From: Fimbriimonadaceae bacterium
GTDB lineage: Bacteria > Armatimonadota > Fimbriimonadia > Fimbriimonadales > Fimbriimonadaceae
Direction of reading: 5' to 3'
DNA: 64,000 bases
NCBI GenBank assembly: GCA_019454105.1
Contig: CP075364.1
Span: 1,801,362 to 1,865,361 of the forward strand
Below, piece by piece: positions 1-64,000 of the stretch. Below the pieces are notes generated by a model. The model did not search any database. It was not told where the DNA came from and saw only the letters and a list, made by a program, of their open reading frames with translations. The number at the start of each line of letters is the position of its first letter. Within the stretch, counting starts at the first letter, position 1. Position numbers and translations under genes: made by a program.

Positions 1-2
1 GC

Positions 3-578
3 CTGGGCGTCGCTCCCCGGCCGTCAGGCGAACCGGGCAATCTCCTCGTCTCTTGGTTCTCGAGCCCTCTAGGCCCGCTCTTGGCCGGAGCCACTGCCGA
101 GGCACTTTGCCTGCTCGAATTCAGCGACCCAAAGAGGCTTGAAACCCAGTTGAAGGCTCTCCGGGGCCCTCTCGCGCTCCCAATAGCCATGGGCAGCAAC
201 GCGATCCACGACCAAACGAAGGAAGAGCTCGATCGATACTTTCGAGGCGAGACCACGGGGTTCTCGGTTCCGACCGCCCGACCTGGCACCGCGTTTCAAC
301 AGCGGGTCTGGGACCAGCTCCTTCAGATTCCCTATGGCGAGACCCGGTCGTACCAAGACCTGGCCCACGCTTTGGGTTCGCCCGGGGCCGTCCGAGCCGT
401 TGGCCATGCGAACGCGCAGAACCGTCTCGCGATCGTTGTGCCGTGCCACCGGGTGGTCAACAAGGGCGGCGGGCTTGGGGGCTACGGCGGAGGGCTGCCC
501 AATAAACGCCGCTTGCTCGAACTGGAGCAGAGCCACCGACCCAAGGCGTTGGGCGGGCTCTTCGCCAGCGTCGACTGA
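3..578 (+). CDS. Methylated-DNA-protein cysteine methyltransferase domain (Ogt/Ada type), 5' truncated by window edge
   Basis: Direct-reversal DNA repair: transfers alkyl groups from O6-alkylguanine to its own cysteine. The acceptor motif PCHRV is visible, preceded by the conserved region PYGETRSYQDLA. A TTG lies at 81, but the frame stays open to base 3 and the upstream residues SSPLGPLLAGATAEALCLLEF match the normal family N-terminus, so the gene starts further left, outside the window. That wording and the following LETQLKAL resemble the Ada-type fusion (AdaA zinc/HTH domain plus methyltransferase) more than a free-standing Ogt, but the AdaA part cannot be seen. The stop at 578 is 12 bases from the convergent flotillin gene. 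Confidence 0.9.
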   Translation: MGVAPRPSGEPGNLLVSWFSSPLGPLLAGATAEALCLLEFSDPKRLETQLKALRGPLALPIAMGSNAIHDQTKEELDRYFRGETTGFSVPTARPGTAFQQRVWDQLLQIPYGETRSYQDLAHALGSPGAVRAVGHANAQNRLAIVVPCHRVVNKGGGLGGYGGGLPNKRRLLELEQSHRPKALGGLFASVD

Positions 579-590
579 AGACCCTTGGTC

Positions 591-1880
591 TTATTCGGCC
601 GAGGGCGGGCCTTCCCCAGGGGTTGAGACCAGCTTGAGCGTCGTCTCCCGGTCTCCAAACTTCTTGACAGCCTCGGCCAAGTCGACTCCGAACAGTTCTC
701 GGAACTGTTCGTTGAGGGCCAAGAGCCGCCTGGCGTCGACGCCGCCGGAACCGGTCGGCGAGTCGATCACCGTCATCTTCTCGACCTTCGTCGTCGCGAT
801 CAAGTCCGTGATCTGCCCGATGATCGGCACAAGCTTCTGCATCAAGAAGATCTCGCGGGCCTGGTCGCCCGCCTCGGACCACGACTTCGAGAGCTGCTTA
901 AGGGCTTCGGCACGGGCCCTTCCGTCCTCGATGATAGGGGCCATGGACGCGATCGCTTTCTGCTCGATGGCTTCGCACTCGGCGCGGGCCGGGGCGAGCA
1001 CGTCGGCCTCCAACTTGCGCCTGATTTGCTCGACCCGGGCCGTCTGCACTTCGATTTCGGCCGTGGCCTGGGCGAGAAGGGCCGCGACCGCTGCCCGCTC
1101 TTCGGCGATGACCGCGTCACGCCGGGATATGGCATCGGTCAGCTGCTTTTCGCATTCCGCTTTGGCGACTTCGATCTGAGCTTGGATCTGGGCCTGGACT
1201 TCCTGCTGCTGGTTTTCAGCGACGCGCACGATGGAGTCGGCGCGGGCGACCGACTCGGCGATCCGGGCGTTTGAGAGAAGCTCGGCGTTGCGGATGCGCC
1301 CGATCGAGTCCAGGTACTTGACGTCGTCGGTGATGTTCTGGATCTTCAGCGTGTCGACGATCAAGCCGAGCGAGGTCATGTCCTGCTCGACCTCCTGCAC
1401 GAGCTTCTCGGCGAAGAGGTTCCGGTCCTCGTTGATCTGCTCTGGCGTCAGCGTCGCGAGCACGCCGCGCAAGGAACCCTCGAGGGTCGCTTTGGCGATG
1501 CCGATCACCTCCGCCCGCGTCTTGCCCAGAAAGCGCTCGATCGCGTTGTTCAGCACCGGCTCGTGCCCCGCGATCTTGACGTTGGCCACACCTTGGACGT
1601 TGAGCGGCACGCCGCCCCTGGCGTAGGCTCCATGGGCGCTCAGTTCGATGATCATGTTCGTCAGGTCGACGGAATCGACCCGCTCGATGAATGGCCTGCG
1701 CCAAGCGTTGCCGCCCTTGACGATCCGATAGCCGACCCGTCGCCCGCCGACGCTCCGAAACGAGCCGCTGAACACGAGCACCTGGTTGGGCTGGCAGACA
1801 TAAAGGAGGGCTTTAAGGCTCAGGAAGAACAGGACGATGCCCGCCCCAAAGAACCCCAGGGCGAGAGCCAAGATGTTCAC
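591..1880 (-). CDS. SPFH/flotillin-like membrane protein, second paralogue
   Basis: A 429-residue SPFH (band 7) protein: an N-terminal hydrophobic anchor (LALALGFFGAGIVLFFLSL), an SPFH domain over about residues 30-200 (including GVLATLTPEQINEDR), then a long Ala/Glu/Arg-rich coiled coil typical of flotillins. Flotillins scaffold membrane microdomains; the substrate here is unknown. The GTG start overlaps the upstream flotillin stop as GTGA and follows a GGAGG site, so the two paralogues are translationally coupled. It shares TLTPEQ(V/I)NEDR and the overall architecture with its neighbour, which implies tandem duplication followed by divergence and possibly hetero-oligomerisation. Function beyond the family is inferred. 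Confidence 0.88.
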   Translation of the reverse strand: MNILALALGFFGAGIVLFFLSLKALLYVCQPNQVLVFSGSFRSVGGRRVGYRIVKGGNAWRRPFIERVDSVDLTNMIIELSAHGAYARGGVPLNVQGVANVKIAGHEPVLNNAIERFLGKTRAEVIGIAKATLEGSLRGVLATLTPEQINEDRNLFAEKLVQEVEQDMTSLGLIVDTLKIQNITDDVKYLDSIGRIRNAELLSNARIAESVARADSIVRVAENQQQEVQAQIQAQIEVAKAECEKQLTDAISRRDAVIAEERAAVAALLAQATAEIEVQTARVEQIRRKLEADVLAPARAECEAIEQKAIASMAPIIEDGRARAEALKQLSKSWSEAGDQAREIFLMQKLVPIIGQITDLIATTKVEKMTVIDSPTGSGGVDARRLLALNEQFRELFGVDLAEAVKKFGDRETTLKLVSTPGEGPPSAE

Positions 1881-3175
1881 TTCTTACCTCCCTCTCCGGC
1901 GACCGACCCGGGGACATCGATCCCTGTCGTGGCCTTGACGGCGTCGAAAACGGTGTTGAGGATCTCGGGATAGGCGGCCACATAGTTCGGAAGGGTCTTC
2001 CCATCGCCACTGTCGATCACATGGATGGTCTCGACCTGCAGCTTGCTGACGCCCTTGCAGGCGGCGGCGAGGATCTTCTCGATGTCCTCGATGAGGGCGA
2101 TCTGCTTCGCGCTGGCGCCCGCTTCTTTCCAGGCCCCATGGACCAACGACAGGGCCTCGCTGGTGGCCCGGCCCCGCTCTCGGATATAGGCGGCCTGGGC
2201 CCGGGCCCGGAGCTCGGCCGCTTGCCGCTCGGCTTCGGCGGGCAAGACCTGGTCGGCTTGCAACCGAATGGCTTCCAACTTTGACCTGACGGACTGAAGT
2301 TCCTGCTCGGCCCTTGCCCGTGCCTCGCGGGCGGCGGCGGTCGTCTTTTCCTCTTCCGCGTTCACTCGGGCGGCGAGGTCAGCCTGGATCGTTCGGAGCT
2401 GGTTCCGGAGGCGGGCGATCTCGGACTCGGCGTTGGCCCGGGTGACGTTGCCCCGGCCCGTGTTCTCGGCTTCGCCCTGTTCGGCCAGCCGTCGCGAGTC
2501 AGACTCGGCGATCTCGGCCGCCCTGACGACGTTGGCGATCGCCTTTCGGCTTGTCGAATCGAGATAGGCGACCTCGTCGCTCACGTGGAGGATCTTCAAG
2601 GTGTCCAGGTGCATGCCCAGTTTGCGCAGATCCTCCTCGGTCTCTTTGGCTAGGGCGTCGGCAAAGACCAAACGGTCCTCGTTCACCTGTTCTGGGGTCA
2701 GTGTGGCGACGACGCCCCGGAGGTGTCCCTCGAGCGTTTCTTTGGCCACGCGCCGGACTTCGTTCAAGTCGCGGTTCAAAAACCGCTCGACTGCGTTGCC
2801 CACGACCTCTTGGTCGCTTGAGATCTTGACGTTGGCGATCGCGTCGACGTTCATGGGGATCCCGCCACTGGAATAGGCGTTCCGGATCGTGATCGGAACC
2901 TCCATCAGCGCGAGGGACAACCGGTCGACCCTTGTCACAAACGGGATGTAGAGCTTGCGACCCCCGATCAAAACCCGATAGTTCCGGGTTTGCCCCTCGG
3001 CCTTGCTCTTTTGAAACCCGCCGCTGAAGACGAGAGCTTCGTTCGGGGCGGAGATCCGGAGGAACATCCGCACCAAGATGAAGAACCCGATGAGCAGGGC
3101 GAGGAACAAGATTCCCCCGAGGACGACGCCCCCCAAGATTTGACCGCTTTGTTCGAAAATTGTGTTGATCGGCAT
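1877..3175 (-). CDS. SPFH/flotillin-like membrane protein, first paralogue
   Basis: A 432-residue flotillin-like protein. The N-terminus carries one strong membrane segment (ILGGVVLGGILFLALLIGFFILV). The SPFH domain follows (about residues 40-210, including ATLTPEQVNEDR), then an Ala/Glu/Arg coiled-coil region of about 130 residues and a short C-terminal tail. The ATG is preceded by a good GGAGGG ribosome site and sits 12 bases after the stop of the NfeD-like gene. NfeD-plus-flotillin is a classic pairing (YuaF/FloT, YqiJ/YqiK). Two flotillins in one operon is less usual. Confidence 0.9.
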   Translation of the reverse strand: MPINTIFEQSGQILGGVVLGGILFLALLIGFFILVRMFLRISAPNEALVFSGGFQKSKAEGQTRNYRVLIGGRKLYIPFVTRVDRLSLALMEVPITIRNAYSSGGIPMNVDAIANVKISSDQEVVGNAVERFLNRDLNEVRRVAKETLEGHLRGVVATLTPEQVNEDRLVFADALAKETEEDLRKLGMHLDTLKILHVSDEVAYLDSTSRKAIANVVRAAEIAESDSRRLAEQGEAENTGRGNVTRANAESEIARLRNQLRTIQADLAARVNAEEEKTTAAAREARARAEQELQSVRSKLEAIRLQADQVLPAEAERQAAELRARAQAAYIRERGRATSEALSLVHGAWKEAGASAKQIALIEDIEKILAAACKGVSKLQVETIHVIDSGDGKTLPNYVAAYPEILNTVFDAVKATTGIDVPGSVAGEGGKK

Positions 3176-3187
3176 CGATTCCCTCCG

Positions 3188-3766
3188 CTAACCCATCAGC
3201 TCGTCCATGTGGGCGACGCGGGCCTCATTGCCTTCCAGCCCCACCACCACGACTGTCTCCCCGGATTTGATGGCGCCCCCGTCTTCCCTTTTGGCCAAAA
3301 TGTCGATAAGTTCGCCCTTGATACTTACCCGGATCTTACCGGGTTGCACCCCCTCTCCGGCCACCAGGACGCGCGCTTCCTTCCCGACGAAGTCTTCGGA
3401 CAAGACCGTGTTATGCATCGTCACGCGGGGCAATAAGCGCATGATCCAAGTGACCGTGAGGCCAAGGGCCGCGCCAACCACGGCCGACACCAGCCCCGTC
3501 ACCGGCTCGGCGCTCATCTTGAGGAACGTGAGGGCCAATCCCATCCCACCGAACGCGGCCGCGAAGTACGTCCAGAAGCGGATGCTGAGGAACGGGATCC
3601 AAAAATCATGGACCCCACCGTGGCCGTCACCGGAGTCCCCGCCATGGGAATGGTCGAATCCGACAGACCCGCCATCGACCGACGCATGGTGGCCCAATCC
3701 TCCGAGGGCGCTGAACAGGACAAGCCCTCCTCCCACAATCGTGGCGATGGTGTAGACCGCTAGCAT
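3188..3766 (-). CDS. NfeD/YqiJ-like membrane protein with C-terminal OB-type domain
   Basis: First gene of the flotillin operon, 192 residues. An N-terminal membrane helix is followed by a His/Gly/Asp-rich loop (about residues 25-52), two further hydrophobic segments (about 56-110), and a soluble C-terminal domain with EARVLVAGEGVQPGKIRVSIKG-like beta pattern expected of NfeD OB folds. NfeD proteins partner flotillins at the membrane. The His-rich loop could bind metal, but that is only a guess. The start ATG at 3766 lies 6 bases after a TAGATT -10 element, so the operon mRNA is probably leaderless. Confidence 0.82.
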   Translation of the reverse strand: MLAVYTIATIVGGGLVLFSALGGLGHHASVDGGSVGFDHSHGGDSGDGHGGVHDFWIPFLSIRFWTYFAAAFGGMGLALTFLKMSAEPVTGLVSAVVGAALGLTVTWIMRLLPRVTMHNTVLSEDFVGKEARVLVAGEGVQPGKIRVSIKGELIDILAKREDGGAIKSGETVVVVGLEGNEARVAHMDELMG

Positions 3767-3772
3767 GGTCGC

Positions 3773-3778
3773 AATCTA
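3773..3778 (-). promoter_or_regulatory. -10 element TAGATT directly upstream of the NfeD-flotillin operon start
   Basis: TAGATT on the minus strand ends 6 bases before the ATG at 3766. Initiation about 7 bases downstream of a -10 would fall on the start codon itself. No convincing -35 is seen at 17 bases. Confidence 0.5.
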
Positions 3779-3816
3779 AGGTACGGGCTTGGTGGTTCTC
3801 AGGCAGCTGCTCGATG

Positions 3817-3889
3817 TGAGCCGGCTGGGGCTCGAACCCAGGACCCACGCCTTAAAAGGGCGTTGCTCTACCGACTGAGCTACCGGCTC
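3817..3889 (-). tRNA. tRNA-Lys (anticodon UUU)
   Basis: Minus strand, 73 bases. The acceptor stem GAGCCGG pairs with CCGGCTC, the D arm begins TAGCTCAGTCGGTAGAGC, and the anticodon arm is ACGCC-CTTTTAA-GGCGT with UUU at positions 34-36. The T arm is CTGGG-TTCGAGC-CCCAG. The discriminator is A and CCA is not encoded (CAT follows). A TAACCT hexamer at 3899-3904 is a candidate -10 box. Confidence 0.97.
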
Positions 3890-3923
3890 GTGCCCAGAAG
3901 GTTACCCGCTCGCGCCGCCGGCA

Positions 3924-6900
3924 TCACATTTCAAGAAGGATCGTCACAATCTCGAACGGGCCAAAGGCGAAAACGACCGCGCCATCGACCACGTCGAGGG
4001 ACTCGGTCGGCCGCTCGTTGAGGTCGGCCGCCCAAGCCCGGCGAGCTGGCATGACGCAATGGAGCGAGGCCCGCCCCCGGGTCCCATGGCACTCGTACAG
4101 CCGCACGACCAGCCGGTCGGAGTCCTCCGCGCGTTTCACCGTCTCGACGACGACGTTCCGGTCGTCGCACGAAACCAACCTGGGGAGTTCGGCCCGGGCC
4201 CCGACTCCCGGCCGGAGTGGCAAGACCCGGACAGGGGCGTTCACGGCATAGGCCGAATGAACCACGTCGCTCTGGTTCAATGAGCCGTAGTGGGGCAACA
4301 AGACATAGGTGAACCGGTGAACGCCCATGTCGCACGTCGGGTCGGGGGCCTTTGGAGACCGCAGCAAGGTGAGCCGGAGGGTGTCGCCAAGGACGTCATG
4401 GCCGTACTTGCCCGTGTTGAGCACCGCCGCCCCGTAGTCCGCTTGGCTCAGATCGGCCCATTTTTGGGCGCACACCTCGAACCGCGCCAAGTCCCAACTC
4501 GTGTTTCGGTGTGTCGTTCGATCAACGTGACCGAACTGGATCTCGAACTTGGCGGTCGAGCTCAGGACAAAGAGCGGGAAGGCGACCTTGAGCATCTTTT
4601 CGTCCTCTTGCCAGTCGATCCAGGTGTCGAAGCGGATGCCCGGGGTCGGCCCGAGACTGATCTTTTGTCGGAGAAAGCTCGAACCGAACCGTTTGGTGAG
4701 CTCGACAGCGGCCCGCACCGGGCCCCGTTCGACGACTTCGAAGCTCTCACTCTTGAGGAGATCCCGGCCCGTCTCCAGCGCGAAGACGTCCACGTCCCAA
4801 GCGTCCCAGAAGAGCGGGTGGTCGTCAAAAATCTGGAAGACGTTGGCGAGCTTCCCAGGCGCGACGAACTCGATCGGCTCGTCGTCCAGCGTCTGGATGC
4901 TCGCGATGTTGCCGTTGCCGTCGAACTTGACGCTCAGCTCTGAGTTCTCCAGCCGGCGCGAGGCGGCTTTGAGCCGGGGATAGAAGTGCGGGGCCGAATC
5001 GACCAGGTCGCCGACCGTGACCGCGCCCGCCGCCTCGAACGGGGCGGAGAACACGAGCTTGCGATCGCCGAAGTCGTCCACCAACTGCACCGGTAGCTTC
5101 TCCCCAGCAGTGCCGAGGGCGACAGGCGCCTCCTCCCCGTCCCAGGGCAGTTCAGCCTGGCTCGGGAGGACGCTATTGTGGAACAGGGCCACAGGCAGCG
5201 ACATGCCTTCTCGGTCGAGCTTGTTGCCAAGCCAGGCGAGCCGGTCGGCGACGATCCTCTCCCCGATCTCGCGTGCGGCGGCATAGTCCCGGGAGCTGTC
5301 CAGGTAAACCTCTCGCACCGACGACCCGGGGATGATGTCGTGGAACTGGTTGAGAAGCACCAGCTTCCAGGCCCGCTCCAACTCCTCCTTGGGATAGCCG
5401 TCCGGATGGTCGGGACAAAAGCTGGCGAGCCACTCCGCGTCCCTGAGGAGAAACTCGAGCTCCCGGTTCGACCTCTTGTCGGCGGCCTGGCTCGTGTAAG
5501 TCCCGCGATGGAGCTCAAAGTAGAGCTCCCCGACCCACGTCATGAGGTCGTGGCTCTCTTCGGCCGCTTTCTCGAAGAACCGGCTCGCCTTGACCCGGCG
5601 CTCGATCGCCGGCAAACCCGGGGCGTTCTGGGCCCGCCGGAGGAACTCGAGGTGCTGCTCGGTCGGCCCTCCACCTCCGTCGCCAAAGCCAAAGACATAG
5701 GCCGATCGGTCGCACCGGCCGTGATCTCGGTACTTCTTGACGCTCTCGACGATCTCCTTCGGCTCGCAGCTCGCACAGTAGGTGTCGGCGGGAGGGAAAT
5801 GGGTCCAGACCCGGCTCCCGTCGATCCCTTGCCACCAGAAGGTGTTGTGGGGGATCTTGTTGAACTGGTTCCAACTCAGCTTTTGGGTCAGGAAGGCCTG
5901 GATCCCGAACTTGGCGAGGATCTGTGGGACTGCGGCGGAATAGCCGAAGACGTCGGGCAGCCACATGTCCCGGGTCTCGACCCCGAACTTCTCCTGGAAG
6001 TACCGGCGGCCATAAAGGAACTGCCGGACAAGCGACTCGCCGCCAGCCAGGTTGCAGTCCGCCTCGACCCACATCGAGCCGACAGGCTCCCAGGCCCCTT
6101 TGGCCACAGCCGCCTTGACCCGGGCGAAGAGCCCCGGATGATCGTGCTCGAGCCACTCGTACTGTGAGGCCTGCGAATGGACGAAGACGTGCTCAGGGAA
6201 CCTTTCGATAAGGTTGAGCTGGAGGGCCGTGGTGTGGGCCATTTTGAGCCGGGTGACGTCGAGAGGCCAAAGCCAGGCCGTGTCGAGATGGGCGTGACCA
6301 AGGGCGGTGACCGTGTGGGCCGCTTCGTCAGCCAGGCTCTCGAGCGTCGCTTTGAGGCCCCGGCGACACGCGGCCACGCTCTTGCGAGATCCCGGTGAGA
6401 ACAGGTTGCAAACGTCGTTCAAGGCCCGGAGCACGATCGCCCGGTGCGGACCGTTCTCGTCCAGGGCCTCGACCAGCTTTTGGGCGAAGTGAACGTCGTA
6501 GTAGAGCTGGACCAGGTCACGGTCTACGGCGACAAGATAGAACGGGCGCACCGTCTCGGGCTCGGGAGTCCGAGGTTTCTCGCGGACGTGCACCGTCGTC
6601 TCGAGGTTCCGGGCGTATGTCTCGATCTCAAGCACGATCCGGCCCTCCCCAGGGCACTTGTCCGACACCCGGTGATACGGATGGGCCCAGTCGAGGGCCC
6701 CGACCACGACCCCGTCCTGATAAATGAGGCCCTCAACGGTCTCCTCGGCAGGCCATCCGTCGGCGGGGAGGGCGTTCGGCTTGTTGGCGGCGAGACCGAC
6801 CTCGAGCCCTTGCCAGCCATCGGGGACCACTCCGGTGACCCGGTACTTGGCCCGGCGGTAGGCGGGCCCCCACCGAAAACCCGGCTCGACCGCTCTCCAA

Positions 6901-7019
6901 CCGTCCCCGAGATCGATCTCGACGCCGCACTCAGCGCTCTCAAGGACCACCCTTGACTTCAGGTCCCTCTGGACAAACTGCTTGACTCGGTCTAACGTGA
7001 TCTGAGGGTGCTTGAGCAT
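3924..7019 (-). CDS. Alpha-mannosidase, glycoside hydrolase family 38
   Basis: A retaining alpha-mannosidase of 1031 residues, about the usual length of bacterial GH38 enzymes. The N-terminal part is a beta-rich accessory domain. The catalytic domain begins near residue 250 with GHAHLDTAWLWPL (zinc-binding His and Asp), followed by DMWLPDVFGYSAAVPQIL, whose D in the DVFGYS motif is the expected nucleophile, and by FGFGDGGGGPT. The C-terminal half is the GH38 beta-sandwich region. I place the start at MLKHPQITLDRV (ATG at 7017-7019). The frame stays open upstream but that extension has no family similarity and overlaps the divergent dprA-like gene. No signal peptide is seen, so it is probably cytoplasmic and acts on imported mannosides. 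Confidence 0.93.
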   Translation of the reverse strand: MLKHPQITLDRVKQFVQRDLKSRVVLESAECGVEIDLGDGWRAVEPGFRWGPAYRRAKYRVTGVVPDGWQGLEVGLAANKPNALPADGWPAEETVEGLIYQDGVVVGALDWAHPYHRVSDKCPGEGRIVLEIETYARNLETTVHVREKPRTPEPETVRPFYLVAVDRDLVQLYYDVHFAQKLVEALDENGPHRAIVLRALNDVCNLFSPGSRKSVAACRRGLKATLESLADEAAHTVTALGHAHLDTAWLWPLDVTRLKMAHTTALQLNLIERFPEHVFVHSQASQYEWLEHDHPGLFARVKAAVAKGAWEPVGSMWVEADCNLAGGESLVRQFLYGRRYFQEKFGVETRDMWLPDVFGYSAAVPQILAKFGIQAFLTQKLSWNQFNKIPHNTFWWQGIDGSRVWTHFPPADTYCASCEPKEIVESVKKYRDHGRCDRSAYVFGFGDGGGGPTEQHLEFLRRAQNAPGLPAIERRVKASRFFEKAAEESHDLMTWVGELYFELHRGTYTSQAADKRSNRELEFLLRDAEWLASFCPDHPDGYPKEELERAWKLVLLNQFHDIIPGSSVREVYLDSSRDYAAAREIGERIVADRLAWLGNKLDREGMSLPVALFHNSVLPSQAELPWDGEEAPVALGTAGEKLPVQLVDDFGDRKLVFSAPFEAAGAVTVGDLVDSAPHFYPRLKAASRRLENSELSVKFDGNGNIASIQTLDDEPIEFVAPGKLANVFQIFDDHPLFWDAWDVDVFALETGRDLLKSESFEVVERGPVRAAVELTKRFGSSFLRQKISLGPTPGIRFDTWIDWQEDEKMLKVAFPLFVLSSTAKFEIQFGHVDRTTHRNTSWDLARFEVCAQKWADLSQADYGAAVLNTGKYGHDVLGDTLRLTLLRSPKAPDPTCDMGVHRFTYVLLPHYGSLNQSDVVHSAYAVNAPVRVLPLRPGVGARAELPRLVSCDDRNVVVETVKRAEDSDRLVVRLYECHGTRGRASLHCVMPARRAWAADLNERPTESLDVVDGAVVFAFGPFEIVTILLEM

Positions 7020-7061
7020 GGGAAACGGGCTCCGGGGCCGGTGGGGGAGTTTACACGCGGC

Positions 7062-7067
7062 TATAAT
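7062..7067 (+). promoter_or_regulatory. -10 element TATAAT for the dprA-like gene
   Basis: A perfect TATAAT ends 6 bases before the GTG at 7074, leaving no room for a ribosome binding site: a leaderless mRNA is predicted. The opposite strand reads ATTATA and could contribute to the divergent mannosidase promoter. Confidence 0.55.
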
Positions 7068-7073
7068 CTCCAG

Positions 7074-7985
7074 GTGGCTGATAGGGAGAGCGGCCGCTAC
7101 TCGGCGGTCATCGCGGCGCTGTACCTGCGCGGGGCACCCTGGCGCCGATGCGTCCCACGGGCCCGCTGGGGGCTTGTCCGCGACGCCTTGTTGTCCCTTG
7201 ATCCTGGCTTGAGCGGCTCGGCAGAGGCCCTGACGAGCCGGGGTCTCTGGGACGAGGCTCGCGCGCTCGAAGAGCCCGGGCTGCTCGCGTGGGGCTGGGA
7301 ACAGTGCGAATCGGGAAGAGCCCTGACGGCCCTCGATCCTGGATACCCGGCGCGTTGGATCGAGGCCTTGGGGCACCGGGCCCCGCCAGCCGTTTGGGCC
7401 TTGGGACGGGTTCCATTGGGGCCGGCCCTGTCGGTGGTCGGCAACCGTCGGCCTGAGCCGGCGCACGTCCGCTTCGCCGAGGAGGTCACGGTGGAGGCCC
7501 TGCGCCTGGGGGCGGCCGTCGTGAGCGGAGGGGCGGTCGGCATCGACTCGACCGCCGAGAGCGCGGCCCTGGCAGCCAGGGGGGCCGGGCGGGTCGCGGT
7601 CGTGCTGCCATGTGGGGTCGGGCGCGCCGAACTCCGAGAAGGAGTCTGCCTCCTTTCGGCGGCCGAGCCCACCGCGCCGTTCTCGGCCGGGCTCGCCATG
7701 GAGCGCAACGCCTTGATCTATGCCTGGTCGCCGGCGACGGTCGTCGTCTGCGCCCGATTCCGGGCGGGGGGGGCTTGGGCCGGGGCGACGGACGCTTTGA
7801 GAAGGAGGCTGGGTCGGGTGCTCGTGCCACCGTGGCCCGGAGACCGGGCCGCCTCGGCACTGATCGCCTTGGGGGCCCGCCCCCTGGCCGAGCCACTGGG
7901 CTTGGCCAAGGCCTTGGCCGAGCCTGAGCCCCCTCGCCTGTTCGAAGGAGTGATGGAGGAGCGGGCCGGGCTCACCGCGGCTTAG
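7074..7985 (+). CDS. dprA: DprA/Smf-like DNA processing protein
   Basis: The protein (303 residues) has a DprA Rossmann-like core: LSVVGNRRPEPAHVRFAEEV (the family's VGxR region), VVSGGAVGIDSTAESAAL (usual SGxAxGID) and RVAVVLPCGV, then SAGLAMERNALIYAWSPATVVV corresponding to the usual F..RNRIIAGLS..VVV block. DprA protects incoming single-stranded DNA and loads RecA in natural transformation; some homologues act more generally. It is more divergent than typical DprA and lacks the C-terminal winged helix. The GTG start is chosen because it follows TATAAT by 6 bases and an upstream extension would overlap the mannosidase start. The 3' end overlaps convergent ruvC by 14 bases. Confidence 0.8.
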   Translation: MADRESGRYSAVIAALYLRGAPWRRCVPRARWGLVRDALLSLDPGLSGSAEALTSRGLWDEARALEEPGLLAWGWEQCESGRALTALDPGYPARWIEALGHRAPPAVWALGRVPLGPALSVVGNRRPEPAHVRFAEEVTVEALRLGAAVVSGGAVGIDSTAESAALAARGAGRVAVVLPCGVGRAELREGVCLLSAAEPTAPFSAGLAMERNALIYAWSPATVVVCARFRAGGAWAGATDALRRRLGRVLVPPWPGDRAASALIALGARPLAEPLGLAKALAEPEPPRLFEGVMEERAGLTAA

Positions 7986-8448
7986 ACCCCTTGAGGGCGG
8001 CCGCGATCCCGACCGCCAGCGCGTCGGCCACGTCGTCGGGACGGGGCGCCTCAGGGAGCCCCAGGAGCCTTGTGACCATGTATTGGACCTGGCGCTTGTC
8101 GGCCGCCCCTTGACCGACCACCGCGAGCTTGACCTCGGCCGGGGACAGTTCGACGACTTCGAGCCCCCGGTGGGCAGCGGCCAGCTGGATGACTCCCGCC
8201 GCTTTGGCGACGTCGATCCCGGTCGTCTGGTTCTTTCCGAAGAACAACCTCTCGCACGCCATCAGGGACACGGCGTGACCTTCAAGGAGCTTCTCGACGG
8301 CCTCGAAGATGACCGCGAGCCGGCTTGGCACGGGCCCAGGCACCGTCCGGACCAGGCCGAAGTCGACAGCGACGATCCGGGAGCCTTCGCGCCTCACGAC
8401 CCCGTATCCGACCCGTTCGAGCCCGGGGTCGATCCCAAGGACCGTCAT
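7972..8448 (-). CDS. ruvC: Crossover junction endodeoxyribonuclease RuvC
   Basis: Holliday-junction resolvase, 158 residues, normal length. The catalytic acidic residues are visible: D in GIDPGLERVGYG at the N-terminus, E in MACERLFFGKN, and the pair in RPDDVADALAVGI near the C-terminus. The ATG overlaps the stop of the upstream 95-residue gene (ATGA), so it is translated from a bicistronic message. ruvA and ruvB are not adjacent. Confidence 0.95.
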   Translation of the reverse strand: MTVLGIDPGLERVGYGVVRREGSRIVAVDFGLVRTVPGPVPSRLAVIFEAVEKLLEGHAVSLMACERLFFGKNQTTGIDVAKAAGVIQLAAAHRGLEVVELSPAEVKLAVVGQGAADKRQVQYMVTRLLGLPEAPRPDDVADALAVGIAAALKGSKPR

Positions 8449-8732
8449 CGACCGAGGGCCGACGCGTCCAGCAGGTCCCGCGACACGACGCCGACGTACC
8501 ACGCACCGTCCGACGAGTCGGGAGACTGGTGCCAGTCATAGTAGTAGCCCTCGACGAGGTCGATCGTCGCCAAGCGGTCTTCGATGTCCCAGGCTGGGAC
8601 CCACACCTCCCTTAAGACCGGATACCACTCATGGGGCAAAGGCGCGCCCATCCAGCGGTAGTCGTCGCTGACATCGACGACGACGAGCTTCGCCAAGTTG
8701 AAGTCCCAAAGGTTGCCAAGGATGGTCGCCAT
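8445..8732 (-). CDS. Conserved-looking hypothetical protein (95 aa), co-translated with ruvC
   Basis: A 95-residue acidic, Trp/Tyr-rich soluble protein (DFNLAKLVVVDVSDDYRWMG, EGYYYDWHQSPDSSDGAWYVG). I do not recognise the family. It lies between motB and ruvC, 53 bases after motB, and its stop overlaps the ruvC ATG. The coupling suggests a real gene, but its role is unknown. Confidence 0.7.
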   Translation of the reverse strand: MATILGNLWDFNLAKLVVVDVSDDYRWMGAPLPHEWYPVLREVWVPAWDIEDRLATIDLVEGYYYDWHQSPDSSDGAWYVGVVSRDLLDASALGR

Positions 8733-8785
8733 GTCGGGCCCACAGGGGCTTGCTGGAAGGGACGGGCGAGGCCGCCCGATGGTCG

Positions 8786-9661
8786 CTAGGGCCTGATGTC
8801 CGGCGGCTCAGGAGACGGGAGCCGGAAGACGCCCTCGATCGTCGATCGGTTCAGGTCGGCCGGGAGACCTTTCAGGGTCTGTTGCTGATACCGGAATGGG
8901 AGGAGGACGGCGACCCGCCGGTTCGAGAAGTGGGTCGTGTCGTCCGGACGGCGCGGGTCCCGGTCGGCAAACCCACGGACGGCGAGGATCGAAGGCTTGG
9001 GAACCCCTCCCTTTTGGAGGATGCGGCGAACGGCGTTGGCGCGGTCGTGGCTCAGGTCGAAGTTGTCGTAGTCGAACCGCCCGGTGGGCCTTGAGTCGGT
9101 GTGGCCGTCGATCAGCATCGGTCTCCGAATCTGGGCGAGGACCGGAGCGATCTTGAGGAGGAGCTCGCGGGCCCTCGGACGGACCTCGGCGCTCCCGAGG
9201 GCGAAGAAGAGCTCTGAGTTGGTCTCGTTCTCGGCCATCTCCACCACGAGCCCGTCCTCGTTCGCCGTGACCTGGACAGCCTGGCTGTCGAGGAGCTTCT
9301 TCAGGCTCGCGTCGCCCGCGACCGCCTTCTCGATGTCGTTGCGGAGCTTCCGGACGACTTGGACTTGCTCACGGTCGGCGTTATCGTATCCTCGCCCCTC
9401 GGGCGCGCTCTTCATCGGGCCTCCGGTGAGTCCGATGTTGACCTTCATCTTCGGAGGATTGGCGTTGAAGCCGATAGGATCCTTGAAGTAGCCCTGGATC
9501 ACGTCGCGGGTCTCTTGCGACATGCCCATGATCCACATCACCATGAAGAACGCCATCATCGCCGTGACGAAGTCGGCATAGGCGACCTTCCAGGCTCCGC
9601 CATGGTGGCCGTGGCCATGGCTCTTTTTCTTCTTGATGATGATCGGGGTGCCGTCTTGCAT
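8786..9661 (-). CDS. motB: Flagellar motor stator protein MotB
   Basis: The protein has 291 residues. A basic N-terminus with His/Lys (KKKKSHGHGHHGG) precedes the single transmembrane helix YADFVTAMMAFFMVMWIMG, whose D is the essential proton-binding aspartate. The C-terminal OmpA-like peptidoglycan-binding domain contains IDGHTDSRPTGR and NFDLSHDRANAVRRIL. With MotA it forms the proton-driven stator anchored to the cell wall. It lies 98 bases downstream of motA. Confidence 0.95.
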   Translation of the reverse strand: MQDGTPIIIKKKKSHGHGHHGGAWKVAYADFVTAMMAFFMVMWIMGMSQETRDVIQGYFKDPIGFNANPPKMKVNIGLTGGPMKSAPEGRGYDNADREQVQVVRKLRNDIEKAVAGDASLKKLLDSQAVQVTANEDGLVVEMAENETNSELFFALGSAEVRPRARELLLKIAPVLAQIRRPMLIDGHTDSRPTGRFDYDNFDLSHDRANAVRRILQKGGVPKPSILAVRGFADRDPRRPDDTTHFSNRRVAVLLPFRYQQQTLKGLPADLNRSTIEGVFRLPSPEPPDIRP

Positions 9662-9759
9662 CTTGATTCAGAGGGCATGATCGGGGAGATCCGGGGATCC
9701 AGGCATGGCCATGACTGTCGATCTGCCGAACTGCCGATCTGCCGAGCCCTCCCTGCCCA

Positions 9760-10617
9760 TCACGCCGCGTCCTTTTCCTTACAGGCCTTCTCAAGCTCGC
9801 TGAAGCCTGGGCGGATGCTAGGGTCGATGTTCCGTCGGGCGAACTCGACGCAGGTGATCGGCGATTCGCCCCGGGCGAAGCTGAACAGGGCGTAGCGAAT
9901 GCAGTTCATGTACGAACCGTCGGCTTTGACCTTCGCGGCGATCGCCTTGGACATCGGAGCGACCACCACGTATCCGGCGAAGATCCCCAAGAAGGTTCCG
10001 ACCAGGGCGACGGCGACCGAATGGCCGATCGCCGCGGGCTCACCGCCGATCTTGCCCATCGTGATGATGATGCCGAGGACGGCTGCGACGATCCCGACAG
10101 CGGGCATCGCGTCGGCCACGTTCTGGAGCGCCTCGGCCGGAACGTTCTCCTCGTGATGGGCCACCTCCAGGTCGAGCTCCATCATCTCGGCCAGGTCGTG
10201 GGGCCCGACCGCGCCGGTGAGGATGACCTTCATCGTGTCGCAAAGGAAGTGGACGGCATGATGGTTCGAGAGGAAGGTCGGGAACTTCTTCATGATCTCG
10301 CTCTCCTCCGGGTTCTCGACATGTTTCTCCAAGCCGAGCAGGCCTTCTTTGCGGGCCACGGTGAAGAGCTGGTACATCATCTTCAGCAGGTCGATGTAGT
10401 GCTGCTGGCCGGGCGGCGCCTTGAGGAGTCCGATCACCGCCTTGATCGTGGCCGTGAACGTCTTCATGCCAAAGCTGCCAAGAAAGATACCAAGGGCGGC
10501 ACCGCCCAGAATGATGAACTCGGTCGGCTGGATGAGAACGCCTATATTGCCTCCATGCATGATGTATCCAAGCATGGTGCATGCCACCCCGACTATGACG
10601 CCAATGAACGCGAACAT
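9760..10617 (-). CDS. motA: Flagellar motor stator protein MotA
   Basis: Stator channel subunit, about 285 residues, four membrane segments. Motor-interacting charged residues are visible in VARKEGLLGLEKHVE, and the conserved proline before the fourth helix is in DAMPAVGIVAAVLGIIITMG. The start is placed at MFAFIGVIVGVACTMLGY (ATG at 10615-10617), which aligns with normal MotA N-termini. A TTG nine codons upstream is possible but would place the sigma-28-like -10 inside the gene. An AGGGCGG ribosome site directly precedes the ATG. Confidence 0.95.
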   Translation of the reverse strand: MFAFIGVIVGVACTMLGYIMHGGNIGVLIQPTEFIILGGAALGIFLGSFGMKTFTATIKAVIGLLKAPPGQQHYIDLLKMMYQLFTVARKEGLLGLEKHVENPEESEIMKKFPTFLSNHHAVHFLCDTMKVILTGAVGPHDLAEMMELDLEVAHHEENVPAEALQNVADAMPAVGIVAAVLGIIITMGKIGGEPAAIGHSVAVALVGTFLGIFAGYVVVAPMSKAIAAKVKADGSYMNCIRYALFSFARGESPITCVEFARRNIDPSIRPGFSELEKACKEKDAA

Positions 10618-10634
10618 CCGCCCTGTTACCGGAA

Positions 10635-10662
10635 TTGTCGGCAAGCACGGCCCGGGATCCTA
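10635..10662 (-). promoter_or_regulatory. Sigma-28 (FliA)-like promoter for motAB
   Basis: Minus strand: TAGG, 16 bases, GCCGACAA. The -10 half matches the flagellar sigma consensus GCCGATAA at 7 of 8 positions; the -35 half is weak against TAAA. It ends about 18 bases before the motA ATG. The same 16-base spacing recurs at flgM and fliS. Confidence 0.5.
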
Positions 10663-10739
10663 GCGGTTGGGGAAAACGAGGCGAAGCGATGGGCCCGGCG
10701 ACTGACGTCTATACTGAGAATCCCCTGGGAGGTGAGCCA

Positions 10740-12611
10740 GTGTCGGGCCAGCCCTTGTTCTCCAAAACACACGGTCAAAGCGCGGCCCCGGTCCATCCGG
10801 GCAGGGCCCCCGTCCGGTTGTTGGACCCGCACACGGTGAACCAGATCGCGGCGGGCGAGGTGGTCGAACGGCCCGCCTCTGTGGTCAAAGAGCTGCTCGA
10901 GAACGCCCTCGACGCCGGGGCTACGAGGGTCTTAGTCACTCTGGAAGACGCGGGACGGCGGCTCATCGAGATCGCCGACGACGGGTCGGGCATGGACAGC
11001 GAGACACTCGGGCTCGCCCTTCAGAGGCACGCGACCTCGAAAATCCGGTCGGTCGAAGACCTCGACCAAGTCTCGACGCTCGGGTTCAGAGGAGAAGCCC
11101 TGCCGTCGATCGCGTCCGTCTCTCGCACCCTTGTGGCTTCGGGAACCGAAGACGGGGTCCGATGGACGGTCGAGGCCCAGGACGGAGTCGTCTCTCCTCC
11201 GAGCCCGGGGCCCGGGCCCGCTGGGACCACCGTCCGGGTCGAGGCTCTGTTCTACAACACTCCGGCCCGGCTCAAGTTCTTGAAATCGGACGCGACCGAA
11301 CTCGCCGCCTGCCTCGATGTCGTCTCGCGGGCGGCCCTCGCCCGTCCCGATGTCGCTTTCACCGCGACCCACAACGGGACGACCCTCGTCAGGACAAGCG
11401 GCTCAGGCGACCTGAGTACTGCCGTTTCGGAGGTCTGGGGAGCCGACGCGGCCCGGGCCCTCGCTCCCGTCGACCGGTTCAACGGATCGGCCAGGGTGCG
11501 CGGGTTCGTGAGCCCACCCCACTTCACAAAGCCGACCCGGTCCCAACAGTGGTTCTTCGTGAACGGCAGGCCCGTGCGCTCCCGGACGTTGCAAGCGGCG
11601 CTCGACCAAGCCTTCCGGTCGCTCACTCCCGAACGACGCTATCCACTGGCCGTCCTTTTGGTCGACATCGATCCGGCCGAAGTCGACGTCAACGTCTCGC
11701 CGACCAAGAGCGAAGTCCGGTTCCGCCGCGAGGGCGGGGTCTTCGACGCCGTCCGAGGAGGGGTGCTCTCGGCACTGCTTGAGACAGGGATGGTGCCCCA
11801 CGCCGAGGGTTTGGCAGCGGCGAACGCGGCCTTGGCCGCCCAGTCTGGAGCCCAAGGGGCTCTCGACTGGTCGCGACCTTTCCAATCCGGGGCGGCGAAT
11901 GGGCCACGAACCTTGACCGGGCCGGCGGGGGGGACTGGCGCGGGTCCAGGAGCCCTGTGGACTGGGGCCATCGACGCCCAAAGGCCGTTGGCCGAGGCCG
12001 CTTCCGAATCTCCCGAGAGTTTCGTCCGATTCGCTGAAGGACTTCGGGTCTTGGGGCAGATCGACGACACCTACATCGTGGCCGAGAACGCCGACTCGCT
12101 CGTGATCGTCGACCAACACGTCGCCCATGAGCGCGTGATCTATGAACGGCTTCGCGACTCTCGAGGGCTCGCTCCGGTCGAGGTGCAGCCTTTGCTGGAG
12201 CCCGAGACACTCCATGTCGGGGCCCGGGCGGCCGGGCTCCTGGCCGAAAGGCTCGAGGAGTTGGCCCTGATCGGGTTCGAACTCGAACCCTTTGGCGGCG
12301 AGTCGTTTCTTGTGCGCTCGGTCCCTGCCCTTTGGCGCGGCCGGCCCCCCTTGCAAGTCCTGCGAGACATCGCTGACGAACTGGTCGAGGATCCTTTGAC
12401 AGGCGGTCTGACCGCCACAAGGGACGAGGTTTATATCCTTGGTGCCTGCAAGATGGCGGTCAAGGCGGGGGACAGGCTCTCGGTGGCCGAAATGGAGAAA
12501 CTGCTTCTGGATCTCGGAAAAACCGAGAACCCCTACCTCTGTCCACATGGGAGGCCGATCACGATCGTGTTGCCGAAGACCGACCTCGCCCGACGGTTCA
12601 AACGGCACTGA
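10740..12611 (+). CDS. mutL: DNA mismatch repair protein MutL
   Basis: A 623-residue MutL. The GHKL ATPase motifs are clear: ELLENALDAGATRV, IADDGSGM, RHATSKI and GFRGEALPSI. The C-terminal domain retains the endonuclease signature as DQHVAHERVIYE (consensus DQHA..E....E, with Val for Ala), ACKMAVKAGDRLS and CPHGRPITIVLP, so this MutL should nick DNA, as expected where MutH is absent. The GTG start at 10740 is chosen for a strong GGGAGGTG site 5 bases upstream; the frame is open further but without similarity. It is divergent from motA; mutS is not seen. Confidence 0.95.
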   Translation: MSGQPLFSKTHGQSAAPVHPGRAPVRLLDPHTVNQIAAGEVVERPASVVKELLENALDAGATRVLVTLEDAGRRLIEIADDGSGMDSETLGLALQRHATSKIRSVEDLDQVSTLGFRGEALPSIASVSRTLVASGTEDGVRWTVEAQDGVVSPPSPGPGPAGTTVRVEALFYNTPARLKFLKSDATELAACLDVVSRAALARPDVAFTATHNGTTLVRTSGSGDLSTAVSEVWGADAARALAPVDRFNGSARVRGFVSPPHFTKPTRSQQWFFVNGRPVRSRTLQAALDQAFRSLTPERRYPLAVLLVDIDPAEVDVNVSPTKSEVRFRREGGVFDAVRGGVLSALLETGMVPHAEGLAAANAALAAQSGAQGALDWSRPFQSGAANGPRTLTGPAGGTGAGPGALWTGAIDAQRPLAEAASESPESFVRFAEGLRVLGQIDDTYIVAENADSLVIVDQHVAHERVIYERLRDSRGLAPVEVQPLLEPETLHVGARAAGLLAERLEELALIGFELEPFGGESFLVRSVPALWRGRPPLQVLRDIADELVEDPLTGGLTATRDEVYILGACKMAVKAGDRLSVAEMEKLLLDLGKTENPYLCPHGRPITIVLPKTDLARRFKRH

Positions 12612-12633
12612 CCAAAAGTTTTTGGGACCACCC

Positions 12634-12661
12634 TAAAGAAATTGCGGGGATCTGCCGTCAT
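12634..12661 (+). promoter_or_regulatory. Sigma-28 (FliA)-like promoter for flgM
   Basis: TAAA (12634-12637), 16 bases, GCCGTCAT (12654-12661), against consensus TAAA-N15-GCCGATAA. It is in the 180-base gap between mutL and flgM, leaving a leader of about 120 bases in which I see no other clear signal except a good ribosome site (AAGGAA) before the ATG. Confidence 0.5.
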
Positions 12662-12791
12662 CCCCAGTAGAGACGACAGGTCTCGCAACTGACTCAGGGC
12701 ACGACGGGGGCGACCCCGATCACGCAAAGCCACGGGTCTCTCTGAGACAGCCGGGCCGCCAGCACCGAGGACACGTCGTGAAGGAACTGTC

Positions 12792-13058
12792 ATGAAAGTC
12801 TCCATTGAACAAGTCAAGACCATCGCCGAAGGAGGCGGGAACCTCACCCCGCCAGAAAGCGAGGTGGACGCATCCGTGATTCGACTCATCGACAAAGAGC
12901 TGATCACCGAAACGGTCAGCGCGGTCGTGGCCATGCCCGACCGGGACGGTCTCGTGGAGGACCTGAAGGCCCGCATCGCGGCGGGAACCTACCGGCCTAC
13001 ATCCGAAGAGATCGTGGACGTCATGCTCCGGCGTGCGGTCGTCGACCGCGTCCGCTGA
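12792..13058 (+). CDS. flgM: FlgM-like anti-sigma-28 factor
   Basis: An 88-residue protein with the FlgM C-terminal pattern: VEDLKARIAAGTYRPTSEEIVDVMLRR, matching the sigma-28-binding helices of the family. The N-terminal half is presumably disordered, as usual. It should hold the flagellar sigma factor inactive until export through the completed hook-basal body. The sigma-28-like promoter upstream supports the autoregulatory loop known for flgM. No other flagellar gene is adjacent. Confidence 0.8.
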   Translation: MKVSIEQVKTIAEGGGNLTPPESEVDASVIRLIDKELITETVSAVVAMPDRDGLVEDLKARIAAGTYRPTSEEIVDVMLRRAVVDRVR

Positions 13059-13074
13059 GCCTCTCCCTGCAACA

Positions 13075-13105
13075 CCAAGGGGCGGAGCCACCCCCCGCCC
13101 CTTGG
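13075..13105. terminator. Bidirectional hairpin between flgM and the RNase G/E gene
   Basis: A perfect 11-bp stem, CCAAGGGGCGG (13075-13085) with CCGCCCCTTGG (13095-13105), loop of nine bases, lies between two convergent stop codons. No long U tract follows on either strand, but position and stability favour termination. Confidence 0.65.
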
Positions 13106-13112
13106 CGCCCAC

Positions 13113-14882
13113 TTATCGGCCAGCAAGGATGACGTCGGCCACGGCGAAGGCCCGACGGATGTCTTGGAGGACGACCTTCACCCGGTTGCCGACGTGCTCG
13201 AGACCGTCCAAGAGCTCCACATAGTAGCCGCCGTCGGTCCACCCTATCGCCTTGTTCTGACTCTCCAGAGCGGAGCTGCGCACGTTGCACTCGAGCACTT
13301 GCGCCCGACGGAATCCCATGTGCTTGCGATCGAAGTCATCCATCGAGCCGCTTTCGATCTCGAAATCCTCGAAACCGAAGTCGAAGTTGGCCCGAATGTA
13401 CAGGCCCCTCTGGAGCTCATGCTCAAGGTCTTCGATCTCCTGGCCGTCGGAACCGATCAGGCACTCCACGACCGCGGGATGGCACTCGACCGAGAACGCG
13501 TCGCCTTGCTCGTGAATCCGGCGCCGCATCTCCCTTTCGATCCAGAGGCTGACCGTGTCGGTGCTGGCGATCCGGCCCCGCCCTTCGCACATGGGACAAA
13601 GGCTCGTGATCGCCTCGGTCACGCTCTCGCCCGTGCGCTTGCGAGTGATCTCGATCAGCCCGAGGGAGCTGATCTTGCCGACGCGGGTGCGGGCGCGGTC
13701 GCGGGCCAGAAGCTTCTCGAACTGGGTCGTCAGCTTCTTCCGGTCGGCCGCGTCGTCCATGTCGATGAAGTCGATGACGATGATGCCGCCCATGTCCCTC
13801 AGCCGGAGCTGGCGGCACACCTCGTCGGCCGCCTCAAGGTTGGCTCGTAAAATCGTGTCGCTCAGGCTCGTGTTGCCAACCTGCTTGCCCGTGTTGACGT
13901 CGATCGCTGTGAGGGCCTCGGTCTCGTCGATGACCAGCGAACCTCCCCCGGGCAGCGGAACCTTGTGCTCCAACAGCCGATCCAGGTCTTTCTCGATCCC
14001 ATAGTGGTCGAAGATCGGCTCCTCGCGGTCATAAAGGAAGATCCGTTCCCGCAGTTTGGGGGCGACCATGGCAGCGACCAGGCTCACCTTCTCGTACTCC
14101 TCGGGGTCGTCGATCACCATGCGGTCGATCACGTCGCCGAACACGTCGCGGATCGTGCGGTAGAGGAGCGTTTGGTCGCGGTGCACGACGGCCGGGGCGC
14201 GAAGCCGTTTGGCCGATTCCAGCACCTGGGCCCAGAGCTGTTGCAGAAACTGGACGTCGGCCCGCAACTCCGACTCTGTGCGGCCCTCGCACTCAGTCCG
14301 AAGAATGATGCCGAAGCCGGGAGGGACGAGTTTGTCGCTCAGCTTGCGAAGCCGGTCGCGCTCCTTGCGGTCGTCGATCTTCCGGCTCACGCCGACATGG
14401 TTGCCTTCCGGCATGAGGACGACATACCGGCCGGGGAGCGAGATCCGTGTCGTGACCCGCGCGCCCTTGGTGCCACGGGGACCCTTCGTGACCTGCACCA
14501 TTAGCTCTTGGCCGGGCTTGATCAGCTCTTTGATCTTGCGGCGGCGAAGCTCGCTGCGCCGCACGCTGGCCGGACTTGAGTCGTTCAGGTCTTCAGGGAT
14601 GATGTCGGCGACGTAAAGGAAAGCGTTCCTTTCAAGGCCGATATCGACGAACGCCGCGTCCATGCCTGGGAGCACGTTCTGGACGATCCCCTTGAAGATC
14701 GAGCCGACGATGCGCTCCTCTCGCTCGACCCGGTACTCCATCAGCTGGCCGTCCTCGAGCACGGCGATCCGCGTCTCCCTGTTGCCGCTGTTGACGACGA
14801 TCTCGATCTTGCCGGGGCCGCTTCCGGGCCTCACCGCCGAGCGCCCGGCCTTGGGGCCGGAACCTGACTTTCTTGGTCTCAA
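13113..14882 (-). CDS. rng: Ribonuclease G/E family endoribonuclease
   Basis: A 589-residue RNase G/E catalytic-core protein for RNA decay and rRNA processing. Visible: an embedded S1 domain (REERIVGSIFKGIVQNVLPG, DAAFVDIGLERNAFLYV), catalytic aspartates in ALTAIDVNTGK and IDFIDMDD, and the zinc-link CPMCEGRG. The C-terminal 60 residues look like a small beta-barrel (GYYVELLDGLEHVGNRVKV), possibly TRAM-like, instead of the long RNase E scaffold. The start is TTG at 14882, chosen for a GAGGA site six bases upstream. The first 25 residues are basic and low complexity. Confidence 0.92.
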   Translation of the reverse strand: MRPRKSGSGPKAGRSAVRPGSGPGKIEIVVNSGNRETRIAVLEDGQLMEYRVEREERIVGSIFKGIVQNVLPGMDAAFVDIGLERNAFLYVADIIPEDLNDSSPASVRRSELRRRKIKELIKPGQELMVQVTKGPRGTKGARVTTRISLPGRYVVLMPEGNHVGVSRKIDDRKERDRLRKLSDKLVPPGFGIILRTECEGRTESELRADVQFLQQLWAQVLESAKRLRAPAVVHRDQTLLYRTIRDVFGDVIDRMVIDDPEEYEKVSLVAAMVAPKLRERIFLYDREEPIFDHYGIEKDLDRLLEHKVPLPGGGSLVIDETEALTAIDVNTGKQVGNTSLSDTILRANLEAADEVCRQLRLRDMGGIIVIDFIDMDDAADRKKLTTQFEKLLARDRARTRVGKISSLGLIEITRKRTGESVTEAITSLCPMCEGRGRIASTDTVSLWIEREMRRRIHEQGDAFSVECHPAVVECLIGSDGQEIEDLEHELQRGLYIRANFDFGFEDFEIESGSMDDFDRKHMGFRRAQVLECNVRSSALESQNKAIGWTDGGYYVELLDGLEHVGNRVKVVLQDIRRAFAVADVILAGR

Positions 14883-15086
14883 AACTGTTCCTCACGCCTG
14901 GTCGCGAAGGTTGACGGAGCCCCAATGGAGCGGCTCGACGTGCTGCGAGGCCAGGCGAAGGCAGAGTCTACCGCCCGACGACGGCCCTTGCCGGGCTCGA
15001 CATCTCCACGAGGCGACGTTCGCGTTCTTGTCAGTAGATTCATGGACTTGATCCGGCTCAAGGCCGTTGATCAGAATCGGCCCGCC

Positions 15087-17852
15087 ATGCCCGTTACGAT
15101 GTCATTGCGGCTCATCTTCCTCGGACTTGTGACCTGTCTGCTTGAGGCTCCTTGTGCGCAGGTACCAACGAAGATAGTCTCGGACAATGAAAAGGGCGGG
15201 GCTGTTCAAAGCAAGGACGGAAGCCGCTTCGCGGTCTCGGCTCATGTCAAAGCCGACCTCAAGATCGTCAACGGGCAAACGAAGTTGACAGTCCCTTGGA
15301 GCTTGGCCGACGTCGAAGCCGAAGCGATGACTCCGTTGTCGATCCGAATCGCCGCAAAGAAACGGAACGGGAATCGCAACGAGCCTGAAGAAGCCAAGGT
15401 CTCTTGGCGGTCCGTTGTGCCTTCGGCGAGGCCGGGTGACCCTCCTGCAGAGGCAAAGGTGACCGTCTTCTCGTCGCATGCCAACGGACTGAACGTCGAT
15501 GTGTCTCAGGGCAACCAACCTCAGCCCCAGGTGTCTTCCGCAAGCTCGAGACTAATCGTCTTGCGTGTTGGTGAGAGCCTGACGGCGAGGATCGCCGGAA
15601 GCGAGAGGTTCCTTGCCAGTTGGAGAGTCTCTTTGCCAGCGTCTTTGGTCGGTTCCCTCGATCCGGACGATGGAACAGGCTCTAACCAGGAAGTCTTCCG
15701 ACACTCAAAGTACGAAGGCCGACTCACCAATAGTCCGTTGATGTTCAGCAGTAACGCTAGGTTCCGCTTCACAGCCAAAGAACCGGCAGACAGCGTCGTG
15801 ATCGAGGTCAAAGGGGACGACCCAGAGAGCCCATCGACGACGACGATCAAGGTCAGGATCCTGGCTCAAGACCAGGCTTTGAACCTGTCAAGAGAGCCTG
15901 CCACATCTCTCAGGGAAGGGCAATCGTTCACTCTTAAGGCCTCAACAAAGATTGGAGACGTCATCAAGAATTTTGAACCTGGAGACCTGAAAGTCGTGGC
16001 CAACGACCTTGACCAAGTTGATAAAGGCCTTCAATTCAAGACAAAGATGAGCGGCAACTTCACCCTAAAGGTCAAGGCAGTTGCCGAGGAGTGGACGAGC
16101 CTTCCGGAGGCGACACTCAATGTCTCGGTCGATCCAGGTTTGGACCGCCTCGTCGTGCTCGAGTCGGCTGCCAGTCTCCTTGTGGGGGAGCGCAAGTCAT
16201 ACCGGATCGCTTTGCTCGACAAGAACGGTCAGGCCGTTGAAATTGAGCCGAAGTGGAACGTTCGCGCCAGCGTTGAGACAGGAAACGACGAAGAGCGACG
16301 CTTGGAAGCGACCGTGGAGGAGAACTCGACCGGTGGTCTTTCACTCAGAGTCAAAGGTGTGTCCGTCGGGGAGCAGAAGGTCCAGTTGACGTTAAGTGGG
16401 CCAGAATCTGGGGACGTCACCGGAGAGGTCATTTTTAGCGTGGCCGGCGTCGGATCGTTCCGTACGGCTGACGTCAGGATCGACATGGTCGACGAGGTCA
16501 CCGCAAAGTACTTGTTTGGCGAAGCGGTCAACAGAGAGTACTTCGTCGGCAAGGTCCGCGTTTTCAACCGGCTTCATGATGGTGACGACCAAAGGTACGT
16601 GGGGCAGTCGATCCTCGCTTACAGCGAGTCCCTTGAGGTCGGCATTCAAATGATGAAAAGGCCCCATGGATCTAAAAAGAACAACTGGATTCCGGTCCAA
16701 GAGTCCGACTTTCTGGAAGAGTTTGGGGTGACAGACTCGAACCCCGAAAACCCAGTCCCTGTCTTGCTTGTGACCTACCAGGGTTCCCCTGATAAATCCG
16801 AGTCCGAGGTTGTGGCGAACGTTCGAAGCCTGCCGCCAGTCGAACTTTCAGTCGGGGACGTTGTTCACTTGATCACCGAAAAGGAGAGTGCCGCCTCTGT
16901 TGGTGAATGGGGCAGCGTCTTCAAGGACGATAACGGTCGGGGCCAGGATGTCGCTCTTGTCATCGGCAACGTCCTCCGGGCCGTGAGCCCGGGAACGATC
17001 GTATTCAAGAAGACCGTTACGGTGGACAATAAGTCGCGCGCTTATCTCGTGCACGTTCGGGTCAAGGACTCCTCACCGACTCCGCCTGTCACCGTCGAAT
17101 TGGGCAAGGCCATCGGTGCCTCGGTCAAGGTCGGTTCTGTCATCGTCATCAAGGTCAACAATCAACAGTCAGAGCAGACGATCAAGAAGATCAAGGCTGC
17201 TGGGCCCAGTGGCGGTGTCGAGGTCATCGACGCTGCTTCGGGCTTAGTCAAGGCCAACAAGCCCGGCCAGTCAGTTCTCGAGCTGGTGACCGAGGACGGC
17301 AATAGCGAGAAAAGCTCTTTCGTCGTGCTGACCATCGACTCACCCACGGGCCGCTCCCTCCCGCCGTCCACTTATTATTCAGGCGGTCGGTTGTATCGAG
17401 CCCGGGGGCTGTTCCGATATCGGCCCTACTCCGCAGACGTCATGATCTACACCACCGACGTCAGGCAGCAAACCACCGGCACCGCCAACTTCGCCCGGGC
17501 CATCCAGGGCGCTTCCAGCGTCGCCTCGTGGCTCGTTAGCTCCGAAATTTGGAAAGGTGACGGGAACAAGTTTGCGGCGGGCCTCAGTGCCTTAGTCATC
17601 CCAACCTTCAACACCCTCGCGCCAAGATTCGACGCGAACGAGCGAGCCAATCTCCAAAAACTCACGTTTGCCGCCCTCGAAGAGATCCCGTATGGCGGCG
17701 ACATCAGTCGATACGTGTTCTTTCCCAAGGGAACGCTCAAGGGAGTCTTGTCCAACCACGACGTCCGGATCAGCTCTATCGACACCAGCTACTTCGCGAT
17801 CCAAGTGGCCATCATTCAAAAGCTCTCACGTCCTGCGAGCTCCGGAGACTGA
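15087..17852 (+). CDS. Large secreted protein with bacterial Ig-like domains, function unknown
   Basis: About 921 residues beginning with a signal peptide (MSLRLIFLGLVTCLLEAPCAQ; start ATG 15087 or the in-frame ATG at 15099). The mature part is beta-rich, with repeated segments ending in patterns such as GNFTLKVKAVAEEW, GEQKVQLTLSGPESGDVTGEVIFSV and GLVKANKPGQSVLEL, the last typical of Big_2 domains, followed by a non-repetitive C-terminal region of about 170 residues. No sortase or lipobox motif. A candidate promoter TTGATC-N18-CAGAAT (15048-15077) ends 9 bases before the ATG. The gene is visibly less GC-rich than its neighbours. Exported matrix or adhesin-like role is inference. Confidence 0.75.
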   Translation: MPVTMSLRLIFLGLVTCLLEAPCAQVPTKIVSDNEKGGAVQSKDGSRFAVSAHVKADLKIVNGQTKLTVPWSLADVEAEAMTPLSIRIAAKKRNGNRNEPEEAKVSWRSVVPSARPGDPPAEAKVTVFSSHANGLNVDVSQGNQPQPQVSSASSRLIVLRVGESLTARIAGSERFLASWRVSLPASLVGSLDPDDGTGSNQEVFRHSKYEGRLTNSPLMFSSNARFRFTAKEPADSVVIEVKGDDPESPSTTTIKVRILAQDQALNLSREPATSLREGQSFTLKASTKIGDVIKNFEPGDLKVVANDLDQVDKGLQFKTKMSGNFTLKVKAVAEEWTSLPEATLNVSVDPGLDRLVVLESAASLLVGERKSYRIALLDKNGQAVEIEPKWNVRASVETGNDEERRLEATVEENSTGGLSLRVKGVSVGEQKVQLTLSGPESGDVTGEVIFSVAGVGSFRTADVRIDMVDEVTAKYLFGEAVNREYFVGKVRVFNRLHDGDDQRYVGQSILAYSESLEVGIQMMKRPHGSKKNNWIPVQESDFLEEFGVTDSNPENPVPVLLVTYQGSPDKSESEVVANVRSLPPVELSVGDVVHLITEKESAASVGEWGSVFKDDNGRGQDVALVIGNVLRAVSPGTIVFKKTVTVDNKSRAYLVHVRVKDSSPTPPVTVELGKAIGASVKVGSVIVIKVNNQQSEQTIKKIKAAGPSGGVEVIDAASGLVKANKPGQSVLELVTEDGNSEKSSFVVLTIDSPTGRSLPPSTYYSGGRLYRARGLFRYRPYSADVMIYTTDVRQQTTGTANFARAIQGASSVASWLVSSEIWKGDGNKFAAGLSALVIPTFNTLAPRFDANERANLQKLTFAALEEIPYGGDISRYVFFPKGTLKGVLSNHDVRISSIDTSYFAIQVAIIQKLSRPASSGD

Positions 17853-17901
17853 TCGGGCCGTCGGCCCCGCGGCGTCGTTCGGTCGTGCCACGATCCCAAG
17901 G

Positions 17902-18231
17902 ATGCCGGTGTACGAGTACCGTTGCGGCGGTTGCGGCAAGAAGGTCGCCTTGCTGGTCGGGGTCACGGCCGAGCCCGACGACGAATCATGCCCCTCTTGC
18001 GGGAGCCGAGACCTGGTCAAAATGGTCAGTCGATTCCGCCGCGGGCGGAGCGAGGACGACCGGATCGACGAGATGAGCGACCGGCTCGAAACGATGGGCG
18101 AGCCCGACAGCGGGGTCGGAATGCGGCGCCTCGTGCGCGAAATGGGAAAGGCGATGGACGACGACATGGCCGACGAGATGGAAGAACTCTTCGAGTCCGA
18201 CCAAGACGACTCTCCGGAGACGGCGGATTGA
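17902..18231 (+). CDS. FmdB-family zinc-ribbon protein
   Basis: A 109-residue protein beginning MPVYEYRCGGCGKKVALLV with a second knuckle SCPSCGSRDLVKMVSRF: the FmdB/CxxC-CxxC zinc ribbon. The remaining 65 residues are acidic and helical. The family is often annotated as regulatory, but its function is not established. It ends in a TTGA overlap with tdk, so the two are co-translated. Confidence 0.85.
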   Translation: MPVYEYRCGGCGKKVALLVGVTAEPDDESCPSCGSRDLVKMVSRFRRGRSEDDRIDEMSDRLETMGEPDSGVGMRRLVREMGKAMDDDMADEMEELFESDQDDSPETAD

Positions 18232-18821
18232 AACCGCTCGGACAGATCACGGTCGTGTGCGGATCGATGTACGCCGGCAAGAGCGAGGAGCTCATCCGGC
18301 TCGCCCGCCGAGCGCTCTATGCGAAAAAGACGGTGCAGGTCTTCAAGCCGAGCGTTGACCGCCGCTATGACGAGACCATGGTCGTCACCCATATGGGCGT
18401 GCGCCACGAGGCCGTGCCTGTGTCCTCAGTCGATGAACTCCGGTCGAAGGCAAGCCCCGACACTCAAGTCTTCTGCATCGAAGAAGCCCAGTTCTTCGAT
18501 AGCTCGATCGTCGACTTCGCCGTCGAGATGGCCGATGCCGGAAAGGAAGTCGTCCTCGCCGGGCTCGACCAAGACTTCCGGCGAGAGCCATTCGGACCGA
18601 TGCCCGAGCTGCTCTGCGCGGCCGACGAAGTGATCAAGCTCCGAGCGATCTGCGTCAAATGCGGAAGGCCGGCCAGCCACACTTACCGTCAAGTCGACGG
18701 TCGACCGGCCCATCGAGACGACCCGATCGTCCTGATCGGAGCCACCGACTCCTATGAAGCCCGGTGCCGGGCTTGCCACCGTCTTCGGGGCAAACCCAAC
18801 AAGCGCCCGACTACTTCTTGA
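18228..18821 (+). CDS. tdk: Thymidine kinase
   Basis: Phosphorylates thymidine to dTMP in the salvage pathway. It has 197 residues. The P-loop GSMYAGKSEELIRLARR is near the N-terminus, followed by the Walker B-like CIEEAQFF, the lasso region GLDQDFRREPFG, and four zinc cysteines (CVKCGRPASHTYR, CRACH). Start is TTG at 18228, overlapping the fmdB-type stop (TTGA); the next ATG lies inside the P-loop, so it cannot be the start. The 3' end overlaps the convergent secreted-protein gene by 11 bases. Confidence 0.95.
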   Translation: MKPLGQITVVCGSMYAGKSEELIRLARRALYAKKTVQVFKPSVDRRYDETMVVTHMGVRHEAVPVSSVDELRSKASPDTQVFCIEEAQFFDSSIVDFAVEMADAGKEVVLAGLDQDFRREPFGPMPELLCAADEVIKLRAICVKCGRPASHTYRQVDGRPAHRDDPIVLIGATDSYEARCRACHRLRGKPNKRPTTS

Positions 18822-19527
18822 CCAGCGAGACCTTGCCCGAGATGATCTGGCCAGCGATGGGAACGTCCTTCCATTCGCCTTCGTACTTGTGCATCTGGCC
18901 CGTCGCCGGGTGGATCCAGACCGTTCCGGACATTTGGGCCGGGTCGGAACCCGAAGCTTCTCTCGCTTCAACCTTGACCTTGAAGAGCAGGGCGCCGTCC
19001 ACTGTCTCGACACCGGTCACCTCATAACCGATCTCGACCGCCTCGGTACCCTGTTCGCCATTGGCGTCGATCTTCGCTTCCCACTTGTCGCCAGGCCCGA
19101 CCGCCTCACTGGGATAAACGAAGGCTTGGAGGTTGGCCATTCGGCGAACGCTCGCGTCGACCATTTCCCCCTCAAGGGCGGCGACCCTCCCGTCGGGCCC
19201 GACCGTCATCGTCGTCAGAGCCCCGATCTCACCAGGAGCCGGCATTTCGTTCCCGCCGATCACGACGACCCCGTTCTTCTGCTCGCTGCTGACGACGATC
19301 GTCGAGCCAGCGGCCTCTTTGACGGTTTCGACCAGGTCCGCCGTGTATCTCAGCGGCGAGCCGCCAAACTCAGTCTCCACCACCATCGAATAGGTCGTCA
19401 CCTGACCGGTCGTGGCGATCCTTTTGAGCGGCGACTTCGTCACCGTGCTCGCCGTTTGCTCAGGGTTCATCTGGGCTGTCGCGCCCAGGGCCAACAAGCT
19501 CGCTGTCAACATCCATGCCGTCTTCAT
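18811..19527 (-). CDS. Secreted protein of unknown function (DUF6263-like pattern uncertain)
   Basis: A 238-residue protein with a signal peptide (MKTAWMLTASLLALGATAQ). The mature region is a beta-rich domain with alternating hydrophobics (TYSMVVETEFGGSPLRYTADL, VEIGYEVTGVETVDGALLFKV, SGTVWIHPATGQMHKYEGEW), a pattern seen in periplasmic lipid- or lipoprotein-carrier-like folds, but I cannot assign a family. The ATG follows a GAGGAC ribosome site. It is divergent from the DUF2905 gene, with an 84-base shared promoter region. Confidence 0.7.
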   Translation of the reverse strand: MKTAWMLTASLLALGATAQMNPEQTASTVTKSPLKRIATTGQVTTYSMVVETEFGGSPLRYTADLVETVKEAAGSTIVVSSEQKNGVVVIGGNEMPAPGEIGALTTMTVGPDGRVAALEGEMVDASVRRMANLQAFVYPSEAVGPGDKWEAKIDANGEQGTEAVEIGYEVTGVETVDGALLFKVKVEAREASGSDPAQMSGTVWIHPATGQMHKYEGEWKDVPIAGQIISGKVSLVKK

Positions 19528-19577
19528 CGTGTCCTCGTACGGGTACCTTTTACCTGACGTTTCGGAGCTCTTCGGGT

Positions 19578-19606
19578 TTGACTCGGCCAGGTCCTGGAAC
19601 TGCATG
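19578..19606 (+). promoter_or_regulatory. Candidate promoter TTGACT-N17-TGCATG for the DUF2905-HAD-queA operon
   Basis: TTGACT (19578-19583) has good -35 character with exactly 17 bases to TGCATG, a poor -10. The element ends 5 bases before the ATG at 19612, the leaderless geometry seen elsewhere in the window. Confidence 0.35.
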
Positions 19607-19611
19607 GGCTT

Positions 19612-19842
19612 ATGGAGAACTTTGGTCGCACGTTGGTCGTGGTCGGTCTTGGAACCGCCCTTATCGGAGGCGCGCTCTGGGGGATCTCCGCGTTGTTCCC
19701 CCACTTTCGTCCTGGGCGCCTGCCTGGCGACATCGTGATCGAAAGCCCCGAGACGAAAGTCTATGTCCCCATAACCACGATGATCCTCTTGAGCCTTGCC
19801 GCCACGCTCGTCCTGTGGCTGATCGGGACGCTCAAGCGATGA
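19612..19842 (+). CDS. DUF2905-family small membrane protein
   Basis: The 76-residue protein has two hydrophobic helices (TLVVVGLGTALIGGALWGI and ITTMILLSLAATLVLWLIG) separated by the family motif LPGDIVIESPETKVYVP. DUF2905 proteins are widespread and uncharacterised; they commonly sit beside ruvAB/queA genes, consistent with queA two genes downstream here. Its stop overlaps the HAD gene ATG (ATGA). Confidence 0.88.
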   Translation: MENFGRTLVVVGLGTALIGGALWGISALFPHFRPGRLPGDIVIESPETKVYVPITTMILLSLAATLVLWLIGTLKR

Positions 19843-20525
19843 GTCTGGTCGTGAGCTTCGATTGCGCGGAGACGCTCATGAGCGTCGATTGGCAGCCTGC
19901 GGAACTGGCCGTCGATTCCGCCTCGGCCCTGGGGCTTCCAGGGGACGGCGCGCTCTATGACCGCCTCTTGCGCTCGCGGTGGGGGGAGTTCCGTGAACTC
20001 AATTTGTCAGGCAACGTTGGACTGGCCGATCACTTCTGGCGCCGGTTGACCGAAGATTGGGCGGCAAGCCAAGGCTGGTCTCCGGACTTCGTCGAACCTT
20101 TGCTGGCCGAGGCGCACCGCCGGCTCTATTCGGACGATTCCACCGTGTTCCGGGTCTTTGACGACGTCGTGCCGTGCCTCGAGGCCTTGCAGCAAGCAGA
20201 AGTACGGCTCTGTGTGGTCAGCAATTGGGACGTCTCTTTGGAGCGCACGCTGAACTGCTTCGGGCTCCGGCACTTCTTCGAAGCCGTGGTGGCCTCGATG
20301 GTGGTCGGAGTCGAAAAGCCGGATCCCGCGATCTTCCACATCGCGGCGAAGGCGATGGGGTGCCCTGCTTCCTCGATGGTGCATATTGGCGACAACCCGG
20401 TGGACGATCTGATGGGCGCCAAAAACGCGGGGGCCAAGGGTCTCGTGATCGACCGCAGAGGCGGCTCGGACTCAAAGGTCTTTCTCTCGACGCTGACGGC
20501 TTTACCGGAGCGGCTCGGACTGTGA
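19839..20525 (+). CDS. HAD-superfamily hydrolase
   Basis: A 228-residue HAD phosphatase-like protein. Motif I is FDCAETL: the nucleophile Asp is present but the usual acid/base Asp two residues later is Ala, as in several HDHD3-like members. Motif II is CVVSNWDVS, the motif III lysine is in VGVEKPDPAIF, and motif IV is HIGDNPVDDLMGAKNAG. Substrate unknown; the missing second Asp may change activity from efficient phosphatase to another reaction. It overlaps both neighbours (ATGA upstream, GTGA with queA). Confidence 0.88.
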   Translation: MSLVVSFDCAETLMSVDWQPAELAVDSASALGLPGDGALYDRLLRSRWGEFRELNLSGNVGLADHFWRRLTEDWAASQGWSPDFVEPLLAEAHRRLYSDDSTVFRVFDDVVPCLEALQQAEVRLCVVSNWDVSLERTLNCFGLRHFFEAVVASMVVGVEKPDPAIFHIAAKAMGCPASSMVHIGDNPVDDLMGAKNAGAKGLVIDRRGGSDSKVFLSTLTALPERLGL

Positions 20526-21526
20526 CTGTCGAAGACTTCGATTTTGAGCTTCCCGAAGAGCTGATCGCCCAAGTTCCGTTGGAGCCTCGCGACGCGTCGC
20601 GCCTGCTCCACTTGCACCGGGCCACCGGGGCTGTGGCTCATCGCAAGTTCCACGACGTCGTCGAGATCCTGGCCGCCGGCGACCTCCTCGTCTTCAACGA
20701 CACCCGCGTCACGGCCCTGAGGATCTTTGGAAGAAAGGGGAGCGGGGCCAAGGTCGAGGCTCTCGTCCTGAGGCCCGAAGACGAGGGCCATCTCGCTTTG
20801 ACCAAGCCGGCCAAGAAGCTCAGGACGGGCGACAAGCTCGTCTTCGAAGACCGTCTGACTGCCGAAGTTGTGCAAGAGCGAGACGGCGGGCTCCGGGTGC
20901 TCAAGTTCCTTGGAAGCGACGCGTCTGCTGTCCTAACTGAGATCGGCGAGACCCCACTCCCTCCCTACATCCACGAGAAGCTCAAGAACCCGGAGCGATA
21001 TCAGACCGTGCTCGCCAAGACCCCAGGCAGCGCCGCCGCCCCGACAGCCGGGCTCCACTTCACCGAAGACACCCTCGGACGGTTAAGGGCCAAAGGAGTG
21101 AAAACGGCGACGGTCACCCTGGATGTCGGCCTCGACACCTTCCGACCCATTTCGGTGTCGGATCTTGCCGACCACAAGATGCTCGGCGAACGATGCTCAG
21201 CTTCGAGCGAGACGGCCGAACAAGTGCGGCATTGCCGCGGCCGCATTGTCGCCGTCGGAACCACCAGCGTGAGGACCCTTGAAACGCTTGCCACTGGCCA
21301 CAGACAGCTCGAACCTGGCGAGAGGGTCTCCAACCTCTTCGTGACACCCGGATTCGAGTTCAAGGTCATCGACGGGATGTTCACCAACTTCCATTTGCCC
21401 CGCACGACCATGCTCATGATGGTGGCGGCGCTCGTCGGTCGGGACGCCCTGATGAGGGCCTATCACGAAGCCATCGTCGAGCAGTACCGGTTTCTTAGCT
21501 TTGGCGACTCGATGCTCGCGCTCTGA
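20522..21526 (+). CDS. queA: tRNA preQ1(34) S-adenosylmethionine ribosyltransferase-isomerase QueA
   Basis: Converts preQ1 in tRNA to epoxyqueuosine using the ribosyl group of SAM. At 334 residues it is family-typical. Signatures: FDFELPEELIAQVPLEPRDASRLL, FNDTRVTALRIFGRK, GETPLPPYI, AAPTAGLHFTEDTL, VGTTSVRTLE, FVTPGFEFKVIDGMFTNFHLP. The GTG start overlaps the HAD stop. tgt and queG are not in view. Confidence 0.96.
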   Translation: MTVEDFDFELPEELIAQVPLEPRDASRLLHLHRATGAVAHRKFHDVVEILAAGDLLVFNDTRVTALRIFGRKGSGAKVEALVLRPEDEGHLALTKPAKKLRTGDKLVFEDRLTAEVVQERDGGLRVLKFLGSDASAVLTEIGETPLPPYIHEKLKNPERYQTVLAKTPGSAAAPTAGLHFTEDTLGRLRAKGVKTATVTLDVGLDTFRPISVSDLADHKMLGERCSASSETAEQVRHCRGRIVAVGTTSVRTLETLATGHRQLEPGERVSNLFVTPGFEFKVIDGMFTNFHLPRTTMLMMVAALVGRDALMRAYHEAIVEQYRFLSFGDSMLAL

Positions 21527-21534
21527 AAAACGGC

Positions 21535-21565
21535 TTGACCTAGGGGCCAATGAAAGATGTATGAT
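21535..21565 (+). promoter_or_regulatory. Candidate promoter TTGACC-N19-TATGAT
   Basis: TTGACC (21535-21540) and TATGAT (21560-21565), spacer 19 bases, lie between queA and the HTH gene. The -10 ends 11 bases before the ATG, so the predicted leader is about five bases. Confidence 0.5.
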
Positions 21566-21576
21566 GTTTCACAGAC

Positions 21577-22116
21577 ATGATGCCAAACTCCAGGCAGTTC
21601 GACCCTCTCGCCTATATTGAGAGCGCCTTCCTGGACACCAACCCGCAAGGGGTTGGCGCCCCCCAGGCAGGTCAGACCAAGCCCAAGGAGGCCAAACCTT
21701 CGGCAGTCAGGTTCCGCAAAACGGCGATGAGCGCGCCGAGGCCGCGCCGGTCGAAAGAGAGCCCGATCGAGACGCCAATAGGCGCCGAGTTCCGCGAGCT
21801 CTTGGAGCACCTCCCCAGAAACCTCGAGTTCCTTGGGAAGTTCTTCAACGACTCGGTGACGTCGCACTACTACAACGGGGACTTCAAGGAATCGCGAGAG
21901 GACCTGATCCGTCGGCTCGTGGATCCCGAACTCACGTTGGAAGAAGCGGCCCGGTTGCTCGGGGTGTGCCCGACCACGGTGCGGCGCTATACGAACCGTG
22001 GTTGGCTGGCGCACCACCGGACGTCCGGCGGCCAGCGACGGTTCCGACTCAGCGGCCTCGTCCGGTTCGTCGACGAGCACGCCCGCTTTCCCGAGGGCGG
22101 GGCCGGCCAGTCCTGA
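21577..22116 (+). CDS. MerR/excisionase-type helix-turn-helix DNA-binding protein
   Basis: This 179-residue protein has an HTH at residues ~125-175: LTLEEAARLLGVCPTTVRRYTNRGWLAHHRT followed by GGQRRFRLSGLVRFVDEH, the winged pattern of MerR_1/HTH_17 domains. The N-terminal 70 residues are Pro/Lys-rich and probably disordered; residues 75-120 form a helical segment without known similarity. No effector or recombinase domain and no integrase nearby, so a chromosomal regulator is more likely than a phage excisionase. Confidence 0.8.
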   Translation: MMPNSRQFDPLAYIESAFLDTNPQGVGAPQAGQTKPKEAKPSAVRFRKTAMSAPRPRRSKESPIETPIGAEFRELLEHLPRNLEFLGKFFNDSVTSHYYNGDFKESREDLIRRLVDPELTLEEAARLLGVCPTTVRRYTNRGWLAHHRTSGGQRRFRLSGLVRFVDEHARFPEGGAGQS

Positions 22117-22144
22117 GGGACGGGCCAGGTAACCTCCCTCCATC

Positions 22145-23320
22145 ATGCGCGGGTTGAAAGTCGCTGTCTTCTCCGACAGCGCGTCGCCTGTCGCCAACGG
22201 GGTCAGTGTCAGCATCGACACCCTGATCGCGGCCCTACGCCGTCGGGGCCATAGCGTCCATCTTTACACCTCCCGGTTCCCTGGCCACGTCGATTCTGAC
22301 CCCAATGTCCACCGGTTCCCATCGATCCGGTCGCCATGGACCGGCGACTACCCTCTCGCTGTGCCGCCCTTTTATCCCTGGTTCGCCGAGTTTCAGCGCC
22401 AAGGCTTCGACGTGGTCCACACCCACACGCCTTTCACGGTCGGGTTTGTCGGGCTTCGATGGGCCGAATCGACGGAGACCCCGATCGTGGCCACTTATCA
22501 CACGCATTACGACAAATACGTGCACTACATGCCGTTCTTCCCTCGCCGGTACCTCCGGTACAAAGTGGCCAAGCACACTCACTTCTACTACAATTCGGTC
22601 TCCCATGTGGTCACGCCGAGCGACGCCTCTCGGCGGTGGCTCCTGCGCCATTCCGTCTCCACACCCGTCACGGTCATCCCGACTGGTGTCCCCGAGCCCA
22701 AGATGTTCGACCGATCAGAACTTCGCTTGGAACTGGGCGCCGATCCCAACACTCGGGTGTTGCTATACGTGGGCCGGATCGCGGTCGAGAAGAACATCCG
22801 GCTCATCCTGGAGGCTGCCCAGACCGTGCTCAGACAGCGGAGCGACGCCGTTTTGTGGATCGTCGGCGACGGCCCGGCACGATCCGGCTTCACCGAAGAA
22901 GCCCGGATCTTGGGGATCGGGGACAGGACTGTGTTCTGGGGCTCCGTCCCGCGTCACGAAGTCGACCGGTTCTACGCGGCAGCCGACGTCTTCGTCTTTG
23001 CTTCCATGACGGAGACTCAGGGTCTCGTGGTCACTGAAGCGATGACTTATGGGCTCCCGGCGGTCGTGGTTCAAGGCGGCGGGGCTTCGCAGGCCGTGGC
23101 GGACGGGGCCTCCGGGTTCATCGTCCCGAACAATCCTGAAGACATGGCCTCTCACGTGCTTGGATTGCTGGACGACGACACGCTCTACGCTGCTGTTTCT
23201 CGGACGGCCAGGCATGACGGTCTCAATCTGACGGTAGGGGCCATGGCGGGCAAAATCGAGTCCCTCTACCGCCAAGTGATCGGCCCGACCCACCGGACCG
23301 AGGCGGTGAGCGTCCATTAG
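22145..23320 (+). CDS. Glycosyltransferase family 4, glycolipid-type
   Basis: The 391-residue GT-B enzyme begins with the donor/acceptor loop VAVFSDSASPVANGVSVSIDTL, typical of 1,2-diacylglycerol or phosphatidylinositol glycosyltransferases. Also visible: VVHTHTPFTVGFVGL, YHTHYDKYVHYMP, VIPTGVP, LLYVGRIAVEKN and the E-x7-E motif in SMTETQGLVVTEAM. It probably adds a hexose to a membrane lipid at the inner leaflet; the exact acceptor is inference. TAACCT nine bases before the ATG is a candidate -10. Confidence 0.9.
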   Translation: MRGLKVAVFSDSASPVANGVSVSIDTLIAALRRRGHSVHLYTSRFPGHVDSDPNVHRFPSIRSPWTGDYPLAVPPFYPWFAEFQRQGFDVVHTHTPFTVGFVGLRWAESTETPIVATYHTHYDKYVHYMPFFPRRYLRYKVAKHTHFYYNSVSHVVTPSDASRRWLLRHSVSTPVTVIPTGVPEPKMFDRSELRLELGADPNTRVLLYVGRIAVEKNIRLILEAAQTVLRQRSDAVLWIVGDGPARSGFTEEARILGIGDRTVFWGSVPRHEVDRFYAAADVFVFASMTETQGLVVTEAMTYGLPAVVVQGGGASQAVADGASGFIVPNNPEDMASHVLGLLDDDTLYAAVSRTARHDGLNLTVGAMAGKIESLYRQVIGPTHRTEAVSVH

Positions 23321-23363
23321 GGCCCCCAAGGGTCTCGCGGCCTACGGTTGGGTCGTCGCCCTC

Positions 23364-24278
23364 TTGTTCGCGGCCCGCATCCTCTTGGGGACGGCGCTCT
23401 TTCCACCGGCCGTGGCGACCGTACTCGTCTTTGTCGTCTCTGTCGCCTTCGTCGCACTTCCGATCTATGGGCTCTTTCAGGCGGCGGCCCACCCGTGGAG
23501 CCCGAAGCCGGCATGGCTGCTGCTTGTTGGCGGGGCTCTGATCCACGCCGCAGCGGCCTTCCTCTTGAGGGCTATGCCGCCGTTCGGCCTTCCGTCCGTG
23601 ATCGTGGAGGCTCTCGGGCAAGTCGGACTTTCCGGATGGACGTTGGGCCTAGGCGTCCTTGTCGCGATGCTGATCAAGGACAAGAACATGATCCTCCCGA
23701 TCGCCGTGTTCCTGGCTGGATTCGACATGTTCTTGGTCTTCAGTCCCATGGGGCCAACGGCCAAGATCATCGAGGCCCAACCTGAGGTGTTCCAGTCGAT
23801 CGCGATGAGCGTCCCTGCTCCTCGCCCCATGGGCCCCGAGGCGCCGACCGGGGCCGCTGTTCAACCGATGGCCTTCGTCGGGCCTGCCGATCTCTTCTTC
23901 GTCACCACCTTTTTCGTCTGCCTGTACAGGTTCAAGATGCGTGTCGCGGCCACGGCCAGGTGGTTGGTGCCCGTCATGGCGGCTTACTTGCTCGTCGTCC
24001 TGTTGCCGACCGGGCTGAGCATGTTGCCTGCCCTCGTACCGATCGGTGCGACGGTCCTCCTAGTCAACCGCGGCGAGTTCAAGCTTTCGAGGGACGAGGC
24101 CATCGGCACGGCTCTGGCCGTTGGACTCGCCATCATCTTGGCCGGGTATGGCGTCTACTCCCGGATCACTCACAAGAGGCCAGAATCGCAGACTGCGCCT
24201 TCGAACGCGGCTCCCGTCCCAGATGCCGCAGCACTTCCAGCGACGCGCGCGCCAGCCGGTGCTGATCGATCCCGGTAG
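23364..24278 (+). CDS. Multi-pass membrane protein, unknown
   Basis: At least 304 residues with about seven hydrophobic helices and a low-complexity Pro/Ala tail. I recognise no family. The TTG at 23364 cuts into the first helix. In the same frame, ATT at 23316-23318 immediately before the GT4 stop would give RAPKGLAAYGWVVALLFAARIL, a complete first helix; no ATG/GTG/TTG lies between. The true start is therefore uncertain and may be a rare ATT coupled to the glycosyltransferase. The last 113 bases run antisense to the end of the HMG-CoA lyase gene. Confidence 0.7.
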   Translation: MFAARILLGTALFPPAVATVLVFVVSVAFVALPIYGLFQAAAHPWSPKPAWLLLVGGALIHAAAAFLLRAMPPFGLPSVIVEALGQVGLSGWTLGLGVLVAMLIKDKNMILPIAVFLAGFDMFLVFSPMGPTAKIIEAQPEVFQSIAMSVPAPRPMGPEAPTGAAVQPMAFVGPADLFFVTTFFVCLYRFKMRVAATARWLVPVMAAYLLVVLLPTGLSMLPALVPIGATVLLVNRGEFKLSRDEAIGTALAVGLAIILAGYGVYSRITHKRPESQTAPSNAAPVPDAAALPATRAPAGADRSR

Positions 24279-25050
24279 CGATCCCTGATCTCTCCAAGAA
24301 ATAGACCAAGTCTTCGGTCGCGAGGTTGCCGCCGGCGCCAGGAGCGTACGGGCAACCGCCCAAACCGCCTGCGCTCGCGTCGAACGCCCGATACCCCAGC
24401 TCGATCGCCTGGGCCACATTGGCCACAGCAGTCCCCCGCGTGTCGTGGAAGTGCCAAGCCACCTTTGACGGTTCGACTCCCAAGACCTCATGGAGCGCCC
24501 GGACCTCCTTGGGCGCCGCGGCCCCGATCGTATCGCCAATCGAAACCTCGTCGACGCCAAGGGCCGCCAAACGCCCGACCACGCCAGCCGTCGCCTCCGG
24601 GTCGATCCGGCCCGCATAAGGGCACTCGAAAGCAGTACTCACATAGCCCCGTGCCCAACCACTTGGACGGGCGGAACGGAACACCGTCAGGATTTCCCCG
24701 AAGACCGCCAGGGACTCCTCGATAGACATATTGATGTTCTTGTGGGTGAAAGCGTCGCTGGCGGCCGTGAACACCGCGATCCGATCGACTCCGCACTCCA
24801 AAGCGCGTTCAAGCCCCTTGAGATTCGGCACCAAAGCCGAGAACAAGGTTCCGGCAGGCAGCTGGGCCCACAACTCGGCCGCATCGCCAAGTTGAGGCAC
24901 CCACTTCGGCGAGACGAAGCTGGTCGCTTCGATCTCTTGCAGCCCGGCTTCGGCAAGAAGGGCCACGAACCGGGCTTTGAGCCCGGTCGGAACGGTGAGC
25001 TTTTCGTTTTGAAGCCCGTCCCGAGGGCCGACTTCAATGATACGGACCAT
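24166..25050 (-). CDS. mvaB: Hydroxymethylglutaryl-CoA lyase
   Basis: Cleaves HMG-CoA to acetoacetate and acetyl-CoA, the last step of leucine degradation. It has 294 residues. Signatures: EVGPRDGLQNE at the N-terminus, EATSFVSPKWVPQ, the metal-binding HFHDTRG, and the loop GLGGCPYAPGAGGN holding the catalytic cysteine. Start ATG at 25050 is chosen because TAGAAT (25058-25063) ends 7 bases upstream; ATG at 25059 would give three extra residues but lies inside that box. No ribosome site is visible. It is preceded by a terminator that separates it from the upstream operon. Confidence 0.93.
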   Translation of the reverse strand: MVRIIEVGPRDGLQNEKLTVPTGLKARFVALLAEAGLQEIEATSFVSPKWVPQLGDAAELWAQLPAGTLFSALVPNLKGLERALECGVDRIAVFTAASDAFTHKNINMSIEESLAVFGEILTVFRSARPSGWARGYVSTAFECPYAGRIDPEATAGVVGRLAALGVDEVSIGDTIGAAAPKEVRALHEVLGVEPSKVAWHFHDTRGTAVANVAQAIELGYRAFDASAGGLGGCPYAPGAGGNLATEDLVYFLERSGIATGIDQHRLARASLEVLRHLGREPRSKAQSAILASCE

Positions 25051-25057
25051 CTGGGCC

Positions 25058-25063
25058 ATTCTA
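25058..25063 (-). promoter_or_regulatory. -10 element TAGAAT for mvaB
   Basis: TAGAAT on the minus strand, immediately after the terminator U tract and 7 bases before the mvaB ATG at 25050. It predicts a leaderless mvaB message independent of the upstream transcript. Confidence 0.45.
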
Positions 25064-25066
25064 AAC

Positions 25067-25094
25067 AAAAAAACGGCTCCGGTTCCCGGAGCCG
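25067..25094 (-). terminator. Intrinsic terminator upstream of mvaB
   Basis: Minus strand: perfect 9-bp stem CGGCTCCGG with CCGGAGCCG (25074-25094), 3-base loop, followed by seven U residues (25067-25073). This is the best canonical intrinsic terminator in the window; it ends the transcript from the intergenic RNA region, not mvaB. Confidence 0.9.
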
Positions 25095-25238
25095 CGCACT
25101 TTCATCTCTTTCAGGGAAGATCCCTCACTGACGCCATGCTTTGCAGGTCGTCGCAAGGTTCACTCTTGCTTGGAAACGCCGCTGTTCTAGCCCTCCGAAC
25201 CCTGGTCAGGGGTCCGTCTATAGCTGCTTCCAGAGATG
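25067..25238 (-). ncRNA. Candidate structured small RNA (about 165-170 nt) ending in an intrinsic terminator
   Basis: The 230-base gap between a hypothetical gene and mvaB has no coding potential that I can support. On the minus strand a TATAGT hexamer (25239-25244) could start a transcript near 25235. Its first bases CATCTCT pair with AGAGATG just before the terminator, and the adjacent GGAAG pairs with CTTCC, giving a closing stem that joins both ends. Local hairpins include GCAAG/CTTGC and AGGGA/TCCCT. Length, closed ends and terminator resemble 6S RNA, but I could not confirm the 6S central bubble. A cis-regulatory leader for mvaB is the alternative. Confidence 0.45.
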
Positions 25239-25299
25239 ACTATACCAGGAAGCGGGTCCAGTCATGAGACTCTTTCTATCGAATCGCTAGACCTAAGGT

Positions 25300-25689
25300 T
25301 CAACGGGTCGCAATAACTCGCATAACTACTGTCACAAAAACGCCAGCCGTCACGCACAAATACCGGCCTTCGAACCCGACCTCAGTGTCACGAAACGTGT
25401 GGGAAGCCCGCTCTGATTGTGCTGTGACCGAAGACCAAACAGTCCCCAGATCGACCTGCACCATCTCCGTGACGCGCTTTGAAAGCATGAAGCTGGAGTG
25501 GATTTGGATCATCGGGTCCAAGCCCTCCATGACGTCTGCCTTGGCGACCCTCAGGTAGGCCAGGCGGGTGAGTTCTTCGAGCAACCTTTTGCGGAAGTCT
25601 GATCGTTGCCAGTTGTCGGCGGGGGTGTACGCGGCCAAGTAGTCGGCCAGCCTCTTGGTGTACTGACTTGGATCGACTCGGTCACTCAT
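25300..25689 (-). CDS. Hypothetical protein (129 aa), last gene of the E2-amidotransferase-BCCP operon
   Basis: The 129-residue protein has a helical N-terminal part (VDPSQYTKRLADYLAAYTPADNWQRSDFRKRLLEELTRLAYLRVAKADVMEG) and a C-terminal hydrophobic stretch (YLCVTAGVFVTVVMRVIATR). I do not recognise it. Its ATG overlaps the biotin-carrier stop (ATGA), so it is co-translated with it. It could be a small partner of the carboxylase, but nothing in the sequence proves this. Confidence 0.6.
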   Translation of the reverse strand: MSDRVDPSQYTKRLADYLAAYTPADNWQRSDFRKRLLEELTRLAYLRVAKADVMEGLDPMIQIHSSFMLSKRVTEMVQVDLGTVWSSVTAQSERASHTFRDTEVGFEGRYLCVTAGVFVTVVMRVIATR

Positions 25690-26122
25690 TGACTTCGTCT
25701 ATATGGACCAGGAGTTGGCCCGCTGTGACCTGGTCGCCCTTGGCCACCGGCACACGGGTCACGATCCCTTGATAAGGGGCCAGGATCGGCTGTTGCATCT
25801 TCATCGCCTCGACCACCAAGAGCTTCTGGCCGGAGACGACCGAATCGCCAGGGGCCACATACACTTCGACGATCTGACCGGGCATTGGGGCGCAGGCGTC
25901 ACCAAGATTCGTCGCATGCTTGCTTCGCCTGGAAGACGTCTTGGGCTCGATCTTGAACACTCGTCCTTGAAACGAAACCCAGACTGTTTCTCCCGACCGT
26001 ACCGTCAGGGCCGACTTCACGGCCCCCTCGTCGCGCACCCACCACCGGTCGGCCGACCATTCGATCTTCACGCTCCCGAATTCAGGAGCGTCCGCGTCAG
26101 TTCCGTTTACCAAGTACCGCAA
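25682..26122 (-). CDS. Biotin carboxyl carrier (biotinyl-lipoyl) protein
   Basis: About 146 residues. The C-terminal 75 residues are a biotinyl domain: PMPGQIVEVYVAPGDSVVSGQKLLVVEAMKMQQPILAPYQGIV, with the biotin-accepting Lys in EAMKM. The N-terminal half is beta-rich (RYLVNGTDADAPEFG) as in carriers of acyl-CoA carboxylases. The TTG at 26122 is preferred because GGAG lies seven bases upstream; a GTG at 26152 would overlap the amidotransferase gene by 46 bases. Carboxylase and carboxyltransferase subunits are not adjacent. Given HMG-CoA lyase nearby, methylcrotonyl-CoA carboxylase is possible, as is propionyl- or acetyl-CoA carboxylase. Confidence 0.85.
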   Translation of the reverse strand: MRYLVNGTDADAPEFGSVKIEWSADRWWVRDEGAVKSALTVRSGETVWVSFQGRVFKIEPKTSSRRSKHATNLGDACAPMPGQIVEVYVAPGDSVVSGQKLLVVEAMKMQQPILAPYQGIVTRVPVAKGDQVTAGQLLVHIDEVNE

Positions 26123-26832
26123 GCTTGCTTGTTCTCCGAAAATCGCCGACACGCCTCAACGAAGCCTTCCAGCAAATGGATCGTCGCGGGGCTATCGGGG
26201 GTGCGCTCCGGGTGCCATTGCACCGTTACGATCCACCGGCCCGTCGTGTCTTCGAGGGCCTCGATGGTTCCGTCCGGAGCCCATGCGACGGGACGCAGGC
26301 CCTCGCCCACCGTCGCGACCGCTTGATGGTGGCTCGAAACCGCTTCGAATTCGAGGGTTTGCGTCAAGGATGCGAGCCGGCTGCCAGGCTCCACCCGGTG
26401 GAGGTGGACATGGTCGCCTCGGTGCTCGCCCTTGGCCGGATCGTCCATGAGGTGCTGGACCAGCGTGCCGCCCCGTTGCACGTTCACGAACTGACACCCA
26501 TAGCAGATCCCCAGGATCGGCATCTCATGCGGGGCGGATCGAAAAACCGCGGCCTCTGTCTCGTGCCTTCCCGTGTCCTCCGCCGTGTTCTCAGGGTGGG
26601 CAGACTGGCCATATCGGGCGGGGTCGATGTCGGGCCCGCCCATGATCACCCATCCGTCCAGGATCGGCAAGACATCGGCTGGCTGAGATCCTTGGGGAAT
26701 GACCAGCGCGGTGGCCCCGGCCCGCCTCAAAGCATCGACATACTGAGTCCCGACACAGTGGAGCGTCCGGTGCTCGCTGGCGGCGGGATCTTCCCTGAGC
26801 CCGGCCACGATTCCAACGATCGGTCGGGTCAC
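26107..26832 (-). CDS. Class I glutamine amidotransferase-like protein (peptidase C26, PuuD-like)
   Basis: The 241-residue protein has a gamma-glutamyl hydrolase-type catalytic triad: nucleophile in ILGICYGCQFVNVQRGGTL (GxCxGxQ), His in VQWHPERTPD followed by the partner Glu, and the upstream oxyanion region IMGGPDIDPARYG. C26 members hydrolyse gamma-glutamyl amides such as gamma-glutamyl-GABA in putrescine catabolism; substrate here is unknown. ATG overlaps the E2 stop (ATGA). Confidence 0.88.
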   Translation of the reverse strand: MTRPIVGIVAGLREDPAASEHRTLHCVGTQYVDALRRAGATALVIPQGSQPADVLPILDGWVIMGGPDIDPARYGQSAHPENTAEDTGRHETEAAVFRSAPHEMPILGICYGCQFVNVQRGGTLVQHLMDDPAKGEHRGDHVHLHRVEPGSRLASLTQTLEFEAVSSHHQAVATVGEGLRPVAWAPDGTIEALEDTTGRWIVTVQWHPERTPDSPATIHLLEGFVEACRRFSENKQACGTW

Positions 26833-28295
26833 TCGGTCGCCAACTCCCGGATCGACTCCACGTTTTTCTTGATGCTGTTGAGGACGTCAGCTCCGCCGAC
26901 CCCGTTGATCAGCCGATGGTCGATCGTGATCCCAACGTTGGCGCACCTTTGGGGCCTGAGCTCGCCGGGCACGTTGGCAAGCCCGGTGAAGGGCTCCCCG
27001 AGAAAGATCGTGATGACGCCTGGCGGCACCACCACGGCCATGGCGTCGCGGATGCCGTGCCCAGCCATGTTCGTGATGCTCAGCGTGGTCGCCTCGGTCG
27101 CTTGGTCTTTGCCGTGGCGGGCCATGTCGATCTTAGCCCGGGCTCGGTCCGCGAACTCGCGCCAACCCAGCGAGTCAGCGTCCTCGATGACCGCGACCAC
27201 GAGTTCGTCCCCAGGCAACGCGACGGCGACTCCGAGCTGAAGGTGGGCGTACGTCCGCAAAGTACCGTCGCCGACCAACGTCGTCCGCATGATCGGGTGG
27301 TCTTTGGCGGCCCGGGCCACACAGTAAGCGAACATGGTGAAAGCGCTGGGTTGGAAGTCGCCACCGCGTGACTTGACATCGGCCCGCAGGCTTTCTATCG
27401 GCCCCCAATCAGCGACGACCGACATCATTCCAGGCACGACCAGTTGATTGCCCCTTTGGAGCCGGCTCATCAAGACCCGCTGCTTGGCTGGCATCTCCCT
27501 TTCACTGAACGGTTTGCCGCCCGTTGCCGTCTTCGCGACAGTTGGGCCCGACAAGAACGCGTCGATGTCCCCAGGCATCAGCTTGGATCCGGCTGCGGGA
27601 ATCGACTCGATTTGTTCGTTGTTCAGGCCCTTGCTCTTGGCGTACGCCCGGGTCCTCGGGGGCACGTCCCGCCGCCGAGAGACTGCGGAAGGACGTTGGC
27701 TCGAGCCGGCCTGGCTCGCAACGATTGCCTCCGACTTGGCTTCGGTCGCAGGGGCCGCCACAAGGCCCTCCACCCGCATGACCCCGACATCCGCCCCGAT
27801 CTTGAGCACCGTGTCCGGATCGGCCAACCATTTGACGATCGTGCCGGAGTGAGGAGCCTCGACGTCCATCACGGCCTTGTCGGTCTCCATCTGGTAAATC
27901 GGCTCGTCGCGACGGACGGTTTCCCCTGGCTGTTTCAGCACTGCGACAAGACGGGCTTCTTGAAGGCCCTCGCCGATTTGGGGGATCTTGAGGACAAACT
28001 CGCTGGCTGACGACGGGGCCGCTTGGGCCTCGGGCTGGGGAGCGTCGGCCCCCTCTTGAACGTCCATCACGAGCACCTCTGCCCCGATCTTCAGGATCGT
28101 ATCGGGCTCGGCCAGCCACTTGACCAACTTCCCTGCGTGAGGAGACTCGACGTCCATGACCGCCTTGTCCGTCTCCATCTGGTAGATCGGCTCGTCCCGT
28201 CGGACCGTATCGCCGGGCTGCTTGAGGACGGCGACAAGACGGGCCTCTTGGAGCCCTTCTCCGATCTGGGGGATGCGCAACGAGACTTCAGGCAT
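26829..28295 (-). CDS. 2-oxoacid dehydrogenase E2 (dihydrolipoamide acyltransferase) with two lipoyl domains
   Basis: The protein (488 residues) carries two almost identical lipoyl domains (about residues 1-80 and 97-175), each with the lipoylated Lys in QMETDKAVMDV, then a peripheral-subunit-binding domain (PPRTRAYAKSKGLNN...GDIDAFL), a linker and the catalytic acyltransferase domain ending near ITIDHRLINGVGGADVL. In the active-site motif HxxxDG the Asp is Asn (HRLING), a variant I would check. It transfers acyl groups to CoA in pyruvate, branched-chain or 2-oxoglutarate complexes; E1 and E3 are not here, so specificity is open. Confidence 0.92.
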   Translation of the reverse strand: MPEVSLRIPQIGEGLQEARLVAVLKQPGDTVRRDEPIYQMETDKAVMDVESPHAGKLVKWLAEPDTILKIGAEVLVMDVQEGADAPQPEAQAAPSSASEFVLKIPQIGEGLQEARLVAVLKQPGETVRRDEPIYQMETDKAVMDVEAPHSGTIVKWLADPDTVLKIGADVGVMRVEGLVAAPATEAKSEAIVASQAGSSQRPSAVSRRRDVPPRTRAYAKSKGLNNEQIESIPAAGSKLMPGDIDAFLSGPTVAKTATGGKPFSEREMPAKQRVLMSRLQRGNQLVVPGMMSVVADWGPIESLRADVKSRGGDFQPSAFTMFAYCVARAAKDHPIMRTTLVGDGTLRTYAHLQLGVAVALPGDELVVAVIEDADSLGWREFADRARAKIDMARHGKDQATEATTLSITNMAGHGIRDAMAVVVPPGVITIFLGEPFTGLANVPGELRPQRCANVGITIDHRLINGVGGADVLNSIKKNVESIRELATE

Positions 28296-28333
28296 GGCGA
28301 CTGTGCTCAGTTTGGCACAGGCCCCTCACGCCA

Positions 28334-28672
28334 TTAGCCGTCCCAAGGTCCCTGGACGGTGGCCCCACCGAAAGGAGCAGCCACATCCGACAGGCAAGCA
28401 GCCACTTCGTCTTGGATCTGGGATGAGGCCTCGCCCGCTTGGCGACGCTCGGCGAACCACGGGACCTGCAGAACGTGGGTCACCTGGTCTCCCTTTGGCC
28501 CGCTCACTTCGGCATAAGGGACATCGATCGCGAAGATGACTTCGTCGGCACGCTCGAACACGGCCTGGCACAGGTCTGTCAAGTCAGAACGAAGGGCTTC
28601 GACGTCGCGGGCGTCAGATTTTCCGACAAAGAGATTGCCGAACTGGTCGGTCGCTTCCCAGGTGACGGCCAT
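28334..28672 (-). CDS. Hypothetical protein (112 aa)
   Basis: A 112-residue soluble acidic protein (MAVTWEATDQFGNLFVGKSDARDVEALRSD region to VAAPFGGATVQGPWDG). I do not recognise it. The ATG at 28672 is chosen over the longer open frame because TAGATT (28680-28685) ends 7 bases upstream, and the extension is antisense to rplK. Divergent from rplK. Confidence 0.6.
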   Translation of the reverse strand: MAVTWEATDQFGNLFVGKSDARDVEALRSDLTDLCQAVFERADEVIFAIDVPYAEVSGPKGDQVTHVLQVPWFAERRQAGEASSQIQDEVAACLSDVAAPFGGATVQGPWDG

Positions 28673-28798
28673 AGCTGGGAATCTACCCCTTGGCCAAGGT
28701 CGCCAGGACCGTCCGAAGGGCTCCTGCCATAATGCTCGGCACGGACTCCGGGTGACGCTTCCCCCTCCCCGACCAGTCTCAAGCACAAGAGGTTTCAC

Positions 28799-29224
28799 AT
28801 GGCCAAGAAGATCAGTAGCGTCATCAAGCTCAATATCGCCGCCGGCAAAGGGACGCCGGCCCCGCCGGTCGGGCCCGCCTTGGGCCAGGCAGGCATCAAC
28901 ATGATGGAGTTCCTGAAGAAGTTCAACGAGCAAACGGCTCCCCAGATGGGCTTCACCCTCCCGGTCGAGATCGTCGTCTTTGAAGACCGCTCGTACAACT
29001 ACAAGGTCAAGCAGCCCCTCATGACCGACCTCATCAAGCGGGCCATGGGGATCGAGAAAGGATCCAACAATCCTGGCAAGGAGAGCGCGGGCACGTTGAC
29101 CCGGGAGAAGGCGATCGAGGTCGCCAAGCTCAAGATGGCCGACCTCAACACGACCGACATCGAGCAAGCGATCCGCATAGTCGCGGGATCCGCGAGGTCG
29201 ATGGGCATCCAGACCGACTTTTAG
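28799..29224 (+). CDS. rplK: 50S ribosomal protein L11
   Basis: The protein is 141 residues, exactly family length. It has the L11 N-terminal signature (IKLNIAAGKGTPAPPVGPALGQAGINMMEF), the linker VEIVVFEDRSYNYKVKQP and the rRNA-binding C-terminal domain ending IRIVAGSARSMGIQTDF. A GAGG site precedes the ATG and CATAAT at 28728-28733 is a candidate -10. Unusually, rplA does not follow and nusG does not precede it within the window. Confidence 0.97.
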   Translation: MAKKISSVIKLNIAAGKGTPAPPVGPALGQAGINMMEFLKKFNEQTAPQMGFTLPVEIVVFEDRSYNYKVKQPLMTDLIKRAMGIEKGSNNPGKESAGTLTREKAIEVAKLKMADLNTTDIEQAIRIVAGSARSMGIQTDF

Positions 29225-29235
29225 ACTCAGTTCTT

Positions 29236-29253
29236 CGGGTTTTCAGAAACCCG
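29236..29253. terminator. Hairpin after rplK
   Basis: A 7-bp stem CGGGTTT / AAACCCG with loop TCAG lies 12 bases after the rplK stop. No U tract follows on the plus strand, so termination is uncertain. It may separate rplK from the next gene, which has its own CATACT element. Confidence 0.45.
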
Positions 29254-29283
29254 GCCCCGAAAAGACCGTCATACTTCAAGGCA

Positions 29284-29853
29284 GTGAAGCGCGCCGTCCT
29301 TCTCTTGGTGGGTCTGGGTCTTGCGACCGCAGGCTGGGCCGGGCCTGACAACGAGCCTTTTGGGCCCGCTCAGGCCGCCGCTGACGTCATGCGGAGCTCA
29401 GGAAACGCAGACATCGCGTTCTTGCCGGCAGGGGTGCTCAAACCAGGGTTCAAATCGGGCGAACTGAGCAAGATGCTCCAGTTCCCGACGGACGACGTCG
29501 TCGTCGTGACCCTTACCGGGGCCCAAGTCCGTCAAGCCCTTGAGCGGTCGGTGGCCATGGTTCCCTCCCCCAATCCAGGTTTCCTCCAAGTCTCTGGACT
29601 GACGGTCGTCTACTCGCCGGCCGCCTCCCCCAACAAGCGCGTGGTCTCAGTTTCGGTCTCGGGAGCCGACCTCCAACCCGGGCGGGACTATCGAGTCGCG
29701 ATGCCAGGATCGCTGGCTCGCGGCGGACTCGGCTACTTCACAGTTTGGGACAAGTCCGCTAAGTCGGAGACGTTGCCGAACACCAACCTGGAGTCACTGC
29801 TCAAGGGCAAGTCCGGAACTGAGACCGAGCCTCGGTACCGCACCACCGGTTGA
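29284..29853 (+). CDS. Exported protein consisting of a 5'-nucleotidase C-terminal domain
   Basis: A 189-residue protein with signal peptide (MKRAVLLLVGLGLATAGWAG) and one domain resembling 5_nucleotid_C: residues SSGNADIAFLPAGVLKPGFKSGELSKMLQFPTDDVVVVTLTGAQVRQALERSV and LQVSGLTVVYSPAA. In full enzymes this domain binds the nucleobase, while the metallophosphatase domain is separate and is absent here. So it may be a binding protein or partner rather than an enzyme. GTG start 8 bases after a CATACT hexamer; 25 bases separate it from the proteasome-like gene. Confidence 0.8.
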   Translation: MKRAVLLLVGLGLATAGWAGPDNEPFGPAQAAADVMRSSGNADIAFLPAGVLKPGFKSGELSKMLQFPTDDVVVVTLTGAQVRQALERSVAMVPSPNPGFLQVSGLTVVYSPAASPNKRVVSVSVSGADLQPGRDYRVAMPGSLARGGLGYFTVWDKSAKSETLPNTNLESLLKGKSGTETEPRYRTTG

Positions 29854-29878
29854 TGCGGGTAACGTCATAGGGTCGCCC

Positions 29879-30559
29879 ATGATGACGCCCTATGACTGGC
29901 AGGAAGGAATCGCTCACCGGGCCCAGTACATCGAGTCCCGTATTGTGGGCGGCTCGCCCGTGCTGGCACTTTCGATCAACGAGGGCATCCTCGCAGGATC
30001 GTTCCGGCGTCAAGCCCGCAAACTGTTCGAGATCTATGACCGGCTGATCTACGCAGGGATCGGGCTCCAGTCCGATGTCGAGTCGCTTCGGGTGGCGAGC
30101 ATCGAGTTTGCCCACCGCGAGGGTTTCCAGCGGAGCGAACAGGACGTCACGATCCAACGGGTGGTGACGGCCATGAGCCAACCGATCAAGAACGCCTTCG
30201 CCAACTTCAATTCGGCCCCGTTCGTCGCCAAGGCCCTGTTCATGGAGGTGTGCGACTCAGTTGAGGACGACCGGTACTACTGCCTTGATTACGACGGGGA
30301 CTATGTCAATGACCGCAGGTGGTCTTGGCTCGGGGGCACACGGGAAATCGGCGACAAACTGTCGGCGTCGGTGCAGAAGGATTTTCAGCCCGACATGGGG
30401 ATCGAAGCGACCCTGGCGTTCGTCGAAGCCTCTCTCAAACAGGTCCAACCCGAGACCAAGAGACGGGAACCTGAACCGCTCGTCTTCGAGGCCGCACTCC
30501 TCGAGAGGAGCAAGAAAGGCGACCGAAGGTTCAAGCCTCTAGCGGGGTTCAGCGACTAG
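29879..30559 (+). CDS. Proteasome alpha-type subunit homologue
   Basis: The 226-residue protein matches the bacterial 20S proteasome alpha subunit (PrcA): an N-terminal helix region (YDWQEGIAHRAQYIESRIVGG), the core VLALSINEGILAGSFRRQARKLFEIYDRLIYAGIGL, ESLRVASIEFAHREGF, RSEQDVTIQRVV, and ALFMEVCDSVEDDRYYCLDYDGD before WLGG. No N-terminal catalytic Thr, as expected for alpha. The C-terminal 60 residues are charged and unlike PrcA. No beta subunit, Pup/UBact tag or PafA ligase is adjacent. An ARC-like ATPase gene lies 8 kb away on the opposite strand. Assignment rests on visual motif comparison only. Confidence 0.72.
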   Translation: MMTPYDWQEGIAHRAQYIESRIVGGSPVLALSINEGILAGSFRRQARKLFEIYDRLIYAGIGLQSDVESLRVASIEFAHREGFQRSEQDVTIQRVVTAMSQPIKNAFANFNSAPFVAKALFMEVCDSVEDDRYYCLDYDGDYVNDRRWSWLGGTREIGDKLSASVQKDFQPDMGIEATLAFVEASLKQVQPETKRREPEPLVFEAALLERSKKGDRRFKPLAGFSD

Positions 30560-31526
30560 CCAGGGCGCTTCGCAGGCGAACCGCGCACTCCTCGGGAAGC
30601 GTGTCGGTCAGGAAGTTTCCGGCGGCGCTCTCGACGCCTGCCAGGTACTTCAACTTCTCGCGGGTCCGCCGGAGGGGCAGGAACTCGACCCGCAGACGGG
30701 TCCAAGGGCGGGCGACACCGTCCGTCGGGGCCTGGTGAAGGGCCATCATCAGAGGCAAAGGAGCGTCGAAAAGGCGCTCGTAAGCCTGGCTAATGCTGTG
30801 CACGGCCTCGGCCAACGAATCGAGGCCCTCCGGACCTAAGTCGGCTAGCGATGTCCACGGCCCTGTCGGCACGATCCAAGATTCATAGGGGTAGCGAGCA
30901 AAGACCGGACAAACCGTGACGAACTCAGAATGGCGCGCCACGATCCGGGTCTCGGCGGCGGTCTCCTCCTCCAGCCAGTCGTCCAAGAGGGAACGCCCCG
31001 TTCGTTTCCAATGATCGTCTTCGGCAGCCAGGGTCCGGCTTGGCACGCTCGGGACAAACGGAAAACCGTAAATCTGGCCGTGCGGGTGGCTGAGAGTGAC
31101 GCCGACCTCCTTTCCGCGATTCTCGAAGACGAATACATAAGCCACCTCGTCCAGCGCCCCCAAGGAGAGAGTGCGATCTCGCCAGACCCTGACCAGCTTG
31201 CGAGTTTGGAGGAGAGGCAGGCTCGCGAGGGTGGCGTCGTGGCGAGACGAGTAGCAGACGACTTCGCACACACCCTCGCTTGGGCACACCGGGCTGAGGG
31301 CCGTTCCAAGCACGCCTGGCTCTGCCGGATCGAGTTGGAGAGCAGGGAACCGGTTCTCAAAGACGATCAGGTCGTAGTCCTGGAAGGGGGCCTCGGTCAT
31401 CGGGCCTCCCGGCACGGTCGGACAAAGAGGACAGTGCTCGTCGGCAGGGTGATAAGTCCTGTCTTGCCGGTGGGTGGCGGTGACGACCCACTCCTCCAGG
31501 AACGGGTGCCAGCGGAGTTCGGACAT
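30549..31526 (-). CDS. galT: Galactose-1-phosphate uridylyltransferase
   Basis: Leloir pathway: exchanges UMP between UDP-glucose and galactose-1-phosphate. It has 325 residues. The catalytic histidine motif HPHGQIYGFPFVP is intact. Zinc ligands are suggested by EHCPLCP, and the substrate region FENRFPAL and C-terminal RVEFLPLRR are recognisable. It starts 15 bases after thyX and is probably co-transcribed. The 3' end overlaps the convergent proteasome-like gene by 11 bases. Confidence 0.95.
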   Translation of the reverse strand: MSELRWHPFLEEWVVTATHRQDRTYHPADEHCPLCPTVPGGPMTEAPFQDYDLIVFENRFPALQLDPAEPGVLGTALSPVCPSEGVCEVVCYSSRHDATLASLPLLQTRKLVRVWRDRTLSLGALDEVAYVFVFENRGKEVGVTLSHPHGQIYGFPFVPSVPSRTLAAEDDHWKRTGRSLLDDWLEEETAAETRIVARHSEFVTVCPVFARYPYESWIVPTGPWTSLADLGPEGLDSLAEAVHSISQAYERLFDAPLPLMMALHQAPTDGVARPWTRLRVEFLPLRRTREKLKYLAGVESAAGNFLTDTLPEECAVRLRSALASR

Positions 31527-31541
31527 TTCTGGATTTCGGGG

Positions 31542-32414
31542 TCAGTCGCCGGGCGGCGTGGGATCCTCAGGCGCTTCGACCGCGTGGGCGGCGCGAAGCT
31601 TGGCGACCTTCGTCTCGAAGAGAGCCCTTGGCCGCCCCACCAGCTCGGGCTCGCGCCCTTCAAGCAGAGCGACCAAGGCCGCGCACTCGGACTGGCTGAA
31701 CTTCACCGCCCCGAGTTTGTGCTCCTCAAACGCCTCATAGGCCAACGGAGCCACAGCCTGGGCGCACCGGGCCATCGCTTCGGCATAGACCCGGATCTCG
31801 TATTGCGCATGAGCGTCCATGCGCAGGTGGAGAAAGTGGAAGAGGTTGTGGAGATCGATCTGCCAATACCACTCGGTGTAGAGCGAGAGCGGCAGGTTGA
31901 TCCGGGCGACCTCTCGGGCCAAGCCCTTCCCGAGGTAGGTCTCATAGGTCTTGTAAGACCTCCCTTGTTCCTCTTGGATGGCCTGTGCGAGCGCGTCTGC
32001 CCCAGGCACGACCTCGTCTGATCGGGCCTGCTTGTTGTCGATGCTTTGGCCGCGCAGGTCCTCGGGCCGGGGCACATAGAATTCGTCGCGCATCACCGAA
32101 TAGCGCCCGCTGATCTCGTTGAGCCTGGCCGTGCGGTGCCGCACCCACTGGCGGGCGACGAACACCGGCATCTTGGCGTGGAACGTGAGCACCACTTGCT
32201 CGAACGGCGACGTGTGCTCGTTCCGCATCAAGTAGTGGATCAAGCCCCGGTCTTCCCGGTAGCTCTTCGTCCCCGCCCCATAGCTCACGCGGGCCGACTG
32301 GACGATCCTTTGGTCACCCCCCAGATAATCGACCAAGCGCACGAACCCCTTGTCGAGCACCGGGATCTCCTGGTCGATGAGGGCCTCAGCCTCGGGCACG
32401 ACGAGTCTCGCCAC
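31542..32414 (-). CDS. thyX: Flavin-dependent thymidylate synthase ThyX
   Basis: Makes dTMP from dUMP with methylene-tetrahydrofolate, FAD and NADPH. It has 290 residues. The signature is RHRTARLNEISGRYS (consensus RHRxxSxNExSxRY, Ala for the first Ser), preceded by NEHTSPFEQVVLTFHAKMPVFVARQWV; C-terminal NLFHFLHLRMDAHAQYEIR is also typical. GTG at 32414 is chosen because CAGAAT (32421-32426) ends six bases upstream. Together with tdk it covers both dTMP routes. Confidence 0.95.
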   Translation of the reverse strand: MARLVVPEAEALIDQEIPVLDKGFVRLVDYLGGDQRIVQSARVSYGAGTKSYREDRGLIHYLMRNEHTSPFEQVVLTFHAKMPVFVARQWVRHRTARLNEISGRYSVMRDEFYVPRPEDLRGQSIDNKQARSDEVVPGADALAQAIQEEQGRSYKTYETYLGKGLAREVARINLPLSLYTEWYWQIDLHNLFHFLHLRMDAHAQYEIRVYAEAMARCAQAVAPLAYEAFEEHKLGAVKFSQSECAALVALLEGREPELVGRPRALFETKVAKLRAAHAVEAPEDPTPPGD

Positions 32415-32439
32415 GCAAGGATTCTGGCACGCGCAGAAC

Positions 32440-32637
32440 TCAAGAGGTTTGGCTCGGTTCGGGACTGGGGACACGCCTTGTCAGCCACTTCGAAGCAGCG
32501 CGAGCCACAAGTAAAGAGGCGAGTGCAAGGGAGGCCAAGTAAAGAGAGTCAAGCATGGGCACGAACCAGAAGATAGAGGGTCTCTGGAAGGCTCCCGGCG
32601 ACAGGAGACTGGCCAACCAAGGCCAAGATCCGAACAC
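32440..32637 (-). CDS. Small membrane protein, possibly the 3' part of an interrupted gene
   Basis: A 65-residue protein with hydrophobic segments SWPWLASLLS and LDSLYLASLALASLLVA and a basic tail. It is in the same frame as the 56-residue protein just upstream, separated by one TAG (32671-32673) and 33 coding bases (RFATQALAVIF). No good ribosome site precedes the GTG. Either an independent small protein or the second half of a gene broken by a nonsense change. Function unknown. Confidence 0.4.
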   Translation of the reverse strand: MFGSWPWLASLLSPGAFQRPSIFWFVPMLDSLYLASLALASLLVARAASKWLTRRVPSPEPSQTS

Positions 32638-32670
32638 GAAGATGACCGCTAAGGCTTGGGTCGCAAACCT

Positions 32671-32841
32671 CTAATCACGCAACCATGAAAGCACCGAACC
32701 CCCGACCGATGCGATCGCGATGGCCCAGAGGGCTGTCCACATCATAAGGCTGACGCTGGCCCCATCTATCCGAGAGACCACAACGGCGATCCAACTAATG
32801 ACGGAGAACAGAACAGGGCCCCAGTCAGGTTCTTTCTTCAT
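32671..32841 (-). CDS. Small membrane protein (56 aa)
   Basis: MKKEPDWGPVLFSVISWIAV begins a 56-residue protein with two predicted helices (LFSVISWIAVVVS; MMWTALWAIAIASVGGSVLSWL) ending WLRD. It overlaps the upstream membrane protein gene by 17 bases, suggesting co-translation. Unknown family. See the neighbouring entry for the possible interrupted-gene reading. Confidence 0.5.
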   Translation of the reverse strand: MKKEPDWGPVLFSVISWIAVVVSRIDGASVSLMMWTALWAIAIASVGGSVLSWLRD

Positions 32842-33220
32842 AGAGAGCCATGCGATTTAGGGTAGCCCAACCAGTGACCATTCCATAGGCAGCTAGAGTT
32901 ACAGTCGCCGTCATCGAGATCGAAATGATCGTAGCGCCATTGTTCGGTTGCCTTGTCAACGCAAGCGGCAGATTGTGCCCAATCTGGGTGTATGCTGCCC
33001 AGGGAAGAGCCCAAACGAGAAGGGCTGTTCCCCACTGAGGACCGCTTTGCGGTAACCAGGTGAAACACCTCGTTGTGAAAATCAGGCTTAGCAGGTTGAC
33101 CGTCAAAGAAGTGACGAAACCGAGGACACTCCCTTGTGTCATCACGAGAACGTACATGGCATGGGGCAACGCCAAAAGCAACGCCCAACCTATTCCTGCG
33201 ATTCGAGAAACTTTTGACAT
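32825..33220 (-). CDS. Small multi-helix membrane protein (131 aa), unknown
   Basis: 131 residues from MSKVSRIAGIGWALLLALPHAMYVLVM, with about four hydrophobic helices and little polar sequence. I do not recognise it. It overlaps the pseudopilin gene end by 31 bases and lies in the same lower-GC cassette, all on the minus strand. Confidence 0.6.
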   Translation of the reverse strand: MSKVSRIAGIGWALLLALPHAMYVLVMTQGSVLGFVTSLTVNLLSLIFTTRCFTWLPQSGPQWGTALLVWALPWAAYTQIGHNLPLALTRQPNNGATIISISMTATVTLAAYGMVTGWATLNRMALYEERT

Positions 33221-33855
33221 CGCTCTTGCCTCCACGACACGTCATAATCCGCAAACACCGCAATCACCGGGAAGATAATATGTTGCTGGCCGCGATCGCC
33301 GCAAACAATTCTGAGTTGACTGCGCCTCACAACTGCCCCGTCCCGGAGCAAGCGGCGAAAGGGAGCGCTCATCGGCCCCACCCGTGGAATCTCGCCAAAT
33401 GGCTCAGCCGGAGACACGTCCAACAGCCATCCCCAGTTCGTGGCGCGGTCTCTATCCGGCCGCAATTCAAGGTAGCTCTCCCCAAATCCAAACTCTCGGC
33501 TCCCAATAAGAGAGTTTCTCTGTTCATGATGCATGCTTGGGAATCCATGCGCACGGCCACTTCTTTCCGCCCAGCCCTCGCTCGTACGATCTGCCAGCCC
33601 TGAGCACTGGATCACAGGGACGATGGCCTCTTGAACAAGTTCGCGGCAAGATCTTGGAAAGTAAACGTGTCGATCAGAGTAAATGGCACCGGCCACTCCG
33701 AGTTGCTTCAACGAATGGAGGTCGGCAGAGTGCCGAGCCTGCTTCTTCGCTTGCACCATTGCTGAAGCCGCTAAAGACAACAGCAACAACAAAATCGAGA
33801 TCGAAGCAAGAAGCTCGACTAGAGAAAATCCTACTGGAGACCTTTTGCGACGCAA
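33190..33855 (-). CDS. Type IV/type II pseudopilin-like protein with prepilin N-terminus
   Basis: The protein has 221 residues. The N-terminal MRRKRSPVGFSLVELLASISILLLLLSLAASAMVQ is a prepilin peptidase substrate: short basic leader, G|F cleavage, Glu at position +5, then the conserved helix. The C-terminal domain resembles the DUF1559/H-X9-DG-type pseudopilins abundant in Planctomycetes and Armatimonadota only loosely. The TTG start at 33855 is chosen because GAGGAAG lies about ten bases upstream and gives a normal leader. No secretion ATPase or prepilin peptidase nearby. Confidence 0.8.
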   Translation of the reverse strand: MRRKRSPVGFSLVELLASISILLLLLSLAASAMVQAKKQARHSADLHSLKQLGVAGAIYSDRHVYFPRSCRELVQEAIVPVIQCSGLADRTSEGWAERSGRAHGFPSMHHEQRNSLIGSREFGFGESYLELRPDRDRATNWGWLLDVSPAEPFGEIPRVGPMSAPFRRLLRDGAVVRRSQLRIVCGDRGQQHIIFPVIAVFADYDVSWRQERCQKFLESQE

Positions 33856-33904
33856 TGTATCAAAACTTCCTCTACAGATAACAAGTATCTTCCGGACAGT
33901 CCAG

Positions 33905-34231
33905 CTAGGTGAAGGCCATACAACCATTCGGCGGGTTCCACCAGCATGGGCCATAGGCACCATTCTCACAGATATACCACGTCTTATACGTCGCCCTCTT
34001 CTCATAGGGAGTCGCCGGCGTCCAGGCACAGGACAAGCTCCAGTCAATGGCTTCGTATCCCAGGAACACTACGTCACTGTCCAGGCAGGCCGTGCACCGT
34101 GGCACCGCGGGCACTTCGATCTGGTCGCCAACCATATCTGGATTCCCAGCAAGGACAGACGAGGAATAGGTGGACGATGACGTGATCGTCAGCCATCCGA
34201 CGGCTGCGATCATCGTCGTGACCCGATCCAA
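33905..34231 (-). CDS. Small cysteine-rich exported protein (108 aa)
   Basis: Starts MDRVTTMIAAVGWLTITSSS (TTG at 34231; ATG at 34213 also possible), a weak signal peptide. The mature part contains six Cys, including RCTACLD, LSCAW, WYICEN, GPCWW and NGCMAF, suggesting disulfides. It lies 49 bases upstream of the pseudopilin gene on the same strand, so it may be co-expressed. Family not recognised. Confidence 0.5.
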   Translation of the reverse strand: MDRVTTMIAAVGWLTITSSSTYSSSVLAGNPDMVGDQIEVPAVPRCTACLDSDVVFLGYEAIDWSLSCAWTPATPYEKRATYKTWYICENGAYGPCWWNPPNGCMAFT

Positions 34232-34307
34232 TGCGGATGTATCTCCTATACCAAATGAATAGAAGAAGCCCCCCCTTTTTGTAGATCTTATGGCCCAAGT
34301 ACTATTA

Positions 34308-37373
<3,066 letters not shown>

Positions 37374-37917
37374 GGATGGTAACTTGATCCGAGCGCAGGA
37401 GATTGGTCGGCACGGACGCTCCACCCAAGGGGCCTTGCGGGCCGATCAGCGCTCGGAGGTTCCGGGCCCGACGACCGCCATGGGTGGGCCTCCGGCCCGG
37501 GGCCCATCGCGGCTCCGCACACAGTCGCCAGACCCTCCTGGCAACCGCATTGGCTCAGGTTCAAAATGCTCGACCCAGTTCCCGAGATCGCCCACATGGC
37601 CCACTTTCGGGGCCAGAACCGGACTTCGTGCAGCTCCGGTCTCGCTCTCGCTGGCCATCAGGGCGACCACGCCGATGGCGGGTACGACTCTCCAAGCACG
37701 AGCTACCGTCGATGACGGCGCCCCAAACGGGCCGTGCATCAAGAGGAGCAACAGGGCTGGAAGAAGCGGCAGCAAGGTGACTCTGCTTGAGAATTATGGG
37801 CGAACGTGGAGTCCACACCAGGGACAAGCGGCGATTCGGGCCCATCCAAGGAGCCAGGACCGTGGCAGGGGGAGCCTTCTTGAGGCCCCTCCGAAGCCCA
37901 TTATGGAGTCCTCATGG
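37374..37917. other. 544-base gap between secA and the ARC-like ATPase gene
   Basis: Nothing firmly coding. The only candidate is a short minus-strand frame with a signal-peptide-like start (listed separately). I see no tRNA, repeat or canonical terminator. A CATAAT hexamer on the minus strand at 37793-37798 could be a -10. Confidence 0.5.
37446..37775 (-). CDS. Possible small exported protein (109 aa), doubtful
   Basis: The TTG-initiated frame begins MLPLLPALLLLLMHGPFGAP, which looks like a signal peptide, followed by a second hydrophobic stretch (VVPAIGVVALMA) and a Pro/Gly-rich tail. No ribosome site. A CATAAT box ends 17 bases before the TTG. In GC-rich DNA such frames arise by chance, so this is a tentative call. 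Confidence 0.3.
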   Translation of the reverse strand: MLPLLPALLLLLMHGPFGAPSSTVARAWRVVPAIGVVALMASESETGAARSPVLAPKVGHVGDLGNWVEHFEPEPMRLPGGSGDCVRSRDGPRAGGPPMAVVGPGTSER

Positions 37918-39570
37918 TCAAACAACAGACCTTCTAGCGAACTCGTCGCCCCGGCTCGACCGGACGGGCTTGACCGCGACCACTTGCTCCGGTTCCAGAT
38001 CCAACAGCTTCAACCAGTCCTCCACCGAATCCGACTTGGGGAAGATCTCGTTCTCCTGGAACTCAGACTCGATCGCTCCTCGAAGGTCGGCGACTGTCAG
38101 TCCGCCGGCCTTCGATTTGGCCGCGATCGCCCGCCGTATCGCGGTGTCCTTGGCCCGATCGACCACCGATTTCAACAAGGCCCCGCTGACGAAGTCCCGC
38201 CAGTGCAGGGTTTGCGAAGTGCCGTTGCGGAGTGTCACCCGCATGAACTCCGTGTCTTCGATGTCCCGCCAAAGGTGGGCGAGGGCCGCTTCGACCAAAG
38301 CCCGGCGGGCGCACTCCGGCTCCACGTGCTCCTTCACGAGCGCCGAATCCACCGGCAAGCGGTCGTGCAAGTAGATCGAGAGGATCTCCCGCGAAGCGTC
38401 ATAGTCTGGGCGCCGGATCTTGATTTTCCGGTCAATTCGCTCGGGACGCAGGATCGCCGGATCGATGTAGTCGGGCCGGTTCGAGGTCAGGATCAAAACA
38501 ACATTCTCGAGTTCGACCATCCCGTCCATCTCGGCACAGAACTGGGGCACGACCGTGTTGCTGATGTTGAGCCAACGCCCGCTGGAGCGAGTCCGCAAGA
38601 CCGATTCCGCCTCGTCGATGAAGACGACGACGAGTTGTCCCTCTTTGGCCCGTTCGCGGGCCGCGTCAAAGATCTCGCGCACCATCCGCTCGGTCTCCCC
38701 CAGCCACATGTTGAGGATCTTGGGGCCACTGATGTGCATGAAGCACTCCTTGGCCTCGCGGCCGACCCTTTCGGAGTACTCCTTGGCGAGGTTCGAGGCG
38801 ACGGCTTTGCCGATCAGAGTCTTGCCGCACCCGGGAGGGCCGTACAGCAGCACTCCTTTGATCGGTTTCTTGTCGTACGCCTGGTAGATCTCGGGATAGA
38901 GCAACGGTTGTTCGATCGTCTCCCTGATCAGTCGTATCGCCTCTTCTTGGCCACCGACCGCTTCCCAGGGCGTGAACGGGACATCCTCGACGAAGTAGTC
39001 CCGGGCTTGGTTCCTCTCGAACCGCTCGACAGCCACGCGACCCGTGGCGTCGAGCGCGACTTCGTCACCAGCCTTGAAAGGGAGATCCCGAAGGGCGTCG
39101 GCCCGCTCGACCAGTTTGCCCGCCTGGCCTTGTGGGTCCGCCCCGACTCGGAGCCTGCCGTCCGATAGCACCTCGCTGACCTTGACGATCGGCCCAAGAC
39201 TTGACGGCTCCATGACCCCGACGACCGCGTACGCCTCGTTGAGCCGAATCCTTGAGCCCGTCATGAGGCGGCCCGCATCGAGAGTGGGATCGACCTTCGC
39301 GACGTACTCGGTGTCGCCGAGGGCGACCAGGGCGAGCCCATCCTCCAGCGAGCTCAAGAAGACGCCGATTCGGTTGGCAGGCGAGGTGAGCTTTTCGTAA
39401 GCCTCCTCATAGGCGGCCAGGGCCTTTTCCCGCTCGGCTGCGCTCAGTTCAGACGCTTCGATCTCTTGTTTCAGGGCGGCCAAGTAGTTTTGGAGCTTGG
39501 CATTGTCGGCCGGGGCCAGATCCGCAATCCGCTCAAGGAGCGAAAGGGCTGTGCCTGAACTGGGATCCAT
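37918..39570 (-). CDS. ARC/Mpa-like proteasome-associated AAA ATPase
   Basis: The protein has 550 residues. An N-terminal coiled coil (about residues 20-65, KLQNYLAALKQEIEASELSAAEREKAL), tandem OB-type beta domains (66-200; VFLSSLEDGLALVALGDTEYVAKVDP), then one AAA module with GPPGCGKTLIGKAVA (Walker A), VVVFIDEAES (Walker B) and TSNRPDYIDPAILRPERIDRKI. This order is that of Mpa/ARC, which unfolds tagged proteins into the 20S proteasome. The C-terminus ends ARRSVV and lacks the HbYX/GQYL docking motif. Starts 9 bases after the GGDEF gene with an AGGAG site close by. Confidence 0.85.
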   Translation of the reverse strand: MDPSSGTALSLLERIADLAPADNAKLQNYLAALKQEIEASELSAAEREKALAAYEEAYEKLTSPANRIGVFLSSLEDGLALVALGDTEYVAKVDPTLDAGRLMTGSRIRLNEAYAVVGVMEPSSLGPIVKVSEVLSDGRLRVGADPQGQAGKLVERADALRDLPFKAGDEVALDATGRVAVERFERNQARDYFVEDVPFTPWEAVGGQEEAIRLIRETIEQPLLYPEIYQAYDKKPIKGVLLYGPPGCGKTLIGKAVASNLAKEYSERVGREAKECFMHISGPKILNMWLGETERMVREIFDAARERAKEGQLVVVFIDEAESVLRTRSSGRWLNISNTVVPQFCAEMDGMVELENVVLILTSNRPDYIDPAILRPERIDRKIKIRRPDYDASREILSIYLHDRLPVDSALVKEHVEPECARRALVEAALAHLWRDIEDTEFMRVTLRNGTSQTLHWRDFVSGALLKSVVDRAKDTAIRRAIAAKSKAGGLTVADLRGAIESEFQENEIFPKSDSVEDWLKLLDLEPEQVVAVKPVRSSRGDEFARRSVV

Positions 39571-39579
39571 CTCCTATCT

Positions 39580-40935
39580 CTACGCGCCGTAGGCTCCGCC
39601 CGTGCCCCTCATCGGCCCGTCGGCAGGGTCTCTCCCCCCGGCCAGCGCGGCCAACGTGGCTTCGGCGACGGAGTCCGGAAGGCTCGGGCCGACCGGTCGC
39701 ACCGACCTCACGTCCCGCCCGACCCCGGCGACGCTGACCTGACCCTTGACGGCCACGCACAAGGCCCCGTCGTCCCGCCGGAAGACGACGGAGTCCAGGG
39801 AACGGACCTCGACCGAGGGACAGGCCTTGTGGAACGCTTGGGCCGTGGCCTCGACGAGGCTCTCCAGAACCGAAAGATCCTCCTGGTCGACCACCCCGGT
39901 CCCCGTGGCCCCGTCGACCGAGACGGCGACGGCGACCGTCCCGCTCGTGTCGTTGCCGTCGGTCGAGACGAAGACGACCTGGGCTCCAGCCTCGGGCACC
40001 ATATGGATCTCACGATCCTCCAATCCGATCCTTTTGGCCCGCTTTTCGGCCAAGCATGCCTGGCTCGCCAGATTGATCAGATTGTCGATCGTGGCGGCAT
40101 AGTGCACCCTCTCGCGTTCTCGAGTGCGCTTGCCGCCGCTGGTGCCGACCGACATCGTCACTGGCTCGTCCACCCCGTCGATCTGGAACTGCTCGCGCCG
40201 GAACCGCTCGGCGAGTTCGTGGACCTCCTCCCGGGGCCGGGTCGAGCACACCACGAACTCGTCGCCTCCGTACCTCACCAGAATATCGGAATCGTCGGCC
40301 AATGCCTGGCCCAGAACGGTGGCCGCGGCTTTGAGGACCCTGTCACCCACCACGTGGCCATGCCGCTTGTTGTATTCGCCAAAGTTGTCGAGGTCGATGA
40401 AGAGCAGGGTCGTCTCCCGGCCAAGTTCCAGTTGCCTGACTCCCCACTCGCGCAACCGGTCGCTCCATGAGAGCCCGGTCATCGGGTCCCAAGATCGGCC
40501 CAGTTCCCGCAGAAGTTGGGTGGACGAAAGCAGTCCCAGGAAGCGGCCGTCCTCGCCGACAACCGGAGCCAGGTTCAAATCATGGTCGACGAACGCGCTG
40601 GCTGCCCTTCGCACGGGCGTCATTTCATCGATTTCGACCTTGACGGGCTCGCCCGCCTCCTTGCAGCCGACATCAGGAGCATTCAGTACCGCTCGATCCC
40701 AAGTGAGGATGGACACACAGCGGCCCTCTTCCACCACCGCCAGACAGCGCTGACCGCTCTGCCGCATCAATTGGACTGCGACAGACACGGTGGCCTGGCC
40801 TGGTACTTGGGCCACAATGAGGTCCAAATCGCGCACTGCACGCATGACGACGTTCGGAACCGTCCGAAGGTTTGGAGCCTTGGGCCGATCTTCCGTCCCG
40901 ATCGCCAAGTTTGGTGCATTCTCCGGCCCGAACAT
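39580..40935 (-). CDS. CBS-domain diguanylate cyclase (GGDEF) protein
   Basis: 451 residues: two CBS repeats (about residues 35-155; TVSVAVQLMRQSGQRCLAVVEEGR, MTPVRRAASAFVDHDLNLAPVVGEDGRFLGLL), a GGDEF domain (about 165-330; LFIDLDNFGEYNKRHGHVVGDRVL, ILVRYGGDEFVV) and a 120-residue C-terminal domain of unknown type. The signature GGDEF is intact, so c-di-GMP synthesis is plausible. No RxxD inhibitory site is seen before it. CBS domains often sense adenine nucleotides. ATG lies 3 bases after the DnaA-like stop, with an AGGA site. Confidence 0.88.
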   Translation of the reverse strand: MFGPENAPNLAIGTEDRPKAPNLRTVPNVVMRAVRDLDLIVAQVPGQATVSVAVQLMRQSGQRCLAVVEEGRCVSILTWDRAVLNAPDVGCKEAGEPVKVEIDEMTPVRRAASAFVDHDLNLAPVVGEDGRFLGLLSSTQLLRELGRSWDPMTGLSWSDRLREWGVRQLELGRETTLLFIDLDNFGEYNKRHGHVVGDRVLKAAATVLGQALADDSDILVRYGGDEFVVCSTRPREEVHELAERFRREQFQIDGVDEPVTMSVGTSGGKRTRERERVHYAATIDNLINLASQACLAEKRAKRIGLEDREIHMVPEAGAQVVFVSTDGNDTSGTVAVAVSVDGATGTGVVDQEDLSVLESLVEATAQAFHKACPSVEVRSLDSVVFRRDDGALCVAVKGQVSVAGVGRDVRSVRPVGPSLPDSVAEATLAALAGGRDPADGPMRGTGGAYGA

Positions 40936-40938
40936 AAG

Positions 40939-41985
40939 TTATTCCTGCTGGAATGCGCGAAGTACCGCATTTCTACAGGTGTTCACCATTTGGAGTTGAA
41001 CCGGATCTTTGAGCGAGCGTTTGACGCGGCTTGCTCGAGCGTACACCTCGCCTTCGGTTCCCGTCACGAACGTGGCGACTTCCGTCTCGCTCAATCCCAT
41101 GTCAAACAACATGAGGTAGCAACACATGTCCGTGACGATGTCGCGCGCCCCGTCTGAGCCAAGCTCACGACTGACGGTCTCGAAGACTTTGTCACGAGGA
41201 TCCCAGCCGTCCTCCCCGATCAAGTACGGCCCGAGGGCCCCGCAAGCGCGGACGACGTCGGCATCCGAAGACCATTCCCGTTTCAGGAGTTGGAGCCTCT
41301 GGAGAGCCCCAGCGATCGACCGTCCGTTCCCATGGAGGTGACGGGCGATCATCTTGGCGAGGCTTGGGTTCACCGTAAGACCGGCTTGCTCAGCGATCCG
41401 CCGGACCACCAACTCGCGCTCCTCGGGAGTCGGCGGACTGATGCGGGCATAAGTCCACGACCGCGACGACGGCAGAAGCGCCTTCAGGGCCTTCGCATCA
41501 TCGAATCCAGTGAAGCTGAGGAGCGTTGGACGCCCCGTCTTCACCCGGAGCTCGATCGCTTGCTTGAACTCGTGGCGGCTCTTGGGCCGGGACATGACGT
41601 CCTGGACATCGTCAAGGACGAGTTGGCCCGGCGGGTCTGCCCGGCGAACCTGTCCGACCCACTCCAGCGCTTGCCGAGGGCGGACATCGCCCTGGCTGGA
41701 ACGCCGCAGCAGGGACGTGACAGCTTCGAGAAGGTGCGTCTTGCCCCATCCCGACGGTCCGTAAACAGCTACAAAGGGCACGTGCCCGCTGGCAAACTGG
41801 AGGGCCGACTCGATGGCCCGAAAGTTGCTCGGCAGCGCCTCGAAGGCTTGAAAAGCATACGACGAACCGACCCCCATAGCCACTGAGAGCCGCTGGCCCC
41901 GATCCCTCTCTCGGTCTATCCGGCGATCCATCAGTTTCGTTTCAGGTGTCAAGAGGGCCCCCCGCCCATGAGCGATCTCTGCCAC
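40939..41985 (-). CDS. DnaA-like AAA+ ATPase (Hda/DnaA paralogue)
   Basis: 348 residues. FVAVYGPSGWGKTHLLEAV (Walker A), PGQLVLDDVQDVM (Walker B, DnaA-like DD) and ARISPPTPEERELVVRRIAEQAGLTVNPSLAKMIARHLHGNGRSIAGALQRL (sensor 2 region) place it with DnaA domain III. After that a helical C-terminus replaces DnaA domain IV: the DnaA-box-binding signature (DHTTV) is not present, so sequence-specific origin binding is doubtful. N-terminal DnaA domains I-II are also absent. GTG start with strong GGAGG. First gene of the DnaA-like/GGDEF/ARC operon. Confidence 0.8.
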   Translation of the reverse strand: MAEIAHGRGALLTPETKLMDRRIDRERDRGQRLSVAMGVGSSYAFQAFEALPSNFRAIESALQFASGHVPFVAVYGPSGWGKTHLLEAVTSLLRRSSQGDVRPRQALEWVGQVRRADPPGQLVLDDVQDVMSRPKSRHEFKQAIELRVKTGRPTLLSFTGFDDAKALKALLPSSRSWTYARISPPTPEERELVVRRIAEQAGLTVNPSLAKMIARHLHGNGRSIAGALQRLQLLKREWSSDADVVRACGALGPYLIGEDGWDPRDKVFETVSRELGSDGARDIVTDMCCYLMLFDMGLSETEVATFVTGTEGEVYARASRVKRSLKDPVQLQMVNTCRNAVLRAFQQE

Positions 41986-42111
41986 GGTTCCTCCTATTCT
42001 CCGAACCTTGGGCCTCCCACGTCAAGACCCAGAAAGTCCTGATAAAGAGAGAAAAAAGCAGGACGAGCGCGTAAGAACGAGCACACAGTCACTCATTGGG
42101 CACAAAACAAG

Positions 42112-42132
42112 TTATTCCCCGACTTTTCCACA
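42112..42132 (+). promoter_or_regulatory. Two DnaA-box-like nonamers upstream of the DnaA-like gene
   Basis: TTTTCCACA (42124-42132) differs from TTATCCACA at one base; TTATTCCCC (42112-42120) is more degenerate. Both sit in an AT-richer 147-base gap (42 kb) with an A/G run at about 42040-42060. This could be an autoregulatory DnaA site or part of an origin, but two boxes are too few to call oriC. Confidence 0.35.
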
Positions 42133-43398
42133 TCAATGCCGAATCTTGGGCCAGTAGGTGTCAAAGTCGAACCCGGGACTGTGAGCGGGGTTGTGGCAAG
42201 ACAAGCACGAGTCAGCCGCCTTCTTCGGTGTCCTGACGGCAGGATCCATGACGTGGGCCCGGGAAGGCCCATGACAGCTCTCACAGCCGACATTCGCCAA
42301 GTTAGGAGTCGTCTTGCGGTCCCGGAAGCCTACCGTGCTGTCGAGTCCCACGACATGGCAGCCCGTGCACTCTGGGTCGCGGTCCTGACCCTCGTCCTCC
42401 AAGGTCTTGAGGGCGGATCCGTGGGCGCTTTCCTTCCAGACGATGTACTCGGACGAGTGACAGGGGGCACAGGACGCTGAACCGGCGAAACTGGGAGTCT
42501 CGACGCGCGGCAACCGGTCGATGAGCCGCTCTTCGTCGACCCGGCGCGTGTAGGTTCGGAAGATGTGGCTGCCTTCGGCGTCGTCCGGAATCTCAGGCCC
42601 AAGGCTTAGTGCCCGGTATCCCACGAACGCCGAGCCGGACCACTCGAGGCTGAGGAGGACGTTGGCCTTCTCGACTCCGGTGACGACGAGGGTCTGGCCG
42701 ACGGTCTCTGGGGCGAGCATGGCCGAGCTTTGACCTCGAGCCACGACCAGCTTGAATTCTGGCCACCGTACGGCAAAATCCCTGGACTCTGCAAGGGGCT
42801 GGTCCAGAAGGGCGACCGGCACAAGCCCCTCGGCCTCGGCAGACTTGAGAGCCAGCCTCAGGGCCGCAATGACCGAGGCCGGCTGCTCTAACAGGCTCTC
42901 GGCGATCGCGTCAGGCTCAGAAGGGACACTGACGATCATAAATGGCTCCGCCACGATCCACGGTCGGATCCCCAGCGCGTTGTCCTCCTTGAGGCCGAGG
43001 GTCGTGACCACCCCTCCGGACAGCCGGTCGATCGCCTGAACAAGTCCGGGGCCGAGCCGGGCGTCAGAAGTCCTCAGTCCCAAGGCAGCCACCCCTCCGG
43101 CCCGCGCTGACTCAGCGAGGGTCTCCGCCTTGATCTCGTCTTGCCGGTCTCGGCCGCTCACAAGGCCGCCGGAATCAACAACGACGGTCGGGCCCACGCC
43201 CTTCATCAGGCGAAGTGCGGCGAGCCTTCGGCGGATTCCCCCCGCCATCGGCTTGACGCAACCGCAGGGCGACAGATAGCCCTGGGTGTCGCCGATCAGG
43301 ACGAGGCGAACTGTCGCCGGGATGGGAACATCGGAACTCCAGGGCCACAAAGCAGGGAGCCAAACGGCCAGGGCCATGGCCCAAAGCCCGGTCTTCAT
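42133..43398 (-). CDS. Exported metallophosphatase-like/tetraheme cytochrome c fusion
   Basis: 421 residues with signal peptide (MKTGLWAMALAVWLPALWPW). The N-terminal 250 residues resemble the UshA/metallophosphatase-like domain found beside cytochromes (VLIGDTQGYLSPCGCVKPMAGGIRRRL, VVDSGGL), although the usual metal-ligand set is reduced. The C-terminal 130 residues hold four CxxCH heme motifs: CAPCH, CTGCH, CESCH and CLSCH, cytochrome c554-like. Expected to be a periplasmic electron carrier or oxidoreductase. ATG overlaps the DUF1573 gene stop (ATGA). Confidence 0.82.
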   Translation of the reverse strand: MKTGLWAMALAVWLPALWPWSSDVPIPATVRLVLIGDTQGYLSPCGCVKPMAGGIRRRLAALRLMKGVGPTVVVDSGGLVSGRDRQDEIKAETLAESARAGGVAALGLRTSDARLGPGLVQAIDRLSGGVVTTLGLKEDNALGIRPWIVAEPFMIVSVPSEPDAIAESLLEQPASVIAALRLALKSAEAEGLVPVALLDQPLAESRDFAVRWPEFKLVVARGQSSAMLAPETVGQTLVVTGVEKANVLLSLEWSGSAFVGYRALSLGPEIPDDAEGSHIFRTYTRRVDEERLIDRLPRVETPSFAGSASCAPCHSSEYIVWKESAHGSALKTLEDEGQDRDPECTGCHVVGLDSTVGFRDRKTTPNLANVGCESCHGPSRAHVMDPAVRTPKKAADSCLSCHNPAHSPGFDFDTYWPKIRH

Positions 43399-44993
43399 GG
43401 CACTGTGCCAGAGACAGGGATCCGGATCCTTGGCTGCCCCGAGTCGTCAGTCGCTACTTCGACAACGGCATCGACTCTGCCGCTCGGGGCCGAGCTCAGC
43501 ACGGTCACGAGGATCCGGTGCTCGTCCGGCCGAACGACCTCGGACTGGGCGGAGACGTGGGGGGAGTCAGACTTGACGCCGGTGACTTTGAACGGTCGGC
43601 CGGGCCTTCCGACCATGACCCATGCCTGGCGCCGGGCAGGATCCATCGTCCCGAAGTAGACCTGTGGCGGACTGGCGACGATCCCCTTTTGGACGTTCAC
43701 GGTATGTCGGAGGACCGGGCGCGATTCAAGATCGGTCGACACGACGAGCGTCATCGGATTCCGTCCGTCGGGCACGTTCGGCGCGACCAACACGTCGATT
43801 TGATAGCCCTCGCGAGGTCGGGCCGCTTCGTGCAGGCCGGGGTCGGCGATCTCGCCTTTCCACGGCTTGAAGTCAGCAGTCGCCAAGACCCCGTTGATGT
43901 CAATGCTTTTGATCTTGAACGGTCGGGCAGGGTCGTAGGCCAAGTAAACGCGAAGCTTGGCGCCGGCATCAGGCACCTCAATCCCACGGCCGGTCTCATC
44001 GGCTAAGAACCGGTACGCCGGCGTGACATAACTAGAAACCTTCAGTTTGCGGACTGGCGCTTCTGGGTCGTTCGTGTAGACATAGATCCCTTTGTCAAAC
44101 GGGCCTGGGAACTCAGACGTGTCCGCGACGATCGGCACGACGACAGAACTGCCTGGCTGCACCGTCCCGCCTTGTATGGGAGAAAAGCATCCGCAATCGG
44201 GCGCGACAAAGTACTGAAGCGGCCCCTCTCCCTGGTTACTGATTTCGAAACTGGAACTGAGCAACTCGCCTTGGGACAAGGGGTCGAGAGTGATCTGGGC
44301 CGGATTCACGAACAAAACCGGATTCGCGAGCTTGAGCGACCTCTTCGAATCGACGCTGGCACGGACTCCCTTGGCGAATTCCAGATTGGCCCGGGCGATC
44401 CGGGCGTCCTCAGGCGCCACCTTTAGCGGAACGTTCACCAGAGTGTCGGTGCGGCTCATAAAGCTGCCACCCCGGGGCCACCGGGACAGGCCGAAGTAGG
44501 CTCCGACCACGTAACCGACCTCGTTCCTGATCGTGACGGCCAGGGCCCTCAAGGGAGGATTTCCGCGTTTCAGCGCGACCACCGCCTCGACTCGAGGCTC
44601 GTCGGGAGAATCCGAAACGAAGTGAACGGCCCCGGCCGGGACGACCGAGTCGGGAGGGGGAGGAAGAGTCTCGGCAAAGCCAATCTTGATGTCGCCCTTC
44701 GGCCCGACCTGTATCTTCAGATCCGGCACCGAGTCTTGCCACTCCTTGATGGCTTGGTCTCGGGCGGCGGCATAAATCGGCTTCAAGTCGGATGGCACCT
44801 CCGAATCGTCCCACGTGACCGTGACCCCAGGGCTCGGTAGCCTGGTCGCCAGCCGCTCGGCCTCGGTCCATCGGCCCTTTTGTGTCGCCTCGGCCAAAAC
44901 GGCCACTGTGTGCTGAAACTCGGGCGAGCTTCCGATTGGAAGAGAACTTGGCACCGATGACTGGGCCAGCAAAGCAAGGAGCAGTGGTGTCAT
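43395..44993 (-). CDS. Exported DUF1573-containing protein
   Basis: 532 residues with a short hydrophobic N-terminus. The centre (about residues 225-320) is a DUF1573 domain (FEISNQGEGPLQYFVAPDCGCFSPIQGGTVQPGSS) with the CGC motif; the rest is Ig-like beta sandwich repeats (about 330-530). The N-terminal 200 residues look like a degenerate matrixin-type protease region, but no HExxH is visible. DUF1573 proteins are often next to periplasmic redox genes, as here with the tetraheme protein. Function unknown. Confidence 0.75.
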   Translation of the reverse strand: MTPLLLALLAQSSVPSSLPIGSSPEFQHTVAVLAEATQKGRWTEAERLATRLPSPGVTVTWDDSEVPSDLKPIYAAARDQAIKEWQDSVPDLKIQVGPKGDIKIGFAETLPPPPDSVVPAGAVHFVSDSPDEPRVEAVVALKRGNPPLRALAVTIRNEVGYVVGAYFGLSRWPRGGSFMSRTDTLVNVPLKVAPEDARIARANLEFAKGVRASVDSKRSLKLANPVLFVNPAQITLDPLSQGELLSSSFEISNQGEGPLQYFVAPDCGCFSPIQGGTVQPGSSVVVPIVADTSEFPGPFDKGIYVYTNDPEAPVRKLKVSSYVTPAYRFLADETGRGIEVPDAGAKLRVYLAYDPARPFKIKSIDINGVLATADFKPWKGEIADPGLHEAARPREGYQIDVLVAPNVPDGRNPMTLVVSTDLESRPVLRHTVNVQKGIVASPPQVYFGTMDPARRQAWVMVGRPGRPFKVTGVKSDSPHVSAQSEVVRPDEHRILVTVLSSAPSGRVDAVVEVATDDSGQPRIRIPVSGTVP

Positions 44994-45035
44994 GGCGTTG
45001 GGGACTTAAGGGAAGACGTGCCGAAGGCCCGGTGA

Positions 45036-46143
45036 TTACTCAATGTAGGCGTCCTCACTGGGCGGCTGACGAAGGAACGCTTCCATGAACCCTTCGATCT
45101 CGCCGTCGAGGACTCCGGTCACGTTTCCAGTCTCGTGACCTGTCCGGTGGTCCTTCACCATCGTGTAGGGCTGCATGACGTAACTTCGGATCTGGCGGCC
45201 CCACTCGGCGGGGCCGGTTTCACCACGAAGCGCATTGGCCCTGGCCGAATCTTCAGCCTTTGAAAGTTCTGACAGCTTGGACGCGAGCACCTTCATCGCG
45301 CTGGCACGGTTCTTGTGCTGGCTCCGCTCGTTCTGGCAGGTCACAACGATCCCTGTAGGGAGGTGAGTAATGCGGACGGCGCTCTCCGTCTTGTTGACGT
45401 GTTGGCCACCGGCCCCCCCAGCGCGGAGCGTCTCGACTTTCAGATCGTCCGGTTTGATGTCGATCTCGGTCTCTTCGGTCTCAGGGAGGATCTCGACCTT
45501 GCAGAAGCTCGTGTGACGGCGGGCGGCGGCGTCGAACGGAGAGATCCTCACGAGGCGGTGGACTCCGTGCTCGCTCTTGAGATACCCGTACGCGTTAAGC
45601 CCCAAGACCTCGAACCCAACGTTGCGGTAGCCGGTGACGTCGCCGGGCGTTTCATTGAGCATCTCGACCTTGAACCCGCGTTCTTCAGCCCAGCGCAGGT
45701 ACATGCGGAGCAACATCGCAGCCCAATCACAGGCCTCGCTCCCTCCTGCGCCCGCATTGATCTCGACAATGGCGTTCCGGTCGTCGTTCTCGCCGCTGAG
45801 GAGGGTCTGGAGTTCGTAAGCGTCCAGGTCCTTGAGGAAACTGACAGCTTGCTTCGTTGCCTCGAGCATGAGCTCGTCGTCGGGCTCGTCAGAGAGCATC
45901 TCGAAGGATTCGGCAATGTCCCGCTCACGACGCGCCAACTCCACAATCGGGCTCAGGGTGGCCTTCAGTTTGGAGAGCTGTCGAAACGCCTTCTCGGCCC
46001 CGGTCGGGTCATTCCACAGATCCGGCGACGATGTTTCTTCTTCTAGTTGAGCAATGCGGCGACGTAGACCTTCGAGGTCAAAGATGACCTCCGATAGCGT
46101 CCAATCTCCCGCGAGCCTTGGACAGCGCCTCTTGCTGCTCCAT
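45036..46143 (-). CDS. prfB: Peptide chain release factor 2, expressed through a programmed +1 frameshift
   Basis: RF2 recognises UAA and UGA. Zero frame starts at ATG 46143 and reads 21 codons ([21 protein letters not shown]) to an in-frame TGA at 46078-46080. The downstream frame begins [22 protein letters not shown] and runs to 45036, giving 368 residues, normal for RF2. The slippery CTT-TGA-C and the upstream GGAGG are in place. Key motifs: SPF for stop recognition ([15 protein letters not shown]) and GGQ ([20 protein letters not shown]). A GTG at 45944 would remove the N-terminal domain and is not the start. Confidence 0.95.
46077..46089 (-). other. Programmed +1 frameshift site of prfB
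   Basis: On the minus strand, GGAGGT, three bases CAT, then CTTTGAC: internal Shine-Dalgarno, P-site CUU and UGA stop followed by C. The arrangement matches the RF2 autoregulatory site of E. coli (AGGGGG-UAU-CUU-UGA-C). Low RF2 favours slip to the +1 frame. Confidence 0.9.
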
Positions 46144-46168
46144 CGTCAGCACAATCTTGTTGTACCAC

Positions 46169-46197
46169 CTGACAAGGCCGCACTTTAGGCGTATCAT
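46169..46197 (+). promoter_or_regulatory. Promoter CTGACA-N17-TATCAT for the 46231 gene
   Basis: CTGACA (46169-46174), spacer exactly 17 bases, TATCAT (46192-46197). Transcription should begin near 46204 and the leader contains a GAGGG/CCCTC hairpin (46203-46219) before the ATG at 46231. Divergent from prfB. Confidence 0.6.
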
Positions 46198-46230
46198 AGC
46201 AAGAGGGGGCTATGCCCTCGTCATAGAACC

Positions 46231-47751
46231 ATGCGAGTCCAGCACACGATCCTTACCGTCGGTTTGTCGTTGACGTCCCTCGCACTGATGGCCCAGGCAG
46301 AAAGGACCGTCGAAGTGCCTGCGGCCGAGTCGGGCGTCGCGTCCCCGCTTGCGCCGATCGACACAAACGACTTCTTCCCTCAAATCAGTGTATCGATGGG
46401 TCAGCGGGCCATCCGGCCGGCGAATCCCCAACCGCAACGGTCGATACCGATCGGCGTGCCGAACAGCCTGGAGACGCCGGTTGCCAGCAATGCGACTACT
46501 GGGGCACCTGGGGCCCAGTTTCCCGGGATCGCCGCGAACGGATTCGACCCGCCAGACCCGAGCATCGCCGTCGGCCCTGGCCACGTCGTGCAGGTCGTCA
46601 ACGGCGAGATCGCCTATTTCACAAAGGCGGGCGCCAAGGTCTTCCAGCAGACCCTTGACCACAACGGGTTCTTTTCTGGAGTGGCCCAAACGACCTTTGT
46701 CTTCGACCCAAAAGTCTTCTATGACCAGATCTCCAACCGGTTCTTCCTCGTCGCGCTCGAGTTCCGACAGAGCCCACAGAACAGCGCCCTGCTTGTCGCG
46801 GTTTCTGACAACAACAATCCGATCGGGGTTTGGTTCAGATATCGGATCGATGCGCGGACCAGCCGGAACGGCACGTTCTACTGGTTCGACTACCCCGGTT
46901 TCGGTTACAACAAGGACGGTCTCGTCATAACCGGGAACATGTTCCGGTTCACGGGGAGCGGGGGAGAGTTCGCCAAGTCTTACGCATTCCGCAAGGCTGG
47001 TTTCCTGACCGGAACGACCGTCACCTTCTTCACCTTCAACCACGACGACGTCTTCACGATCCAGCCTGCCAGGACGCTCGACGCCAACGCGAGGGTCTAT
47101 GGCACCGCCATCCGCAACTCCTCTTCGATCCAGGTGCAGGCCTGGAGCGGCCTGGCTGGCACTCCGAGCCTGAGGACGACGAACGTCACCGTTCCCACGT
47201 TCTTGCAGTTTGCCGGCCGGGTGCCCACGTTGAACAATGCGACACTCGACCCGGTCGCCGACCGGATGATGGATTCGGCATTTCGTGCTGGGCTGCTCAA
47301 CTCAGTCCACACGATCCGGCACAGTCAAGCGGTCAACCGGGCCATCGTCCGATGGTACGAGTTCGCTGTCAACACATGGCCCGTCTCTGGGAACGTGACT
47401 CTCAGGCAGAGAGGATCGGTCGTTGGGCCGAGCAACACCCATGTCTTCATGCCCGCCGTGAGCCGACTCGCGAACGGAGGGATGTCGATCGTGATGACCC
47501 AGGCGTCCGCGACCATGGGGCCAAGATTCATCTTGGCTTCGAGGAAGGGGACGGACCCGCTTCACACCATAGGAGCCATTCAAACAATGGGGGGCAGCAC
47601 CCGCGGGCCCGCCGTCTTGAACAGCCGGTGGGGCGACTATCTGAGCGTGGCCACAGACCCGAGCGCGGCCACAAGACTGTGGGGCGTGGGCCAGCTTGTG
47701 CAGCCTAACGGCAATTGGCGCACCGAGATTGTGAGTTGGACGCTCCCATAG
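46231..47751 (+). CDS. Exported beta-rich protein of unknown function, paralogue of the 47831 gene
   Basis: 506 residues with signal peptide (MRVQHTILTVGLSLTSLALMAQA). Conserved with its neighbour: DFFPQIS...MxQRxI, FPGI(A)ANGFDPPDPSIAVGPGHVVQVVN-type motif, FDPKVFYDQISNRFFLVALE, WFDYPGFGYNKDGLVITGNMF, and a C-terminal RWGDYLSVATDPSAATRLWGVGQ. The repeating motifs suggest a beta-propeller-like extracellular protein of a type common in Acidobacteria and related phyla. No catalytic residues recognised. Confidence 0.75.
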   Translation: MRVQHTILTVGLSLTSLALMAQAERTVEVPAAESGVASPLAPIDTNDFFPQISVSMGQRAIRPANPQPQRSIPIGVPNSLETPVASNATTGAPGAQFPGIAANGFDPPDPSIAVGPGHVVQVVNGEIAYFTKAGAKVFQQTLDHNGFFSGVAQTTFVFDPKVFYDQISNRFFLVALEFRQSPQNSALLVAVSDNNNPIGVWFRYRIDARTSRNGTFYWFDYPGFGYNKDGLVITGNMFRFTGSGGEFAKSYAFRKAGFLTGTTVTFFTFNHDDVFTIQPARTLDANARVYGTAIRNSSSIQVQAWSGLAGTPSLRTTNVTVPTFLQFAGRVPTLNNATLDPVADRMMDSAFRAGLLNSVHTIRHSQAVNRAIVRWYEFAVNTWPVSGNVTLRQRGSVVGPSNTHVFMPAVSRLANGGMSIVMTQASATMGPRFILASRKGTDPLHTIGAIQTMGGSTRGPAVLNSRWGDYLSVATDPSAATRLWGVGQLVQPNGNWRTEIVSWTLP

Positions 47752-47786
47752 ACTCGGAACGCCAACAACAGAGTAAACTAGTGCGA

Positions 47787-47816
47787 ATTGGGGCTCGGCT
47801 CGTCGAAGCCCCTTTT
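47787..47816. terminator. Hairpin between the two secreted-protein paralogues
   Basis: GGGGCT ... AGCCCC stem (ggggct-cggctcgtcga-agcccc) followed by TTTT, in the plus orientation. It could terminate the upstream gene, or, as TAAACT (47774-47779) is a candidate -10 upstream, be a leader hairpin of the downstream gene. Confidence 0.55.
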
Positions 47817-47830
47817 CGAGGTCATCGTTC

Positions 47831-49843
47831 ATGAATACGTCATATCTGTCGTTCCGCCTGACGCTCACCGCGTTCTTCGTGGCCGCCATGAGCAGCATTT
47901 CGGCTCCGCTCTTCGCTGGACAGCTCCAAGTGTTCAAGCAAGGCAAGAGCGGGCAGGTGATGAAGGTCGACACCGCCACGTTTTTCCCACAGATCTCGGA
48001 GGGGATGAACCAAAGGCGGATCACCCCGACGAACCCGAAAGTGGAAAGTCTCCGACAGGGCCAGACCAACTCCCTCAGGGCAGGCGGTTTCAACCGGTTG
48101 TCAGCTCCCCTGGCCGGCGCTCGGTTCCCTGGCATGGACTTCACAGGGTCTTTTCCCCCAGACCCGCAGATCGCGGTCAGCAGCACCCATGTCGTCCAGG
48201 TCGTCAATAGCGACATTGCCTTCTTTGACAAGAAGACGGGAACCAAGCAGTTCCAGCAAGGACTAGCGAGAGGGCTCTTCCGGAACGTGAACCCAACGGA
48301 CTTCGTGTTCGACCCAAAGACCTTCTACGACAAGACCGATAAGCGGTTTTACGTTGTGGCCCTCGAACTCCTGGCCGACGACAGCTTCATCCTGGTCGCT
48401 GTCAGCGACGACGGAGACCCGAGAGGTATCTGGAACACCTATCGGATCAATTCCAAGTCGGTCATCGGCCAAGACGAGTTTTGGCTCGACTATCCCGGAT
48501 TCGGTGGAAACAAGGACGGTGTCGTGGTCACGGGCAACATGTTCCCGCTTGGCAGCGCCGGCCAAGTCCACGTCCAACACATGGTGATCAACAAAGCGGA
48601 CCTGAAAGCGGGCCGCATCCCCACAGTCACCAGGTTCCTTGACCTCGAAACGTTCACGGTGCAAGTCTGCAAGAACGAAGACCCCGCGTCACCGTACGCG
48701 TTTGGCGTCTCGCTCGACACGACTTCCCGACTGAGGGTCTACGGCTACAGCAACCTCGCTTCCGCCCCGGCGGTCAGTTTCGACACTGTTGACGTCCCTT
48801 CGTTCAACTTCATCGGCTCAGCTCCCTCGCTCAACCGGAGCAACGACAGCCTGAGCGGACGGTTGATGGAGGCGATGTTCCAAAACGGCAGCATCGTCAC
48901 GGCCCACACGACGAGGGCGACGACGGGCGCGCGGCGGGCCGTGGTCTCATGGTACGACATCCGGGTCAACCGCTTCCCAGCTTCGGGCGCACCGACGCTC
49001 TCTCAAGCCGGCACCGTCGCGATGCCGGGCGAAGAGCACGCTTACATGCCCGCGATCTGGAAGAACGAGCGGGGCGACATGTCGATTGCTTTCACCCGCA
49101 GCAGCCGGTCCATCGCTGGCGACGCGATGGTCGCCTCACGCCGTGTCAGCGACCCGCAAGGAACGATCGGAACCCCAAGGGTCTATCGTTCTAGCCTCGC
49201 CGCCAACCTCCTCGGACGCTGGGGCGACTACTTCAGCGTCCAAACTGATCCGGACAACGACAACCTCTTCTGGGCCGTCCACCAGGTCATCCCAAGCAAC
49301 GGTCGATGGTCGACCGAGATTTCCAATTGGGTCGTCGGAGTGAGCGGCGGCCTGAACGACACGAACAACTCGCTCGCCGAGCTCGTTCGGAGGATCGAGG
49401 GAGGGACCACGACCGGCGGACTCTCCCAGATTCGGCTCTCTGACGGCAGCTCGTTCGAGGTGAACAGCGCAAGGCTCGCCGACGATAGCCAGGCCGCCAG
49501 CCTCGAGTGCAGCTTCACCTCCAAGTTTGGGCAGGCCGATGCCGAATCATTGGAGATTCGAGCCAAGGTGCGGGCCACAACGGGACGAACTCCGACCGGC
49601 ATGCTGTTCGTTTGGAACGTTTCAACAAGGAAATGGGAGTACCTTAAGGCGCAACCCATCACCGACGCCTTCCAGACGATGGAAGTGACGCTCTTGAGCA
49701 ACGCCCGGAACTACATCGACGCGAACCGCAAGATCTTGGTGCGAGTCAGGGGCCTGGACTCCGTTCGGCGGCGAGGCGTCAGCCCGCTTCCGTTCCGATT
49801 GACCACTGACACCGTCCAAGTCGCGGTCGGGCCGCGAGGCTAG
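47831..49843 (+). CDS. Exported beta-rich protein with extra C-terminal domain, paralogue of the 46231 gene
   Basis: 670 residues. Signal peptide MNTSYLSFRLTLTAFFVAAM. The first 470 residues parallel the neighbour gene (FPGMDFTGSFPPDPQIAVSSTHVVQVVN, FVFDPKTFYDKTDKRFYVVALEL, FWLDYPGFGGNKDGVVVTGNMF, RWGDYFSVQTDPDNDNLFWAVHQ). A further 160-residue C-terminal beta domain (about 510-665) is absent from the neighbour. The two genes are adjacent and co-oriented: tandem duplication followed by gain or loss of that domain. Function unknown. Confidence 0.75.
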   Translation: MNTSYLSFRLTLTAFFVAAMSSISAPLFAGQLQVFKQGKSGQVMKVDTATFFPQISEGMNQRRITPTNPKVESLRQGQTNSLRAGGFNRLSAPLAGARFPGMDFTGSFPPDPQIAVSSTHVVQVVNSDIAFFDKKTGTKQFQQGLARGLFRNVNPTDFVFDPKTFYDKTDKRFYVVALELLADDSFILVAVSDDGDPRGIWNTYRINSKSVIGQDEFWLDYPGFGGNKDGVVVTGNMFPLGSAGQVHVQHMVINKADLKAGRIPTVTRFLDLETFTVQVCKNEDPASPYAFGVSLDTTSRLRVYGYSNLASAPAVSFDTVDVPSFNFIGSAPSLNRSNDSLSGRLMEAMFQNGSIVTAHTTRATTGARRAVVSWYDIRVNRFPASGAPTLSQAGTVAMPGEEHAYMPAIWKNERGDMSIAFTRSSRSIAGDAMVASRRVSDPQGTIGTPRVYRSSLAANLLGRWGDYFSVQTDPDNDNLFWAVHQVIPSNGRWSTEISNWVVGVSGGLNDTNNSLAELVRRIEGGTTTGGLSQIRLSDGSSFEVNSARLADDSQAASLECSFTSKFGQADAESLEIRAKVRATTGRTPTGMLFVWNVSTRKWEYLKAQPITDAFQTMEVTLLSNARNYIDANRKILVRVRGLDSVRRRGVSPLPFRLTTDTVQVAVGPRG

Positions 49844-49854
49844 CGAGCAGCCCC

Positions 49855-49901
49855 AAGACCCCGGCGTCAGCTCGCCCTATCGAGCGACACCGGGGTCTTT
49901 T
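49855..49901. terminator. Bidirectional terminator
   Basis: AAGACCCCGG (49855-49864) pairs with CCGGGGTCTT (49890-49899); T residues follow on plus and A residues precede, giving a U tract on both strands (weaker on minus). It separates the plus-strand secreted protein from the minus-strand fliS partner gene, whose last codons lie inside the loop arm. Confidence 0.8.
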
Positions 49902-50175
49902 CATGTGCGTAGGCCTTGATAGCTGTGCTCGAGACCGGGGCGCCGCGCATCATCGACGTCCACGAGGTCAACACGCGGGCCTCAAGCGTGGCGACTTCGT
50001 CAAGGACGGCGCGTACGGCGGACGTTCGAGGCAGCGACTCCAATTCTGACAAGACTTGAGAACGGAGCATCAACAACGGGCCGAGTTCTTCAATCCGGTC
50101 TGATTCCACCGAGCTTTGAAGCTCCAAAGTGACCCGGAGCAACCTTCGGGCCATCTCAAGGCCCGGATCGTTCAA
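49867..50175 (-). CDS. Small helical protein downstream of fliS (FliT-like position)
   Basis: 102 residues, mostly helical (MARRLLRVTLELQSSVESDRIEELGPLLMLRSQVLSELESL). The TTG at 50175 overlaps the fliS stop (TTGA), indicating coupling. The position and length fit FliT/FlgN-type flagellar export chaperones, but the sequence is too short and divergent to prove it. Confidence 0.6.
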   Translation of the reverse strand: MNDPGLEMARRLLRVTLELQSSVESDRIEELGPLLMLRSQVLSELESLPRTSAVRAVLDEVATLEARVLTSWTSMMRGAPVSSTAIKAYAHEKTPVSLDRAS

Positions 50176-50576
50176 GCCGCCTTCACCGACTCGGACTGAC
50201 GGAGGTGCGCCTCGAGCTGGCTCCAGCTGGCCCTCAAGTCGCCCAAGACACGCACCACCTGTCCGAGCGGTTCTGGGTTGTCCTCCAAGTTTGCCTCGAC
50301 CAACTTGTTGTAGCAAAAAGAGTAGAGCGCCAGAAGGTTTTGGGCGATCTCTTCGCCTCGATCCATGTCCAAGCAGGACATGAGCTCGGCGATGATGCGC
50401 TGGGCACGGGTCAACTGCTCGTTTTGGACGAACCGGTTGCCAGACTCCATGGCCCGTTTGCCGCCTTCGATAAATCGAAGGGCTCCGTCATAGAGCATCA
50501 CGACGAGCTGTAGCGGCGAGGCGCCCGAAACGGCGCCCTTGCGGTATTGGTCTATCTGAGAGTTCGTCAAGCTCAC
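50172..50576 (-). CDS. fliS: Flagellar secretion chaperone FliS
   Basis: Binds flagellin in the cytoplasm and prevents premature polymerisation. 134 residues, normal length. N-terminal IDQYRKGAVSGASPLQLVVMLYDGALRFIEGGKRAMESGNRF is the family signature, followed by MSCLDMDRGEEIAQNLLALYSFCYNKLVEAN and ending GDLRASWSQLEAHLRQ. The GTG at 50576 is chosen since upstream sequence lacks similarity and contains the sigma-28-like promoter. fliD and flagellin genes are not in the window. Confidence 0.93.
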   Translation of the reverse strand: MSLTNSQIDQYRKGAVSGASPLQLVVMLYDGALRFIEGGKRAMESGNRFVQNEQLTRAQRIIAELMSCLDMDRGEEIAQNLLALYSFCYNKLVEANLEDNPEPLGQVVRVLGDLRASWSQLEAHLRQSESVKAA

Positions 50577-50604
50577 TTCCAGCGTCTCCCGGGATCCTTC
50601 CCAA

Positions 50605-50632
50605 TTATCGGGGGCCGGACCGCCATGCCTCA
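50605..50632 (-). promoter_or_regulatory. Sigma-28 (FliA)-like promoter for fliS
   Basis: Minus strand TGAG, 16 bases, CCCGATAA (50605-50612), 7 of 8 to GCCGATAA; the -35 half is weak. It is 29 bases before the GTG and just after the stop of the upstream membrane gene. Confidence 0.45.
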
Positions 50633-50643
50633 CCTGTCCCGGA

Positions 50644-51105
50644 TCATGATCCGAGATCTTTCTCCTTCGGAAGCAAGACAGCCGCGATCCCGCCGCTGAA
50701 CAGGAACCAAGCGAGGGGCAGCATCCACCCCCATGCCGCTGGGTACTCGGGATCAGGCAACTCGTAGCTCAATCGTCCGAGCTGGGTCTGTTGGAGCCTC
50801 AAAAAGATGAAGACGGCCGAAGCCATGGCTCCTCCAAAAAACCCGGCTGCCCCGGCCAATCCCCCTCTTCTGACAGCCAAGACCCCGAACACCGCCGCAG
50901 GGGCCATCCCGAGCAACACGATCGTTAGGAGGCCGAAAATGGTGTACTCCGGCATCACGAAGAAGGGCCAGACGACCAAGCCATAGGTCGTGAAGCTGAG
51001 CACCACAATCGTGGCGCAGCCGCTCATCAGGCTGGACTCAAAGTCCGAGGCCCGCTTCGGCTTGTCCGCCAGGGGCTCGTCCGTCCGCAAAGGGTCTAAC
51101 GGCAT
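50644..51105 (-). CDS. Membrane protein, unknown (153 aa)
   Basis: Four predicted helices (TIVVLSFTTYGLVVWPFFV; TIFGLLTIVLLGMAPAAVFGVLAV; AGAAGFFGGAMASAVFIFL; WGWMLPLAWFLFSGGIAAVLL) and a charged N-terminal tail. ATG follows a GGAGAG site 12 bases after the upstream membrane gene, so both are probably one operon. Unknown family. Confidence 0.7.
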   Translation of the reverse strand: MPLDPLRTDEPLADKPKRASDFESSLMSGCATIVVLSFTTYGLVVWPFFVMPEYTIFGLLTIVLLGMAPAAVFGVLAVRRGGLAGAAGFFGGAMASAVFIFLRLQQTQLGRLSYELPDPEYPAAWGWMLPLAWFLFSGGIAAVLLPKEKDLGS

Positions 51106-51117
51106 CTCTCCATCGGG

Positions 51118-51726
51118 TCAGATCCAACCGGCCATCCATAGGGCGCCGATTGCCAACACAAACCAATTGTGGACCGCATGGTAAGCCGTGGCGCGGCGGA
51201 CGCCCCCTCGCAGGTAGTGCCAAGCCATCCACAGACCGCTGATCGTCATCGCAAGTCCGATCCCGACCGGCACTCCGACCAGGCAGTGGGCCAATCCAAA
51301 CTTGACGCTCTGCCAGACAACGGGCCCTAGCTTCCGATGCCCTTGCCGAAAGGCCCTTTCCTCGTTCTTGGCGAGGCGAGGAACGTTGGCCACCAGGAGC
51401 AACCAGAAGACCCAGGCGAACCCTGGCACCCGCAGGCCGCTGGTCATCAGGTTGGTACCCGCCGCTGGGGCCTCTGCAGGTGTGGCCAACAGCCGGAGCC
51501 AGCTGAACCCCATGACATGCGGCCACATGGCGATCAAGCTCAATCCGAGGGCGACGACCATGAAGAGCACGGCCGCAGCCTGAAGGACAGCCCCGAGGGC
51601 CCGCCAGCCGCGTATCGTCCGTAATGCGCGATACGCCGTCTTCAGCTCCGATGAACGAAGGTTCAGGGCGAAGTTAACGGTCAAAAGAGCCGCCACACCG
51701 GCGCCCAAACCCTCAAGAACCGTCAT
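51118..51726 (-). CDS. Membrane protein, unknown (202 aa)
   Basis: About five hydrophobic segments (GAGVAALLTVNFAL, ALGAVLQAAAVLFMVVALGLSLIAMW, VPGFAWVFWLLLVANV, FGLAHCLVGVPVGIGLAMTISGLWMA, WFVLAIGALWMAGWI). The His residues in AHCLVG and AYHAVHNWF recall CPBP-type intramembrane proteins, but the EExxxR motif is absent. The ATG at 51726 lies six bases after TACCAT (51733-51738): leaderless. Divergent from a lipoprotein gene. Confidence 0.65.
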   Translation of the reverse strand: MTVLEGLGAGVAALLTVNFALNLRSSELKTAYRALRTIRGWRALGAVLQAAAVLFMVVALGLSLIAMWPHVMGFSWLRLLATPAEAPAAGTNLMTSGLRVPGFAWVFWLLLVANVPRLAKNEERAFRQGHRKLGPVVWQSVKFGLAHCLVGVPVGIGLAMTISGLWMAWHYLRGGVRRATAYHAVHNWFVLAIGALWMAGWI

Positions 51727-51732
51727 GGACAG

Positions 51733-51760
51733 ATGGTATCCCCTTCCTAAAGAGCATAAT
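51733..51760. promoter_or_regulatory. Divergent leaderless promoter pair
   Basis: Within 40 bases between two divergent ATGs (51726 minus, 51767 plus) each strand has its own -10: TACCAT on minus (51733-51738) and CATAAT on plus (51755-51760), each ending exactly six bases before its start codon. No room for ribosome sites on either transcript. Confidence 0.6.
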
Positions 51761-51766
51761 GCCCGC

Positions 51767-52438
51767 ATGAGGCCCCTCGTCGCCATCATCCCGCTCATCT
51801 TTCTGACCGCTTGTCAGTCGGCCCCGTCTGAATCGGCCACAAAGGCGCCTGCCGAAACCCCCAAGGCGACCACGACCGAGCCGGGCCTCACCAAGGCAGT
51901 CAGCAAGGACAAGGTGTTCTCGATGGCGGTCCCTGACACTTGGCTAGCCTTTGATCTGGCTGACCCCAAGTTCAAGGCGTTCTTCGAGAAGTTCGAAGCC
52001 AATAGTCCAGAAGGGGCCGCTGGCATGAAGCAAGCGGCCGAGTCCGACGTGGCCCACTTCATCCGGATCGACACAAGCGTGAAAGACCCTGGCAAAGCCG
52101 TCATCTCGAACGTGAATGTCCACTCGATTCCGTTCGGCGAGGTCGAACCGGCGGTCGTGGCGGCTCACGCCAAGTCCATGGCAGAGATCCTGGGATCGGA
52201 CCAGCCGCTGGACAACGAAGTGGTGCAGTTACCAGCCGGCAAGGCGGGCCACCATTGGGGTTTGGCCAAGCCGGGATCCCAGATCGGCACCGATATCGGG
52301 TTCGACACCTGGCTTTTGGTCGACCCGAAGTCCAAGAAAGGATACACAGTCACGTTCACTTTCCCAGCCACCGGTTTCGACGCGAACCAGAAGCTGGCCA
52401 GGAAGATGGTCGAGACGATCAGCTTTTCGGGTTCTTAA
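51767..52438 (+). CDS. Lipoprotein, unknown (223 aa)
   Basis: MRPLVAIIPLIFLTACQSAPSES has a signal peptidase II lipobox (LTAC). The mature part, after a Thr/Ala-rich linker, begins KDKVFSMAVPDTWLAF and ends with a beta region (WLLVDPKSKKGYTVTFTFPATGFDANQKLARKMVETISF); this resembles periplasmic DUF1795/PsbP-like beta folds. Function unknown. ATG directly follows a CATAAT element. Confidence 0.75.
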   Translation: MRPLVAIIPLIFLTACQSAPSESATKAPAETPKATTTEPGLTKAVSKDKVFSMAVPDTWLAFDLADPKFKAFFEKFEANSPEGAAGMKQAAESDVAHFIRIDTSVKDPGKAVISNVNVHSIPFGEVEPAVVAAHAKSMAEILGSDQPLDNEVVQLPAGKAGHHWGLAKPGSQIGTDIGFDTWLLVDPKSKKGYTVTFTFPATGFDANQKLARKMVETISFSGS

Positions 52439-52470
52439 GGCCCGACTTCGAGTCGGGAGCCGGGCCTTGA
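52433..52470. terminator. Bidirectional hairpin between the lipoprotein gene and sdhA
   Basis: CCCGACT (52441-52447) TCG AGTCGGG (52451-52457), with a longer alternative AAGGCCCG/CGGGCCTT pairing. It lies between two convergent stops. No U tract, so efficiency is uncertain. Confidence 0.55.
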
Positions 52471-52479
52471 ATTGGGCCC

Positions 52480-54408
52480 TTAGCTCCCGACCGTGGTCGC
52501 CTCGCCCAATCCTGCCTTCTCGAAGAAGTCCTCGCCCATGACAAGGCGCACGACCTTGTTCTGGTTGATCTTATATTTGCGGGCACGGGGTTGAAGCACG
52601 TTGCACTCGACCCGCTCGGAGAAGTCGATCTCGGGACGGCCGGAAGTCCAGGTCGCCTTGGTGGTCACCAGCCACTTTTTGTCGTCCCGCTCCGGGGTGT
52701 CGAGTTTAAAGTGGGCCCCGCGCGACTCGTCCCTGACGATCGCCCCTTCGACGATGGCCTTGCTCATCTCGATCATGTGGATCAAGGACCGAGTGAACGG
52801 AACGGCTTGGTTGGCCCAACCGCCTCCGTCAAGCAGTTGGCACTTGCGGGACCGCTCGCTCAGCTCGTCCAGCTTGTCCCGGGCTCCGATCAGTTCCTTT
52901 TGCAACCGCCAGATGCCGCAATAGTCCCACATCGTCTGTTGCAGTTCGGACAGAAGCTGATAGGGGTTTTCGGCCCCGTTCGACCGCTTCAGGCTTTCGT
53001 AATCTTGAACCATTTGTCCCTTGGCGTCGTTCGAGACGGTCGCGGGGAGATCCTGCCAAGCTCCTTCGGCAGGAAGGTTACGGAGGTAGGCCTGAACGCC
53101 AAGAGCGGCCAATTCGCCACCCGTCAAACAGGAGAGCAAGGCGTTGGCCCCAAGCCGGTTGGCCCCGTGGTACTGATACTCGCACTCGCCAGCGGCGTAA
53201 AGCCCCGGGATCGAGCACTGCTGGTTGCGCGGAGAGTCTGTGTCGAGGGTCGCCCCGTCCGTACCTTTCTCGTAATCGACCCACAATCCGCCCATGGTGT
53301 AGTGGACCGCCGGATAGATCCGCATCGGGTTGTCGATCGGGTCCTCCCGCATGAACTTCTCGTAGATTTCGAGCACACCGCCGAGCTTGTCGTTGATGAG
53401 CTCCCGGCTCATGCCTTTCTCGCGGTGGAGGTGCCCGATGTCGAGATAGACCTGTTGCTTGCCGCCCACGCCCTTCCCCATTCGGCAAACGCAGTAGATG
53501 ATGAAGCTGACAAGATCTCGGCTCAGCAGGTTCCCGTACGTCGGATCGAGCTCCTCGCAGAAGTACCAGCGGTCTTTCTCAGGGATATCTTTCGGGGCGC
53601 GTGGATCGCTCACGTCGCGCGGAGCCCACAGCCGTCCGCCCTCGCCCCGAACCGATTCGGAGATCAACCGGCACTTGTCTTCTCCGGGAATGGCGGTCGG
53701 GTGGATCTGAACCATCTCGGGATTGCCATAGACCGCCCCTTGCTGGTAGCACGCGCTCACCGGGTCTCCTGAATTGATAATCGAGTTCGTGGACCTCCCG
53801 AAGATCAGACCGTTCCCACCGCTGCAGACGACCACGGCGTCGGCCGGGAAGGTCTCGATCTCCATCGTCCTGAGGTTTTGAGCCACGATCCCGCGACATC
53901 GGCCTTCGGCGTCCTTGATCAAACCCAGGAAGGTCCATCCTTCGAACTTTTCGACGTCTTTGCTTGCTTCGTGCCGGCGGACTTGCTCGTCGAGCGCGTA
54001 AAGCAGCTGTTGACCGGTGGTCGCGCCGGCATACGCCGTCCGGTGCATCAGGGTGCCCCCGAACCGACGGAAGCTCAGCATGCCCTCGGCCGTTCGATTG
54101 AAAGGTACTCCCATCCGGTCGAGCAGATAAATGATCGCCGGGGCGCGCTCGGCCATCCTCATGACCGGTGGCTGGTGGTTCAGAAAGTCGCCACCGGTGA
54201 TTGTGTCTTCAAAGTGAAGGTATGGAGAATCTCCCTCGCCCCGAAGGTTGACCGAACCATTGATCCCGCCCTGGGCACACACGCTGTGGCTGCGCTTGAC
54301 GGGCACGATGCTGAAGAGCTGGACCTTCACACCGGCTTCGGCGAGCTTCATGGTGGTCATCAGCCCGGCAAGGCCCCCACCGACAACGACGACTTTGCGC
54401 TGAGGCAT
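52480..54408 (-). CDS. sdhA: Succinate dehydrogenase/fumarate reductase flavoprotein subunit
   Basis: 642 residues, the long non-proteobacterial type. VVVVGGGLAGLMTTMKLAEAG (FAD Rossmann), HSVCAQGGINGSVN, the FAD-linking region HRTAYAGATTG, GEDKCRLISESVRGEGG (active-site Arg region), MGGLWVDYEKG, and AAGECEYQYHGANRLGANALLSCLTGG. sdhB and sdhC, which normally flank it, are absent: the neighbours are unrelated. TAGAAT (54418-54423) ends nine bases before the ATG. Confidence 0.93.
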   Translation of the reverse strand: MPQRKVVVVGGGLAGLMTTMKLAEAGVKVQLFSIVPVKRSHSVCAQGGINGSVNLRGEGDSPYLHFEDTITGGDFLNHQPPVMRMAERAPAIIYLLDRMGVPFNRTAEGMLSFRRFGGTLMHRTAYAGATTGQQLLYALDEQVRRHEASKDVEKFEGWTFLGLIKDAEGRCRGIVAQNLRTMEIETFPADAVVVCSGGNGLIFGRSTNSIINSGDPVSACYQQGAVYGNPEMVQIHPTAIPGEDKCRLISESVRGEGGRLWAPRDVSDPRAPKDIPEKDRWYFCEELDPTYGNLLSRDLVSFIIYCVCRMGKGVGGKQQVYLDIGHLHREKGMSRELINDKLGGVLEIYEKFMREDPIDNPMRIYPAVHYTMGGLWVDYEKGTDGATLDTDSPRNQQCSIPGLYAAGECEYQYHGANRLGANALLSCLTGGELAALGVQAYLRNLPAEGAWQDLPATVSNDAKGQMVQDYESLKRSNGAENPYQLLSELQQTMWDYCGIWRLQKELIGARDKLDELSERSRKCQLLDGGGWANQAVPFTRSLIHMIEMSKAIVEGAIVRDESRGAHFKLDTPERDDKKWLVTTKATWTSGRPEIDFSERVECNVLQPRARKYKINQNKVVRLVMGEDFFEKAGLGEATTVGS

Positions 54409-54484
54409 CTTCGCCGGATTCTACGCGACTTCGACCCAGACTTTGCACAGGGCCCGTCAGTGGCCCAGCCTTGGACAGTCACGA

Positions 54485-54514
54485 AGAGACCCCGGCCGTA
54501 GCCGGGGCCTCTCT
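54485..54514. terminator. GC-rich hairpin downstream of the 54548 gene
   Basis: GAGACCCCGGC ... GCCGGGGCCTCTC, about 12 paired bases with one mismatch and a 4-base loop, located 30 bases after the minus-strand stop at 54548 and before sdhA. On the minus strand it is followed by TTCG, not a full U tract. Confidence 0.6.
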
Positions 54515-54547
54515 GGTACTAGCGCTCACAGTAGCGCGCAAGGGCGC

Positions 54548-55042
54548 TCAGGATCGGAAAAGAACAGCGATGTCGCCCCGAACAACGGAGCCAGCAAAGA
54601 ACACGTCGCCGTCGGGGCTTCCCCAGAGGTCTCGGACGAACCGGACTGAGAACTCGTCCTTCCGGTTGCCCGGATTCCTCGGGTCGTTCAAGTCGACGCA
54701 GTTGACATAGACCCAGCCACGAGTTTCGGTCACTCCTTGGGCAGTCCTCACCCGCTTGATGGCTGGGCCGCTGAATCGACCGACGCGCTCACGGACTTGG
54801 AGGATCGACGGAGAACTGGCCAACGCGACTGTGATCCGTGCGTCTCCAGCGTTCCAACTGGCCGTGAATGTCCCCGTCGGTCGGTTCGGGTCGATCTTCC
54901 TGACGTTCATGGCGAACTCGGCCCGGCCCCCTTGTGGGTTTTCAGCGACTCCTTGCCCCTCGATCACTTGGGTCGCGGCGAACGCGGCCGTGGCGGCTGC
55001 CGTCCAAGCGGCCATTGTGATCAGTCGGTAGAAGTGATTCAT
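54548..55042 (-). CDS. Exported protein, unknown (164 aa)
   Basis: MNHFYRLITMAAWTAAATAAFAATQ is a signal peptide. The mature 140 residues are beta-rich (QGGRAEFAMNVRKIDPNRPTG, DARITVALASSPSILQVRE, RTAQGVTETRGWVYVNCVD) with Asp/Asn-rich loops and no motif that I recognise. ATG is preceded by AGAGGA. Monocistronic between hairpins. Confidence 0.65.
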   Translation of the reverse strand: MNHFYRLITMAAWTAAATAAFAATQVIEGQGVAENPQGGRAEFAMNVRKIDPNRPTGTFTASWNAGDARITVALASSPSILQVRERVGRFSGPAIKRVRTAQGVTETRGWVYVNCVDLNDPRNPGNRKDEFSVRFVRDLWGSPDGDVFFAGSVVRGDIAVLFRS

Positions 55043-55119
55043 CGGTTTCCTCTCAAGCGAGCATTCCGGAGGGCTCTGCAATTTACGACGAACCCCAGCG
55101 AGAAATGTTCAGTCAACCA

Positions 55120-55141
55120 AGCGGAACTCTGTCGTTCCGCT
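55120..55141. terminator. Hairpin downstream of the response regulator gene
   Basis: AGCGGAAC (55120-55127), loop TCTGTC, GTTCCGCT (55134-55141): a perfect 8-bp stem between the response regulator stop (55201) and the start of the secreted-protein gene. On the minus strand TTGGTT follows, a partial U tract. Confidence 0.55.
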
Positions 55142-55200
55142 GACTTTGACTTCGGAGAGCGGCTCCGCGGGTCAGTCCTCGATCCCCGCGAAGCCGCCAG

Positions 55201-55863
55201 TCAGTTTCCCTGCACCAGCTTCGCGCGAACGGCCTTCATGGCCGCCTCCGTGCGCGAGTTGACCTGGAGCGCCTTCAGAATATTACTGACGTGGTTCTTG
55301 ACCGTCTTTTCGGCGATCGATAGGTGATTGGCGATCTCTTTGTTGCGCATCCCCTTGGCGATCAGTTCAAGGATCTCGGTCTCGCGGTCGCTCAGGACAT
55401 AGAGCTCCGTGTCGTCCGACTCGTCCTCGTCCTTAACCCGGCGGAAGTCCTCGATCACCTTGGTCGCGATCTTGGGGGTGAGCTTGGCCTCGCCCCGGTG
55501 GGCCAGGCGGATCGCTTCGACCACCTCTTGCGGTGTCGAGGTCTTGAGCAGGTAACCAAGCGCCCCTGCCCGGAGCGCTTCGAAGACGGTCTCCTCGTCC
55601 TCGTTGATCGTGAGGACGACGACTCGGACGTCCTTCTCCTTCTTCAGCAGCCTGCGCATGAGCTCCAGCCCATCCATGCGAGGCATGTTGATGTCGGTCA
55701 AGAGGACGTCCGGAGGATCGTTCAGACATAGGTCAAGGGCTTCTTGACCGTCTTTGCAAACTCCAGCGACCTCGCACTCAGGCATGAGGGTCAGCGTCCG
55801 CTGGATCGCACTGCGATATCCGGCCTCGTCATCAGCGATGACGACTCGGATGGTGGTCGACAT
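55201..55863 (-). CDS. NarL/FixJ-family response regulator
   Basis: 220 residues: receiver domain (VVIADDEAGYRSAIQRTL; phospho-acceptor Asp in VLLTDINMPRMDGLELM; Lys in LLKTSTPQE) followed by a LuxR-type HTH (LSDRETEILELIAKGMRNKEIANHLSIAEKTVKNHVSNILKALQVNSR). No histidine kinase gene is adjacent, so it is an orphan in this window. TATTCT (55870-55875) ends six bases before the ATG. Confidence 0.93.
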   Translation of the reverse strand: MSTTIRVVIADDEAGYRSAIQRTLTLMPECEVAGVCKDGQEALDLCLNDPPDVLLTDINMPRMDGLELMRRLLKKEKDVRVVVLTINEDEETVFEALRAGALGYLLKTSTPQEVVEAIRLAHRGEAKLTPKIATKVIEDFRRVKDEDESDDTELYVLSDRETEILELIAKGMRNKEIANHLSIAEKTVKNHVSNILKALQVNSRTEAAMKAVRAKLVQGN

Positions 55864-55898
55864 GGAATAAGAATACCCAGCCGTACGTCCGTCCTACG

Positions 55899-56411
55899 TC
55901 AACCTGATGGCGAAAACGTGTTCCTGGCGGACTCGAACTTCGAAGGAGCGGCCGTCTCGGCTGTCTGGCAAGCGAATCCGAGTCCGAACAGAGTCGCAGG
56001 CGCGACATCGCCCGCGACCTTGGCGATCGGCTCGCTCCAAGCGGCCCAAAGGGCCTTGACCTTCTTCTTCAGTGCCGGGTCTTGGGCTGACGCCACGAAC
56101 AGGCCGCACAAGACGCGGAAGAACCGGCTCCCCTTCCGGCTGTAGGCCTCGGCGAGCAGGACGTCACCCTGAAACCGGTCCGCAACAGTCGACGCTCCCT
56201 CGTGGAACCTGGCCCGATCGTCTTGAAGGATGCTCATCGCATAGTCCGCGATTCCCATAAGAAGATCCGACCGCTTGGGAAAGTAGTAGTGCACGGTCGC
56301 ATGGTTGATGCCGATCTCGGCGGCGACCGTCCGGGCGTGCACTGCTTCAAGCCCCTTGGTCCCCATCATGCCATAGGCCGTGGCAAGGATCGTCTGCCTG
56401 CGTTCCTTCAT
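55899..56411 (-). CDS. TetR-family transcriptional regulator
   Basis: 170 residues. N-terminal HTH: KERRQTILATAYGMMGTKGLEAVHARTVAAEIGINHATVHYYFPKRSDLLMGI, the TetR_N pattern including the YYxFxxKxxL signature. The C-terminal ligand domain is short and the length is below the family norm. ATG at 56411 follows TAAAAT (56419-56424) by seven bases. Divergent from alr, with 86 bases between, so it could regulate alr or itself. Confidence 0.88.
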   Translation of the reverse strand: MKERRQTILATAYGMMGTKGLEAVHARTVAAEIGINHATVHYYFPKRSDLLMGIADYAMSILQDDRARFHEGASTVADRFQGDVLLAEAYSRKGSRFFRVLCGLFVASAQDPALKKKVKALWAAWSEPIAKVAGDVAPATLFGLGFACQTAETAAPSKFESARNTFSPSG

Positions 56412-56497
56412 GGGGCCTATTTTAACCGAATGGTGACAGCAGACGGCAACCCTGACGGTGCCCAGCCATTCCATCTTGCTGGCGGCACAATGGGTTT

Positions 56498-57604
56498 GTG
56501 CAGCCCTACCCGCGCACATGGGTCGATATCGACCTGCCGGCGATGGCCCATAACTTGGGCCTCGTCAAGCAAGCCATCGGGCCCTCTGTCCAAATCTCCC
56601 TTGTTGTGAAGGCGGACGCTTATGGGCACGGGCTTGTTCCCGTCACCCGCTATGCCCTGCGCCATGGAGCTGACTGGGCGGCGGTCGCGACCGTCCAAGA
56701 AGGCATTGCCCTGCGGGACGCGGGGGTCGAGAGTCCGATCATGGTGCTCTCGCCGATCCTTGAGATCGAGGCGGAGCAGGCCGTCTTCTATCGCCTCGAC
56801 ACACTTTTCGAAGACTTGCGCACCGCGCGGGCTCTCAGCGATGCTGGCCAATCTGTCGGCGTTCCAGCAAGGGCCCACCTGAAGGTGGACACGGGCCTTC
56901 ATCGGTTCGGATGCTCGCCAGAAGAGGCTTTGGCCCTTTGCCAAGCAGTTGACGGGCTGCCAGGACTACGGCTCGTCGGCGTGGCCCAGCACTTCGCCGA
57001 CAGTTCGCGCAACGACGAATACACGAGGCTCCAAGAGGAGCGGTGGCTGGCCCTGCTCCGTGAATTGCGCGAGGCCGGACTGTCCTTCGAGCACGTCCAT
57101 GCTTCGAACTCGGCGGGGTCTGTCCGATATCCCGAGAGCCGAGGAACGCTCGTGAGGGTCGGGATCCTGGGCTACGGTATCGACCCTGTGGGCCTTCTCG
57201 GCGGCCAAGCGCGCCCGGTGATGAGGTGGACAGCCCGGGTCACGGCTCTCCGGGAAGTCCGAGCGGGCGAGCCGGTCGGCTATTGCCTCACCTTTCGGTC
57301 GTCGAGGCCTTCAAGGATCGCCACGCTCGGGGTCGGCTATGGCGACGGTTATCCCAGGACGCTCAGCAACCGTGGATACGTCGAGCTTCATGGCCAAAGG
57401 GCTCCCGTCGTCGGCTTGGTCTGCATGGACCAGACGATGGTCGACGTGACGGACATTCCTGAAGCCAAAATCGGCGACGAAGCTCTGTTGCTCGGTGGCA
57501 GCGTGCGGGCCGAGGATCTCGCGGTGGCCAGCGACACCAACTCGCACGAGATCGTCACGCGACTGATGTCGCGCGTCTCCCGGCGCTACCACTACAACCC
57601 CTAA
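56498..57604 (+). CDS. alr: Alanine racemase
   Basis: PLP enzyme interconverting L- and D-alanine for peptidoglycan, 368 residues. The PLP lysine is in SLVVKADAYGHGLVPV; GLHRFGCSPEEAL, HASNSAGSVRYPE (substrate loop), VGYGDGYPRTLSNRGYV with the catalytic Tyr region, and VCMDQTMVDVTDIP are all present. GTG start follows CACAAT by six bases. Its 3' end faces serA with four bases between. Confidence 0.96.
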   Translation: MQPYPRTWVDIDLPAMAHNLGLVKQAIGPSVQISLVVKADAYGHGLVPVTRYALRHGADWAAVATVQEGIALRDAGVESPIMVLSPILEIEAEQAVFYRLDTLFEDLRTARALSDAGQSVGVPARAHLKVDTGLHRFGCSPEEALALCQAVDGLPGLRLVGVAQHFADSSRNDEYTRLQEERWLALLRELREAGLSFEHVHASNSAGSVRYPESRGTLVRVGILGYGIDPVGLLGGQARPVMRWTARVTALREVRAGEPVGYCLTFRSSRPSRIATLGVGYGDGYPRTLSNRGYVELHGQRAPVVGLVCMDQTMVDVTDIPEAKIGDEALLLGGSVRAEDLAVASDTNSHEIVTRLMSRVSRRYHYNP

Positions 57605-57608
57605 CCCG

Positions 57609-58814
57609 TCAGCGCCCGATCGCGACCAGGTTGGACGACAGGACGTCGCCGTGCTTCCGGATCTGGCTGAGGCAGTCCGGGCCTGGCTCTTTGTCCAGGG
57701 CGATCTGCGCGATGGCGGCCTGGGCGCCCCCAAGAACGATGTTCTCCATCTCTTGGACACTGACTCCGTCGGCTTTGAGGCACCCGAACACATCCGCAAG
57801 GACTCCGACCTTGTCCCGATGGCGCACCACCAAAAGGTGGGTCGCCACCTCGCCCTTCTTGATATTGACGACGTTCGGCACTGTGCCTTTTTCCTTGAAC
57901 TCCTGGACGATCCGAACGGTCTCGGCCGCAACCGCCTCTTGCGCCTCGTCGGTGCTGGCCCCAATGTGGTGGGTCACGTAGACCCCAGGCAAGTCCTTCA
58001 AGGGACTCGAGAGCTCGCCTTCGCCAGTGGTCGGCTCGCCGTCGAACACATCGAGCCCAGCTCTGACCTTGCCCGACTTCACGGCTTCGATCAAGGCCGC
58101 TTCGTCGACCACTTCGGCCCGGCTCGTGTTCACAAACATCGAACCCGGCCTCATCGCCTCGAAGAACTCCTTGCCGAGCATGCCCCTGGTCTCGGGCCGC
58201 AGCGACACATGGACCGATACGATGTCGGACTGCGACGCGAGCTCTTCAAGCGTGTGAGCTTGACCGACGGCGAGCGCGGCGGCCACGTCGGGAGTCATCC
58301 ACCGGCTGTAGCAAAGAACGTTGATTCCGAACGCCTTGGCCCGAGGCACCATTTCTTGCCCGATTTGGCCCATACCCACCAGGCCTAGGGTCGCGCCGTG
58401 AAGGCCACGCGCCTTGCTGTAGCGCTTCTTGTTCCATTGGCCGTCTCGGAACTCGGCCACGTTGTCCGGGATCTGGCGGTCAAGCGACAAGATCAGTCCG
58501 AACGCGAGTTCGGCGACTGCACGGGCGTTCTTGCCCGGACAGTTCGCGACGTAGATCCCCTCCGCGCTCGCGGCGGCGACATCAATGGTGTTGTAGCCGG
58601 CCCCCGCCCGAACGATCAAGGACAGCGACGTCCCTTGGATCGCGCCCGCCTCGACTTTGGTCGACCTGACCACCAGCACGTCAGGCTTCCGTTCGCGGAT
58701 GACCGAAGCCAGCGTCTCGCCGACAAGATCTGGCTCGAATTCGACTTCGCAACCGATCGACTTGAGCCCTTCCAGCCCGCTTTTCTCAAACTTGTCCGCT
58801 ACGAGAACCCTCAT
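57609..58814 (-). CDS. serA: D-3-phosphoglycerate dehydrogenase
   Basis: First step of serine synthesis. 401 residues: Rossmann domain GATLGLVGMGQIGQEMVPRAKAFG, NVLCYSRWMTP, NTSRAEVVDEAALIEAVKSGKVRAGLDVF, catalytic histidine in GVYVTHHIGASTDEAQ, and a C-terminal ACT-like domain (LLVVRHRDKVGVLADVFGCLKADG) that may bind serine. TAAAAT is nine bases before the ATG and overlaps the 3' end of the upstream gene, so it may be internal or operonic. Confidence 0.95.
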   Translation of the reverse strand: MRVLVADKFEKSGLEGLKSIGCEVEFEPDLVGETLASVIRERKPDVLVVRSTKVEAGAIQGTSLSLIVRAGAGYNTIDVAAASAEGIYVANCPGKNARAVAELAFGLILSLDRQIPDNVAEFRDGQWNKKRYSKARGLHGATLGLVGMGQIGQEMVPRAKAFGINVLCYSRWMTPDVAAALAVGQAHTLEELASQSDIVSVHVSLRPETRGMLGKEFFEAMRPGSMFVNTSRAEVVDEAALIEAVKSGKVRAGLDVFDGEPTTGEGELSSPLKDLPGVYVTHHIGASTDEAQEAVAAETVRIVQEFKEKGTVPNVVNIKKGEVATHLLVVRHRDKVGVLADVFGCLKADGVSVQEMENIVLGGAQAAIAQIALDKEPGPDCLSQIRKHGDVLSSNLVAIGR

Positions 58815-58819
58815 GGTGG

Positions 58820-60943
<2,124 letters not shown>

Positions 60944-60967
60944 GGATAGATTGTGGACGTTCCCAGG

Positions 60968-61690
60968 CTACTTTCTGAGTCCCACCAGACGCTCAAGCTT
61001 CGCCGTCTCCTCTTGGCTGAGCGACCGACACTCGCCCGGTCGCAGTCCACGCTTGCGGAGAAAGGCGAACCGCACACGGGTCAGCGACACCACAGGATGC
61101 CCGACGGATTCGGCCATGAGCCTCACTTGACGGTTGCGCCCTTCATGGAGGATCAACCTCAGTCGGGTCGTTCCTTCCTTTTCGGAGTAGCCCAAACGCT
61201 CGACCCTGGCTGGGGCCGTCTTTCCGCCCGGGATCCAGACGCCAGTCGCCAAGCGTTGGAGCTCGCGGTCCGAGACCGAACCCAGAACTGTGGCCTCGTA
61301 CTCCTTTTCGACCCCATACCGGGGATGGGTCAGCCTGGACGCCAGCGAACCGTCGTTGGTCAGCACGATCACCCCGTCGGTGTCCTTGTCCAATCGTCCG
61401 ACCGGCTTGACCCCAACCGCGTTCGAGGGCAAGAACTTGACGATCGTCGGGCGGCCATGAGGATCGGAGAGGGTCGTGATGGAGCCCTTCGGCTTATTGA
61501 GGAGGAACACTTGCCGGCGGGGAGGAGCCAGGGCCTCGCCATCGACCTCCACATGGTCTTCGAGTCCGACGGTCACCCCCATCTCGGTCACGACCTGGCC
61601 GTTGACCGTCACGCGGCCCTCGCGGATCAGATCCTCCGCTTTTCGGCGGCTGGTCAGGCCGCATTGGGCGATGAACCTGTGAAGCCTCAC
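60968..61690 (-). CDS. rluB: Pseudouridine synthase of the RsuA/RluB family
   Basis: 240 residues: S4 RNA-binding domain (MRLHRFIAQCGLTSRRKAEDLIREGRVTVNG) and the catalytic domain with GRLDKDTDGVIVLTNDG (catalytic Asp), EKEYEATVLG, and LRLILHEGRNRQVRLMAESVGHPVVSLTRV. It modifies 23S or 16S rRNA; the RluB, RluE or RsuA choice is not certain. GTG at 61690 overlaps the stop of the upstream peptidase (GTGA). Confidence 0.9.
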   Translation of the reverse strand: MRLHRFIAQCGLTSRRKAEDLIREGRVTVNGQVVTEMGVTVGLEDHVEVDGEALAPPRRQVFLLNKPKGSITTLSDPHGRPTIVKFLPSNAVGVKPVGRLDKDTDGVIVLTNDGSLASRLTHPRYGVEKEYEATVLGSVSDRELQRLATGVWIPGGKTAPARVERLGYSEKEGTTRLRLILHEGRNRQVRLMAESVGHPVVSLTRVRFAFLRKRGLRPGECRSLSQEETAKLERLVGLRK

Positions 61691-62847
61691 AACGTCCGCC
61701 TGGCCCATCGGCGGGACTTGGCCCGCATCGCCGTCGCCGCCCCAACAAGACCCAGGCCAAGTGCCATTCCACCAGGCCCTGCCATGGCGGCCAGCCATTG
61801 GTGTGCCTCCTCGATGTCCTCGCCCGCGACTACGGGCACCTTGACCCTCATTCCGTCCCAAAATCTGATTTCGACATGGCCCGCCGGGCTGCCGGACTTG
61901 ATTGGGGCCGAGAGCGGGCCGGAGCCAAGCCAGACCATGCTCTGGACAGGGGTAGCGACTCCCTTTCTGACCAGTCTGCGCACCGGCTCCTTGGCGACCA
62001 GGGAAACGGCGCCTCGCACTCCGTCGACAACGGGCGCTTCGCCCAGAGCTTGTCCGATGGCAACGACGTCCCCTGGGGCGAAACTATCGAACGACCAGGC
62101 TACGAGCCGCTTCTGGTCCTCAAGCCAGTCCGTGCCCTTCAGGAGGACGGTCACGATCTCTGTCCCGTCTCGCTCCGCCGATCCGACGAAGCACTTGCCG
62201 GCCGGAATGGTCCACCCCGTCTTGATCCCGGTCGCGGTCGGATCCTCCTTGAGCCACTTGTTGCGGTTCACGAGAACCCGGTCCTTTTCGTTCAGACTGC
62301 GGCCGATCTCGCGCTTGATCGTCCTGGCGGCCTCAGCCACGGCCGGATATTCCAGGGCCTTTCTCGCGATCAAGGCGAGGTCGTGAGCGGTGGTCCAGTG
62401 CTGGGGGTCGTTCAACCCGTGCGGGTTGCGGAACTGGCTACCGGTGCAACCCAGCTCGCGGGCCCGGCGGTTCATGAGTTCGGCAAACGCCGATTCTGAC
62501 CCGGCGATGTGGACGGCCACCGCATAGCAGGCATCGTTGGCGCTTCGGAGCATGAGGGCGAAGACCATGTCGCGAGACGAGACCTGCTCGCCGGGTTTGA
62601 GGTTCAAGCTGCTCCCGGTTACCTTCTTCACGTCGAGCGGGGCCGTGATCTTGTCGTCCGGCATCGTTTGCTCGGCCAACAGCATCGCGGTCAGGATCTT
62701 GGTCGTGCTGGCTGGAAAGAGCCTGCGTTCAGGGTCTTTTGCCCAAAGAACCTGGCCCGTTCTGCGTTCGACCACCAGCGCGCTGACCGAGGTCAATTCT
62801 GGACCGGTCGTAGCCAGGGCCGCTCCCAAGGCTGCCGTCGTCAACAT
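61687..62847 (-). CDS. D-alanyl-D-alanine carboxypeptidase (DacA/DacF type)
   Basis: 386 residues, penicillin-binding S11 peptidase: SxxK as RLFPASTTKILTAML, SxN as MLRSANDACYA, KTG as TGIKTGWTIPAGKCFVG. A C-terminal PBP5-like beta domain (GVATPVQSMVWLGSGPL...) and a terminal hydrophobic anchor (GPGGMALGLGLVGAATAM) follow. It trims D-Ala from stem peptides in the periplasm; alr nearby supplies D-Ala. TAGAAT at 62874-62879 and a GAGGAG site precede the ATG. Confidence 0.93.
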   Translation of the reverse strand: MLTTAALGAALATTGPELTSVSALVVERRTGQVLWAKDPERRLFPASTTKILTAMLLAEQTMPDDKITAPLDVKKVTGSSLNLKPGEQVSSRDMVFALMLRSANDACYAVAVHIAGSESAFAELMNRRARELGCTGSQFRNPHGLNDPQHWTTAHDLALIARKALEYPAVAEAARTIKREIGRSLNEKDRVLVNRNKWLKEDPTATGIKTGWTIPAGKCFVGSAERDGTEIVTVLLKGTDWLEDQKRLVAWSFDSFAPGDVVAIGQALGEAPVVDGVRGAVSLVAKEPVRRLVRKGVATPVQSMVWLGSGPLSAPIKSGSPAGHVEIRFWDGMRVKVPVVAGEDIEEAHQWLAAMAGPGGMALGLGLVGAATAMRAKSRRWARRTL

Positions 62848-62937
62848 CGACTTACCATCTCCTCAAGATCCCGATTCTACTGACGGAGCAAAGGGAGGCC
62901 CCGGATCGACTTACCCGCCGAGCCGTCTGACCGCTGG

Positions 62938-62943
62938 TATATT
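62938..62943 (+). promoter_or_regulatory. Extended -10 promoter TGGTATATT for tRNA-Cys
   Basis: TATATT (62938-62943) with TG one base upstream (TGG-TATATT), ending nine bases before the tRNA 5' end at 62953. Confidence 0.6.
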
Positions 62944-62952
62944 GGTCTCCCC

Positions 62953-63028
62953 GGCGCCGTACCCAAGTGGTTAAGGGAAGGGTCTGCAAAACCCTCATTC
63001 AGCGGTTCGACTCCGCTCGGCGCCTCCA
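62953..63028 (+). tRNA. tRNA-Cys (anticodon GCA), CCA encoded
   Basis: Acceptor GGCGCCG pairs with CGGCGCC; anticodon arm GGGTC-TGCAAAA-CCC with GCA; T arm AGCGG-TTCGACT-CCGCT; discriminator T (U73, a Cys identity base), then encoded CCA (63026-63028). The D arm has ACCCAAGTGGTTAAGG. The tRNA proper is 62953-63025. The peptide ABC gene starts only 16 bases later. Confidence 0.96.
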
Positions 63029-63043
63029 TCGTCTTCCTGCGCC

Positions 63044-64000
63044 ATGAGCGAGCCCACGCCGATCCTTCGAGTCGAACGGCTCTCTGTCGCGATCCGTGGG
63101 GTACAGATCCTCCGCGACGTCTCTTTTTCAGTCGACGCTGGAGCGACCCTCGGGATCGTCGGCGAATCGGGGTGCGGCAAAAGCATGACCGGGCTCGCGC
63201 TGATGGGCATGCTGCCCCCTGGGGGAAAGGTCACCCAGGGGTCGGTCGTTCTGGATGGCCGCGACCTCTTGCGACTGTCCCCCAAGGAATGGCTGGAGGT
63301 CAGAGGGCAAGAGATCGCCATGGTCATGCAGGATCCGTTCACATCCCTCAATCCGATGATGCGCGTCGGGGACCAAATCGCCGAAGTCTGGGTGCTTCAT
63401 CAGGGCCTCAGTTGGAAGGAAGCCCGGATGCGGGCCGTGGAGATCCTGGGACACGTCGGCGTTCCCGATCCGGCCGCCTCGTCCCGAAAGTTCCCGCACC
63501 AAATGAGCGGTGGGCAAAGGCAACGCGTGGTGATCGCTTGCGCGTTCGCGGCAAGGCCCAAGGTCTTGGTGGCCGATGAGCCCACGACCGCCCTCGACGT
63601 CACCCTCCAAGCCCAGATCCTGCACCTGTTGAAAGACCTGCAGCGCGAGGCCGGCACAGCCGTCGTCCTCATCTCGCACGATGTCGGCGTCATTGGATCG
63701 GTCTCTGACACGGTCGCGGTCTTCTATGCCGGCCGAATCGTCGAACAAGGGCCGGTGCGCGACGTGCTCACCGGCCCTCGACACCCGTACACCGAGGGCC
63801 TACTCGGATCACTCCCGCGACCAGGGTTGCAAGTGCTTGAGTCCATCCAAGGACAACCGCCGCTATTCACAGCCATGCCCGCTGGATGCCCCTTCCGACC
63901 CCGTTGCCCAAATGCCCACGACCGGTGCCAGGCTGAGCCAGGGCTCGTTGAGGTCGCTGCCGATCACCGAGCCGCCTGCTGGCTCCATGATCCTGCTCGA
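63044..64000 (+). CDS. Oligopeptide/dipeptide ABC transporter ATPase (DppD/OppD type), 3' end outside the window
   Basis: At least 319 residues. Starts MSEPTPILRVERLSVAIRG; Walker A GIVGESGCGKSMTGL; signature QMSGGQRQRVVIA; Walker B KVLVADEPTTALDV; H-loop LISHDVGVIG; C-terminal oligopeptide-family tail GCPFRPRCPNAHDRC. No stop before the edge, so it continues to the right. It powers import of peptides or similar substrates through DppBC-type permeases, none of which is in view. Confidence 0.92.
   Translation, partial: MSEPTPILRVERLSVAIRGVQILRDVSFSVDAGATLGIVGESGCGKSMTGLALMGMLPPGGKVTQGSVVLDGRDLLRLSPKEWLEVRGQEIAMVMQDPFTSLNPMMRVGDQIAEVWVLHQGLSWKEARMRAVEILGHVGVPDPAASSRKFPHQMSGGQRQRVVIACAFAARPKVLVADEPTTALDVTLQAQILHLLKDLQREAGTAVVLISHDVGVIGSVSDTVAVFYAGRIVEQGPVRDVLTGPRHPYTEGLLGSLPRPGLQVLESIQGQPPLFTAMPAGCPFRPRCPNAHDRCQAEPGLVEVAADHRAACWLHDPAR

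Follow-up and report, generated by a model that had tools for sequence, protein, structure and literature searches.

Between the gene for a 129-aa protein and an mvaB-like gene, the genome of a Fimbriimonadaceae bacterium carries a non-coding spacer that looks like a transcription unit of its own. Is this spacer a genuine RNA gene, does it belong to a known family, and does it serve the gene behind it? The initial annotation of the 64,000-nucleotide stretch analyzed here (hereafter "the window") had read the spacer as a candidate structured RNA, non-coding and equipped with a promoter of its own as well as a strong terminator. The features discussed below are given in the order of transcription; g16 is the sister genus, g10 a third and g25 a fourth genus.

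25300 to 25689, minus strand: gene for a 129-aa protein (ORF), directly upstream of the RNA, which lies in the 3′ flank of its operon.
25239 to 25247, minus strand: extended −10 of the RNA promoter, TGG-TATAGT (TGGTATAGT), recognized by sequence.
25238 to 25233, minus strand: CATCTC, between the −10 and the likely RNA start.
25067 to 25232, minus strand: small RNA of ~166 nt; the presumed +1 lies 6 nt past the −10 and the 3′ end is the end of the T-run.
25171 to 25232, minus strand: 5′ rod domain, consisting of P1, PA and P2, which folds closed in homologues.
25231 to 25226 with 25177 to 25172, minus strand: P1, GGAAGC paired with GUUUCC.
Inside the 5′ rod, minus strand: PA (GCU/GGC) and the P2 hairpin (CGGACCC/GGGUUCG).
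25190 to 25195, minus strand: GAGGGC within the 5′ domain, invariant in g1 and g16 and partly so in g10.
25163 to 25170, minus strand: conserved linker AGCAAGAG, identical across g1 and g16.
25119 to 25161, minus strand: hairpin P5 (GAACCUUGCGACG...CGUCAGUGAGGGAUC), supported by covariation.
25096 to 25125, minus strand: invariant 30-nt 3′ block AGGGATCTTCCCTGAAAGAGATGAAAGTGC, ending in GAAAGAGATGAAAGTGC, defined by sequence identity.
25067 to 25095, minus strand: intrinsic terminator GCGGCTCCGGGAACCGGAGCCGT followed by T7, the best terminator-like site in the window.
25058 to 25063, minus strand: −10-like TAGAAT, 7 nt ahead of the mvaB start codon, a probable separate leaderless mvaB promoter.
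24166 to 25050, minus strand: mvaB-like gene (HMG-CoA lyase family, PF00682; Pfam E 3.7e-44).

The upstream operon runs in the order E2, peptidase C26, BCCP and the 129-aa gene (25300-25689, minus strand), whose product has no Pfam match. An equivalent 129-aa ORF recurs between BCCP and mvaB in relatives (G015 and G009; L013 and L056). mvaB, a leucine-degradation gene, is present in 80 of 85 genomes of the family.

Both ends of the proposed unit are well marked. The terminator stem (25095-25073) has 10 bp, 8 of them GC, ahead of the T7 run, so that the RNA ends on the minus strand in GCGGCTCCGGGAACCGGAGCCG-T7. As the initial annotation had claimed, no terminator-like site in the 64 kb scores higher. 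The terminators of relatives differ in sequence and keep the pairing. At the other end, an extended −10 of the TGTGnTATnnT type occupies the same place in eight genomes that have an RNA-like spacer before mvaB. An ORF check of the homologues found a single shared reading frame, over the 3′ block, where not even the wobble positions differ. A hidden peptide in the tail (AUG AAA GUG, which shares the mvaB frame in L074) was rejected because the AUG is absent in L025, the frame varies by species and the identity extends to wobble positions. Own promoter, intrinsic terminator and lack of coding content, the marks of a stand-alone small RNA gene, can thus all be read from the sequence. The stretch also folds better than its shuffled versions: the minus strand from 25238 to 25067 reached −71.6 kcal/mol (z −3.87), with 0 of 200 shuffles as low, and kept z −3.2 without the terminator. 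From the likelier +1 at 25232, z was −3.0 with the terminator and −2.0 without it.

Homologues were found in the same chromosomal context. BLAST recovered the 3′ part in G015, in an alignment that ran on into mvaB. The pattern AGGGATCTTCCCTGAAAGAGATGAAAG, searched among 85 family genomes, gave exactly one match in each of four g16 genomes; each of these loci has a promoter and a terminator, then mvaB, in the syntenic position between BCCP/129-aa gene and mvaB. A covariance model built from five sequences (R1) matched G009 in g10 at E 7.6e-5, directly before mvaB. By reading, a similar unit was recognized in G024 (g25), where GCGAC, AACAAGAG and GGATGAAAGTGAT precede the terminator and the model score is weak. 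In another g10 genome (G091; L068), a promoter-terminator unit ~200 bases upstream of mvaB is folded and has an unrecognizable core, which reflects either fast divergence or replacement.

Searches beyond these genera brought no clear homologue. A six-sequence model (R3), searched in 113 genomes of the order and 291 of the phylum, gave no further homologues except for one match in G221 (E 0.004), which was dismissed as expected by chance over 291 genomes. Weak covariance-model matches outside g1, g16 and g10 (E ~0.01-1) look like coding sequence and have neither promoter nor terminator; these were judged only where the locus was long enough, which left out L028 and L032. Occurrences of a 19-mer of the tail on single contigs of unrelated phyla were likewise taken as chance. 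The RNA was found in only ~4 of 32 genera. Reading upstream of mvaB across family genomes showed that most other genera have no spacer and that a coding gene abuts mvaB there.

The homologues define an RNA of two domains. From the presumed +1 to the GCGAC/AAGAG linker, single-sequence folds give a closed rod in all seven homologues from different bases, with pairings such as GGAAGC/GUUUCC, AAGCCA/UGGCUU, GCCGA/UUGGC, and GUUGGC/GCCAAC versus GUUGGU/ACCGGC. Pairing of the rod ends exceeded the shuffle mean in 7/7 (three at p 0 to 0.005 and four at p 0.065 to 0.1), and in g1 and g16 the 5′ domain closes within 62-76 nt. This rod model replaced our first structure, in which AGGG/CCCU closed a helix P4. 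The AGGG of GAGGGC may instead form a pseudoknot with the CCCU of the tail, a pairing that never varies among the homologues. The linker has the variants AACAAAAG in L025 and AACAAGAG in L074, and a GCGAC-like motif lies 5′ of it in all homologues except the window. In P5, 95.8% of the cells are paired and 4 of 12 pairs are changed on both sides, in an alignment fitted to the model; this is the covariation that the initial annotation had proposed to look for. In that fitted alignment, covariation over the whole structure was matched by 0 of 500 shuffles and exceeded all slid versions, and an unfitted alignment gave weaker support (23 of 500 shuffles on score). The 30-nt 3′ block is identical in the window and three of the four sister-genus genomes, differs by one base in the fourth, and is recognizable as a variant in L025 and L074. 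Rod, linker, P5 and tail are thus kept in relatives, and conservation is not confined to the terminator. Because syntenic homologues exist in four sister-genus genomes, the third genus has a covariance-model match and P5 covaries, the RNA stands beyond chance. We conclude from comparative sequence evidence that minus-strand 25232-25067 is a genuine structured RNA, previously uncatalogued and restricted to its lineage.

The RNA matches no established family. No Rfam 15 family reached its gathering threshold in the RNA region or the sister-genus loci, which gave sub-threshold riboswitch and leader matches only, in keeping with the earlier suggestion that the family could be new. A likeness to 6S RNA had also been suggested, from size and from complementary ends (CATCTCT...AGAGATG and GGAAG...CTTCC), and this did not hold up. 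CATCTCT comes immediately after the −10 and spans about −6 to +1, which probably places most of its pairing with AGAGATG outside the RNA; this pairing is absent in L016, L019, L025 and L074. The partner of GGAAG(C) across the relatives is G(U)UUCC (25177-25172) and not CTTCC. With a closing stem probably mostly outside the RNA and not conserved, and GUUUCC as the partner of GGAAG, the RNA is not a closed 6S-like rod. 6S RNA is recognized by a closing stem, a large single-stranded central bubble and a terminal loop (PMC4064990), whereas here the 5′ domain closes on itself. RF00013 had no match at E 10 in the RNA region or the sister-genus loci, and an order-specific 6S model, built from nine sequences of sister families, gave at most ~10 bits anywhere, which is like background.

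In the window's family, neither RF00013 (37 genomes) nor the order-specific model (85 genomes, in a filtered search) found a 6S RNA, and nine genomes of sister families have one. The family's 6S may have been lost or may have strongly diverged. This gap is what could be said for a strongly diverged 6S standing in for the canonical one, since the RNA has a compatible size, is a stand-alone unit and pairs extensively. We regard this as very improbable: the molecule is built of two domains, not of a single rod around a central bubble, the ends of its relatives are unpaired, neither the Rfam nor the order 6S model scores it, and a lineage-restricted RNA of ~4 out of 32 genera is unlikely to be the general 6S of the family.

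The main rival is that the RNA acts in cis on mvaB, as a riboswitch or attenuator leader, with read-through of its terminator in certain states of branched-chain amino-acid catabolism. The promoter, the structured RNA, the terminator and the gene are co-oriented, and the gene is always mvaB, in 6-8 genomes; such strict same-orientation synteny is what a cis-acting leader predicts, and the order is that of terminator-type riboswitches and attenuators. In contrast to those elements, no known aptamer or riboswitch family was matched, and reading the homologues by eye revealed no common antiterminator or alternative pairing of the terminator arms, which are GC-rich and followed by T5-T8 runs. The one riboswitch match noted in the window lies elsewhere, a c-di-GMP-I hit at 12688-12763 (plus strand) that just exceeds the gathering score (35.7 against 35) and lies behind one ORF on the plus strand and opposite another on the minus strand. 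The leader reading also depends on how mvaB is transcribed. The initial annotation had given mvaB its own −10 after the terminator, so that the RNA need not be its leader. TAGAAT (25063-25058) is indeed there, and a YA[GC]AAT box precedes the mvaB start codon by 5-7 nt in all five g1 and g16 genomes; this part of the claim stands and supports the second. It does not extend to G024 (L074), where a Shine-Dalgarno sequence follows the terminator within ~15 nt and leaves no visible room for a separate mvaB promoter. G015 has a possible Shine-Dalgarno sequence (GGAG) before an alternative mvaB start, and with these two genomes read-through into mvaB is still conceivable.

The box-to-start spacing resembles the leaderless promoters of Deinococcus-Thermus (PMC12340547), a layout also described in other bacteria (PMC3160421). 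TANNNT occurs at the leaderless position of 3 of 48 long ORFs in the window, compared with 0.8% expected by chance, which suggests that this genome makes use of leaderless mRNAs; the boxes lie 5-6 nt before ORF starts at window positions 3766, 29879 and 55863. Most likely, as judged from these boxes, mvaB has its own leaderless promoter in the window's genome and in the sister genus. Moreover, mvaB can do without the RNA, since most other genera lack such an element and their mvaB follows a coding gene directly. Taken together, we consider a cis-acting leader possible and rather doubtful. An unlikely alternative is that promoter and terminator are a mere insulating spacer between two operons, with the RNA as a by-product. 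The spacer does replace the direct operon coupling of mvaB found in other genera, and in G091 promoter and terminator remain around an unrecognizable core; against this, the invariant 30-nt block and the covariation of P5 indicate selection on the RNA itself.

We therefore lean, with modest assurance, towards an independent small RNA gene of ~166 nt, located in the 3′ UTR of the E2/peptidase C26/BCCP/129-aa operon and predicted to act in trans through its invariant tail. The promoter-RNA-terminator unit holds the same position in g1, in four g16 genomes and in G009, and by reading in G024 as well. Judging by this anatomy, the RNA would be started by its own extended −10 and ended by the strong intrinsic terminator, which is likely to close the upstream operon as well. 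The 5′ rod and P5, whose structure is backed by covariation, may serve as a scaffold. The invariant, largely unpaired AGCAAGAG and above all the tail GAAAGAGAUGAAAGUGC would then be the contact site for a partner. That partner could be a protein, or else an mRNA or other RNA with which these segments would base-pair, probably while Hfq occupies the poly-U end. mvaB would be transcribed from its own leaderless promoter in the window's genome and the sister genus. Small RNAs with their own promoter embedded in a 3′ UTR exist, e.g. MicX of Vibrio cholerae (PMC9438474). Like MicX-type RNAs, the RNA follows the last gene of an operon, has its own promoter, shares the operon's intrinsic terminator, falls in the range of 100-200 nt and occurs with Hfq in the genome; unlike them, it is of unrelated sequence, comes from a different phylum and is known from sequence alone. 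Hfq is encoded in 9 of 9 genomes searched (PF17209, 95-99 bits).

Near-complements of the tail were no more frequent than in a reversed-pattern control. One perfect 17-nt complement (GCACTTTCATCTCTTTC) lies downstream of eno, in the window's genome only, where 0.0002 would be expected. Put differently, a second exact copy of AGAAAGAGATGAAAGTGC is found on the minus strand at L055:5122-5139 (C1:251121-251139), in the gap that separates eno from a DinB-like gene. A strong terminator on the plus strand (5289-5311) lies in the same gap; a plus-strand transcript there would thus be antisense to the tail. The surroundings of the copy are not conserved, and a partial sense copy of the tail is just as plausible, since a short hairpin precedes the tail there too. 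It is an improbable idea that the tail is an antisense seed and the post-eno stretch a dedicated sponge or target gained in the window's genome; if it were true, a lineage-specific RNA-RNA circuit would link leucine breakdown and glycolysis.

This RNA family is probably one of the first in the Armatimonadota to have comparative support; a literature search found no small-RNA study in the phylum. The invariant tail makes target searches practical. The locus illustrates cleanly how a small RNA can be inserted between genes that are co-transcribed. A few genera gained or retained the RNA, within a family where no canonical 6S RNA was detected.
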